This document shows, piece after piece, positions 1 through 64,000 of a stretch of 64,000 bases of DNA; the stretch's first letter is position 1, and each line of letters opens with the position of its first letter. This DNA comes from Owenia fusiformis (taxonomy: Eukaryota > Annelida > Polychaeta > Sabellida > Oweniidae). The stretch lies in contig CAIIXF020000001.1 of assembly GCA_903813345.2 (NCBI GenBank), positions 30,247,915 through 30,311,914 of the forward strand. The letters are read 5' to 3'. Both the position numbers and the translations under genes were made by a program. The notes beneath the pieces were generated by a model that saw only the letters and a list, made by a program, of their open reading frames with translations, was not told where the DNA came from and searched no databases.

Positions 1-947
1 ATATTAATATACAACATTAGATTTAGGTAACCAAATTGTCCTTCACTGTTCAAAATATGATATCTCAAACATGCATATGGATATCCATGTTTATTATTAT
101 GAGGGCAAAAATGTTAAAAATTAAGAGTCTGCCCCCTAGCCGTATTCTTCTCTCTTGTGGAGTTCATGTTTTCAGGCAGGTCTAAAGTGCTTTATTTGTA
201 CATTGGACAAAGATATACTGAATGAGATAGCACTTTCAAAATGTTGTTGTCTAGAGATCTGATAGTACCTTAAATAATTGATTGCCCAATATTAGAACAA
301 GCTCTGGTTAACAAATTTTGCAAGTATTTTCACTGAATGTTATTTGATGTAGATTGTCTTATTCAGTTTGTACTGAATGCCTCACTATGATCTCTTAAGA
401 GAATATACCACCAGTTTAACACACTCTGTAGGTCAAGATAAAAAATCCTATTTACACAGAGATATAACCAAAATACATCAATTAAGTAAGACATGTTTGT
501 GGTTGCTTAGTTATCATAAAACAACTTAACACTCATCAAGGAGGCATAGTATCAAAACAAGGTGGCTCTTCACAACCTCTTTGTAGTGTGCATTTGATTG
601 CAAAGTACATGAATAATCATTCTTACTTGAACTAATGAACTATTAGGAGTGTCAAAAAGTATATTACAAAATATAGTAATTCGAAATGGCCAACATCTTT
701 TCATGAAAGTCTCACTTTGTAGCTTTTATACAAAATTGCAAATATTCAATTTTAGACTGAAACACTCTTCGACATCAACATTTTTAATTCACTTTTTGTT
801 GAAGCAGCATTCCCTTCTGATATCTGCATCATAATTATTTACTAACTGCATGTTAAGTTCAATCGTGGCGCTACAAACAAATTCAATACATTTGCAATGT
901 AACATGTTTTACCTATTGAAGTATCTACTTAGTGAGTTGTGTTGTAG
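1..947. other. Intron of the LMBR1-like gene (5' part outside window)
   Basis: No coding exon could be supported here. The first recognisable exon begins at 948 after a TTGTAG acceptor and enters mid-codon, so at least one upstream exon (the N-terminal membrane segment in the family) lies to the left of the window. The short open frames in this stretch resemble no protein family I recognise. Confidence 0.6.
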
Positions 948-3900
948 GTTATGGATCTGCACCTACACACTTGCTGTATCTGCTGGTGCAGTTTTGCTGC
1001 TTCCTATATCTATAGTGAGCAACGAAGTCCTCATCTGGTACCCTAAGAGTTACTATGTCAAGTGGCTGAATAGTTCTCTCATACATGGTAAGTAAAATAA
1101 ACCACAATACAGGGTATGGTTCTGGAAATGTACGGTAAAAGTATGTAAAGGGCCCCCTAAAACCACTTCAAAATCCAATCTTTAAACTTTGTAAAATGTG
1201 TGTGTGTGCAGAGTACATTGTAATTCTGAAACTGTCCATGCAGATACATACACAATTATACATATGTATGTATGTTTTATTCCAGGTCTTTGGAACTATA
1301 TCTTCCTGCTGTCAAATCTAGCATTGTTCATCCTGATGCCATTTGCCTACTTTTTCACTGAATCAGAGGGATTTTCAGGCTCTAAGAAGGTATGATATGC
1401 TCAGTTTAAACTATACAAGCATGTTTTTGTTTTAAACGTGCAAAAATATAATTTATAATTACTGTTGACCTACCTACAAGAGAAAATGAAAATAAACAAT
1501 CTAAAATGTCAGTGCTGTCATATTTCAGGGTATAATGGCCAGAGTGTATGAATCACTGGTGTTACTGTGCTCTCATATTTCAGGGTATAATGGCCAGAGT
1601 GTATGAATCACTGGTGTAACTGTGCTCTCATATTTCAGGGTATAATGGCCAGAGTGTATGAATCACTCGTGTTACTGTGCTCTCATATTTCAGGGTATAA
1701 TGTCCAGAGTGTATGAATCACTGGTGTTACTGTACTCTCATATTTCAGGGTATAATGGCCAGAGTGTATGAATCACTGGTGTTACTGTGCTCTCATATTT
1801 CAGGGTATAATGGCCACAGTGTATGAATCACTGGTGTAACTGCGCTCTCATATTTCAGGGTATAATGGCCAGAGTGTATGAATCACTGGTGTTACTGTGC
1901 TCTCATATTTCAGGGTATAATGGCCAGAGTGTATGAATCACTGGTGTAACTGTGCTCTCATATTTCAGGGTATAATGGCCAGAGTGTATGAATCACTGGT
2001 GTTACTGTGCTCTCATATTTCAGGGTATAATGTCCAGAGTGTATGAATCACTGGTGTTACTGTACTCTCATATTTCAGGGTATAATGGCCAGAGTGTATG
2101 AATCACTGGTGTTACTGTGCTCTCATATTTCAGGGTATAATGGCCAGAGTGTATGAATCACTGGTGTAACTGCGCTCTCATATTTCAGGGTATAATGGCC
2201 AGAGTGTATGAATCACTGGTGTTACTGTGCTCTCATATTTCAGGGTATAATGGCCAGAGTGTATGAATCACTGGTGTTACTGTACTCTCATATTTCAGGG
2301 TATAATGGCCAGCGTGTATGAATCACTGGTGTTACTGTGGTCTCATATTTCAGGGTATAATGGCCAAAGTGTATGAATCACTGGTGTTACTGTGCTCTCA
2401 TATTTCAGGGTATAATGGCCAGAGTGTATGAATCACTGGTGTAACTGTACTCTGATATTTCAGGGTATAATGGCCAGAGTGTATGAATCACTGATGTTAC
2501 TGTACTCTCATATTTCAGGGTATAATAGCCAGAGTGTATGAATCACTGGTGTTACTGTACGCTCATATTTCAGGGTATAATGGCCAGAGTGTATGAATCA
2601 CTGGTGTTACTGTGCTCTCATATTTCAGGGTATAATGGCCAGAGTGTATGAATCACTGGTGTTACTGTACTCTAATATTTCAGGGTATAATGGCCAGAGT
2701 GTATGAATCACTGGTGTTACTGTGCTCTCATATTTCAGGGTATAATGGCCAGAGACTATGAATCACTGGTGTTACTGTGCTCTCATATTTCAGGGTATAA
2801 TGGCCAGAGTGTATGAATCACCGGTGTTACTGTGCTCTCATATTTTAGGGTATAATGGCCAGAGTGTATGAATCACTGGTGTTACTGTGCTCTCATATTT
2901 TAGGGTATAATGGCCAGAGTGTATGAATCACTGGTGTTACTGTGCCTCCTGGCTATCCTAGTGTTTGGTCTGGCATGGGTCGCCTTGGCTCTTATTGACA
3001 AAGATACATCTAGCAGGAAGGCTCTGTGGCGTAAGTCTACTAAGAATGGCTATTAACAAGAAGTGTTTCAATAAATTGTTTAATGTCAAATTTATTTGTT
3101 AATGTGTGTTAAAAGGGAAGGGGTTGACTTCAAAATGTATACAAATTGATGATCATTTAATAGACCCCCAAAAAGAATTGTAGGAAAGTCACCAAATAAT
3201 TTGAAAAATGTCTAATCACCCAGTATAGGTAATCAATCAACCAAGCCCTACTATGTTCCTTTATGTTTCAGATGTTTGGAGTTTCTATCTGCCCCTGCTG
3301 TACTCATTTATCTCCCTGTTGGGGGTCCTCATGCTGCTGATCTGTACCCCAGTGGGATTTGCTCGACTCTTCACTGTCATGGGTCAACTTGTTGTCAAGC
3401 CACAGTTTTTACAAGACATCGAAGAGGAGATTAACACAGCGAGATTTGAAGAAGAGACTTTACATAGAAAATTGCAGTATAAAGGTACTTGAAATAGTAT
3501 GATAAGTAGGGGCTCTCAGAGTATACAGTATACCTGTATAGCTCGGCGGTAGCACAGGTACCTCTTACGCAATAGGTCCCGGATTTGATCCCTGTTAATT
3601 TGCTTGTTTGCGTAAAGTATTTCAGGGTATTTGACTGAGTGAGCAATAACTTGTACAAAAGGCTGTGGTGTGTACTTGTATGTCTATGTATATGTGCGCA
3701 TAAAAGAACACAGGGCTCCTTCTTCCAGGCTAATTATTACGCTAATTAAGACCGTATATATACAGGATATACCCAAGAGGTATTGCTCACCTCCATTGGT
3801 GGTAAACAAAATACAATAAAAGTGTACTTTGGAACACCATATATAGTTGTTTCTTTATTCTTTATTAATAGTTCTCAAAGATGAAGTCAAGAATTATTAT

Positions 3901-6900
3901 CCCAACGAACGAAGTTCGGTAGGGATATAGTGAAGCCCTCCGTCCGTCAGTCAGTCCGTCAGTCCGTCCGTCTGTCCGTCCGTCCGTCCGTCTGTCCGTC
4001 CGGAAGATAACTCGAATACTAGTAGACGGATTTTCTTTATATTTAGTGGAAAGATGCATATTGGTGAATAGTTTTACGCAAAAAAAAAAATTGTCAAGAT
4101 GGCCGCCGCTTTAAAAATGACGGGACTTTTTCGCATAAATCATAAATTGTTCATTCTAAACCAAAGTAATTAATATTATTGTTTGAAATTTTGGTGGTTT
4201 ATTCACAACATTTATCTATTTCACATATATTCCGTGTTTTTCATCCTGACCCCCAGGGGCCGTGTATGGGGGGTCAGGAAAACAGAAATTTTCGCTAATT
4301 TTTAGATCTTTCTGAAGTATAGCTTTATTATACTCAAATGAAAGGCAATTAAGAGTAGATTGCAAATATTGTATCTTTTTTCTGATTCGAGCCTCGTAAA
4401 ATTCAAAATGGCCGTCTAATGTACGATTTCGCAATTCTAAAATCTAATTTTTTTTCAATTTTAACCAAAGTAATGAGTATAATTGATTGGAATTCGGTAA
4501 TTGATATTTTGTTCGTTGGGATTTGCTACTCCGCAGAGTTGCCGTTATCTAGTTTTTCAATCAATTAATGAAGTAACAATGATATTTATTTGAAATGTTA
4601 TAATATGTTTGATTTCTATGTAATTTTAGTGAGGCACACAATAGCCAATGGAACAAACAGTGTCCAAGAGATTGAAGAGAAATTAACAGAAGTCCAAGAA
4701 GACAGAAGAAAACTTGGTAAATAATCAAATTTAGTATAATGTAATGTTATAAATAATTAGAGGTTATGTCACTATCGTGGCATATATGCCCGAGGTCTCA
4801 GTGATATATGGCCCGACCTTGGGAGGGACATTGATCTCTGAGAACCGAGGGCATATGTGCCACGATAGTGACATAAACGATTTATAACATACCTATGATG
4901 ATGTAGACTGGTCAGAGAGTACCGTTTTCTTATAGAATTGACAAACAAATGGTTGAAATGAGTTTAGAAAAATTGCTCGTGCAGTTTTATCTTCGATTGA
5001 TTGGTTATGACGTCAGCGCCTTGATCAATCAGAAAGTTAGCGGGCGCGGGCTTTTCAAAACTTATATTGGCCCGCTGTCTTGTGTACACTTTGCACTATA
5101 CATCATCATAGGTATGTTATAATAGATATTATAAATAATGCCATTTTTAATCCATCCAAAAGTTCCTACTAAAATTTGAAGACACTGTATAATTGAATGT
5201 ATGTTTTTGAGAAAGGTTTATTAAAATCTGCCTAATGAAAAATCTAGCATTCCAATCATTTTTTGTGGCGGAAATTATTCTTTATTAGTAAGAACTGCTG
5301 ATGGAATTGTAATTAATTAATGGTTTGTTGTAAAGTGTGTAAATAAAAGTACTCCATTTGAAGTTTTTTATTGCGAATATTGACAATAATTTTAGAAAAA
5401 CGGAAAAAGGTGTCAGCCCTTAGGCGCAACTTGGGTTACCCACTGATGATGATCTTACTTTTAGCTTTAACAGTAAGTATGTGATTATGTTGCAATCTAA
5501 ACAATACAGTGAAGATTCACATTTTAACAAGAAACTCTCTCTTGAACATTGATTTCTGTAACTAAATACTCTACAGTCGACATTGTCTTTGTAACTGGAC
5601 CCTCTAAATAACATTTGCTTTGCAACCATATCTTCCAGAGTGAACATTATTTATCTGTCTATCTTTATATATTACTTATGATATATTTTGGCTCATATTT
5701 TGGTATTGGAAAAGAATATCTCAACTTGTTTGTACATGTGGAAGATAATTTTGATGTTACTTTTACAAGGTTATCTCAAATTCTTGTCTAGAAAAATGGT
5801 TTTGCAAGTATCTTATTATACTTTGATTTAGTGTTTGTTTTTATTGCAGGCTGTATCTGTGTTAATAGTGGTTCAGAATTCCATAGAACTGTTATTAGGA
5901 GGAAAGGAGTTACCTGTAGGCAAAAAGGTATACTTAACAATATTATATAAATATTTAATTCTATTGAGGTGAATACCTGTTCATCTTTCACAAGTGATAT
6001 TCCATGAAGCCCGAAGGGCTATTGGGATATCATCTTGTGAAAGTGTCACAGATATTCACTGAAAATAGAATTAAATATTTGTTTTATTATTCACTCAGTT
6101 ATATTTCTCACTCATATAAATGGAATAACAAACTATTGATGTCTAATAAATCATAACAATGTACCCTGGGGCTATATAAAATTCAAGTTAAACGGGACTA
6201 AGTCTTGACTGTTGAATATCATTTCATATTCAATGGAATTCACGTAACTTCCATTGAATATCACTTGTTATTTTTTAGTCATGTGTAGGACATGGACAAT
6301 CAGAGAGTGAGTAATATGACAGTGAAATAATAAACATATATATTTCATCATCAGAAGCTTAAATATGTAGCTACTATTACATGTAATTTTTAGGCAGTAA
6401 TTAATAAAATTCAGAGAAATTGCATTTTTATACAGAATATGATTTTCCATTTCCAGCGATAGAAAAACTGAATTTTATAAACTGTAGCATGCACAAATAT
6501 TATGTTTGAACTATATTTGCAGGACACAGTATTAGGCAAGTCCTCTTTGGTGGCACTCGGTCCAATTGGAGCAGCATTTGAAATTGTACTGATTCTGTAT
6601 CCTTTACTAATCAATTTTACTACACATGATGTTAAAATAAAATGGGAATGCCTATATGATATTCCTAAAGATGAAAAAGAAAACAAGAAAAACAAAAACA
6701 AAAATTATAATCATTAATTATGTTATTAGTGTCATTGAAAAAAATCAGAAATAAAAAAAAGAAAAAGATTAACAGATTATTAATTCATTAGAATACACAT
6801 AGCTCAGTTATATATTCTTAACTCTGCCCAGCTACTTTATGTTAGCCTCTGTTGTTGGCTTCTATAGTTTACCAGTATTTTCCCGTCTACGCCCTTTATT

Positions 6901-7809
6901 GCATGATACAACAATTACGAAAATCATAGGCAACTGCGTAGTCTTACTTGTACTAAGTTCAGCTCTCCCAGTATTATCACGAGCATTGGGTAAGAAAATA
7001 TGTTCACCTACTTTTCAATGAGATAACTTGGGGTTAATGATACTTATTCAAATTGCAGTGCAAGAAATCAATGAAATAGTCCCAAAATTTGGGAAATTGA
7101 TACATGTGCATCAGTGATTCATTTATGATGAATAAGATATTTCATGGAAAAAATTGCCAGATCACTACAAATGTAAAGAGATGGAGCAATACTCATAAAG
7201 CAAGTGAATATGATACTCTAGAAGCTAAAGTTAAAGTAGACCTAAAAAGTCCAGATTTTCAACATTTGACTATCAGCTTTCTTATTGGTACCATACACTA
7301 TGAGGGATACTTTTAATAACATCACTCACAGAGTACAATAGAGGGATACATTAAAAAGTAACAATAGTTCTCATGTATTAGGTGTGCCAAAAAAGGTAAA
7401 AGTTACGTTCATGTTAATATATTTTGTCTCATTCATTGTATAACCAAAAAATTATATTCTTTCAGGAATCACAAATTTTGATCTTTTGGGAGACTTTGGA
7501 AAAATTGACTGGTTAGGAAACATGGAAATAATATTGACATACAACCTGATATTTGGAGTGGCGACATCTTTATGTCTGGTTAAAAAATTCACATTATCCA
7601 TTCGACAAGAAATCTATAGAAGATTAGGAATGGCATTCCGTAGAGAACAAAAACGTACAACGTCACTGAATATAAATGGTAGCGCTGTAAAGGACCAATC
7701 ACATCCAAGCAACGGCTTCACATCCCCAAATAATGGGACAAATGGCACAATACAACTGAGTTCAACGATCACAATGAATGGAAACACAACTCACGACAAA
7801 AATGAATAG
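948..7809 (+). CDS. LMBR1L: LMBR1/LMBR1L-like multipass membrane protein, 3' ten exons
   Basis: Exons: 948-1087, 1286-1389, 2904-3030, 3272-3484, 4630-4716, 5396-5472, 5850-5927, 6523-6596, 6832-6989 and 7466-7809 (stop TAG). All junctions are GT-AG and the phases join into 466 codons plus stop. Diagnostic blocks, in order, are LLLPISIVSNEVL, MPFAYFFTESEGFSGS, VWSFYLPLLYSF, RRNLGYPLMMILLLAL, SVVGFYSLPVF, IIGNCVVLLVLSSALPV and NFDLLGDFGKIDWLGN. These match the vertebrate limb-region-1/lipocalin-receptor family, which spans membranes about nine times; LMBR1L is described as a lipocalin-1 receptor and a Wnt/ERAD regulator. The middle holds a charged, coiled-coil-like cytoplasmic loop (exons 3272-3484 to 5396-5472). 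The C-terminal tail is hydrophilic and rich in Asn, Thr and Ser. The N-terminus is outside the window. Invertebrates usually have one gene for the LMBR1/LMBR1L pair, so the vertebrate symbol is approximate. Confidence 0.92.
1521..2945 (+). repeat. 55-bp tandem array (26 copies) containing an exon's 3' splice site
   Basis: Units start at TATTTCAGGG or a close variant every 55 bp exactly: 1521, 1576, 1631 and so on to 2896 (25 intervals). Each unit holds a complete acceptor (ATATTTCAG) followed by about 41 bases matching the start of the LMBR1 exon at 2904. The last unit is that exon. Variant bases (TGTCC at units 4 and 10, GTAAC at units 2, 6, 8 and 12, TGCGC at units 6 and 12) show that a six-unit, 330-bp block was itself duplicated. 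Confidence 0.97.
3537..3592 (+). repeat. tRNA-like SINE head in LMBR1 intron
   Basis: TAGCTCGGCGGTAG resembles a pol III A box. GGATTTGATCCC, starting about 42 bases after the A-box start, resembles a B box with two mismatches. The spacing is that of a tRNA. I see no foldable acceptor stem, so a tRNA-derived SINE fragment is likelier than a tRNA gene. The 3' boundary was not determined. Confidence 0.45.
3900..4552 (+). mobile_element. Non-autonomous Helitron2/Helentron-like element (HINE), 653 bp
   Basis: It starts TCCCAACGAACGAAG and ends CTAG, lying between a 5' A and a 3' T as for Helitron insertions. The 5' terminal TCCCAACGAAC has its inverted partner GTTCGTTGGGA about 32 bp inside the 3' end, the asymmetric inverted-repeat layout of Helentrons. 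A stem-loop follows at 4525-4542 (ACTC/GAGT stem, CGCA loop, flanked by GC pairs). Just inside the 5' end is a (GTCC)n-type microsatellite at about 3943-4001, as in DINE-1-type elements. No Rep or helicase coding is present. It sits in an LMBR1 intron. Confidence 0.75.
4763..5122. repeat. Composite inverted-repeat (MITE-like) insertion
   Basis: GTTATGTCACTATCGTGGCA at 4763 pairs with its complement ending about 4877, a long hairpin. A second pair, at 4882-4905 and 5099-5122 (core CATACCTATGATGATGTA), encloses the next 200 bp. No target duplication was identified. It lies in an LMBR1 intron. Confidence 0.55.
6008..6275. repeat. Two imperfect hairpins in LMBR1 intron
   Basis: Around 5990-6045, TCACAAGTGATATTCC pairs imperfectly with GGGATATCATCTTGTGA. 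Around 6215-6272, TATTCAATGGAA pairs with TTCCATTGAATA. They look like remnants of foldback elements; boundaries were not determined. Confidence 0.4.
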
Positions 7810-8119
7810 TTGGATATAATAAAGGAGGTGCTTGGATAACAAAATATGCTTAAAATCTCAAAAAACTGAAGTTAGAACAGGGGAACATTTCGGAGACAGT
7901 ATTATATGTTTTGTGTGTGTTTATCCATAAATGACTAACTTAACCAGGTCATTTGTATAAAACTATGTAGCGAAACATTTCGAATGGTGAAAGAGCTAGA
8001 GAACTTGGGCCAGTGCTTTAATATTAATGAAGTGCCAATTTGATATTAGTAGGTCACCTATAAGGTCAGTATGTGAATGTGCTAGATATTATGTAATGAC
8101 ATCCACTTGAATAGCTTAA

Positions 8120-8125
8120 AATAAA
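8120..8125 (+). terminator. Candidate polyadenylation signal of the LMBR1-like gene
   Basis: AATAAA lies about 310 bp past the stop codon. It is the first exact hexamer I found downstream of the final exon. Motif-only evidence. Confidence 0.35.
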
Positions 8126-8876
8126 TTGAAAGAATTCCTCTTGGCATTCAGGCAGAGGTAAAGCATAATAAATATATCAACAATATTATGTCAGTCATTG
8201 GTTTCAAATATATTTCAAATATAAAATATATATGAAGTATAAACAATTCTGAAATAGATTTGCTTAAAAGCATCATTATAAGATCATAATGAGATCCCCA
8301 GTATGCCTAACTAGTAATTGTGAAAGTAAAAATGTCTGAAATGTTGTTAAACACTTCTGATTTGAGGGGACTGTACTTGGTAGTGTTTGATTGCTACTAC
8401 ATGTATTTCATTTATGCATTCTACTGCAGCCTTAACCATTGTAGTATTACAAGAATGGCCTCTGTTTGGTGATTGACATGTATACAATGAAACTATATTC
8501 AGTCATAATGTTATATAGTCAATATAGAATCTGTGGAACTGGTTAAAATGATCTAACAATGCAATTTCTCTATATATAAATCTTCATATGGTGCTATCCT
8601 GTGGGGTGTGAATATGTTCTTTTTTCTCATGTTATATTGTGATATGACTGAAATCTGTGTAAAATACAATTCCTCTCTGGCTACATTAGGAGCAGAAAGT
8701 GCAGCATTTTGATCAATATAAACACAACATATGTGTAGTTCATTTTGTTTAGATCTCATTCACAAGAATATTCAGAGCTACATTCTATTTCCATTTTCTT
8801 TCTTCATGACGGTTAAGAAATAAAGAGAAGTCTTGAGTAATGAAGTATGAAACCATGGTTTGACGTTTTATGCTAA

Positions 8877-9031
8877 AGGCCCATAGCCAGGATTTGTCAA
8901 AGGGGTTCACTTTCTGAAAAATTCCAGGGGGGTTCACTTTTGAAAATAACTTTAAAAGTGCTCAGAATGGTGAAAAACTGCATGATATTGAAAGAATTTT
9001 TGGCCATCGAACCCCCCCTGGCTACGGGCCT
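8877..9031. mobile_element. MITE with GTAGCCAGG-type inverted ends, copy 1
   Basis: Ends are AGGCCCATAGCCAGG and CCTGGCTACGGGCCT. The inside shares the phrase around GAAAGAATTTTTGGCC with the copies at 23686-23873 and 47158-47385. Short G or C runs lie next to both ends. Non-coding. Confidence 0.7.
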
Positions 9032-12000
9032 GTAATGGTTACATGTCTGACCATGATCATTGTACTTTGTTCTTCTACAGGGTGTCTCATAATGACCACC
9101 CCCCTTCAATCTGAGGATTGGCTGCTAATATGGGTCAGTCATTATCCATCACCTTGTATAAATGATTTACACTTGAAGGCACAGCTGTATATTCATCCAT
9201 TTTTACTAGAAATCCAGATGTTGAAATCATAATTGATAAGTGAAAACTTAACTTGTCTATAAATTCATGTAATACTAAAATGTCTGCATTCTGTTATGAA
9301 AAAATTATAATTGTCATGCTGTATGCCGAAGGGGCTAATAATCTTGGAAATACAATACATATCATGTTATTTCAGATTGACATTTTTCTGTTCCAAGTTC
9401 AAGTGTATGAGATTTTTGTTTAGTGTAATAAACTTTGTTGTTCAAATTAACTGTGAAATGCATGTAGAAAAATATATGCAAAATTGCATTATGTACAGTA
9501 TCTGTTAAAAAAGCATATACTTGTTCATATTTGTGTAGTCTTTGTAATAATGTATAGAATATTTGTAAAAATGTTTTTGCTTAATAGCAATGTTAAATAC
9601 ATCTGATGTTTAATACTGAGATTTTTTTATAAAAAAAAAGTTTAAAACAATTTCAGAATGCTTTGTTTTGTACTTTATGTCAGTGGCTGCAATTTTAATA
9701 CCTACAAGTGAATTTATGAATTTTGGATAGGATATTCTATGATTTTGAGTGATATCATTTTTATTCATGAGTATCTGGATGAGTGAGTGTAGCAAAAGAT
9801 TGCAGATATTGATATCAATGTGTGGATTAAAAGAATATCACAAAAATTCATAGGACGTTCTATTTATCACATAGTTCACCTACGAAACTAAACTACAAGT
9901 ATTTCAATTTAACATTCATTTATCACATGACGTCATGAAATCACCACTTAACAATACACATCACACTGGTGGGATTTTTCAAATCTATGGAAGAAATGAT
10001 ATCCTTGGAATATTCTCCTGATTCCACAGATATCGCTTTTCCCATGGATTTGCAAAATATCATAAATATATTTACATGTCATCATACAGATTTGACCTTA
10101 ACTATGGGATAAACAGTAATATGTTTGAGGAATGTGCATCATCCTATGAACTCAAGGCTATATTTTTCAGAATAAACATTAACAAAATAAAAGTATAAGC
10201 ATTACATGCCTCTCACATTCTACTATATTGAAACAAATCAAATTCTAAACCAACAAACTCTACATGATATTCATTTTGAATTTCTTGCCAATAATAATGG
10301 TGCACATTTTCACCTAGGGACTCTAGACAAACTATCCCATATATCAGCTTCAGTAATCACCGAAATGACTCCTCAATTTTCCAAAGAACTTCCCTTAAAT
10401 CAGCTTCAGATTTATTTGCAATGGATGCGACAGATGAACAGAGCAAAAAATATAAAACTTGAAAAATATTTGCATTTCACCTGGAGAGTTGGAAACCATT
10501 TGGTCAAACAGAATAGAAAATAGGTGGTGTGTCGCATGATTGCTCTTTTTTGCCATGTAAATTGAAGGACAACTGCAATACCCAGAATGTAGTCAAAAAT
10601 TCAGTGATGATGCTGTTCTTCTATATCTATGATTAGGTTAGTTAGTTAATTATCAGTAATGATCACATTGGATTAATTGTGAGATTCCATGTAAATGTGT
10701 AGTATTTGAACTACACCTGACCTGGATTCTTGACTGGTTACATAAACTAACGAATTCTACTATAAGTCCTACTACAGTCCTTGTAGAAATGACAAACAGT
10801 AAATAATTTTTTTTGATTCATGAATTTATTTTCATTTTTCACATACTCGATCATATTCATAATTTAATATTTACATACATTTTACAATAAAATACTTCAG
10901 TTATACAAGTCAAAATGAACATTGCATTTGATTTCCATATCCATGTTCAGCTAGGCAACACTTAAAGGATATTGTCAGATGTTTTAAATGTGAAGGATTT
11001 CTGAAAAAAACCAGCTTGAATTCAGATAATTAATTTAATAATCAGATTAATATAATATCGAAACAATACCCTTTACCTATTTAAAATCCATTTCATTTTC
11101 ACCTGTACAAATAACAATTACATTCACATTTATGTACACAATTCAATTTACGACATAATTTATTATTAATATAATACTGCAATAGTTTATGGACCATATT
11201 ATTCCATCTTTACACATTATGCTTTTCCATACATACACATAGACGTTTTACACAATATTACTCCTGTTTGAATTTGTTTGTTTAAAAAGTTCAGCGTTTA
11301 TTCAGTACTCAAGCTAAGGATTTAAACCAGCTGGTCAAAATTATGTATCAGCTATGTATCAGCTGGTTTAAAACAGTTTTTCCTATACAATTTATACATA
11401 CCTTGTATATTTCATAAAATGAAAATATCAGCTAGTCGATACAAAAAGTAAACAAGCTGATAATGACCATCAGACCAGTCCTTAGCTGAAGCCCTGGTTG
11501 TCTTCAAATACATTGTAATTTCGATTCCTATTCATATCACTAAAATTTGTTTCACTTCCTTACCCAAGAAGGCATGTTAGGCATGCAGTCAAAAATTAGG
11601 CTTAGAATGGCAGATAAGCCAATCATTCTTCAGGGCGTTCATCAAGAAGTCATTTCCACTGCTGATTCTTTATTTACTCAAACTCATTATGCCCCTTTTA
11701 GATTCACTCATTTGAATATTACCTCCAAATGATGAAACACAGTCTTTGATTGGCTAAAGGTTTAAAATACTTAAAGAAAAATAAAAGTGCTGTCCTACAC
11801 AAATACTCTGATGAGAGTTCAAGAATGTGGCACAAGGGCTATAAGTACATATTTTGTATAGTAGGAATGGTAGGATCAAAGTTCACTTCTTTAAATGTAT
11901 GGAAACATGAGGCAAACTCCTTCCTGATACAAGCATTAATTGTGTTATCATTGACTTGTGTTCCCATTGAGCCTTGTGGAATGTCCGTTGGTATCTTATG

Positions 12001-12124
12001 GTCTGAAACACATATGATTGTACTCTTAGATATTTTGCAGAGCCGAAGACATTACATGCATTCTACAATTTAACAGAAATAAGCTCTAAAGATAACTGAT
12101 TAAACAAGGCATTATCACACAAAA

Positions 12125-12240
12125 GGGCACCACCTGCCATTTGGTACAGATACCAAATGCTGACTGCTAAACACCAGCCACCAAACGATGTGCATTGCCA
12201 CAAAAAGTTGGAGACTGTAAACTGAAACTTTTGGTTAGTC
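12125..12240. repeat. CACCACCTGCCATTTG repeat, copy in ACBD5 3' flank
   Basis: This shares CACCACCTGCCATTTG, a Cys-like AACACCAGC...ACCAAA middle and an AAAAAGTTGGAGAC end with 13665-13790, at moderate divergence. It contains a small hairpin (CATTTGGTA/TACCAAATG). Confidence 0.55.
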
Positions 12241-12338
12241 CCAATGGTATTCAGATTTCAGGTTTTACTGCATATATAAGCTACATACATATTGTATATA
12301 CTACATAGTGAATTTAAAAGTATTGAAAATACCCCTCC

Positions 12339-15300
12339 TTACCTCCGTCTCCTATTTGCAAGCACCCGTATTATCCAATGTGCGATAAATGGCCAGATGA
12401 CAATGAAAAAAGCAGTACGACCATTAATTTGAGGAAAGGGCCACCAACTGGGAGACTGAAATTAGAAATATATAACATTTAGTATTTTTATGGTAGGCTG
12501 AAAAGCATATGGGATTAAATGCGTAACTGGTACATTGTGGATGTAGGCTTGCATGTAAAACAAGCACTGGTCAAGAATTCTTTCTTTTAATCAAAAGTAC
12601 CACATTTACGAGATCATAACCAAAATACATGTATGCTATTTTAATGATATTTCTTTCATTGTGCCTTTTACATAAAAATGTGTAGATTATTTTATTTCAA
12701 TTTCAATTTTGAAACACTCAATTGTAATATTTGAAAGAATAATTGTTGACCCTAAAGCTAAAACGATCAGTCCTACATCCTGGTGCATGGATTGAAACAG
12801 AGGTTGCGATATGGAAACAACTCAAACCTATCGAGTATTTTATGAATCATAAATTGTGGGTTTACCTGATTTCTTGCTTTCTCTTTGCGTTCTTTTTCTT
12901 TTGCTTGTGTTTGAACAACAGAAAGTGTTTCTAAAGTGTTTAGCCTGGAAAACAAATACAAAGAAATCATTTGGGAATAACTTTCATACATAAAATATAT
13001 AATATTTTATTTTCGAGCAGAATGCAAGCATGCAGAATATGTGCACATTGATTGCAATGCATTAGATAATGAAAAAGAAATAAGTCATATATCAATCAAT
13101 GAGAACATATTGAATATATTCATTTCAAAACATGTTTTTCATAACAATTAGGAGCCATTGCATGTGAGCTATTGATAATAAAAATCTAATCTCATTTCAT
13201 AAAAAATGTTGGCATGAGATAAAAAGATGCATACCTGTACTGGTTTAATTTGTATTTCAAAATTAGTTGAGGAATCTTTTACATCTTTTTATATACCAAA
13301 AAATATCAATGTTTCCTTATTATAAAAGCCAAACAATGTCAAAAGGCATTTAAAACATCAAACAGATGCTGCCGAAAGCATTCACATTGGAGTATATAAG
13401 GAATATACAGTATAGTTTACACTTGGAATTCATTATTTGATTTTAACAGGTAAACTAACCTAGTTAAGACACTGTTCATATCCTGCTGTAATCTGACTAG
13501 GGCTGTGGCTATTTGCTCATTGACATCTACTCTATAATACTGGGGTGGTCCCTGGTCTCTACCCCCTCCAGCACCCCCACTCACTAACTGTTGCCGACCT
13601 GAGTTGAGGTTTTGTCTTTGTAAAGCTCCACCTATGAAAAAGTAACAAGGTATTAACATGCAAAATGTCACCACCTGCCATTTGTTTTAGATGCCAACCA
13701 CCAGATGCTGTTACAAATGTCAAACACTAACCAGCGAACACCAAATGACGAACAATGGCCATGAAAAAGTTGGGAGACACTAACAGTTTGCTTGATTCCT
13801 TCAAAAAAGCTATATTTCAATTCCAGGTGAATCAAATCCTCCTAGATTTAAAAAATATGGTTTAAGTTTTAATCATAACAGATTTCAATGGAAATATCAT
13901 TGAGAAAGAGCCTGAATTACTTTATTACCTCTTTGGTTGTATAGATTAGTAGCACCCTCTGCAGGTTGTGTCCTGGAATTGCCTCCTTCTGCCGCTGTTT
14001 CACCACCACCCCGATGTATCATAGGATCACTCGGAACACCATGAATTCCCCCTTTAGGGGCCTCCCCTTCAAACTTGGCATAATTATGATCACCAGTTTG
14101 GATAACTCCTACTGAACTGTCTGAGCTCCCAGAGGAGCTTGAGTGTCCTGGGCTAGAACTACCCTGTCCTCCAGTTGCTGTATGTGTAACTGAACTTAAC
14201 TGGGTTTCAACAGTGATTGGGGAAATTCCCCTTAAATGTACATCAGCTTGTGAAGTAACTGTAGTAGCACCATCTACATAATGTGTCCCTATTGATGTAA
14301 ATCCAGAATCTTTGACTGGGGTAGATGAATTGTTGAACTGACTATAATTTGCTGTTGTCTGGAAAACAAGGATCATAAACAACTGACACACATGGACAGT
14401 TATATAACATTGGAGCATTGACCATTCAATAAACAATATGCTTTTATTCAATCAATTACAGTGGGACCTGTTATACAGGAGGGTTAAATTGCTTTTGATA
14501 AAAACATGGACAAGTAAGGATTTTATGCCTGTGTAACACCTCAAAAATCCTTCACTGTGGAGTTTTTTTTGTCAAAATGCTTCATAATGAGGCAATTAAA
14601 GATGCTATGTAGGGGGGGGGCTATGTAGCTCTTACCAGTACTTGCTTTACAATATACCCAGAAAACATGAAATGCTTCTTTTATCGTTCTTTGAAATCAG
14701 TAAAATTTCAAATGTCTATAAAAATTTGAATTTATAAAGGAGCCTGGCTGGCTTACTTGATCTTCTGTTGGTTGCTCTGATGTATCACAAAACTCCTCTC
14801 CATCTGAATCCTGTGGATCAGTCACATGTTCAAAGCCATTCAAATTGATTGGATCTCCATTGACAGTTGGTGGGGCTGATCCAGGTTTAGCTGGCAGCTG
14901 GTATTGAGCAGCTTCAGGGTCAAAAGTAACAGGTTCAAGATTGTAACTAGGGACTCGTTGCAAGTCAGCATGTATGATGTCATGGTTGTTTTGTATTCCT
15001 GAGTCACCAGATGGTGTCCTGTTTCTCCTAAACTCATCTATAAAAATGCACAATTCCTGAAATTTAGTATCTTATAACTCTTTGCACTTACCACAATGTG
15101 ATGGGTATGAAAGATTTGTTCACAATGGGAAAGCAAGCTAAGTTTCTTAAAATACAAAAATCAGTTTTATTTATCTTTTAACATTAATGTTTCAATAATA
15201 ATATTTTACTAGAGATAACTACATCATGCAATGGACAAATCATTTGTATGACCTTCACTTCTCTCAAGTTAACACTATTGAAAACTTCATCATGGGATCA

Positions 15301-18300
15301 TACTTAAATACTTATTCAATAGCATTCATAATCTTTAACTAGTTTCTGATAGTAAGCGTAATGTTACAATTGTTTCAAATATAAACTATTCTAGATTTTA
15401 AAAGTAATCTAACAAGGTGCATATGAAAAATGTATAAATCATTGATGATATCTCTTTAATCATCACATATCTTACATTATGTCCACATACTTAAACTTTT
15501 AAACTTTGGACTTCGTCTGGTTAAAATATTGGCACAGAAAGTGTTGACATCAAGCATCACACATTTAGAACTTGTTTTTCAGAAGTCAAAAGCATTTTTA
15601 AACATGAGAAAAATTACTCAAAACAGTAGTGTACCTGGATCAATTTTCTCTATATCATCATCACTACTGCTATTTTGTTGAACAGGACTTCCATCTCGTA
15701 ACTTTTTAAAATATTTGTCTCCATTCCCAGGAAACTTAAGATCCACTAGTTCATAAAAGTCACCAAGTTTATCAATGAAATCACCGACATCTTCAGTGTG
15801 AGGCATAGTTTCTATAATCTGGAATTATATCACAATCATGTTGAGAAATTATGTTTGTGAAATATGGCATTGATATCTTTCAATCCTTATGATCAAATAA
15901 GTTTTTTTTAACAAAGCTTGTTCTTTTTACAGAAAACTCCAGACTTATTATCAATGGGAACATGATAAATATATACATATACAATGTACTCGTATGTTGG
16001 AACATTTGAAAAATATCAGTATCACAGCTTCATGGGTCATTTTTCATTACAGGTCATTTTCCAGACAAAATATCAAGGCATCACAGAATAGCATACTTTC
16101 TTACCTCTTTTAAACCATCAACATATTTAATCATAGCCTCTTCCTCATCCATCCCTTCAAACTTCATCCAAGCATCCCTGAAAAACAACATAATTCTGTA
16201 TAATATATGAGTGAACACATGTATTTGACGTTCAATACATAAACATGGATACTGCATACGTTTGTATATGAGGCATTTTCACGAATAAGTGACACTTTTC
16301 GGTATTTTTTTGTAACAGCATCCTTATTTATTCAATTTAAGGTATAAAAGAAAAACAATGCTTTCTAGAAGTTGGTACCATAATGGTCTTATATGCACAT
16401 CATGAAAAAATACAATATGTTGTTGCTTATTTTAAAAATCAACAAGTAATGACCCAAAATATGCTGTTTTTTGGTGTAACAAGCATTTCACTTAAATTGT
16501 GACCATGTTTACATAATCACAGAAGGGCTAATATCATAGATAGATCGACAATTCTAATACCAAGTGGTAGCTAAATCATTTATCTTTAATATGTTTTTTA
16601 AATTGTTTCAAACACTGTCATATAGCCCAAGTTGTAACCGTTTTTATATCATGACTACTCTGCAACACTTTTCCATTTTTTGGAGAGGTATTTTATGTTT
16701 TTTAGCACAGAAAATCTGTAGCTTAGTATTTTCCTTCATATATAATGATTTTGAATAGCTAACATATTCATATATAACTTGTAAAAAGCTTTTCACTTGG
16801 AATTATTTAATTAACAAATAGCGAATAAAAGTTCTGAATCATTTTTTAGGAGTCACAAACCATGAGGTGTCCGTAATGGCAAAGTTTCTACAATTTACAC
16901 AGTACTTATACCTTAACTATTCTTATTTTTTAATGAAATGAACACAACTTATCAATCAAATAATAATTTAACAATGATTGACCTTTTACTTTCTGATCCA
17001 GATGCAGATATGGTGTCTGAAATGTAGTGAGGTGTCCGTAATGCTACATGATTTATCAATTCAAATTGTGAAATTAGCTTACTTTATCCCAAAAATCACT
17101 GTTGAATATTTCCCAAGTGTCTCTCTACATATGTTTATTAAACTTAAACTGGTATTGCCACTGATAATATTTGAACTTTTTTTTTACCATAAGCTACGGG
17201 GGTCCATTTTACAAACATCAGTACTGATTAAAAATGAGGCAGAAATTAATTAAAATTGATTTTAAATTCCAAGTCTTTACTAGGCATATGGAGTCCAAAC
17301 TAGATTTAGTTTTTTGAAATAAATGGAAACAAATAAAAAGAATAAATAGTTTTTAAAAAACATTACGGACACCTCAAGCCTATTGATTTTATGTTTAAAG
17401 CAAAAATAACTTATTTTCAAAGCAGTAAATAACCTTTATTAGTAAAAAATGGAGAAAACAAAGTATGCAGAGGAGGAAAAAGATATTAGGTTAAAAATAC
17501 AAACCAGCAAAAGAAAATAAGAGGAAACATGTACTTGAAAGAAAAATTTTAAAATGTTGCACTTAAAAGGCAATATATCTAATAGTGATATAGAGAATCC
17601 AGTCCAAAGATTTCAACGCATTGTTAACATATTCTGAAATGACTCATGAAGTACCAAAAAAGCATTGCATCAAAAAACATGATATTTGAATTCATATAAA
17701 CACAATGTAGAGTGGAGATGATGAGTTTTAATCTTTTGTGACAACTAGACCAAAGAACAGCAAGTACCCAAAAACAAAGCAGCAAGAGTGCTTCAAGTTC
17801 ATTTTGGATGAAAAGCATAATTCATTTTCAATTTTATATATTTATTTTAAATTGTTTGTGTCATTTGATATCCTACACCTTAAATTTTGTCGTGTAGTCA
17901 ATTTTTTACCTTGCCTTGTTCTTTCCTTAAGCTTGTGTTCATTGATTTGAATTGCCTGGTTTGGCGGGTATGTGTCTTGAAGCAAGACTAATTTGTTGGA
18001 CAAAACTAAAAAAGTAATATGGTTCAAATAGAACAATATTACCATATAACATTCTTGTCAAAACATGCCAAATTGCAACACAAACAAGGATATAGTATTC
18101 ATTGGTGAACAGAGATATCCATAATGTTTGAGATAAAATGACTATAATTAATTAAATAATTAAATAGGACATCCAAGTGATTTCACTTCTTAAATTGTTC
18201 AGCCCAGGTACAGATTGTTTTCCTCTTGTTATCTTGCTCAATGTAAAGTATATGCTGTTAAATCATACATTTCTTTGTAAAATTCAATGTATGTCTACAT

Positions 18301-21300
18301 GTTTATCATATACCTAGGCAAAGGGGCTAAATAAAGTTCACTCACCATACGTATTCAATTATTTTGATAAACAATTGTTACGAAAAGGTTTTGTATATAT
18401 ATATTTTTAAACAAAACTTACTTTTGCGACCTAAAACTGAAAAGAATTTAAAACAAGCAAATTTGAGGTGTCCGTAATGCTGTCTCTTTCATCATTTAAA
18501 CATAAATTGACAGATTTTGAAACAAACACAGATAATTCAGTGGATAGCAATTGAAAGACCGTGGAATAATCCACAAAATTGGATACTTTTGTTTGGGCTG
18601 CAATGTGAATTTATCTAATAATGTGACTTTATTTTGTTAAATCTAATTCATTGGGTGAGGAGGTAGATATGTTCAAAACAAATATTACTTTTTCTTCATA
18701 TTTTGCAACCAGTTGTTTTACAAAATGTGTTATCAATGATATAAGACTTAAAAAAATATGTCAGAAACAAAAATATTCCTGTTTTGAATGTTGGTTTGTG
18801 AGCATATTGAGAGTGAATTGTCCGTAATGCCAATTTCAGTACCTATAAAGATGACAGTATTTTGTAAATTTGCAGATGCGGATACTTAGGAATTTTTACA
18901 TCATCAAAAGCCTGACATATGAAAGTGTAAAAATTTTCATAAACAGGAAGGAAAACTTGAAAAAATTTTTTTGACATTTTGAAATGTAAAAGTGTCACTT
19001 ATTCGTGAAAATGCCTATGACCAAATAACACGTGAAGGACAACATTGCCAGACTTGCACCAGGATCAGATTATAATTCAGAGGGCTTGATACAAAATATA
19101 TTCTCTTAAAAAACTATCTGTTTCTGAGATGACAAAGAAGACAGCTGTTCACTTTTTTCTTGAAATATACTACTTGTTTACCATATGTTGAAGTAATATG
19201 ATTGTACACGCTCTTCATCATTCAAGAGAGGATCTATCTCCAAGAATAGATTAAATCAGACAAAGTTTGATGGCTTCTGCAGTCCTGTCTTGTTATCTTC
19301 AAAGCTACTCAGTATAAAAAATAAATGCCTAATAATAATACTTACCATTTTGCCTTCTTGACCACCTCCCAGAAAGCAGGTTTAGGTTGAGTACAGTCCC
19401 CCTCTGATGCTTGCTTGAAGAGGCCATAGAATCTGAGCATCAAACTGTAGGATGGTTGGTAGGAGCCTGCTGAAACTAGCCACAATTACAATAGTGGTCA
19501 AGGAAACGAAGCCAATACAACACTGCACAACACACTACAAATCTACATACTCTCAGTTAAAGGTGTGGTTCTAATACTAAAAGCAACACAAAATAAGATG
19601 TGTTTGAAATTTTTGAAAAGTATCAAAAGTAGCATCAAGAGTGAGATGTAATACTGTAAGCTGTACTGTAAGATGTAGTGAGCATACATGAGGCATTCAA
19701 CTGGGTGGAACAAGTAATAAACGCATTAATCTTACTTCAAAGCAAAGGTCATGATAATTTGCAGAATGTATAGTTTAGTAACTGTAACCAGGATTTTGAT
19801 AGCAGGTATGCAAGGCCGAAGGCCGAGCAAAACTTGGGGGCCCAGGTGCATGTGTCCCCCGGAATTTTTTTGATTTTAGACCAAAAACCATGGTGCATTC
19901 TGAGCATATCGAACTGTGTAATGGGGCAATACTCCATCATTTAGGGTACACAGCTGCCTATGCCAGGTTGTACCTGGTAACTACATGTATCTTGTGCAAT
20001 ATTAATTGAGCATGCAAAACAGCCAAGCTACACCGATAGCAAGGATTGCAACAACACACATTTGGTTACATATAAAAATACATTTACAGGAACAATTCTA
20101 AAGATAAAACTCTTCTATGATCTGGGATAAGCACACTAAGAAGATGCAACATTTATATTGAACACTGTATTTCAAAGAAAATTAAGTTGATTTGTGATGA
20201 CTATGAGAAATATAGACGTTTGATCAGCATCTTTAAAGGCAGAATTAGATCTATAGGGGTGACAAAAGCACATGTTAGCACCTATAGGGGTAATCTAGCT
20301 ACCGATTCTCAAATCTGACTTACAAGTAGTTCAACGTTGTTAAACTCAATAACGGCGTTCTTTATTATTAGGAATTTTCTTGGGGCCGTTATTGAGATCT
20401 TGCCGGGGCCATAAGACATATCAGATTAAAAACTAGGCCCAGGCTAGGTCTAATGTTGTTGGACTAACTTACAAGGAGTATTGATACAGATCCGTGAGCC
20501 CCTAAGCTGCCCTAAGAGTAAACTTTGGGGCCCCACTTCACATGCTATCTATTGCAAGACTAACGCCTGGTGTAACCGTCACCATGTTATTCGGTGTTTT
20601 TTAAGTAGCGCAAGGATCCTGCCATGACCGTGGCAGTGTTATTTTGTAAGCCTGGTATAACCGTGACAACGCTGTATTATATTGCAAGGCCTGTCATGAC
20701 CGTGAGTGTTATCGTGGAAGCCTGGTGCGGCCGTAGCATTTACGTTTAATTTAAGAATTTTTTATTGTTGTTTGTTAAGCGATTTGTTTACTATCCACTT
20801 TTAAATATTTGTATATTTTATGTCTCTGGTCTAAATTTTTATTAGCGTGACACAAATAACTTGTCTTATTCTGTGTAAATGATTAATTATTTTAGAATAT
20901 GCGGAAATAATGTGAATATGATGTCTAGTAGTAATTTTGATATTAACATAATTAAGGTAGTTAAACACCATGATCATATAGTGTTAAACTGTTTAATTGT
21001 ATCGTATCATTATAATGACGATCACTTAAAATTGTTTAAGGATATTTCTGACATTAATATGATTCATATCTACAGTGCCCTAGTACTAGACATTGCAATA
21101 CATTATCACGGACTAAGCCTAAATTTCTACATGACCACCCACATATGTGGCCTTGCAATACTATATTACATTGTCACGGTCATGGCAGGCCTTGCAATAC
21201 TATATTACCTTGTCACTGTCATGCCAGCCTTTGTAATACACAGTGTCACGGTTATAGCAGTAGTCCTAATCATAAATTTCTACATCACCACTCTCATACC

Positions 21301-22938
21301 TGAACTTGCAATACTACATTACACTGCCACAGCGGTCATACCAAGCCTTGCAATACTACATTACATTGTCATGGTCATGCCAGGCCTTGCAGTACTATAT
21401 TACATTGTCACGGTCATGGCAGGCCTTGCAATACTATATTACCTTGTCACGGTCATGCCAGGCTTTGCAATACACATTGTCACGGTTATGGCAGTCCTAT
21501 CATAAACATTACATTGTCACTGTCATGGCAGGCCTTGCAATACTGTATTACATGGTCACGGCCATGCCAGGCCTTGCAGTACTATATGACAGTGTCACGG
21601 TCATGCCCGGCTTTGCTATAAACATTGTCACGGTTATAGCAGTCCTAATCATAAATTATTGCAAGGCCTGTCATGACCGTGGTAATGTTAAAGCCTAATA
21701 TGACCGTGACAATGCTTATAAGGCCTGTCATGACCGTGGTAATGTTAAAGCCCCGTATGACCGTGACAATAGTTGCAAGGCCTCTCGTGACCGTGGTTGT
21801 ATTTAAAGTAGCATGAGAACACTGTAATGACAATTTTTCTTCGTGTTTAACTACCTTAAATATGTAAATAAAGACTACTAAAAATATGTATTAATTTCAC
21901 AGTGAAAACCTAATTTTTACTCATAAATTTGCGAACAAACTATATCTCTACTCTCATTCAAGGAGCTTCGATTCGAAAGCATATACTTTCTATAATGATC
22001 AATTAATAAGATTTATTCATAAAAAATACCAACAGCAACGGGCGAAACATGAAGGTCATTAATGTCATATAAAGGTTGCGGTTGCGCCAGGCTTACACGA
22101 TTACACTACCACGGTCATGGCAGGCTTTTTAAAATAATACAGCATTGTCGCGGTTATACCAGGCTTTCACGATAACATTACCACGGTCATGGCAGGATCC
22201 TTGCGCTACTTAAAAAACACCGAATAACACGGTGACGGTTACGCCAGGCGTTAGTCTTGCAACAGATAGAGTCTCCCCCACTTTGGAACAGAGAGGGAGG
22301 TGGATTTTCTTTTCAGGACAATTCTATTATATGTTCCAGTGTATTAGTTCAACAAGTTAAACCTAGTCTGGGCCTTATTTCTTCTCTGACATATCTTGTG
22401 GCCCGCCCTAGGTTTAACTTCCGTGCCTATTCAGCCCTTGATGCAAAAAAATTTAATGGTGGCCTATGGTTCCGCATGAAATTTGATGCGCGTTTAATTA
22501 ATAACTGATGGTGGGAATTTGCAACAAACGAAAGCATAGCACGGAAGTTAAACCCAACCACGGCAACACGAACATTCAGATTAAAAAATGAAAGCCGTGG
22601 TATTGGGTTTAACTTGTTGAACTACCAGTGTATGTGCTATTTGCCATGTTTTATATCACTTAATGTATTCATCACAATAATAATGGACTCTGCTCATTCT
22701 AAATATGATCTTTGAACTGGCAACTATGATTTTTATACCAATTGAAATTTATGGATATTTATCTTTATTTTTCTATTGAACCATAACATCGATTCTGAAA
22801 AATATTACACCGGACGATTATGTATAATAAGATGACAGATATGAATATGTTTTAATTGGTATAACACTTACCATTTTTGGGTAAACTTTGAATTACTTTT
22901 ACGGCTGCATCAAACTTTTCTTTAGCTGTAGCCGCCAT
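12339..22938 (-). CDS. ACBD5: Acyl-CoA-binding domain-containing protein 5 (peroxisomal tail-anchored tether)
   Basis: Nine exons, read leftward: 22872-22938, 19346-19469, 16105-16177, 15635-15818, 14757-15037, 13929-14358, 13460-13631, 12866-12944 and 12339-12455. All are GT-AG and sum to 508 codons plus stop. Residues about 5-95 form the acyl-CoA-binding domain (AAVKVIQSLPKN, FKQASEGDC, KWDAWMKFEGM, IIETMP). A FFAT-like motif, EFCDTSE, at residues 231-237 sits in acidic surroundings; in human ACBD5 the FFAT binds ER VAPA/B to make peroxisome-ER contacts. Residues about 250-420 are low-complexity Ser/Gly-rich. A coiled coil follows at about 421-470 (VNEQIATALVRLQQDM). The tail is SWWPFP plus one membrane segment (about 483-501) ending NRRRR, the tail-anchor layout of the family. 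The start ATG fits the family N-terminus. The protein should bind very-long-chain acyl-CoA on peroxisomes. The introns are loaded with mobile elements. Confidence 0.94.
13665..13790. repeat. TGTCACCACCTGCC repeat in ACBD5 intron
   Basis: This is the second copy of the repeat at 12125-12240. Its left end (TTAACATG, CAAAATGTCACCACC) also matches the left end of the large element at 52228-54190, so it looks like a short member of that family. Confidence 0.5.
16272..19015. mobile_element. 2.74-kb non-autonomous DNA transposon in ACBD5 intron 2
   Basis: Perfect 28-bp terminal inverted repeats (16272-16299 and 18988-19015) begin GGCATTTTCACGAATAAGTG. They are flanked by the direct repeat TATGA (16267-16271 and 19016-19020), a 5-bp target-site duplication. 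The inside is very AT-rich with no long ORF and no transposase that I recognise. A 15-mer, GAGGTGTCCGTAATG, recurs at 16864, 17029, 18465 and, with two changes, 18815; it occurs inverted at 17361-17375. Superfamily not assigned. Confidence 0.88.
20545..22269. mobile_element. 1.7-kb foldback element built of about 40-bp CACGGTCATG repeats
   Basis: The outer arms, roughly 20545-20632 and 22180-22269, are near-perfect inverted copies (start CTATCT, then TTGCAAGACTAACGCCTGG). Inside, degenerate units centred on CACGGTCATGSCAGGC recur about every 40 bp. They run in direct orientation over about 21170-21640 (about twelve units) and inverted at 20570-20730 and 21660-21800. The 208-codon open frame at 20879-21505 is a translation of these repeats and not a gene. 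No target duplication was found. It lies in ACBD5 intron 1. Confidence 0.8.
22345..22624. mobile_element. 280-bp MITE with 9-bp target-site duplication
   Basis: Inverted ends TAGTTCAACAAGTTAAACC (22345-22363) and its exact complement (22606-22624) are bounded by CCAGTGTAT at 22336-22344 and 22625-22633. A 9-bp duplication fits Mutator-like elements best; Merlin (8-9 bp) is the alternative. Subterminal copies of the GTTTAAC phrase add a second inverted pair. It sits in ACBD5 intron 1, 75 bp right of the foldback element. Confidence 0.88.
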
Positions 22939-24528
22939 GTTTGTTTGTGACCTCTGCTAAGTCACATGACTTGGTCACATGATCAAATGGAAATGAAAGT
23001 GCAAGAATGAAAGTATAATGAACAACTTTTGCTCATATTGATATCTGAGAATAATTTGGTTTGTTATAAAATTAACACTTGATGCTGCACATCTCGTGCA
23101 AATTTCGGAAAGTAACACCATATCTATTGAATGCCCTTCAACGAATGGTCATTCCAAATTGAACTGTGTCAAGGGCTTAATCCTAAATTCATAACTGATT
23201 TTAGGAAACAACGCAAAGGAATGGGTATTCCACAATGCATTGAGTCTTGGGATTAGATTATTTTCACACATTGCAAAATATTTTCTACCATGCCATTTTC
23301 CACCTTTCCAAGATACAAAATCACTAAAAGGACATATTTTTCAATGAAACTTTTTGCAAGGGTCAAGTTGGCAAAGCATCAATTTCAATTTGTAGAATGC
23401 AATTCTCACCTTGACAACCATTGACAAACATTCAATGGATGTGGTGATCTAGAATTGGACACACCTTGTATAGCTATGTGTGAAACCATCACCATCTTGG
23501 CAGAGGAAAGTAAGCAGTATGTACATTTGTAATATAAACATACTGTATATATGTAGCAAGATAAATGAAAACAAGATGGTCATTTATTGGCAAATTTCAA
23601 CTTTTCCTAAACAATGAAGACAAAAATCCATAGTATTTTTATGTATTGTATAAAGTCAAGGCAGTTTTTACAAATAAATTTTGAAGCAGGGTTCAGGCGA
23701 ACCCCCCTGGCCAAAAATTCTTTCAAAATCATACAGTTTTTCACCATTTTGAGCACTTCTCAAGTGATTTTAGCCATATTTGGGCCAAGATTTTCAAATG
23801 TAAACCCCCCCTGGAAATCTTTGAAAACTGACCCCCCCCCCCCCCCCCCCCGACTTATTCTGGCTACGGGCCTGATGTTGTTGTTGAGATGAGGGGGGTC
23901 CCAAAACAAAGCCCCCCATGTCCAAAATTAGAATAAAATAGTAAAGGTATGCCCTATTAGAAATTATCATTTTTTGGTCACATTAGAAGCAAGTAGAAAT
24001 AATTTTATAATATAAGCATATTTTATTGAATAAGAATATGTTTTATTCTTTAATTTTGATGACATTATGTGTATCAATTATACAAAAAATAATAATAACA
24101 ATATGTTGAGATGTTAGCACTGAGGTGTCATTATGTACCAGTTAAATATATTTTCAAAGTACAATAAGATTTTCCTATAAAAATAGAAGTATTATAGTAC
24201 ATGTGATTTTAAAATGATGCATCCAACCCCAAAAACAGCCAACAATCATTCCAATCCTTGTAATTTATGTAATTGCAATTTTTATTATTTTTTGTTCAAC
24301 ACATGGATGCTCAAACATCAAAGGCATGAGGCAGGCATTGTATCTGCCTCTCTAACATAGAAAAATATATTTATTTAGATTTTTTTCAACTTTACAATGG
24401 AAATGAAGTCTAAATGTAGCAATACAGCTCATTTAACCTAAATATGCCATGCCTAATTTCTATCCTGGTTAGGCCCCTGAATAAATATGTGATCATGGCA
24501 TCATTACACAGATTCATAGCTGGGATCT
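22939..24528. other. Spacer between ACBD5 start and MDH1B stop
   Basis: About 1.6 kb upstream of ACBD5, so it should contain the ACBD5 promoter; the start-site context is GCCGCCATG on the plus strand. It holds the 23686-23873 MITE and a run of about 20 C residues near 23832-23850. A mariner-like terminus (GACACACCTTGTATAG, about 23457) is also visible. No coding exon was found. Confidence 0.6.
23686..23873. mobile_element. MITE with GTAGCCAGG-type ends, copy 2 (left end eroded)
   Basis: The right end CTGGCTACGGGCCT is intact. The inside (GCCAAAAATTCTTTCAAAAT, then AGCACTTCTCAAGTGATTT) closely matches copy 3 at 47158-47385. The left inverted end is missing. The C tract is expanded. Confidence 0.7.
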
Positions 24529-27500
24529 TTAAGATTCAGTATCTGATTCTGTAGATTGTTCTGTATTGTCTGTAACAATGTTACTATATGCTGTTGTCTC
24601 GCCTTCCCTATCTTCTTCAATTTTAGCCAGAGATGGCCGAGTCTCTGTGTCACTGGTATCTGTTAATGATGTAATACCTTCAGAATCTGCAACATAAATC
24701 ATTAGGACATTAGTTTTATGGATGTTCATCTTGTTTTTGTTTTGGGAAACTTGTGCAAAAGCACCCATGGATTAAATGTTTTTGGATTTTGATCTTATAA
24801 CTCCAAATGTTTCAAATCAAATACAGTGATTTTGAGGCACAAATATCAGGATCAATATATACTATATATCTTAATCTCCAAAAAACTTATTTGTTTCTAG
24901 TCTATTGTAAAAAAAACAGCGTTTGTAGCCTGTGTGTTTTCTTAATTTTCCCCATTTTATGTTTAATCTCCATCAGTAAAACGTTCATTAAAATAAGGCT
25001 CACCTGATGTAAGTGCTTTGTCAGAATCCTCCCCTTCAGGCTGGGATTCTGTCTTTGATTTATCAGATGTGTCCTTTATTGTCTCAGCACTGGCACTAGC
25101 TGCACTCTCTGCAGCCTTCTCACTTTCTGTGGGAGTTGGAGGGGGCACATAGGGTGGTGGGTAGATCACCTCTACTTGCTTTTGAAGATCCTGAAATTGA
25201 AACAATCCACCTTCATTAATAATTTTACTAAACATCATAATAACAAATTAGGGCAATGTACATAGAATATATACAATGAGACAGGAGTGGAAGCAAGTAC
25301 ACCAAGTACCTATTGTACAATTGAAATATTTTTGTATGATCTAATGAGATTATTAAAACAACATCTGACTGTACACGTCAATTTTGTTAGATGCTTACCT
25401 TAATTATTTCTGTAAGTTTATTTTTTGTTGTTTCTCCAATATCAATGTCCTGCACCACATTCCAGTAACCTTTGGGAGACATAGCAACTGGGAATGAACA
25501 GACCAGGCCTTCAGGGACACCATACCATCCTAAGTAATATACAATAGTTTAACATGATTCAAAATAGCTTGAGACAACATTCATGCAAGATAGCAAATCA
25601 TGAAAGTTATTATTAATTATAACATTTTTGCTTTGAACACTTCCACTGGGACTCTAGATGTTATGATGGTGCTTTTTACTTTTCAAAACATAATTTTTCA
25701 AACATATCAAAGCAGCCTAGAAAAATTGAAAAATATGGTTGACACTGTAAGAATAGAAAAAATATTTTGGATAAATTACCTTCAGAGTATACTCCCAGGG
25801 AGAATGTCTGTCCAGGTGGGGATCCATTCCACCATTGTGTCATAGCAGACACTATGGCTGCTGCCTGGGAGAAGTGTCCTCCATGCTGTAACATTGTCTC
25901 AACATTCTCTTGCCTGGTTTTCAACAGTTCGACAAATTCTTTCTCAAGCCACTTATCATCATGAACCATCTCTGCACAGTCTACAGAAAAGGAAGGAGGC
26001 CCCCATATAGCCCCATCATAGCCATGGATTCTAGTTTTGGTTAAATCACAGTAATATGTTCCATTTGAGTCACCCCATATTGTCACATTTACTACACCAT
26101 TAGAGTTCACTTCTAACCTTTCAGCAAGAATAGCTTTAGCATGGTTTTCAACAAGTCTTGGTAAGGCAACAACATTTTGTCTTGGTATATTGGGCATATA
26201 TTGAATCATCATGTAGGCATTGAAGTTAACGGGTCCATTACCAGAGATTAGTACTTTAACGTCTCTTTTAGCTACCTCATTAATAGCCTCAGCGTAGTTG
26301 GTAATATTACGCAAACACCTTTTTATCCAAACATCAAATTCTTCTTCTGATTTTTGACTAAAATCATCCAAGATTATTATTGCGCTGCAATTTGTGAAAG
26401 CTTTCCTACTGTCACTCATAGATGTTATGTTTCTCAATAAAGTATGAGCCAAGTCCATCGCTTCCATCTCAACACCTTTAAGATATTCCATCTGCTCTTC
26501 ATTATCATACAATCGGAGATTGACTTCAATATCCGAGCCAAATACATCCCCTCTCGCAATAGCGTCCAGCATGTTGTAACAAATATGGCTGGATGCATTA
26601 GTGATACAAATTTCCAGTGGCTTACTAAGACTCTTGAACTGTCTATCTTCCTCATCGAGCTCATTCTTGTACTTCATGTTTTCATCAGAAACCTTCTTCA
26701 TGTCATCACTTGTCATATCAGAAAGGATGCCATAGTAACCGTTTGCATATTCTTGAAAGTCATTCACATCTCCAATCAGGGTACCCTTTCCCCCCCTGTC
26801 AACTAGCTCCCGCCATACTATTGGAGATTTTCTATGCATCCAACCATGTTGTTTACATGTATTGTCCAACCATGTCTAAAACATAAAGTATTTATAAGAT
26901 TTACAGCAACTAGATTACCTATTACATTGAAGTGGTATCCCACGGGTGAAAGCTCAATGAAACGGTATCTATGCTACATGTAAATGAGTTTAAAATAACT
27001 TGCTATGTTTTGGTCTTTCCATTTTGGCACTTGTGCTAACATGTTGTACATACATCTGCACATGTATTTAGATAAACTAGAACATGGTATAAAGAACATG
27101 TATGCCTTGTCTATTCATGTTAGTAAATATCAAATCAATAAAATGTATAACCTGCCAATCTCCAGGCTGCTTCACTATTTTGTGGAGTTTAAAGTCGTCT
27201 AGGTTCCTTTCAAGCTTATCTGCTAGAAGTTCAGCTCTTGCATAGTAGGGACAGTTTGAACTTCCTAATAAAACAAAAATCAAAACTGTCAGCAAAATGA
27301 CACAAATGATCAGCCAAAGTTGTCAAAAGTGAAGCCCTTGGAATTTTTCAAAAAGTGAAAATCCTGGGTTTGTGCCTGTGATCCAGTAGACTATATCCTA
27401 TTTAGTCTGAATTATATTCAGACTATAAGGCACCTATGTTAAAGTTTGGTAATATGAAATATTTGTTTACATAGGAAGTGCTATTCAAAATGGCCAATTG

Positions 27501-28310
27501 GTAAAATTAATTTGCACATTTGTTACTTCAACTAGCTTTATTTCCACTTAACAATATGCGGTGATACTTTTTATTGCATTTAATTGTACCTTACTATTTA
27601 ATTGAAATTTTGTAATGTTTATTTTATTGAAGAAATGGTTCCTCTAATTGATAATTTTGTGAAAAAAAATTCACTGCAATTTCCACAGGAAAAAAGTACA
27701 TCATAACAGACTGACTTCTAGTCAGTCTGTTGGATACATACTATGTGATCCAGTGGATATATAAGTACAGTACATGGACAGCCGTAGCCTAAGATTATCT
27801 TTTGTCAGGAATAGACTTTTCTTACCCCACTGAGCTTCAGACAGGCAGAGTCACAATCAGATCACAGGATCTTGTAGCACGTTTATGATGACTGATATGG
27901 GGCTGCCTGATATCATAGTGCTACATGTCTCTGTGAATCAGATTCAGAATCTGTGTTTTATGTTTGGATAAGAGAAAGGTGATCCAAGAGATAATTAGTT
28001 TACCACCACCTACCATTATGCTACCAGAGCTTACTTAGTTTGCACAAAGCTATCTCCTGGGGGATCTATCTAAAGATTGCTCTGTCTGTGCAAATGTGTA
28101 TTGTGTTTTTGGAAATCAACTGAACTGGATCGATTTTTGTAGATTAGTTCAATTATTAGGGAATTCATCTCCAAAATTTTAGATTAATAAAGATACTAGC
28201 ATAAAATGAAGAAAACTGTAAAATGGGATCGATATATTAACATGGTTATCACCGATAAATCTCTGATTGAGTTAAAATTTTCACAAACCTGCGATCACAA
28301 ATTTCGCCAT
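24529..28310 (-). CDS. MDH1B: Malate dehydrogenase 1B-like protein (probable pseudoenzyme)
   Basis: Six GT-AG exons, read leftward: 28289-28310, 27152-27264, 25780-26875, 25399-25529, 25004-25190 and 24529-24686; 568 aa. The N-terminus MAKFVIAG...[17 protein letters not shown] matches the extra N-terminal domain of MDH1B, and [15 protein letters not shown] is a family signature. Residues about 130-440 align with the NAD-dependent malate dehydrogenase fold. The catalytic residues are lost: the LDHNR position reads LVENH, WGNHS reads WGDSN (residue 315 where His is expected), and the Rossmann GxxGxxG region reads NASSHIC (about 138-144). This suggests no malate oxidation. The tail from about residue 445 is longer than in vertebrates, first Pro-rich ([13 protein letters not shown]) and then Ser/Thr/Glu-rich. 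The ATG lies in CAAGATGGCGAA. In vertebrates the gene is linked to ciliated tissues. Confidence 0.9.
27705..27731. repeat. Hairpin repeat (AACAGAC...GTCTGTT), MDH1B intron copy
   Basis: AACAGACTGACT and AGTCAGTCTGTT form a near-perfect palindrome. The flank TTGGATACATACTA is the complement of that beside the hairpin at 28904-28932, so the two are inverted members of one family. Confidence 0.6.
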
Positions 28311-28702
28311 CTTGTTTACGTAACCAGTAGCAACGAGATTCTCGTATCTTAGTTTTATTAATTTTATTGATATTGTTTTAAGGCTTTTACTACATATTGA
28401 AATATATATTACTTCATTTAAAAAGAAATTAACATTTTTCAGAATAACATCTCTTCCTAGGAAAACAGAAAATAGCAATTTAATTTGGATATCACGAAAT
28501 TACACATTTGCATCTCATTTTAAAAACCAATCAACATGTTAAAGCTGTCTTAATAGTTATTAAATCTATATTTATACCAACTAGCGAAATCATAATCGAA
28601 ATGAACATTATGAATTTTCTTCTGAATTGACAATGTTGAACCCAAAGTTAAATGTAAAATTTCGTGATTGTATCAATGTCAGCCTCACTCTCCACGTGCA
28701 AG
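28311..28702. promoter_or_regulatory. Bidirectional promoter between MDH1B and NIFK
   Basis: The two start codons are head-to-head, 392 bp apart. Both lie in CAAGATGGCGAA, which contains an AAGATGGCG match to the YY1 motif often seen at TATA-less promoters. No TATA box is convincing and the spacer is AT-rich. Promoter function is inferred from layout. Confidence 0.55.
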
Positions 28703-31700
28703 ATGGCGAAGAAAATCAAATCTGGAACGTTGCCTCAAACCATCTCCTTAGAACCTGGCCTCCAAAAAGAATTCAATAAAACAGTAAAAGAAATCAAAGA
28801 TAATGTAAGTACCTACAATTATTTCGATATACATCCTCGGATGATTGTGCATTTTGACATAATCTGATAATACAAACTTTTGCCAAACCCGTAGTATGTA
28901 TCCAACAGACCGAATATTATATTCGGTCTGTTATGATTGATACCCCTGGCATGGAAATGTCGGCGATATTTTGTGCACATAAATATCTCGTTTATTACAA
29001 GAATGTTCACCTTGAAAATTGGTGAATATGTTGAAAAGATGTTCATCTTAAACTAGAAGCAAAAATATTTGTATAAGGCGGGTACAAGTTGATATAAAAT
29101 AATGAAATGTTCAGACTCACCAAAAGTTCAGGATGTGTTCATAAGTACATCGCGAAATCAATGTCAAGGACGTTTTGAGTTCACGAGATCCAAACGAGAT
29201 ATGCAAATTTTTGAACTTTGACAACACATGACCACTTGATTACCTCGGCCTTCTTCATGAATATTGCCGCTCTATTTACTATAAATGACGAGATTAATCG
29301 GGATAATGATAATAAATGACTAGATCTAATAAATTCCCGCACAAATGGAATTTATCAATACGCTTCCGTAATGTTGCTCCGTCAGTTCCACGTGTTATTT
29401 GTTTACAAATAGACTGACGTCACTGGCTAAATCTCGTTTATCGTGAGAATTGGCATTGCCAAAATGGCTTGACCTAATCAATGGCTTCGCTACAAGAAGC
29501 GTCTGTACATTTTATGAATATCTTCAGTAAGAGGACAATATACGAAAAAATAATATTGAAAGTTCTTTATAAGGTAATCATTTTATCATTAAACAAACTT
29601 ATTTGTAACATTTATACAACACCACATTTTACAATATGTGACTTACAGTCTGAATTTATTCAGACGAAGGATACAGTCTAGCCAAACCCGGAAGTTCATT
29701 TTTTGTGTTTTTCAGAATTATATTCAGAAATCAAGAAGGATTGGCTCCCAGGGTCGAAATTCGATATTTTCCAACAATGAAAACGTCGAAATGTCGTAGT
29801 TTTCTAAGATTATAACCGAGTATAAATTCATATTCAACAGTCCAAAAGATTCAAACCAATATCTTGATCATTTGTTGTGAGTTTGGGATATCTGATATCA
29901 TAGGCCCCGGGAACATGTATAAAATAGCGAGTCGACATCTGTATTACTACTTCTTCTTTTAGGTGGTCATCCCCAACCAGCAATTATGAATATGCCAACT
30001 TTCGATGGTTAATTGTGCAAAGATTATCGCTTTTCATTGGGTTTTATATGATTCTAAAGTAAGATAAACTACTAAATAGTAACTTACGGTATGAATCATC
30101 ACAGATATGCGAACTTTCACTTTTTATTGCATCGGTTAGCAAAATACGCGCTTTGAAATCTGAGGGGACCCTGCCGGAAGTTGAATAAAAACAGAAAAAA
30201 TAATCTCTAACTTTAAGTTTTAATTATACTCATGTGTTACAGATTGGAACTGTTTGATAAATATATATTAAAGGTAAATAATTTCAGTATTGACTGAATA
30301 CACGAAAAGCTTAATTATAGTAAAAATGTAGTTTGATATAACGTTACTTAACTTTGTCATTATGCTTAAACCAAGGTGTCACTCCTGTAAATCATTGAAA
30401 AATATTGAAAACATTGAAAGTACTTGGCCTCAGCTTTACATACATACCTCAAATGGCCACATTGCATACACTTTAACCTACTATACACACCATAGAAGTT
30501 GGCATGGCTTCGTTTTTAAAGTATTAAAAACACCGCAAGTGGTATTTACCGGAGTGACACCCCTACCAGCTATGACAAAAACAAGATGGCTGCGGGTCCA
30601 GACAAAATTCGAAAGGGAATGATTTGGAATTAACAGGTGATTTAAAGCTAGAGATAGACAGTATAAAAATTCATTAATACACACAAAAGTTGAACGAAGT
30701 ATCGATCCTACTTTTGAGTGATAATTGGTAAGCTGGCAAAGCTTAAAATTCGCGAATCGGACCTTAATGCAGTAAGATTCTGGTTGGGGATGACCACCTA
30801 AAAGAAGAAGTAGTAATACAGATGTCTACTCGCTATTTTATACATGTTCCCGGGGCCTATGTCTGATATATTGTAAGGAAATAAGACCAAAATTCATGAT
30901 TCAAATGTTGAAAAGAACAAAATGGTGGCTGTGTGAATTCAAATTTTTGTATCATGATCATAGGCCAAGGGTAAAGTAATAGTAAGCCGTATATAGAAAA
31001 GACAGGTGAACAACTCTGACTTAGACCACTTGTTAAGATGGAGATTTCAACAATATTTAGTGTGTTATTTTCAAAAAGCCATGGGGAGTTGATAGAAAAT
31101 TGATAGTTTGTAGCTCTTACCTAAGATTGAAACTCATTCAGATGATATAGAGTGAATAATGCTGTCTAAAAGAGAGAATTTCTGAAAACCTGCAATTGCT
31201 TGGAAAGTTCATTAGTAAACAAGTGATCTGATCAAATAATGCTGTCTAAAAGAGAGAATTTCTGAAAACCTGCAATTGCTTGGAAAGTTCATTAGTAAAC
31301 AAGTGATCTGATTGGTCACTGCTGACCTCCCTGACCTCCACCAGTGACAATCAGTTTCAGCTTGCCAGGCAATTGCAGATATCCATAGTTGTTGTTTTAT
31401 ATGCAGTATTATATGCAGTCTTTAGATAAAGATTTGAAAAAAACAATGATATAAGTTTCAAAAACACTTTGAAGAAGATTTTGGAGAGATTTGGGAATAC
31501 AATTTGATACCAGTAAGGAGAACTAGTGCCAAAACTAAAAAAAATTGAAAATTTTCAATCTTACTTGTGGACCTGTCTCTTCTATATACAACTTACTATT
31601 ACTTTTCCCCTGGCCTATGATCATGATGGGACTGAATATCGATGTTGAACTCTTGGAGCCAATCCTCCTTGTTCACAGACTATGGGAGTGTTCTGGCGAA

Positions 31701-34700
31701 AGAAGAATCCCAAGTTTACGAAGATGGATATCACGAATGAAAAAATGAAGTTTTAGTAAAATTTTAAATGTTGGGAAGTACTTTGAATTAAAAAAATAAA
31801 CAAACCAAACTGTATTTCCTGGCCTGACTCCGGTATAACACACATTTCAATGAAACCCTATCACCTTTGTTGCATCAACCATAAAGGAAGCATCAAAATA
31901 TAAGAGGACACAGATATAATAGCTAAACTACAAGCACATTTTACTAAGATAGACAAAAGTTAGGACATGTATAAGGTTTCTATTTTTACATTTACAGTTT
32001 CAATATGGTCCTTAATGATTGCTTATTTTTTAATTCAAAGTACTTACAAACATTTAAAATTTTACTGTACCTTTTTTATTTCCTGAATCTCTCCGAAATC
32101 ACTGTAAAATAGAAGTCAATATTCTATTTATCACTTTGACTTCCTTAAATAACAAAATGATATGCTATTACCTACATACCAATATGTTCCACGACCTCAT
32201 GCAAACTTGGTTACCTAGTGAAATCAGTCAAACATGACAAGTGAAGGCAGTATGGTAAGGAAGGAAATTTGAATCCAAAAAATATTCCACTTGTTGTAGA
32301 AATCATTGTGCCTCATTACGACATGAGTTTCCAAAAAGGTAGACTGCTGTTTTGTCTCTATAAAAATTTGTGATTCTGTTCCAAAATTTGTCTCTTAGCT
32401 TCTATGATACGTTATTTTGCCATAATTTTCTCTTAAATGAAAGAGTTGCATTCTTTTTACAAAATTACCGATGTAGGTCATAGATAGTTCCCATGTGGGC
32501 AAGTTTACTACGCACACCTCATGTTAATATTAAATTGGGAGAAAATGTGACTTACTTTGAAAATAATAATTTTCTTATATCGTATGTAACATCATGGGCT
32601 TTCAACTAGAATGGTAACATTCACTAGATTGTTTATTATCCCATCGAACAAAGTTCGGAGGGATATAGGGAATGCCTCCGCCCGTGTTATAGGCCGTGTT
32701 CCCAAGGAAGCAGGTGTTTGATGGGATTTGCTACGCTTTGGCGTTGCTGTTGTCTAGTTAAATTTATATTTGTAATGGATATCTTTTGTTACAAACATAT
32801 TCAAGCAAGTGTGTAAGAAACTGCCAAAAATAAGTTGAAAAGGATATTGACATTTTATCCTAACCTCTTTACTGGAAAGTCCATGTGACTATTAGGCCCT
32901 GGGGACATAAAAATCGGCAGTTATACATGTTATTATATACAATTTATCAATAAATAATTTTTTTGATTCAATTTTTTCTTCCTGTGCATACTGCCTTCAT
33001 TGTCATGTTTGGCTGATTTCATAATATAACCTAGGGTTGCCAGAGGTTGTGGAACATATTGGTATGTAGCTACGTGGTAATAGCATATCATTTTGTTATT
33101 TTAGGAAGTCAAAGTGAAAAATTGAATATTGACTTATACTTTAGCTCATCTTTAGTGTGCATCCAACTGACTGAATGAGATTCTGTCTGTTATGATTGAT
33201 ATTCGTCACATGGAAATCGCGGCCATATTTTATACACATAAATTTCTCGCTTTATTATAAGAATGTTTAAAATGTTAACTCACCGAAACTTAAGTTTGAT
33301 GTGTTCATATTTTTTGCTTCCCTCATAACAGTGGATTATATAAAAATGGACTGAAATGGACTGAAGCCTGGATTTGCTTGTTTAAAAATTTTTTTTAATG
33401 TACCATTTTATTCTGAGCTTCAAAAAGTGAAATCCCATTTTATGCTGAGCATAAAAAGTGATACACCATTTTATGCTGGTATTATTACGGAAGTGATGTT
33501 TAAAGCTGCATATTTTGAAAAAACAATAATAACAGTAATGAACAAATGGGGAAAATGCTATGCAGAAATATTCATGATAAACACTAAGAGTTTTGTTTTC
33601 ACATTTTACCAATTAGCGATTGTCAGGAAGGTTATGTCAAGGTTGTGAACTTTTTTCCTTCTTTTTAACATTTCTCCTTACTCTGACGACTTTTAGATGA
33701 AAAACGTTGATATATCATCAAACAATATCTTGAGGTATAACATTATATCAATTTCCAATGGTCTCTTGTGGAATAATAAAATAATAATATTAAAGATAAT
33801 CGGCAAAAACAGATCTTTCTTCAATGCGTGGAGATCTATTTGGTCCTTCCCTTTCTCTCTCGACATATTTCGGAATACGCCGAAACCAATCAAAATCCCA
33901 ATATCGAGGTATTGAGTTTGAAAGTATTGATGAAAATCAGTGAAATGCAGTAAAAGTTACCTTGAAGCAATTTTTGTGTCTGTAAAAATGGCAAAAAACG
34001 GCATTAACATGAACACTGAATCTTTGTAGAAAATGGCATTGCAGGATAAGTCAAATATTTTACACAAAAAATATTTTTCCATGTATTGTAAAGTATGATC
34101 TTTGTCAAGTACTTTGGCTTGGGAAAATAAGAAATTTATGATATTCATCCTTTGTCTACTTACCAGTATGTGATGAATTATTGTGATATGTCCTTTGATG
34201 CCCTAGGTTACATTGTGAAATTCTGCCCAACCCTCAGGAGGATTATCATGCTATTTTTTTTATTTTGCAGACTAAAGGTACAAGTGGGCTTACAGGGGTC
34301 ATCTACATAGGACACGTTCCACATGGATTCTTTGAAGAGCAGATGCGACAATTTTTCTCACAATTTGGACACGTCAACAGAGTTAGGATTGCCAGAAGTA
34401 AAAAGGTGAGGACCTCGAAAGTGTTATAGTAGTGTGCGTCGTGCTAGATAAAGTTCATCATCTATAAGTAAATGCACATGCCTTCTACGTCATAAAGCCT
34501 CGTCCACTAGGGGTGCTGCGAGCAGTTGGTAGAAATATCACATTTTGCCAGTTAATTTACACATAGTTCCCTGGTAGTTGATGATGTCCTTAATGTATGC
34601 ATATGTAATGATTTGTATATATGAGGGTTATGTTATGGGGGGGATTTGGAATCTGGATATGGGGTATATTCAATATGGTGAAATTCTACACTCGTTGGAC

Positions 34701-37700
34701 AGAATGTCTTACAAACCATGAACCGAAGATGAATGATTATTTATTCCGATTCAAACTTAAAAATGAAAGCATTGTTCAGAGAATTGGGGTCCATTAAATA
34801 GCCAAACTTGATGTTATTTTCGCCATTCATAGGTGTGACTTCGCAATATATAGATACCCTGATGATTGAATAGAGCACGTCCCTGCATCTATGGAGAAAT
34901 AGAAAACATTCATTATTGGCTATGCTGCATTCTGATTGGTTGAAAATTCAATAAGAATTAGTAATATTGCTTGCCTACATGTAGATAAATTTCCCTTCCT
35001 TGTACTTTCAGACTGGTAACATCAAGGGTTATGCATTTGTTGAGTTCCTCTATGATGAAGTGGCAGACATTGTGGCAGAAACTATGAATAATTATCTCAT
35101 GTTCAACAAATTATTAAAATGTAAGTATGCAGTACACTGGTTCTTGAAAAATATTTTTCGTATCAAATAGGCATTACGTCTTGTAAATTTGTTATATACA
35201 TGTATTCATGTCATAAAACAAGTTGCTGTTGGTGAATATAACCCCTTTGACTGTTTGACAACAGTTGGACTTCCTATTTTCTCGCTTATTCATCATACAA
35301 ACGCTGTCTTTGTTTACTGTATTTCTAATTTTTCTACCCTGCTGCAAATAGTGCCATATACACCACTGGTCCCCAGCTTGATATAAAGACATTATGTCCT
35401 TCTGAGGAAACATTTATTTTCATCATTTTCCCAAAGAAGGAGGTCGAATTGTATCCAAATATTTTACCCGAATGTTATTAGTAACATCCGATTACTGAAA
35501 AGCTAGTCAGTCACAAGCAAATATATCAAACACTTCAAAAATCGAGTGAAAATTCCTCACTTCAGCAACTAGGACATTATCTGGTGAATTTCATGATGGT
35601 TGCATTGTTTTATATCCTATTATTGTCCTGGTCGCTAAAATGAGGGGTTTCATGTATAAACTTATGACTGATTCACTTTTTCGGTATCCGGATGTTACTT
35701 TTTACGTAGGGGTAAAATGTTTCGATACAAATCGACCCCTTTCTTGTTGAGTACTTGTATGATGAAAATACAAGTTTCCTCTGAAGGAAGTTCATCCATT
35801 TTGTTATAAAGACCTGACATCTTTATAATCAGTTGGGGACCAATGATACATGTATTATAAAACTAAAGGAATATTTATAAATCTATCAGTTGATCTCATC
35901 TCATCATTTTCTTTTTAATTTCAGGTGAACATATTCCAGCTGACAAAGTACATCCAGACATGTTTAAAGGTGCAGGGAGAAAATTTATGAAACCCAAGGC
36001 ACATAAGGTTGCAATTACCAGATATAACAACATGGTCTCACTTGAAAAACAAAAACAAATAATACCTAAAATAACAAGGAAAAATGCAAAGAAAATGGCA
36101 AAGCTTAAAGAGTTGGGAATTGACTATCGCTTTGATGGTGTGGTAAGTTTAACATCATCCTGATATCCCTTATATAGCTACTACCTCTAGGGCCTCTTAA
36201 TTATGTCTGGGAGAATATTGCTTTCTGAGCTATTCTTATTCATTTACTTATTTATTTATTTTATTCTGCCAGAGCATTATCTCCTACTTCCAGGTTGTAA
36301 TGAAATACTGTACTCCCAGTTAATTACCATGTTTCAATTTGGCGAATTTTAAGAAAACATGATTTTGCGGCTATTAAATTTCACTAAGTACACCTATAAC
36401 TCTGTAATCTTGCTCAACGACACGTTGCACCTTAACCTCTATTACATCATAATTTTAATTGTAACAGACATTGTTATATAGTATCCCATTTATCGCCTAA
36501 AAGCACTTGACAAACACGAAATGCAATGGAGTCACAGATAAAGAGAAAATTTCACAAATACTGTGGGATTTTATTGACGATTTCGTGAAGATTAATTTTA
36601 GCGATTTTCCACAATCGCGAAAAGCGTTTATCTCACCCAAAAAAAACCGAAGTAGAGTATATGCTCAACTGAAAGAGCAGTCATGCTTATATCAAGTAAT
36701 AGTTGGATTTAATTACGTGTGGGTGCATTTATAACATGATTTGTTGCTGATAGAGTGTTGTTCAACTGTTAAGTATCAAGATTAGGACCTGAATTTACAT
36801 TATCTGACTGATCACTTTTCTGACATTACAGTGTTCATTTGCATTTATTCCGACCTAACATTTGCATTAGACACAGCCTTGGTCAAGTGTATGTATGTTT
36901 AGAGTAGTAAGCACATGAACATAGGACTTGAAACAGCTACATGATTGACTCAACAAGATCGTAAAATGTACAAAAACAAGATTGTTCGGTAAAAAGATAA
37001 CAAAAGATTTATCGGCATAAAAGAATTAAAAACAACACCATGATTCGAACCCTGATCTAATCGGTCGGTCAAAAAGTTCACCATAATGATACCAATCCTT
37101 CTAACAGTCAATGTTGATGTTATATATTATTTATTTATTCATTTACATTCCTCTATCACTTTATTTTTGAATTGTATCTCCGAAGCAGTTGAACTGGAAT
37201 ATGATTTTAATACTGGCATACATTCATTGAAATCTGCCTGTATTAATTTCAACAGGTGGTCGATGTACAAGGGCATACATGAGAGTTATTGGTTCAGTGA
37301 TAAATGTGACCTTTGAATGGGTAATTTTTTATGTATGCTTGAAACAAATACTCCAATGGCCTTATCTCAATTTTCCTCCGTGCAACTTAACATTGAAATG
37401 GTGGTCATCTGTTCTATAAATCCGGATCACACATGTAACTGAGTAACAATTCAATAAGGCATTTCAGAATTGCTATAATCACTACATGCCAGTGATTAGA
37501 CAAAATCATGATTAAAATGACAAAGTTTTTACCTGTTGCCAGATTTCCTTCCATTATAAAATAAATGTTTCTTCTTGTTGCAGAAGATTGAGAAGAAGAA
37601 GCTGAAGTTAAGCAAAGGTGCAGATGATGGTAAACCATTAAATGATACAGTGACTGTAACTGATGAAGTTCCTATGGAGAAAATTCAAGTGCTTTATGAT

Positions 37701-37853
37701 GATGAAAGTGAAGATGAAATCACATTTAAAACACCACCTCAGACTGTTCGTACACCCAAGCCTAATAAATCAGAAAAATCATTAAGGAAGACTAAGGGGG
37801 ATAGTGGATCACTCATAAAAAAGACATTAAGGAAGAGGAAAATTCAAAACTGA
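28703..37853 (+). CDS. NIFK: MKI67 FHA domain-interacting nucleolar phosphoprotein
   Basis: Five GT-AG exons: 28703-28804, 34271-34405, 35012-35120, 35925-36142 and 37584-37853; 277 aa (human about 293). An RRM spans about residues 43-122, with RNP2 VIYIGH (44-49) and RNP1 KGYAFVEF (84-91). The conserved post-RRM block [16 protein letters not shown] and Lys/Arg-rich [18 protein letters not shown] follow. The acidic patch [10 protein letters not shown] is next, then Thr-Pro sites (TPP, RTP) and a basic tail ending [11 protein letters not shown]. The family binds pre-rRNA (human NIFK and yeast Nop15 act in 60S maturation), and phosphorylated Thr residues of human NIFK bind the Ki-67 FHA domain. 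I start at 28703 because MAKKIKSG leads straight into family-like sequence; an in-frame ATG at 28664 would add 13 residues. Intron 1 is 5.5 kb and packed with inverted-repeat elements. Confidence 0.93.
28904..28932. repeat. Hairpin repeat (AACAGACCGAATAT), NIFK intron copy
   Basis: AACAGACCGAATAT, a TAT loop, then ATTCGGTCTGTT form a near-perfect stem. The following 180 bp (GGAAATG, then ATAAATATCTCG) match 33155-33310, a more decayed third copy. Confidence 0.65.
29735..29775 (+). repeat. AAGGAGGATTGGCTCC repeat end
   Basis: AAGAAGGATTGGCTCCCAGG followed by a CGATATT phrase occurs here. It recurs inverted at about 31635-31675 and direct at about 41598-41640. The first two face each other and bracket the 29899-30861 element and the 30951-31627 inverted repeat, as nested old elements would. 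Confidence 0.5.
29899..30861. mobile_element. 963-bp element with 82-bp inverted repeats and 8-bp duplication
   Basis: Arms starting CATAGGCCCCGGGAACATG run 82 bp with one mismatch. TCTGATAT lies at 29891-29898 and again at 30862-30869, a perfect 8-bp target duplication. hAT-type and P-type elements make 8-bp duplications, but the terminus is not a standard hAT CAGGG. No transposase is visible. An inner inverted pair (GTGTCACTCC, about 30377 and 30550) makes it fold further. Its ends are nearly intact, so it is recent. NIFK intron 1. Confidence 0.88.
30951..31627. repeat. Inverted-repeat pair, 57-bp arms
   Basis: ATCATGATCATAGGCC at 30951 and its complement ending at 31627 lead into AGTAATAGTAAG...TATATAGAA arms ending GACAGGT (31007) and ACCTGTC (31571). 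The arms are roughly 85-90% complementary by eye. NIFK intron 1. Confidence 0.65.
31155..31314 (+). repeat. 80-bp tandem duplication
   Basis: AATAATGCTGTCTAAAAGAG begins at 31155 and again at 31235, and the following 75 or so bases are identical by eye. A recent duplication inside the loop of the 30951-31627 inverted repeat. Confidence 0.9.
31755..32066. mobile_element. 312-bp MITE-like inverted repeat
   Basis: AGTAAAATTTTAAATGTT, then AGTACTTTGAATTAAAAAA, at the left is complementary to the right end (TTATTTTTTAATTCAAAGTA, CATTTAAAATTTTACT). No clear target duplication. NIFK intron 1. Confidence 0.7.
32113..33135. mobile_element. 1.0-kb foldback with arms of about 175-190 bp
   Basis: AAGTCAATATTC at 32113 and GAATATTGACTT ending at 33135 open arms that include CACTTTGACTTCCT, ACAAAATGATATGCTATTAC and CATACCAATATGTTCCAC. 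They run to about 32300 and back from about 32950. A HINE is nested in the loop at 32639-32757. NIFK intron 1. Confidence 0.78.
32639..32757 (+). mobile_element. 119-bp HINE (Helitron2/Helentron-like)
   Basis: It starts TCCCATCGAACAAAGTTCGG and ends TGTCTAG, again between A and T. TCCCATCGAACA has an inverted partner, TGTTTGATGGGA, about 30 bp inside the 3' end. The 3' hairpin (32730-32747) has an ACGC/GCGT stem and TTTG loop where the 3900-4552 element has ACTC/GAGT. It is an internally deleted relative of that element. Confidence 0.72.
33155..33310. repeat. Decayed third copy of the 28893-29100 hairpin repeat
   Basis: GTGCATCCAACTGACTGAAT, then CTGTCTGTTATGATTGATA, then ACATAAATTTCTCG and GATGTGTTCAT parallel 28893-29135 in the same order and orientation. 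Confidence 0.6.
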
Positions 37854-38015
37854 TGAAGTACTTCATGTGGCTTAAAGGAAGTAAGAAGATGTTGTATTTG
37901 ATAAAACAATATTTCATCATCTATTTTAGTCAACCTTACTATAGTACTACACCATCCTAGTATTTAATGTTAAAGATGAATGCTAAAATGTTAATTTAAA
38001 TCTACATCTTGGAAA

Positions 38016-38021
38016 AATAAA
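38016..38021 (+). terminator. Polyadenylation signal of NIFK
   Basis: AATAAA lies 163 bp after the NIFK stop, and T/G-rich sequence (GATGTGTCTGTAGTGTTT) follows about 22 bp later. Confidence 0.6.
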
Positions 38022-38425
38022 TGAATATGAATGCTCTACATGATGTGTCTGTAGTGTTTATAGATGTCGTTTTGAAGATGCTAGCTCCCCTGCTTATTGT
38101 CCAGGGGTTAATTTGTGGAAAGTCAGGGTTCACTCATTTGTGAGCTCTGTAAGACCATATATATGGCTAATATGAATTTTGGATTCAGTGAATATATTAT
38201 ATTCCAATCGGCACAGTTTAAGAAGGGATATACAAGTAGAAAGCCATTCATTCTTCCATCTATACATTTGTCCATCTGAATCCATCGCTGTCTGGGCAAT
38301 AACTCAAATACCAGTTGCTGATTAGGTTCAAAGGATGAGTCTGGATATATGCTCTTTTGGTCCCTCAGTTAAATGTATGTGAAATATGATTTTTATAACT
38401 GTCCTGGTTATATTTGTTAAGTATA

Positions 38426-38662
38426 CAGTTGGGGACAAAAATAAATGACAGGTCGATTTTCGATCACCATTTCCTAATTATGGTCGTCTGAAAGCCCATA
38501 ATTTCCAATATTGTCTAGATACATATCCCTTAAAATTTGTATATTTCACATTTTGTATAATCTCATCCACTGATGTATGGCCTCTTGAAAATTCTCTTAT
38601 TTTTAACATGGGAAATTCTCACTTCAGCAAATCCACCTGTCATTTATTTATGTCCCGAACTG
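38426..38662. mobile_element. 237-bp mariner-type MITE
   Basis: CAGTTGGGGACAAAAATAAA at the left and TTTATTTATGTCCCGAACTG at the right are inverted with few mismatches; ATGACAGGT continues the match. TA flanks both sides (38424-38425, 38663-38664). CAGT termini with TA duplication fit the Tc1/mariner superfamily. No transposase. Confidence 0.8.
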
Positions 38663-40579
38663 TATTTACTTTTTTACGAGTTTTGATGCATAATTAACCC
38701 CCTGCTGAGAGTCAAAATAAGTATCCTAACAGAAAACAAATAATCATTATCAAAGAAAAAACACCAATTGCAACATGTATGACATGTAAAATAGAAATAA
38801 CTTAAAGACCCATGAAGAATTTTTTGAAAAAATCATATTTTTAAATATATTTTTGGATTTAATTTTTTTCAAATTTTTGAATTTCCTGCCAGTTTAATTT
38901 GAAGTTGGAAAAGCAAGATGGCTGCCATTTTGTATAAGAAATATCAGAAAAAAGTAGCTTCACTTCTAATTTTCACAATGAGCACAATTTTCCGGTTTGG
39001 GTTTTTTGACTCTTCATCATGTTTAGAGATTATAAAATAGAAACCAAAATATTGTGCTCAGCATGAATTTGACTGAAATATGTATAATTTCACCAACACA
39101 ATTGAAACGTCAAAACTGGATGCTCAGTAACTTTGAGTGACTATAATCCCTTGATTACTCGGATAAACACCAATTCACTTAATATCAAGAAATACCAAAA
39201 TGCCTATACAAAGAAAGCAAGCAATGTTTTGGAGGATATCTTTCGAACTTTTTGTATAAATTATCCATTAAGTATTTGCACTTAAATTTCAATATATCCA
39301 TAGTCATATTCATTCTGTTTGATGTCAATATTCTTCATTAATTGTGATACAAAATATTTTTTATCCTCTCAGAAGAAGGTTAAGATATTGAAGTTTAATA
39401 ATATGTGTGATTGAGTTGGTTTTTCAGACATTACAATTTTCACTATTTTCTAAGTCGATATCCAGACTCATTCCCAGACTCATCCTTTTATTGACTGATG
39501 TCTTCTGGGAATGGGACACCTGCTCTTGAAGCATTTCAGTATGGTCACTCAATTCAAAATGGCCACCATTTTTTATCAAAATGTAATCATCGATAACTCA
39601 AGTTAACACCATTCATAGATTTATACATATCAATTCATATCTTCTCAAAATGGTTGCGGAATTCAAAATAGCCATCATTTTACCTACTTACCTAAACAAT
39701 ATTCTTTATAGGTTTTACGATCTCTGAGAAGATTTTTTCCAAAATGGTCTCCAAACTCAATTTTAGAATATTTTGGGCTCAAATCATTCCTTGTCATGTT
39801 TATTTTCTAAAAATCTTCAGTGCCTACTTTATTTAAGGAAAATTAAGTTTTTACAATAATGTGTTCTTTTCTCTATAAATTTCTTACCACATTCATTAAT
39901 TTGGGAGAATTTTTACAAAATATAACTTCCTTGAACTTGAAGAAACATATCCTTTATGTTAAGTAAATTCAATTTTCCATCTAATTTGTATTTTTGCAAG
40001 AACTCGGATAGATCCATGGATAATGAGCACTAAAAGTCACCAAAATCACGATTCATCCCTATTTAAATCGGGATCTGACAGGTGAGGAAATGTTATATAT
40101 TTCATGCTTTCTTCAAAATAATGTTGGGAACATGCATATAATACCGATCATTTTGATATTTTTCTTTATGATTTCCTCTGGTTCTAGGGCCCTGGTTGTT
40201 ATCTCCAACTGGGAATTTATTGCCATTCTTTTAACAGCACCGCATCCTGATTCACCTAGGAAACACCGCTTCAGTACACCGGGGCGTATTGAAACCAAAA
40301 CGCCCCGCAAAACCGTTAATTTGAATTTCAAATCTACCCTGTCTTTGGAAAATCAATGATTTTGAGTCTCACACCACACCGTTTCTCTTCAAACTTGTTC
40401 CATTAAAACCTTCACAGAAATACATTTCAGTCGAGACATTGCTTTTGTTTACTAAGTTCCTCGTTTTAGCGGCGTTTTGGTACCCAGATGTGAGAAGATG
40501 CAAATCTTCAGAGATTTCAACCAAAAGCCTCGATATCGCCAGTTCTTTTATTATTCTCCCCTATATTTTGCACAAAACT

Positions 40580-40960
40580 TTACGTCAGTTCGTTTGCTCG
40601 TTCTTTAGGTCAGTTCGTTTGCTCGTTCTTTCGTCTGTCCGTTCGTCGTTCGTTCGTTTGTTGGTCCTTCCTTTCTTACGTCTATTCGTTCATGGTTCGT
40701 TCATGCTTTCATTTATTCGTCTATCAGTTCGTTCGTCCATTCCTTCATTTTTACGTCCATTCGTTCGTCCTTTGTTCTGCGCGTTCGTTTATTCGTCTAT
40801 AAGTTCATTTGTTTATTTGTACGTTTGTTAGTCCGTTCGTTCAGATGTTCGTTCGTCGTTCTTCCGTTCGTTCGTTCATTATTTCGTGCGTTCGTTCAAT
40901 CGTTCGTTTGTCCGTGTTCGCTCGTTCATTCGTTCGTGTTTACATTCGTTCTTACATGTT
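40580..40960. repeat. Degenerate GTTC/CGTTCG microsatellite
   Basis: About 380 bp of CGTTCGTTYG-type units with interspersed TCATT, TCTAT and TTTGT variants. The 130-codon frame across 40439-40831 is a by-product of the repeat (Arg/Ser/Phe-rich). Confidence 0.85.
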
Positions 40961-41154
40961 GAGCTGAGGCCCGGGTATACTGCCATTAATAAGTCTTATT
41001 CTTATCCATTAAGCTTTTAAAAATTAGTCTTATTCTTATACATGTAAGTAATCTCTAATAAAAGATATATTTATACATGTATAGGCCACGCATTAACAAC
41101 TAGTACACAAGCGGACTTTTTAAACATTTTTAACGTACTCCTGGGCCTCAGATG

Positions 41155-41560
41155 TTGAGTGTTGATGGAAATTACAGGAATTGGGATAGGAGGGGAATAT
41201 TGAAAGGAGTACGGAAGGAAGGGAGTATGAAATATGCTGAAGGAAAGAAGGAAGGAATGGGTACTGAAGGAGGACAGGGAGTGTGAAAGGAAGTATTAAA
41301 GGACGGAGTGTAGAGAAAGGAAGTATGTATGGAAGGAAGGGAATCTTGAAAGAAGGGAATATGGATTCAATTCAATTCAATTTATTGGTAAGAACAAATA
41401 TGATTTACATAATAAGACATAGTAGGTGACCTCATTTTCAGACGTTTATACCCACACAGTGATGGAAGTCTGGAAGGGAGTATTTAAGGAATGAAGAATT
41501 ATTGAAGGAAGGGAGAATGGAAGGAAGGACGGAATTATGAAAGGATGTATAAGAAAGGAA
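41155..41560. repeat. Purine-rich GGAAGGAAGG tract
   Basis: Irregular GGAAGG, GAAAGG and GGAGTAT units on the plus strand form an all-purine-biased tract of about 400 bp, interrupted at 41364-41457 by an inserted LINE end. Confidence 0.75.
41364..41457 (-). mobile_element. LINE 3'-end fragment with ATTGA tail
   Basis: On the minus strand the fragment ends AATAAATTGAATTGAATTGA, the same tail as the full LINE at 62361-62386. The sequence before the tail differs, so it belongs to a related family with an (ATTGA)n end. About 95 bp, 5'-truncated, inserted into the purine tract. Confidence 0.6.
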
Positions 41561-42239
41561 TATAGATTGATGTCATTTTATGAGATTATAACCGACTGCA
41601 AGGAGGATTGGCTCCCAGGGTGCAACATCGATATTCTGTCCCATAAATGAGGGGAGAAGTGTATAGGAGGTCTTTGAAAAGCATTTACAATATTTTTCAA
41701 CGCTCTTACACCATGTACAATATTTTTCCATCCTTTTATAGTCTATACCATATACAATATTTTTCACAGCTCTTATACCATATACGATATTTTTAAAAGT
41801 TCAGGTAAATACAATATATACGATTGTTCGCTGTTGCTTAAAGTTTGGATATTTATTCGGAAATAGACTTCCCATACAGACCACAATGATTTCATGTATT
41901 ACATTATTGAAGAAAGATTAATTCACATTTAACTTTTTGTTTCTTTGTCAATACAGTTTTAATCTTTTAGCACACATGTAAAGTAGAATTTTGACATGCT
42001 TATGCATCATATAGCCTAATGGAATCATTCTTGATTGCTGGCAAAAATGTCAATGTTTAATATTTTTTAAAAAAATGCTTTTGGAACCCTTTGTGTCTGT
42101 AACACAACAAAACTTTAACAAAATTCTGTTACAAAAGGTGGGTGGCCGTTTTTTGTAAAATCCAGGGGAGCCTGCAAAGAAATCTCCTATCTATGTTTGA
42201 GATACAGCTTTATAACCTTAATTTTTGAAAAGAGCATGT

Positions 42240-42815
42240 TAAAGGAGGAAGTAAAGTATCGCAACAGATTTCGGACAGTCATGTGTTGGATTTCTGATAT
42301 TTTCTGGGGATTCAAACAGGTGCATATGTTAGGGCAATGCATTTCTCCAGGAAAAGCCCACCCACATGTGTTTTCTGAAATGTCCTGATTTTCAACCAAT
42401 TCCACCCCTGATTTTTCTATTTTTGTTGCATCAATATGTTGTGTTTCAAGACACAGATAAGCCCTATAATGAAATAAGCTATTCCTCTTCGATGAAGTAG
42501 AAAACAATATTTCCCATGTTATTTTCCCATTGGGAAAACTCATGCGTTAATTGTGTGTCAAATAGCAACATATTGATTCAACAAAAATTGGAAAAGCAGG
42601 GGTGGAAGTGGTTGAAAATCAAAACATTTCAGAAAAACACGTGGGTCAATTGTTTGCATCTTCCCTGTCTCAAAGTCAAAATTATTTGATCATCTCTATG
42701 AGCGCTTTTTCTGCATCGGCCAAGCATATGCACCTATTTAATCCTCAGAAAATACCCAAAATTCAACATATGTCTGTCCGAAAGCTGTTGCGATACTTTC
42801 CCTCCTCCTTTAGGG
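42240..42815. repeat. Inverted repeat, arms about 185-220 bp
   Basis: Left arm about 42243-42430, right arm about 42590-42810. Shared phrases in inverted order are GGGGTGGAA...GGTTGAAAATCA, ACATTTCAGAAAA, CATATGCACCT, CCTCAGAAAATA-like, and CTGTCCGAAA...CTGTTGCGATACTTT. The right arm carries about 40 extra bases. Opposite-strand open frames in both arms give similar peptides simply because the arms are copies. Confidence 0.75.
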
Positions 42816-43683
42816 GGAATCCACTTTCACATGTATTTGACCCATATTGGGAGTCAGAACATTATAATAGTGAAGGGACGTTATCTTGTTTTATTTTTGC
42901 CATCACCAAAAGTCAAAATTGAGGACAGATTCTTAAAGCTGGCACTCTCAGCTTTCTAACGGTATATTGGAAAGTTAGTGCAGATGAGGTCATTTATTTT
43001 AACTTTGGAGCGTACTTTATAAAGGCTCTACCTTGCACGATTATAAAATGAATTCTAGTCTTTGGCCTCAACAAATTACCTTTTAGCTGCATTTCATCTC
43101 TATCTAGTAAAGTGATACTCTGGACTTGAAATAGTTACACTTTTAATACACCATTAGTACACCTTGGTGTATGTGGTTTAAGATCCGTGTGACTCTATTC
43201 TCCTGTTACTTATCACTGGAAGATCCAGAAAAACATTTAAGAGCCCTAACATTTTTTTCGGCCAAAAGTTTTGTAGGCCCTCAAAAAATGGGCATTTTGG
43301 GCATATTTTGGCCTTTTTCAGGCCTTTTAGGCCTTGAATTTGCAAAAAATCCGTTTTAGGGACCCAAACATTTTTTCTGACTCAAATTTTGGGCACCCCT
43401 CCTCCCGCCAGTGCATATAATCTTAGCAAATATTTATTGCGTAATATGTATCCAGTTCTTCGCTGAGATATAAATATTTTACATCAATAGGTATATGTGC
43501 ACTTATTGCATTGATCATATTTATCTTAAGTCTGAAAGTGTTCATGAGGTTATGTAATTGTTATTAGATTTATCATGGGCGTTTGTTTAACATCATATTA
43601 ACCTATGAACTAGAACTCAAATATACTTTTGAAGTTCATGATTTCCAATCAAAGTTATCAAACATCAATTTGTAAATTCTGAT

Positions 43684-43689
43684 TTTATT
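43684..43689 (-). terminator. Polyadenylation signal of desaturase-like gene A
   Basis: TTTATT on the plus strand reads AATAAA on the coding strand, 52 bp after the stop codon at 43741. Confidence 0.6.
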
Positions 43690-43740
43690 GAATTTAAATG
43701 CATTACTTTGTTTATGCATGTGGTATGCGTATTGCAATGC

Positions 43741-45165
43741 TCATCTTGGATCAAGTGTGTAATGATGGGACATTTTCTTCATTGATTTGAGTGTATTTGC
43801 CACGGCTTCAAACCAACCCTCTTCATCGTACACTATGTTCAGTCTCTTACAGACCTCTTGTATGTGCTTGCTGGCTGATCTGTAATTGTGTCTGGGCATC
43901 ATAGGATAAAGATGATGCTCAATATGGAAGTTCAATCCCCCGTGGAACCAGTCCATCCACCATGGTGTTACAATATTGATATTGCTCTCGATCTGCATTC
44001 GGTACCATTCAGTCTCCTGACAGATATCCTTCTTCTCGTGGAATGGCTTAGAGTAATGACTGATAAGTAGTTGGATGTGGAGGATGCCTTCCATTGTGGA
44101 AGAAATGTAGTAAAATAAGATAGCCTCGCCCCAAGTGCTGAAATTGTTGAGTAAAATGTACATGATAAGCCAGTGTATACTCCAGAGTGCCCATTCAAAC
44201 CAGCGTCTCTCTTCCTTGAAGCTGTCCAGCATTATACCAAAACGTCCAATAAATATATTAGCAGGCAAGAATGTAAAATGTTGAATGCTGATGAGGAACT
44301 TTTGGATTTTGCCAGAGTGGAAGGGAAATAGTTTATAATTCTGCGCCCAAACATCTTCGTGTGCTTGAGGGTCCATGAAACCGTCTTCGTAGTCGACCGT
44401 ATTTGTCATGCCATGGTGTACCCTATGATCGTCTTGCCACCAATGGCCACTCACGCCAAAACATACGGTCCCACAAAATGCACCTATCCACGTGTCCAAA
44501 TTGCGGACTTGCGTTCCGTGTGAATGCATGAAATCGTGCATGAGGAATCCAGCTTGTTGCCAAAAAAGAAACAATCCAAACGGTGCGATAGTGTACAGGA
44601 TAAACCAGTTCTCAATGTATTTAGTCATTAGATAAACGGATAGGTAGATACAAAAGAGGAACACAAACTTCCCCGTGAACCATACTTGATTTGACTCAAA
44701 AAAGCCATTGTTTTTGAAGAATATGTGTAATTCAGCGAAAGCTTTGGTGGCGGGATCAGCAAACGATCTCTGATATGTACCAACGGGTCGACGATGTTTT
44801 AAAACACTATTGTCATGGAATGCTCTAAAGACACTTGTTGCGTCTTTCCCTATGAATTCCTTTATTATAGGTCCTCCTGGATGTTTGGCAATGAAGTGTT
44901 TTACATCATACCATGCTCCAGCTATACCAATTAACTTCGCATCACTGTCAACGGCCTTGTTCGATTTCAGCTCTTGCGATTTCACTATATTTTGATTTTG
45001 ATCAACCTTGGTTTCATCGTTTGGAGTTGCTCCTCCATTTCCTTGTAATATGATACCTTCGCTACTTTGCACAATGTTACTAGGGTATCTTTTATGTATA
45101 TTTGTTAGGTTGTTATCATTCGCGGCACTTTCCCTCTCCTCCTGTATCGTTTTTGATATCGTCAT
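43741..45165 (-). CDS. Cytochrome b5-fused fatty acid desaturase-like protein A
   Basis: A single uninterrupted exon of 474 codons. Residues about 75-135 form a cytochrome b5 domain with HPGG (95-98) and a second heme-ligand candidate, His117 (FRAFHDN). The desaturase domain follows with the three di-iron histidine boxes HDFMH (210-214), HRVHH (247-251) and HIEHH (414-418). Hydrophobic segments lie at about 165-205 and 325-370, so it should sit in the ER membrane. The b5-plus-desaturase order is that of front-end desaturases and of insect cytochrome b5-related proteins. Box three reads HIEHH where classic front-end enzymes have QIEHH, which favours the latter, less-characterised group. Substrate cannot be told. 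The ORF resembles gene B over its whole b5/desaturase part and shares its C-terminal LDPR. The start is the first ATG of the frame; residues 1-75 look disordered. Confidence 0.88.
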   Translation of the reverse strand: MTISKTIQEERESAANDNNLTNIHKRYPSNIVQSSEGIILQGNGGATPNDETKVDQNQNIVKSQELKSNKAVDSDAKLIGIAGAWYDVKHFIAKHPGGPIIKEFIGKDATSVFRAFHDNSVLKHRRPVGTYQRSFADPATKAFAELHIFFKNNGFFESNQVWFTGKFVFLFCIYLSVYLMTKYIENWFILYTIAPFGLFLFWQQAGFLMHDFMHSHGTQVRNLDTWIGAFCGTVCFGVSGHWWQDDHRVHHGMTNTVDYEDGFMDPQAHEDVWAQNYKLFPFHSGKIQKFLISIQHFTFLPANIFIGRFGIMLDSFKEERRWFEWALWSIHWLIMYILLNNFSTWGEAILFYYISSTMEGILHIQLLISHYSKPFHEKKDICQETEWYRMQIESNINIVTPWWMDWFHGGLNFHIEHHLYPMMPRHNYRSASKHIQEVCKRLNIVYDEEGWFEAVANTLKSMKKMSHHYTLDPR

Positions 45166-45276
45166 CTTGTCAATTTATTGTAGGGCCGGCTTGGTTGTTG
45201 AAGTCTGTTTGTGGCTTGTTGCTTACTGATGTAACCTGGTTCCCAAACTGTGATCGGCTACAGTATTGACCAATAG

Positions 45277-46131
45277 CACTGGTTAGTATCAAAATGTGGT
45301 TACGGCCGTTACCTTCTCATCTAAGATGGAGGACGGAAAGTGTCGATTTCGATATTTTTGGTTTTCGTCGAATTAAACTACTTTATAATTGACGTAATGC
45401 TTAGACATTTGAACTTGATAGGCCTTACATAATATGGAAACTTTGGAGTATGACCATCTGTTCGTAAATCATACGTGGACGCCATAATCCATACGGTCAG
45501 CGTGTTCCACCGCTTAAGGGAAGGTAACTGAAAGTGCATGATACTATATAACTGACACGTCTGTTTCCAAGATGATGCGGTTACTGTATGAAGTTAATAA
45601 TATAGATCTTTTTGTTTCAGACCAAAATGATGCACTTCGCTATAATGTGCAGTTATTGTACATTACGGTTGGAAAGTGTAGCATTTATCCTGGACCATAC
45701 GATAGGATGCCATGCAATAGACGTCCCAGATAGCAACTTCATTTTATAAAAACGGAGCTAAATGTCGAGACAGGTGTCGATGTCGATTAATTAATTGAAA
45801 TTGGGAATCGAGATAATGTGAGCCCCCACTTGTTATATACCATTATAAACTCTCATAGCGTTACCGCATCACCACAGATCAGTTATCGTATCATTTGCAA
45901 AATCAAAATCTCAGTTACCTTCCCTTAAGCGTTGTAACATACAGTTGAATCATGACGCTCCAAAGTTTCCATGATATATAAGGCTTATCAAGTTCAAATA
46001 TCAAAGCATTACGTCAATTATAAAGTATAGTTTAATTCGACGAAAACCCAAAATATCGAAATCGACACTTTCCGTCCACCATCTTAGATGAGAAGGTAAC
46101 GGCCGTTACCGCATCTTGATACTGACCAGTG
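45277..46131. mobile_element. 855-bp foldback element upstream of desaturase-like gene A
   Basis: Inverted ends begin CACTGGTYAGTATCAA. The arms run at least 180 bp (through ACGGCCGTTACCTTCTCATC, GGACGGAAAGTGTCGATTTC, TATAATTGACGTAATGCTT) with about 90% complementarity by eye. An inner pair (GTTACCTTCCCTTAAGCG and complement) extends the fold. No certain target duplication. Its left end is 111 bp upstream of the gene A start codon. Confidence 0.78.
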
Positions 46132-47157
46132 AATATAGTTTAACAACGGTTTATTGTAGTAGAGCTATTTGAGATTTATTTAAGCGGATCAGTCTTTTAC
46201 AGCTACTATTCTTGTACTATGTAACAGGCGGCAAATACACAGCTTACCAGTGGTTTTTTAATCCATTTGACATTGTCTGTTACCCTTTCCAATAGTTTTT
46301 GCTTCTTTAAAAGAGAGCTTCAACTTCACTTAATGAACTAGACTCTCATAATTGTATTCAGGGTAATTGTCTGAGTGTGTGTGAGAGAGTTATCTTATCA
46401 CAATCCGCTTGACGATCTATAGCAGTTCATTAGATATTCACAAAGACCAAATCGAATGTGATAACTTTTACCGGTCGTTTCTATTTATCATACACTCCCT
46501 TTCAAAACTGTATGGCAACACCATCTCCTCTTTTGGATAACATGTTAAGACCTATTCATATGTTTTCCAATATCCTCAAATCGACTAATGTACCCTAGGA
46601 AAAGGTTGGAAAATAAACAGGCTTTAACAGACTATCAAATGGGGAGATTGGGGTTGGGGATTGGGATTGGGATTGCCATATTTTTGAAGAGAAGTGTACG
46701 TTACATACTTGCGATCAAAACACCAAAAATATTGTGGGTGACCCTTGGAAACTATTGAATGGATCAGGCTCTTAGCCAAATAAGGTACCATGTTGATCAA
46801 ACATGCTAAATGTATAGGCTTACTTTCTCACGATTGTATTGATATAAATACTATATATTTGAATTATGGAAGCTATTTTTAACTATTTTGGAATATTCAA
46901 TGGAAATGTTTTTTTGGATTTGGCCTATAACTATTGTTCGATAAGATAATTTAATATGAGGGGTTTGAAGTGTGTATTTAATCAACCAAGTGCTGATGGT
47001 ACAAACGCCAGGGTGAGTGAGATAATGGTCATTATTCCTTTAAGGACTAGTTTTCTCGTATATCGGTAATACAATTGTCATTTGAGGTAACGCCTCACCT
47101 TTAAACTGGAATACTGATGCTTTTTCGAGTCAAATTTGAACTATTGATATATCATAC

Positions 47158-47385
47158 AGGCTCGTAGCCAGGGGGGGGGGGGGGGTTCGCAGGGTTCGGG
47201 CGAATCCCCCCCCCCCCCCCCCCCTCGGCCAAAAATTCTTTCAAAATCATGCAGTTTATCACCATTTTTAGCACTTCTCAAGTGATTTCAGCCATATTTG
47301 GGCCAAAATTGTCAAATGTGTACCCCCCTGGAAATTTTTGAAAACTACCCCCCCCCCCCCCTTGGCAAATCCTGGCTACGGGCCT
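47158..47385. mobile_element. MITE with GTAGCCAGG-type ends, copy 3 (most complete)
   Basis: AGGCTCGTAGCCAGG at the left and CCTGGCTACGGGCCT at the right. Expanded G and C runs lie next to the left end, and another C run precedes the right end. If the ends are extended to ACAGG/CCTGT, the flanks read CAT on both sides, a possible 3-bp duplication. Confidence 0.78.
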
Positions 47386-47719
47386 GTCATAGACCCAAGT
47401 TCTAATAAACGTCAATAAACTAAATATGATTAAAATAGGTGCATGTGCACTCATATATTTTGACTTATAATTGACTGATACAAAAACACAATATAAATTA
47501 ATAAAACGTTCATTCTATCACGATATAAAGTGCACCAAGAAAGAAATATAGACTAGAGTACACGTCTACTCTAATTTAATGATTAACCTAATAAAAAAAC
47601 TATTTCCTATTTAACCGATGATATTCTTAGATATGAAAATGACCAAAGTGCATTCAGTGTTACCCTGGTGATTAGTTACAACTAAAACAACTCCTATCGT
47701 GATTTTTGGGGGACTGAGT

Positions 47720-47913
47720 CATGGGCGTAGCGCTATTTTCCTAAGTAGTACGCCACCACCACAAGAACAAGAGTTGGCTGAATCCAAAAACGAGCATTTA
47801 TGGGGTCTGGGGTTCTCCCCCAGGAAAATTTTGAAATTTGGCTGTATTTGGAGCGAATTTGCAACCATCTGGTACGCCTGTGCGTACCCAGCGTACCGGG
47901 CGCTACGCCCATG
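47720..47913. mobile_element. 194-bp MITE with 5-bp target duplication
   Basis: CATGGGCGTAGCGC and GCGCTACGCCCATG are perfect inverted ends. TGAGT flanks both sides (47715-47719, 47914-47918). Non-coding. Superfamily not assigned. Confidence 0.85.
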
Positions 47914-47953
47914 TGAGTTGAAGTTGTTGTTAAGTTTAAGTTAATATTCATAG

Positions 47954-48041
47954 GCGTAGGGACCATAGCCAATAAAAATAAAACCATGAGAAAGAAGAAA
48001 AGAGCCACCCTTTCCCCTGACTGAAAGCTGGCTACGCCCCT
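47954..48041. repeat. Small inverted repeat with TAGGCGTAG ends
   Basis: TAGGCGTAGGGACC near 47952 and GGCTACGCCCCTA near 48030-48042 form imperfect inverted ends around about 65 bp. It resembles, but is not a copy of, the 47720 MITE. Confidence 0.45.
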
Positions 48042-48186
48042 AATATTGATAATGATATTTCGACACAATATTTTACATAAATTGATGTACTTAATTGATA
48101 ATGACTTTTAAACGTCGTCCAATCTAGAAGAACTCGTGTCAAAAGTTTATGTTATTAATATGAATAATGCGTTTAAGTTATTCATC

Positions 48187-49695
48187 TCATCGAGGGTCAA
48201 GTTTAAAATGCGTAGACATTTTCTTTAGATGCATCAAAGTTCTCTTGATGGCTTCAAACCAGCCACATTCATCATAGTGTATTCCCAGGTCTTTGCACGT
48301 CTTACGTATATGAATACTTGCTTCTCTGTATTTGTGACGGGGCATTAATGGGTAAAGATGGTGCTCTATATGAAAGTTTAGTCCACCGTGAAACCAATCT
48401 AGCCATTTAGGATTCTTGATGTTGATATTGCATTCGATCTGCATGCGATACCAGTTTTTCTCCACGCAGATATTCTCTTTCTGGAAGAAATCCTTGCAGT
48501 AGTGACTGATTAACAGCTGTACATGGAGAATTCCCTGGAAGATGGATGCCAAAGAATAAAATATGATGACCCGACGCCAGGTGGGGAGAAAAGAGAACAA
48601 CAGAGACATCCATGACCAATGGAGCATGAACGCAAACCATTCGTACCAACGCCGTTCCGTTTTGAAGCCATCCAGCATAATTCCAATCCTGCCTACAATA
48701 ACACAAATTGGGATGAAGGTAATGTGCTGGATCCGGATGCATAGTTCTTCGATATTCGAGGAGTAGAAAGGGAAAAGTTTCTCATTTTGAGCCCATATCG
48801 GTTCTCGCATTTGTGGATCGAAAAATTGTTGGCCGTAATCCACAGTGTTGGTCAGGGCATGGTGTACGTAGTGCTCATCGCGCCACCAGTGTCCATTCAC
48901 TCCGAGGCAAGTAGTGCCAAAGAAAAGGCCCAACCAACGGTCGATTTTACGATTATGGAAGCCCTGGTTGTGCATAAAGTCGTGCATGAAGAAGCCACAT
49001 TGTTGCCAAAAGGCGGCGATAGTGAAGGAGGCAAGGAAATGCATGTACCATTGCGTGTGACAGGTAACCAGATACCATGTTAGTCCAAAAAGTAAAACAG
49101 TTACCATCACCTTTTTGAGGTACCAGCTGAGACTCGTTTTAAAGAAGCCATTGTTGATGAAAAATAAATGTAAATTGGCAAAAGCTTCGGCTGCTGGGTC
49201 GCTTGAACATTGTATATACTGTCCTACTGGTTTGCGATGTTTTAGCACATCTTCGCCATGGAACGCTTTGAACACGGGTGTCGAATCTTTCCCTATAAAA
49301 TGTTCAATGAGATCTCCACCTGGATGATATGGTATAAAATTAGTGATATCATACCAGTTTCCATCAATTCCGATAAGTTTGGCGTTTGGATGCTCCTTCA
49401 TATACCGATTATAGTCTATTTGTTGTGTTGGAGTCAGGCTAAATCCATTCCTCTTATGCAACATCGTGTGTCCATTTGATATTCCGTTCGTTCTGGCTTT
49501 TTTGTAATTGTTGTTGTTCATCTGATTGTCACATGTATCATTCACGATAGCATGCTTTCCTGGTCCGACTGCTGTTGTGTTGGAACAAGAGTCGGCTGCT
49601 TTGACCATGCTATAGTTACATTTCATGTCATCAATAGTTGTGATTCGTTCAGTTGACTCCCCTTCGACGCTGGAGGTTCTAACACTCAAAGTCAT
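48187..49695 (-). CDS. Cytochrome b5-fused fatty acid desaturase-like protein B
   Basis: One coding exon, 502 codons. I start at 49695: an acceptor (TATTACAG, ending 49707 on the plus strand) lies 11 bases upstream of this ATG, implying a 5' UTR intron, and the 21 codons reading further upstream would be intronic. The cytochrome b5 domain (about 105-165) has HPGG at 124-127. Histidine boxes are HDFMH (238-242), HYVHH (275-279) and HIEHH (442-446). The b5/desaturase region is a clear paralogue of gene A (shared WFHGGLNFHIEHHLYP, LLISHY, LDPR end), so the two arose by tandem duplication. The N-terminal 100 residues are Asn/Thr/Ser-rich and not shared. Probable ER membrane oxidoreductase taking electrons from its own b5 domain; substrate unknown. 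Confidence 0.88.
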   Translation of the reverse strand: MTLSVRTSSVEGESTERITTIDDMKCNYSMVKAADSCSNTTAVGPGKHAIVNDTCDNQMNNNNYKKARTNGISNGHTMLHKRNGFSLTPTQQIDYNRYMKEHPNAKLIGIDGNWYDITNFIPYHPGGDLIEHFIGKDSTPVFKAFHGEDVLKHRKPVGQYIQCSSDPAAEAFANLHLFFINNGFFKTSLSWYLKKVMVTVLLFGLTWYLVTCHTQWYMHFLASFTIAAFWQQCGFFMHDFMHNQGFHNRKIDRWLGLFFGTTCLGVNGHWWRDEHYVHHALTNTVDYGQQFFDPQMREPIWAQNEKLFPFYSSNIEELCIRIQHITFIPICVIVGRIGIMLDGFKTERRWYEWFAFMLHWSWMSLLFSFLPTWRRVIIFYSLASIFQGILHVQLLISHYCKDFFQKENICVEKNWYRMQIECNINIKNPKWLDWFHGGLNFHIEHHLYPLMPRHKYREASIHIRKTCKDLGIHYDECGWFEAIKRTLMHLKKMSTHFKLDPR

Positions 49696-50794
49696 GTCGG
49701 CTGCAACTGTAATAAAAACGACATTGATATTAAGCACCCAGAATAAACCATGCATCAATATTAAGCATCTACGATTTTTATCCGTGGTTTTGTCTTTGAA
49801 GTGCTACTCTGCCCTTATCATTGATAAATGACATTTGTACCGTATTCATTTATGAAAAAAACGTTAACTGTACCTTGCAACGTGCGTATGTTTATCAGTC
49901 GAGTACCTTAATACTCATTCATAAACAATTTCACATCATATTAATTATTTGTATTTTTTCATTTAGAAACATTGCGAAAATTGTATGGAACAAGTCAAAT
50001 CAGTCCAAACTCTCTAAAGTTATATTTAATCAAAACTATTGCAAGTCTTCATAGGTTATGTGTACTTTTTATCACTAATTAGTAATCATATTAGTTCAGG
50101 AAACATATACACACCACAATTCAATTTGTTGTTAAATTCAAATGACATTTGAATCTTTTCAACATGTGTTTGATATAGCCTAACAGTTGCTGAAAGGAGC
50201 ATTTATTGGCTACTCGATAACGCGGTTAGATTTGAACAGTTTCCTGAGTTTACTCACAGAGCCGGAGCCAGATCCAGCCCCTATTGGTATTAGGCTCAAA
50301 GAATAAATGGTATATTTATTGAGCCTAGACACTACTGAAGAAGAGGTAATCTGGCAGAGGTCCGTGCTGAGCGTGTATTCAAGAATGCAACTACCGGCTG
50401 CCGGATTAACCTACTATTTTATGACCAACTCATTTAAATATGATATGGCAGGTACATAAAATAGTAGGTTGATCCTGTAGCTGACAGACGTTCGCGAATA
50501 CCACAGGAAGTTGTATCAAGTCCTTTTTGGGCCTAACAGAGCTTTTTTCCCTTCCCCACTCTCAGAACAGATGTATTCCTCAAGGATTCCCTCCTCGCGC
50601 TGAAAGAATAGGTGAAATCAAAAGTAGATTTTCTACAAGATCCGTATTCAAAATTCGACCAAACTTGCACAACTTACACGGGGGTAAAGCAGACCCGATG
50701 ATGCAATGAGCTTGCTCGGCGGTATCATGACTGTGTAACGGGTCTTAATGTATAAGTGTGCTCGGCGGTAGGTTCAAACAACGCGGATCCTCAA

Positions 50795-50824
50795 AGCATG
50801 GACTTCTAATTTGAAGTCCATGCT
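50795..50824. repeat. Perfect 12-bp-stem hairpin
   Basis: AGCATGGACTTC, a TAATTT loop, then GAAGTCCATGCT. Isolated; no T run follows on either strand to suggest a terminator or RNA gene. Confidence 0.6.
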
Positions 50825-52227
50825 CAAAGCATGTGCTCATGGTATATTCGTGTTTTAACACCCGTGACTTAGTAATTAGAAAATATAAAGGTGTATTTTA
50901 TACAAACCAGCTGATTCCACAAATGAATTTGACCCTCGCCTAAACCATGGAGGTAAGCTTACATAATCATCCATGTCTACTTAGAGGTTACGTCACTGTA
51001 AATGCCAGGTTCTGCCAATGTGTATACCAACCTTGAGAGGTTTGGGCAAGAACCTTTCACGTCATAGTGAATCAGTGACATAATTGATGTATTACATACC
51101 TTTATTCCCATGGCTACTATGGATCAATGACGTCACATATCAGAGTGGGAGTAGAATTTGAAGGAAATGAAACATGACGTCATTATACTGTCATGGTTAT
51201 TAAAGAAAGTGGATAATATCTCTCCGGTGGATTTTAAAGGAAATTTTCCATCACGAGTGGGTGTTGTAAGGAAGATATTCCTCACCAGTAGCTGTTGTAA
51301 GAAATAAAGAGTTAGGCAACAACGTGGAAACCAAATGTATATTTTTATTTGTCATTCTGTGTCCCGATGTAAAAGGGTAGGTGGTCCAATCAAATTTTGG
51401 TCCTACTCTGTATTGATTTATATGGTGACCGAATTACAATTATTTTCCTTATTATTTATACACAGTCAGGGCCAGTAAGTGCCGTGAGGAAAGGGGACCA
51501 TAATCCCCAGGGGACCATAATTTATTTTACACCGGTGTCGCACTGGTCAAATTAGGGTCAGTCCTTTGGTGATTTGATTAGATTCGATTTTAAAAAGACA
51601 CTCCAAGGTTTGCTTAGTTGATAAATTAGTTAATATAAATTAATAGTTTATAATGGGTGTGCGATTTTATATCTGTACATAGTACGCGAAACAAGTAGCT
51701 CCTCTGTACCAGTCACAGGCTACTTTATATTGAAATATTACAACATTTGATTAAATAATTAATTAATGAATCATTCATGATTCAGACGAAATCAATTAAA
51801 TTATGACCTTCTCTGTTAATCATTAATAAAATCAATTTCTTTTTGAGTTTGATTTGGTCCACGTGAAAAATAGAAGCAGCAAGAATCTGAATTATTTCCT
51901 CACTTTCATCATGATAAACCATGACTTCTCATTTGTTCTCAGCCCTGAGATGGTGAAACAGAAAGATGCTATGAGTATCTGATAATCAGAATGGTTCACT
52001 TTAAGACCTTATTAAGTGTTAATCATAATTGGTGTAATTTACGTCTTACTTTCAAGAGGTTAAAAACGTAACAATACGTAACGAGTCTAGTTGGCGAGCC
52101 AAAATATTGTTTTGACGTGCGTTTCTCAACGTGGGTTCCATAAAATACGTGCGTCCATTGGTAAAACCATGTTTGCATTGATTTGCAAGTGTCGATTACA
52201 ACAAACATTAACAAGGCATTAACATGA

Positions 52228-54190
52228 CAAAATGTCACCACCTAAAACAATTTGGTCAATTTAAAGCAAGTTGGAAAATACCTTTTGACCTTAAGAAGGT
52301 TTTTGAAGATTTGAGCTTCTGGGATCTTGTAGATGATTTTGAAAAAAGAAATTGTTCAATCTGAAGCAAGTTAAAACTAGTTGCACACAAATCTTAAGTC
52401 AGATTTGAACTTCTTAGAACATGTAGATGATTTTGAAAAAAAAATTCGTCAATTTGAAGCAAGTTGAAAAAATACCTCTTTGACTTTTTTTGACATTGAG
52501 AAGGTCATTGAAGGTCAAATGTCAAATGTAAAGTCAGATTTGAACTTCTGAGAACATGTAGATGATTTTGAAAAAAAAATTAAGTAAATTTGAATCAAGT
52601 TGAAAAAAGACCTTTTTGACCTTGAAAAGGTCATTGAAGGTCAAATGTCAAATCTAAAGTCAGATTTGAACTTCTGAGAACTTGTAAAGTCAAAGGATCT
52701 AGTGCACCCGCCATTATGATCTCCCCATGAACAAAATGAATCATTTTTAGGTGTAACATAAAGAATACAATGTCACATAATACTGTGGAAAATATTTAAG
52801 CGTTTGGACCCACATGGGCTGAGGTTGAGGTCATTAAGTTCAGCAAGGGTGTATTGACTTGCCATTGGATGTGCTCCATTGACTTAACATGTGGATATCA
52901 TCAGATTCCAATGGAGTCCATTGGTTTCTATTGATTTTCACAAAAATACCTAAAATACACTATGACCTGAATCGATTGCAAATTAAATAATTTCACAATA
53001 TGACACAAATGGTATATCACATCAGATGTGCAAATAATAAGTTTGCAATCGATTCAGGTCATACTTCAAATTAAAGGCTTAGACATTTTTTTCATCATTT
53101 TTTTCCTACAAAATGGCTATAGGAAAATGCTTCAAAAGCAACTTTTACACTTATGAAATCCCATACAACTTTGTAAATCCAAAGATTATACTGTTATGTT
53201 TCATTAATTAATAACATATTTGGATAAGATGTAGGGATGTGTAGGATGCAAATGGATTTTGACAGACACAAAAACACTTCCTGGTTTGGCATCTCGACCC
53301 CTGTACACTTTATGATTGAATATTGGCCCTAATAAGTGGCCCATTCATCAATACAGTGCTGAATATAGGTCAAAAAGATACTAATGTACATATAAATGTA
53401 ATAATAAAAGCAGTATTTTTATTTTGAAAAATCAGATGAATTATTTTTTTCTCATGGGGAGATCCCAATCAGGCAAGGTCCTTTGAACTTCTGAAAAGAT
53501 TTGGTCAATTTGAAGCAAGTTGAAAACAGACCTTTTTGACCTTTTTTGACCTTGAGAAGGTCATTAAAGGTCAAATGTCAAATCTAAAGTCAGATTTGAA
53601 TTTCTGAGAACATGTAGATGATTTTGAAAAAAAAAATTAATCAATTTGAAGCAAGTTGAAAAAAGACCTTTTTGACCTTTTTTGACCTTGAGAAGGTCAT
53701 TGAAGGTCAAATGTCAAATCTAAAGTCAAATCTAAAGTCATATTTGAATTTCTGAGAACATGTAGATGATTTTGAAAAAATTTTTTAGTCAATTTGAAGC
53801 AAGATGAAAAAATACCTTTTTTGACATTGAGAAGGTCATTGAAGGTCAAATGCCAAATCTAAAGTCAGATTTGAATTTCTGAGAACATGTAGATGATTTT
53901 GAAAAAAAATTTAGTCAATGTGAAGCAAGTTGAAAAAAGTCCTTTTTGACCTTGAGAAGGTCATTGAAGGTCAAATGTCAAATCTAAAGTCAGATTTGAA
54001 CTTCTGAGAACATGTAGATGATTTAGAAATAAATTGAAGTCAGTCTAAACAGTATTTGTTAAGTTATAGGAAGTGGTAAGAAATTGTTACAGACGCCGGA
54101 CGCCGGACGCCAACCTCCAACCACCAACCGCCGTCGCAAAAAAACGGAGACCATAACAATATGTCACCACTTTCGGTGGTGACATAATAA
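52228..54190. mobile_element. Element with TGTCACCACC ends carrying a 125-139-bp minisatellite
   Basis: The left end ATGTCACCACC (about 52231) and right end GGTGGTGACAT (about 54187) are inverted. The right end also forms a hairpin (CACCAC, TTTC, GTGGTG). Inside are at least seven units of TTTGAAGCAAGTTGAAAA, TTGACCTTGAGAAGGTCATT, GAAGGTCAAATGTCAAA, AGTCAGATTTGAA and CATGTAGATGATTTTGAAAA. They end in a GCCGGACGCC-rich stretch near 54093. A separate element interrupts the array at 52691-53485. A short relative sits in ACBD5 (13665-13790). Confidence 0.75.
52691..53485. mobile_element. Nested 795-bp inverted-repeat element
   Basis: CAAAGGATC at the left and GGTCCTTTG at the right open imperfect inverted ends sharing GATCTCCCCATGA and AATGAATCA-like phrases. 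An inner pair (CCTGAATCGATTGCAAA near 52975, TTTGCAATCGATTCAGG near 53042) makes a second hairpin. The minisatellite resumes on both sides, so it inserted after the array formed. Confidence 0.7.
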
Positions 54191-54361
54191 AACGGATTTG
54201 GGGATGTTATATGATAGTCCAAAATCCCGGGCCAAAACAGCATCTTCGAAGACTTTAAGGGGGCCTGCTGTATGCTTTACCTGATATTCAGGCCTTTTCC
54301 TTATTTTGAATTCCAACAGCATTTAAAAGACTGAACATGTTTCTTCAGGTTGGTAATTAAT

Positions 54362-54564
54362 TTTTATATCCATAACTGTTACTGTTTGACGCAACCTTAA
54401 ATTTATTGTTTATTGACGTTTCGAGATTTATTGACGTCACAAGATAAGATCGGGTCCAACGCCAGAAGTTAAAATTCTGAGGAAGAAACGCAAAGTGTTT
54501 TCGAAACGTCAATAAACAATAAATTTAAGGTTGCGTCAAACAGTAACAGTTATGGATATAAAAA
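54362..54564. mobile_element. 203-bp foldback element
   Basis: TTTTATATCCATAACTGTTA at the left is matched by its complement at the right. The arms continue through CTGTTTGACGCAACC, TTAAATTTATTG and TTTATTGACGTTTCGA for about 65 bp with almost no mismatch. The loop is about 70 bp. No certain target duplication. Confidence 0.82.
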
Positions 54565-57500
54565 CATTTAAAAGAATTGTAAAATGTATGAGAAATTGAG
54601 CCTTATAATTGTCTCAATGTCTTTTTAGAATTTTTAAAAGTTACTCAACAGTCTTTTACCTTAAAGTTTTCTCTCATCTTTTTTATCTTGTACATATCCC
54701 TTTTTAGCATATCAATGATCTGATAATTATTAGTATTTAAAAATGAGATAAAATAAATAGAAATGAGATCAAATTACACTTACGGCAAATTTTAGATATA
54801 CACCTCCCAGTAATATAGAGTCAATGTTTCAAGAGATGTTTTCTGACTTGACGTTGCTATGTAAGACTTCTTGCCTTATAGCGCCTTGTTTCGAAAATAA
54901 ATAGGATTCTCAATTATTCGAATAGTACTCCAATCGGTTGAATTTACATGTAGGCTATTAATATTGAATTCGATTTGGATAAGATTAAGGGGTCGATTCA
55001 AAAATCTTTATATTGTTGATTTGTGGAGGAGGGATATAAGTGGGGGGTCAAGGGCCGATTGGTTAAGTGATGCCTTTAACTTTTTGCAATAAGCCTTCAA
55101 AGCACTGCCTTAATGGTTTGAACTCAATATTTGAGGTTTACTTTAGTATATGGTCAAAGCTATAACGAAAGTAAACAGCGTTACTCGAAGTACTGTTAGT
55201 TTGATCAAATCCCCCAACAGTATTAAATCAATAGCAGTTCAAAAGAATACTTATGCAATTGGAAACGATTATTACTACAGATTGGAGGTTTCATTTTATT
55301 GTGAATTGTGCTGACAAAGACTCATTTCTGTCAACTGTGGTAGCAAATAGCAACACCATTCGGCGAAGAAAACATAACCCGGAAGACACAAACATTCCTA
55401 TATAAGCAGTATTAGGATCGTTAGTCAGCTTAAAGAAAAATGTGTACAAAGTAAATTATTTCCTTTCTTGACTGCGAACCTTGTCTGGACCATACACACC
55501 GTGATCATGGTGACACAACATAGATGTATTCATCGTGCAAATGTTGAGTGCACGTGTCCGCACCAAGGCCCTTAAAGTGTATGTGTACCCTGTGCTGCTG
55601 TATTACCTTTCAGCGGGTGCGTGGGTGGAGCGTACACCAAATCCGCACATGCGCACCGAATGAATTTGAAAATATAGTGAAAATGTGTATTATTTGCGGT
55701 GTTTTGTGTACTTAATTCAAAATACATTATTTGTTTATTCATTGATGATTCGGTTATAGCGTAGGCTACTAACCTAACTGTTTTTAATGATTGAATGGTG
55801 CAATGAAAGACGCATCAGAGTAGATTTGACTCATTGGCTATGTAACGTATATAGATTTTGAAATGGAACTTAATCTTGGAATACTAGCTAAAGATTTTAC
55901 AATGATGTCTTCATTCTTCTATGATGTGGATATCCACATTTACTATTATTTTGTAGAATTTATAAATTTTGCGCATTTACGCCTAACTATTGACAACGTA
56001 CAGTGACATAACACACCGTCGTACACTAAAGATGTACGGTGTTTCTATTTAACCGATTTAAAGCAAAGACAATGATGTAGATTTGATGTAGGTTTTAAAA
56101 AATTATCTTAGCAATTAAGGATTTCAAGTTTGATTTCGTGTGTATTCGTTTGGGAAGACATTTAACTATCTAGTAACGTTAACATATTTTCAAACAGTGC
56201 TTGATTTTTTTCGTGGTTAATCTACCCATATACAGGGTGGGCCAATAAAAAATGGAACATTTTTCTGTTTATTCAATTGTCTTTATTTTTGCAGATCAAT
56301 CCATGATTTAGCTTATGGTAAAATGATTATTTGTGAAAATGTAAAAGATAAAAATATGTATGTATGATTATTTTTGGCTTGTCATGGTCATGATATGTAT
56401 TCTGCATGTATGTCTATACTAGCTTATTGATTATAGACTGTAACCCATTCTGTAGAAGTGCTCTAGAAATGCAACCTTCCTTACATGAAATGTTACACAT
56501 TCCAACCTATTTCAAACCATCTGTATGATTATACTGGACATTTTCTGGGTAGTTGGACTTTCTATAGGGGTGGCAGACGGCCCTCAGACCAATTTATACC
56601 CCTACCCCCAAAAAACCATGGGGGTACTTTAATACCACCCAATAAAAAGAATACTAATGCATGTCAGATATTCATTGTTTTATATTGGGTAGGGCATGTT
56701 ATGGTTAATAAGTGCCAGAAATTTCCAATCTCTAACTTATATGGTTACCATAGAAACAGTATTTATATCTCGAAATATGCTCAATTTGACCTCCTCCCAA
56801 ATGTGTCCCTTTGTTCTCAAAGTGAAATATTTCAAAATCTGTTTGGATTTTGTGGTTGCTGCTTTGTCAAAATTTGTAATATTATGTCTATATTAACACT
56901 AAAACACTTAAAAGTTGATATAATGATCCTATAAATCAATAATATTTATCAAATATAGTCACACATAGCTGCTTTCAGGGAAAAGTGGGCGTGGCACTTT
57001 TTGGTACTTGTGCGCTTGTTGCAGCATTAAATGAAAAATGCAGATTACACTAACAATAACTGACATTTAATTAGCATCTACTAATGTTGTGTAACATTGT
57101 AATATGTTCATTATCATTATTAGACACTTTAAATATTTTATATAAGTGTTATCCTGACCCTTCCCTATCATAGGTCATCAATGGTCAAATGAACTTTTAG
57201 TTTAAGTCTTATAGGGTCCTCGGGCTTTTAAGTCTATCAAGAGTCAAGTCTTACTTATTCATTGACTTGTTCCTAGAATATGAATGGATAAGTTCAAGTC
57301 ATCTAGAGCTATGAGTTACAATTAATTTATATGCTTGTTCAACAGGGTTCAATATTTAGAACCATTTTACCATGTTTACTGCAATTGAAAAGTAATGAAC
57401 AGTTCAATCCTTTTGGTATGATATTTGATGCTAGTGTGAATCGCATAACATTTATGATTAAACTTAAATGAACTAATATAACTCTGGCTATTAACCCTTC

Positions 57501-58326
57501 CCTAGTATCCTTCACATAACCTCTAAATCATCTTCATATCCATGGCCTAAATGGGGAAGGAGGGAGGGGTTACAAATAGTGACCGAGGATAATTTGAATC
57601 AAAGCAAGAAGACGTAATACTCAAAACTAGAAAGATTGGAGACCATTTATACCCTTCCTAATATTTTGCCTAATACATAACACTAAAATCTATTTAGTCA
57701 GACACTTGCTGATTCTTTTATCAATACCTCAACATCAGGCAATGCATGATCTATCCAATGGATTAAAGATTATACTTGATTCTAATACGGCAAAATTTTG
57801 CAGTTATAATAAAATGCATCCATTCATTCGTGGCTCATAGTTAACAAAAAAGCTATTCTCTGGAAGGTACAGTATAATTTCTATTAGTATTTAGCAAAAT
57901 AATTGCAAGATAAACAATTTACACATGTTTTATCTACCATTTAAGTGTATAATACTCTCATTTTACACTGGTTTCAATTCATGGTTAGGTCTATGGGGTG
58001 TTTTTAAAATTTGTATTGATAAAGAATTTTTGATCTTTTGGAACCCCCCCCCCCCCCTTGGATTTCATTTCATTTTAAACTTTAACCATGAAGGGTATAT
58101 ACAGTATTTGGAAGCACAAAATCAAGTAATCTTGATGACTTCTAATATTTTATTCATCATTATAGTACAGGTTTCTTTTTCTATTTGACATTGCAATGAT
58201 GAAGGATGTATGACACTTTGTTGGATGCCTCTTGGATTTCATGTTAATTTTAGCCTAACCAGGAAAACCACTCATTTTTCCAATCTAATTTGCTGCCATT
58301 TCACTGATAGTTGATATAAAGTTAAT

Positions 58327-58940
58327 GTTGAGCAAGGTATGCTCAAATCAACCTAAGTTTTATTTACATGTTTCTGGTTTTATAGGTATGCTCTTGTTTT
58401 CAAACAAAATAATTCATAGCCGACAGTATTTTCAACTTTTTTCAATATACAGTATAAAACATTGAGTTGTACTGATAGTCACAATGCATGAATTTGGCTT
58501 ATTATTGCTTGGCTTTTTCTATAAGGGCTTTATACCTTTCTCTGTGTTACATAAACTAATGGCTGGCAATCATTTTGTTTGTTTTGTTTTTTTTGCAAGG
58601 GCTCACTACATAAAATTTGAAACGAGTCCGTAGCTCAGCTGGGTAATTATACAGCAAAGCACATAAATGTGTGGAGTAGTTAAACCCAAATCAATTGATT
58701 TTTGGAATCATTTCATTGTAAATATTCTTTTTATTAAAGGATTCTTCTTAGCATCACGATGGTGCCACTTGAATGTATTGAGAAACCAATATTGTATTTT
58801 TAACCATGCATTTCTCCTTTGGAGGCATGCTGAATTTCATGATATATCCAACTTAAACTTTAAAGTTAGTGTAGTTTCTTTTCATTTTTTATTATCTTTG
58901 ATCCATTTGGAGTGGATACACTGTAGAGCAAGGTATGCTC
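58327..58940 (+). repeat. Two copies of TGAGCAAGGTATGCTCA-type palindrome before the LINE
   Basis: GAGCAAGGTATGCTCAA occurs at about 58329 and 58926, each followed by T-rich sequence containing TTTTATTTACATGTTT or TTTTATGTTTCATGT. They may be partial repeats of the LINE 5' UTR; the element's 5' boundary could not be placed. Confidence 0.35.
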
Positions 58941-59043
58941 AACAGATACCATTTTTGTTTTTGTCTTACTTTTATGTTTCATGTAAGCATTTTGCTTGCA
59001 TTTTTGTTTTTGTTCTTTGTTCATGATGGAAGCATAATTTCAT

Positions 59044-62000
59044 ATGGTTTTAATTGCCTTTTCAACGAAAATGGATAATCCCTTGAATGTATTGCCTTTT
59101 CATAACTGTTCCAATGTTGACTTCCTCAATGACACAAATCAGCTTGATTTTTATGAATCTTTAATTTTTGACCCTCTTGATTTTGAGAGGAGAATCGCAA
59201 CCGAAGACCAATATGAAAATGTACAATCAGATATGCAGGACATTGCTCAAAAGTGCAAATTTTTTAACATTGACCAGTTCAACTCAACTGTGAGGCAGGA
59301 CTCTTTTTCTCTTGTTCACTTCAACATGAGAAGTCTTCCAAAAAATAACTGGAAATTTCAAATATTTGAATCACTGAGTAGGACTAAATTTTCTGTAATT
59401 GCCATGTCAGAAACATGGCTTAATTCCAATATTGAAAAACTTTATAAACTTGATGGATACAACTCTGTCTTTAATTCTAGGAATGGTTCAAGAGGTGGAG
59501 GCATTTGCCTTCATATTGATAAGCATTATTCATTCAAAGTAAGAACTGATCTTCAGTTAACACTTAATCAATGTGAATCCTTAACAATCGAAATTGAGCA
59601 GATATCTGGAAAAAATATCCTTGTTACTGGTATATATAAACCACCAAATGCTAATTTAAATGATTTTAATATAGATTTTAATTTACTGCAAGAGAAAATC
59701 GTAGCAGAAGATAAAATTTCATATATATTAGGTGACTTTAATATTGATATTTTAAAATCAAATCAACATGAACAAACAAATGAATTTATATGTAACTTGC
59801 ATTCAAATAACTTTATACCTTTGATATATAGACCTACTAGAATTACTCAAACTACTGCCACACTTATCGATAACATTTTTTCAAATGCAAATAACATAGC
59901 TCACACAGGTGTATTACTTTATGATATTTCTGACCATTTCCCAATATTTGCAATTAATGATAGAACAAAATCTTGTGTTAAAAAAAGAAAAATTCAATAT
60001 CGGGTTATTAATGATGAAACAGTTAGTAGACTTAAAAATGAGATATCTTTGATCAACTGGGATAATTATGATGAATCTCCTTGTATTAACACTGCTTACA
60101 ATTCATTTTTAGATATTTTATCCAGAACATATAACAGATGTCTTCCTATTAAAAATAAAATAATTAAAACGTATAATGATAACAATAAACCATGGATAAC
60201 TTTAGGGATAATAATTTCAGCCAAATATAAAAACAAACTGTACACCAAATATAAGAAAAATCCAACTTTGCAGAATAAGACAGTTTACACTAGGTATAAA
60301 AATAAATTAAATCATGTTATCAGAAATGCAGAAAAGATGTTTTATAAAAATAAATTTGAAGAGAGCAAAGGTAATATAAAGAAATCTTGGAATATTATTA
60401 ATAGCATTTTAAAAAGAAAACCAATTAATTCAAATACAAATTCCTCATTTGACCTTGGTGAACGGAAAACAACTAATGGTGAAGAGATAGCAGAACATTT
60501 TAATCACTTCTTTAGCACAATTGGTAAAAAACTTGCTGATCGTATTAAGACTAACATTGACCCAATGATTAACATGAGAAAAATGAATCAAAATTTAAAC
60601 TCTCTGTTCATTACCCCAGTTACAATAAATGATGTCACAACAGGAATTAAATTACTAAAGGATTCTGCAGCTTCAATTGACGATATAAAACCAATAGTTA
60701 TAAAATCGCTTCATGAATTTCTAGCAGCACCACTTGCACAAATTTTCAATTTATCAATTTCTACAGGTAAATTTCCAGATGCACTTAAAATTGCTAGAGT
60801 TATCGCAGTATTTAAAAAGGGACTTAAAGATAAATTCACTAACTACAGACCAATTTCTATTTTGAGTGTTTTTGCGAAAATGTTAGAAAAACTTATTCAT
60901 GATAAGGTAATGGTATTCTTAGAAAAATATGAATTACTCTATTTACAGCAATATGGCTTCCGAAAAAAACATTCCACATATATGGCTCTTTTAAATTTTA
61001 TTGAAAACATAAGAACAGGTTTAGACAAATCGGAAACAAGCATTGGAATATATATTGATTTAACAAAAGCCTTTGATACCGTGGATCATAATATACTGTT
61101 GAATAAACTTGAATTTTATGGAATTAGAGGAACCCCACTTTCTTGGTTTAAAAGTTATCTTGAAAATAGGAAAATCATTACAGAATATACAATACATGAT
61201 TTTGAAATTGACCCAAGTACTATAACTGATATGAAATATCAATCATCTGCTTCTAATATTGAATATGGAATTCCACAAGGCTCTGTTTTGGGGCCCCTCT
61301 TATTCATTATTTTCATAAATGACATATATTTAACATCAGATAAATTAAAATTTGTCCTATATGCAGATGACACAAATATTTTATTGACTGATGATAACAT
61401 TGATAATTTAGAAAATGATATAAATGAGGAATTGAAGAAGGTTCATGATTGGATGACATCTAACAGATTAACACTCAATGTAGAAAAAACAAAATTTATG
61501 ATTTTTGACATAAAAAGAATCAACAAAATTGACAACTTTGAAGTAAAATTAAATAATCAATCAATAGAAAGGGTAAATAATATTAATTTTCTAGGAGTAA
61601 TTATTGACTCCAAGTTAACATGGGCTGCTCACATAAATGCACTTTGTACCAAAATTTCAAATTTAATTCGATTAATATATAAAACTAGACACAAACTAAC
61701 TTTGAATGCCTTGCTGACAACCTATTATTCTTTAGTATATTCATATATAAGTTATGGAAACATTTTATGGGGCAATGCAACAAAAAATCACTTAAACAGA
61801 CTATTTATTTTGCAAAAGAAATTTCTAAGAATAATGAAAAATTCTGAAAGAACTGCTCATTCAAGTCCCATCTTCAAAAAGTTCAAAATATTAAATATTT
61901 TTGACATTAATAAATTTCAAACGCTCACTTTTGTGCAGAAAACTGTAACAGAATCTGTAGACTTTCCGTTTCATAATTTTAAACATTTTTTTCAAGAGAG

Positions 62001-62160
62001 AACAGATATACACACCCATGATACTAGATACAAATATAATTTAACAATCAAAAGGTTTAGAACTGAAACTGGTCGAAAATCAATTGCGATTAGAGGAGCA
62101 ATACTGTATAACTCACTGGCTAAAGACTTCAAAGAAGGCAAAATATATAAAGAAATTTGA
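59044..62160 (+). CDS. Non-LTR retrotransposon ORF2: endonuclease and reverse transcriptase
   Basis: An uninterrupted 1038-codon frame with a stop three codons before the first ATG; a second ATG at 59071 is also plausible. Residues about 87-305 are an apurinic-type endonuclease (SLVHFNMRSLP, AMSETWL, GGGICLHID, GDFNIDIL, YRPTRI, DISDHFPIF). Residues about 480-790 are the reverse transcriptase (NYRPISILSVFAKMLEKLIH, QYGFRKKHST, IDLTKAFDTVDH, GIPQGSVLGPLLFIIFIND, and LYADD with the catalytic Asp pair at 775-776). No RNase H is evident. The domain order and (ATTGA)n tail fit the CR1/L2 side of the Jockey superfamily. No frameshift or stop is seen, so this copy may be competent or only recently silent. 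ORF1 was not recognised upstream. Confidence 0.93.
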   Translation: MVLIAFSTKMDNPLNVLPFHNCSNVDFLNDTNQLDFYESLIFDPLDFERRIATEDQYENVQSDMQDIAQKCKFFNIDQFNSTVRQDSFSLVHFNMRSLPKNNWKFQIFESLSRTKFSVIAMSETWLNSNIEKLYKLDGYNSVFNSRNGSRGGGICLHIDKHYSFKVRTDLQLTLNQCESLTIEIEQISGKNILVTGIYKPPNANLNDFNIDFNLLQEKIVAEDKISYILGDFNIDILKSNQHEQTNEFICNLHSNNFIPLIYRPTRITQTTATLIDNIFSNANNIAHTGVLLYDISDHFPIFAINDRTKSCVKKRKIQYRVINDETVSRLKNEISLINWDNYDESPCINTAYNSFLDILSRTYNRCLPIKNKIIKTYNDNNKPWITLGIIISAKYKNKLYTKYKKNPTLQNKTVYTRYKNKLNHVIRNAEKMFYKNKFEESKGNIKKSWNIINSILKRKPINSNTNSSFDLGERKTTNGEEIAEHFNHFFSTIGKKLADRIKTNIDPMINMRKMNQNLNSLFITPVTINDVTTGIKLLKDSAASIDDIKPIVIKSLHEFLAAPLAQIFNLSISTGKFPDALKIARVIAVFKKGLKDKFTNYRPISILSVFAKMLEKLIHDKVMVFLEKYELLYLQQYGFRKKHSTYMALLNFIENIRTGLDKSETSIGIYIDLTKAFDTVDHNILLNKLEFYGIRGTPLSWFKSYLENRKIITEYTIHDFEIDPSTITDMKYQSSASNIEYGIPQGSVLGPLLFIIFINDIYLTSDKLKFVLYADDTNILLTDDNIDNLENDINEELKKVHDWMTSNRLTLNVEKTKFMIFDIKRINKIDNFEVKLNNQSIERVNNINFLGVIIDSKLTWAAHINALCTKISNLIRLIYKTRHKLTLNALLTTYYSLVYSYISYGNILWGNATKNHLNRLFILQKKFLRIMKNSERTAHSSPIFKKFKILNIFDINKFQTLTFVQKTVTESVDFPFHNFKHFFQERTDIHTHDTRYKYNLTIKRFRTETGRKSIAIRGAILYNSLAKDFKEGKIYKEI

Positions 62161-62386
62161 AAAACTGATAAAGAATGATCTTATCAGTAAATACCAATGA
62201 TAATCTGTGCTTCCATTTTTCTCTTTCATTTTGATTCATTTAGCTTTTGATCTATGACTAAAACATTACTTTTAAATATTATGTCCCATGGAATATATAC
62301 ACCCCTTGGGGTGTCTTTTTCATGTAATTGATGAAATGTTGTATGATGTAATTTTGAATGAATAAATTGAATTGAATTGAATTGAA
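62161..62386 (+). mobile_element. LINE 3' UTR and (ATTGA)n tail
   Basis: About 200 bp of 3' UTR after the ORF2 stop lead to GAATAAATTGA followed by a total of four ATTGA units ending at 62385. Short tandem tails in place of poly(A) are usual for CR1/L2-type LINEs. Confidence 0.8.
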
Positions 62387-64000
62387 TATGCTGTATTTTC
62401 AATGATTCCTTCAATAGTGGTTCGGTATATGTTTTTTAAATACTTCAAATAATTCCTAAACAAATCTGTTTAGTGTATGAAATCAAAAAAAGTAGATACA
62501 TTTGTCCCATACTTGGACATGTTTCAGATACATATAGCAGGTTTATAAATACTTATATTTTCATCAGCGGGCAGATATAGCTAATGTCCCGGCCTGAGAG
62601 GGCAGATATATTACACCTGCCCACTAAGTCATAATCATCATTTGTGTATGATAAGCAATGAGGGAAGTAGCATACTTAATACATATGTTAATAATCAATG
62701 ATTCGAGAATATGTGGATGAATACTTTAAAAAAAACAGAAGAATCCTCCTAAGGCCAAGAAAACAAAATTAGACATGAATACATTCATATGGTTGAATTC
62801 TTTCTAACTCTGGCCAATTGAACAATGTGAACCAGATAAGAAAGATTGATATGGGATAAACAGATCATCCTCTAGTCAGTTCATGCTATTAGGATTATCC
62901 CTTGGCGAATATAATATATCTTCCCTCAGGAACTAAGGCCTTTGGTCAATAGAAAATATCTTCCCTCGGGACCTATGACCATCGGCCAGATATATTATAT
63001 TGGCCTCGGGATAATTCTAATACCCTGAATCTCATAGAGGATAATCTCTATTTGTCTCCATCAATTATTATAATACATATAAATCGGGATATAAATATAA
63101 CCTAAAGTAAGAAATCACATTCTCTAACCAGTAATATTTAATTTTAAAATTGGTAAATGATGATTATGTCACAATAGAATTGATGACCATGATTTATTTG
63201 AGAATAAAACAGACAAAACAAAGGCTAACAAAAATCTTTAAAAATTTTGGTAAAACATAAATATTCTAAAATTGCTTGTTTTTCATCATTATTACTTCGA
63301 TCTCCAAACCCCAAAAATTGAGTGTTACAAATTGTTTCAAGTTAAAGTATGCCTAATTTCATGAGCAAACTAGTAATCTTGTTGGATATTTTTCCTCAAC
63401 AATGCCTTATCTAATTCATCTATATACAAACTACTAGATTCCAAATGCTATTTTACAGGATGGGTGTTCATGAAAGTAACACTAAACATCAATTTTGTCA
63501 TAAACTGAACAATGCAGCTAATTGATTCTCCCATCTAAGCAACAGAGCCTCTTTTAATATATTGTAATTTCAAAATTGCCTCTAATTCAAGTTCTTCAAT
63601 CAAATCTAAAATGGACACAACTGGTAATATCTTTATACCATATGAGTAGAATGTTTGTTTCTTTCAAATTCATGCTTTCGTTAGAAACATGGATATCACT
63701 AATTCATAGTTTTGATTCATCTTTAAAATGGTGTGCATTATATATGAGGTTTAATTAATGGGAAGTTTTTAATACAGGGAAATACAATATATGTGAGGGA
63801 AATACAATATACCTCCCCAAGGGGTTGAGGGTAGAATATTGTATTTCCCAAGGGTTATACCTTGTACCCAAAATTATTTATCATATACTAAAATACGAAA
63901 ATATGAGAAATTGCACAGAATGAAATTCCTGCAAGGGATTACTGAGCGGGTGATAAACTTGGCGATACATAGAGATTATCCTATATGAGGTTCAGGATAT
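62387..64000. other. Repeat-rich right end of the window
   Basis: No coding exon is supported. TATTAGGATTATCCC at 62887 is inverted at 63008-63022 (GGGATAATTCTAATA), enclosing about 105 bp. CCTGAATCTCATAGAGGATA at about 63024 is inverted near the window end (63969-63996), suggesting a larger foldback of about 0.97 kb whose outer edge may lie beyond 64000. A hairpin built on GGAAATACAATAT and ATATTGTATTTCC lies at about 63777-63850. Confidence 0.6.

Follow-up and report, generated by a model that had tools for sequence, protein, structure and literature searches.

How does a gene find the start of its exon when the 3' splice site in front of it has been copied 26 times in tandem? The question is raised by an LMBR1L-type gene near the left end of a 64-kb stretch of Owenia fusiformis DNA (the window, used here for the whole 64,000-nt stretch, with positions counted from its first base). 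Tandem Repeats Finder reported an array of a 55-bp unit at 1512-2945, with 26.1 copies, 95% matches, 0% indels and a score of 2644; the periodic span is 1434 bases, that is, 26 × 55 + 4. With 26 copies at 95% identity, a chance origin is not an issue. Each unit comprises 13 nt of intron end, through the AG, and 42 nt of exon start. In the unit listing, GGTATAAT begins 26 times, at 1529 + 55i with i = 0 to 25, and the final start, 2904, runs on into the true exon. Both the 26-fold amplification of an acceptor with its exon start and the ending of the array in the true exon, as described in the first-pass annotation, are borne out. Its decoy positions (1530, 1585 and so on) need shifting, since the first exon bases lie at 1529, 1584 and so on, and its own 2903 falls off that series. 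An AG precedes every one of the 26 exon-start copies, as CAG in 24 and as TAG in 2; TTTTAG, which had been noticed at two copies near the exon, stands only ahead of 2849 and 2904.

Table 1. Features of the LMBR1L-type gene and its array (window coordinates), and splice-boundary arrays found elsewhere in the assembly
Feature	Position	Strand	Evidence
LMBR1L-type exon	948-1087	+	tblastn 66% over 47 aa; ends from sequence
Exon directly 5' of array, donor GTATGA at 1390	1286-1389	+	tblastn 74% over 38 aa; ends from sequence
Intron, 1514 nt; 139 nt minus 25 extra units	1390-2903	+	sequence
CTAAAAT, possible ancestral branch site, left of array	1501-1507	+	read from sequence; inference
Splice-boundary array, 26 × 55 bp	1512-2945	+	Tandem Repeats Finder, unit listing
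GTGC, left copy of 4-bp microhomology	1512-1515	+	sequence
330-bp superunit, first copy, units 1-6	1516-1845	+	sequence comparison
AG, first decoy acceptor	1527-1528	+	unit listing
Second 330-bp superunit (units 7-12), differing at 3 positions	1846-2175	+	sequence comparison
AG, last (25th) decoy acceptor, TTTTAG	2847-2848	+	unit listing
AG, true acceptor, TTTTAG	2902-2903	+	unit listing, tblastn
True exon, 127 nt, GIMARVYESLV...RKALW, in phase 0, out phase 1, donor GTAAGT at 3031	2904-3030	+	tblastn 47.6% identity over 42 aa; Pfam LMBR1 over join
GTGC, right copy of 4-bp microhomology	2942-2945	+	sequence
Exon after true exon	3272-3484	+	tblastn 56% over 68 aa; ends from sequence
Acceptor array, Cys-loop receptor exon			Pfam 1.1e-14, firm
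Acceptor array L007, mTOR exon, about 5 copies of 56-bp unit	G000:C1 about 1045300-1045600		PDB 2.8e-17, firm
Acceptor array L042, ALDH4A1-type gene, 100 copies of 56-bp unit	G000:C1:6916900-6923700		PDB 4.2e-13, firm
Acceptor array, VWA exon			2.4e-5, firm
Acceptor array, Tudor exon			5e-10, firm
Acceptor array L032 and L060, SMUG1-type exon, about 34 copies of 40-bp unit	G000:C1:18535200-18538800		PDB 1.1e-34, firm
Acceptor array, C2H2-like exon			0.023, under Pfam cut-off
Acceptor array, 2OG-oxygenase-like exon			0.0017, under Pfam cut-off
Donor array L036, BRCT exon			1e-10, firm
Donor array L041, WD40 exon			1.2e-8, firm
Donor array L037, Muted exon			5.9e-15, firm
Donor array L035, tetraspanin-like exon			0.058, weak
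Donor array, fifth exon-like locus			no Pfam match

The gene encodes a membrane protein of the LMBR1L/LIMR type. With human LMBR1L as the tblastn query, we located ten exons within the window; exons 949-3484, once joined, match Pfam LMBR1 at 6.2e-37. These matches confirm the earlier assignment of the exon at 2904-3030 to an LMBR1-type gene. Across the intron that holds the array, the join reads ...FSGSKK|GIMARVYESLV... against the human ...FAGSRK|GVLGRVYETVV... in the tblastn alignment. An Rfam scan of the 64-kb window matched no family. Elsewhere in the window, two neighbouring long single-frame genes, apparently intronless, lie on the minus strand at 43741-45174 and 48187-49803, and are presumably cytochrome-b5 fatty acid desaturases to judge by their motifs. 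A 1040-codon open frame on the plus strand at 59038-62160 has by eye the look of a LINE-type endonuclease and reverse transcriptase, and other tandem arrays occupy 21149-21797 and 53507-54042 (units of 39-57 bp and about 125-148 bp).

The real exon is not singled out by the strength of its acceptor, as the decoys score at least as high as the true one. In a weight matrix covering -14 to +1 and derived from the other nine acceptors of the gene, a number that makes it crude, the true site scored 9.6 bits and the decoys 9.6-11.8, with 24 of the 25 higher and the one at 2849 tying. For comparison, held-out scoring of the nine real acceptors gave -8.1 to 10.4, and among the window's 3035 other AGs 0.6% reached 9.6 bits. 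Decoys and true site differ in little beyond the C or T before the AG. The first-pass annotation had taken the used site to be slightly distinct from most decoys; this is not supported, as decoy 2849 also has TTTTAG, a TAG ending occurs at 4 of the 10 acceptors of the gene, and the true site scores no higher.

The consequences of choosing wrongly can be read from the frame. All 25 decoy reading frames run into a stop, at codon 26 in 20 of them and at codon 12 in five (a TAA; decoys 1584, 1804, 1914, 2134 and 2409), and every stop lies at least 104 nt upstream of the exon's donor junction at 3030. A TGA at the 26th codon, proposed for all decoys, is thus right for 20 and wrong for the other five, while the broader point that any decoy leads into a stop is supported. 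On sequence grounds the cell would have to take the most distal acceptor or produce many doomed transcripts. The array is not coding sequence. Its decoy starts look coding-like, which might suggest that part of it is translated as an alternative long exon; however, every decoy meets a stop by codon 26, and no plus-strand frame in 1390-3060 stays open for longer than the 50 codons that start at 2904, which are the true exon (minus strand, 49), so that such translation is almost certainly not taking place.

A sizeable share of transcripts might nevertheless use the decoys and be truncated and destroyed, with copy number acting as a dial on LMBR1L output. In mammals, a stop well ahead of a later junction triggers nonsense-mediated decay, and the placing of the stop upstream of a later junction in 25 of 25 decoys fits that rule; the decoy scores (9.6-11.8 bits, with the true site at 9.6) and the inhibition of splicing in extracts when two sites are occupied, described in the available text of the study cited below, point the same way. 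We nonetheless regard this reading as unlikely: each decoy opens just 42 nt of exon ahead of the following acceptor, the amphioxus arrays discussed below are reported, in the text available, without aberrant mRNAs, and there is no consistent sign of selection for decoy upkeep, the AG being lost in 14 of 100 copies of a similar array at an ALDH4A1-type gene.

We consider it probable that the array is a splice-boundary minisatellite that arose by duplication at GTGC followed by slippage or exchange, that its last acceptor is chosen by exon definition, and that it is a near-neutral passenger. Exon definition, the best-supported chooser, would most likely lead the spliceosome to the last acceptor, perhaps at some cost in efficiency, and the remaining array would leave as intron. 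The last acceptor would be favoured because no other opens an unbroken exon of ordinary size (127 nt) that has its donor at 3031, whereas behind every decoy there are just 42 nt before a further acceptor follows. In extracts, according to the available part of one study, a duplicated beta-globin 3' splice site, whose upstream copy carried 14, 55 or 205 nt of exon, was spliced very inefficiently and exclusively to the distal site; two 3' splice sites occupied at once inhibited splicing, and the authors cite an earlier report that exon length influences site choice (PMC5389562). Those substrates resemble the Owenia array in having identical tandem acceptors, the upstream ones with an exon stub of 14, 55 or 205 nt as far as that text describes them, and differ in that they present two sites in vitro instead of 26 in a living gene. 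Beta-globin 3' duplication substrates are reportedly the work of Reed and Maniatis in 1986.

Two observations count against this explanation. No acceptor in the array scores lower than the true one, which ties for last place, and the only strict yTnAy branch motif within 55 nt lies at -9, which is too close, in the 6 of 26 acceptors inspected. A looser, branch-like GTTAC lies about 20 nt upstream of the acceptor, and the branch site of the true exon would now have to fall in repeated, partly exon-derived sequence. Masking of the decoys by secondary structure was considered and rejected: three folded stretches gave z = -1.04, 0.62 and 0.97, and the true site forms the same hairpin; no inverted repeats of at least 12 bp were found in 1380-3040. 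Stepwise removal of the array by recursive splicing, with a donor regenerated at each acceptor, is highly improbable. As in recursive splice sites, a weak donor-like GTATAA follows closely behind the acceptor, one base inside, yet all 26 copies read AG|GGTATAA and not AG|GT, so that a surplus G would remain after every step and throw off the reading frame. The 55 nt between sites is also shorter than the usual animal intron.

The array probably originated in a tandem duplication between the two GTGC tetranucleotides, which would have copied the 13 nt of intron end and 42 nt of exon start; slippage or unequal exchange would then have multiplied the unit to 26 copies, with a six-unit step at a later stage. 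The duplicated 330-bp superunit noticed in the first-pass annotation is confirmed, with 3 of 330 positions differing between 1516-1845 and 1846-2175, and the match extends through unit 13, giving 385 bp with still three differences. Such a near-identical superunit indicates concerted evolution or turnover within the array. If the 25 additional units are subtracted, 139 nt of intron remain, and exon and reading frame are unaltered. Since each unit has a complete-looking acceptor, duplication would always leave one intact acceptor against the full exon. Although short tandem arrays can be mis-sized, and the available text on amphioxus reports a globin array of this type as aberrantly assembled in the draft genome, it is very unlikely that the assembler inflated or collapsed the array: 17 of the 55 unit positions vary and the variant units are interleaved across 1.43 kb, further arrays of like build occur elsewhere in the genome, and the likely source project, probably but not certainly the same, used PacBio reads according to the part of its report available. 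A whole-assembly search with two unit copies returned 13 matches, all inside the array, with no second locus.

The array would be close to neutral for the gene. Two more points count against the explanation. If double occupancy inhibits splicing as it does in extracts, 26 sites might lower expression; and a purely decaying neutral array need not keep its AG, which is kept in 26 of 26 copies here. Near-neutrality would explain how arrays of this sort are able to last at further splice junctions in the genome.

Such arrays were looked for in the assembly (498.26 Mb in 525 contigs; the published O. fusiformis genome is given as 505.8 Mb in 12 chromosome-scale scaffolds in the available text of PMC9977687). 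Three TTNCAGG motifs 33-63 bases apart gave 4476 matches against 1490 for the reversed pattern (3.0-fold), and three AGGTRAG donor motifs gave 4140 against 1084 (3.8-fold). These matches overlap, one long array being counted many times, and loci were taken from the first matches listed. Among the matches listed, the acceptor pattern marked 23 loci in the first 22.43 Mb of contig C1 (1.03 per Mb), the donor pattern 7 loci in the first 5.22 Mb (1.34 per Mb) and the reversed acceptor control 22 or 23 loci in the first 38.98 Mb (about 0.6 per Mb). One control locus is the acceptor array L029 itself, the only one among the controls whose exons were read. We read 18 of the 23 listed acceptor loci, the other five matching in sequence a dispersed repeat or a local duplicate that had been read, and judged open frames by eye from translations. 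An exon-like open frame adjoins the 3' end of the array at 8 of the 23 listed loci, six with firm and two with weaker homology, and 10 of the 18 read loci show no exon by eye. On the donor side, an exon-like open frame runs up to the first donor and ends there at 5 of the 7 listed loci (3 firm), and at two it does not; L035, L036, L037 and L041, at four places in G000:C1:441900-5219500, carry exon end and GTAAG donor in arrays 3' of exons.

Assuming that the start of C1 is typical, 8 acceptor loci per 22.43 Mb scale to about 178 genome-wide (95% Poisson 77-350), or 133 (49-290) for firm loci only, and 5 donor loci per 5.22 Mb to about 477 (155-1114), or 286 (59-837) for firm ones. On balance we favour the view that splice-boundary minisatellites are general in this annelid genome and number some hundreds of loci at acceptors and donors, with up to 100 near-identical decoys, and housekeeping genes (mTOR, SMUG1, ALDH4A1) among the hosts, and that the choice among dozens of equal sites would be made by something other than strength. 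A neutral sample of ten 10-kb stretches, set at round coordinates on contigs C2-C10, held one array (period 40-70, at least 3 copies), which adjoins no exon by eye; this scales to about 5000 arrays genome-wide (126-27761), a range too wide to gauge an excess or deficit of junction arrays.

The state of the copies gives no consistent signal, either way, of selection on decoy splice dinucleotides across the arrays counted. In the longest array, at ALDH4A1, 100 copies extend across about 6.5 kb, almost all at a spacing of 56 bp, with the AG present in 86 of 100 as against 26 of 26 at the LMBR1L-type gene, and 12 of its 14 losses are one common variant. The AG is intact in 14/14 copies at L010, 15/15 at L029 and 6/6 at L034, and the donor dinucleotide in 18/18 at L035, 22/24 at L036, 28/33 at L037 and 28/29 in the WD40 array, some donor misses being register shifts at indels; the count left out the mTOR, degenerate receptor, VWA and SMUG1 arrays and a 25-bp donor array. 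The unit length is a multiple of three in 4 of 14 arrays, the LMBR1L array included in the count, as expected without frame selection, so that frame appears irrelevant to these arrays.

Arrays of this kind have been described in amphioxus as 'mirages', that is, splice-boundary minisatellites for which published data suggest normal splicing. According to the available text of the two reports, the Adh3 mirage has 10-72 bp units and somatic instability, BflGb6 has 150-160 bp units with 6 and 3 of them in two haplotypes, further mirages occur in BflGb9, TnC and PGBD5, and Adh3 data and globin RT-PCR suggest that mirages do not interfere with splicing (PMC3087553, PMC3902484). The LMBR1L array has every testable anatomical feature of mirages: its unit spans the exon-intron boundary, the AG lies within the repeats (26/26), an AG or GT signal being carried by many but not all mirage repeats, and the authentic exon is intact at one end. 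As in the amphioxus arrays described there, the junction-spanning units carry AG or GT, the true exon stands at one end, 3' and 5' boundaries are both affected, and 55 bp falls within the reported 10-160 bp. Unlike those arrays as reported in that text, the Owenia ones have an annelid host, many loci in one genome, and 26 copies here and 100 at ALDH4A1, compared with at most 6-7 in amphioxus. The cephalochordate host belongs to the coining of the name and is not mechanistic. This genome contains annelid erythrocruorin-linker exons, with three exons on contig C6 matching the domain (two peptides at 41.5 and 32.9 bits, Pfam cut-off 27; one also with a weak PDB match to haemoglobin linker chains, E 0.0015); a GFP-family search of the assembly gave no match, and none in control genomes either. 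A COX1 search was also without a match. In the intron-gain model of Rogers, in which an AG/GT segment is duplicated in tandem (available text of PMC3087553), the copies likewise carry splice signals and are raw material for exons and introns; unlike in that model, no new intron is evident, and the human protein aligns across the join at the intron position. A literature search for splice-boundary minisatellites in annelids or elsewhere found amphioxus only, which is weak evidence with most subscription papers outside its reach; an earthworm paper, in the part available, deals with minisatellites inside introns and with exons duplicated in tandem, and not with arrays at splice boundaries.

The LMBR1L array is thus a mirage outside chordates, and if the genome-wide reading is true, mirages are not a cephalochordate peculiarity. 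What appears to be new is the abundance of such arrays in an annelid genome, at both intron ends and with up to 100 copies. If splicing falls cleanly on the last of 26, or of 100, near-identical acceptors, neither the strength of a site nor scanning for the first AG can be making the choice, and exon context must be the dominant factor. Natural arrays, in which the spacing, the number of copies and the true end are known, would offer graded tests of this exon-context rule with no need for constructs, and the genome would be a natural library in which to measure how exon definition overrides the number and spacing of sites. The arrays also suggest that splice junctions tolerate tandem duplication well, and that it may be a feeder for changes in introns and exons.
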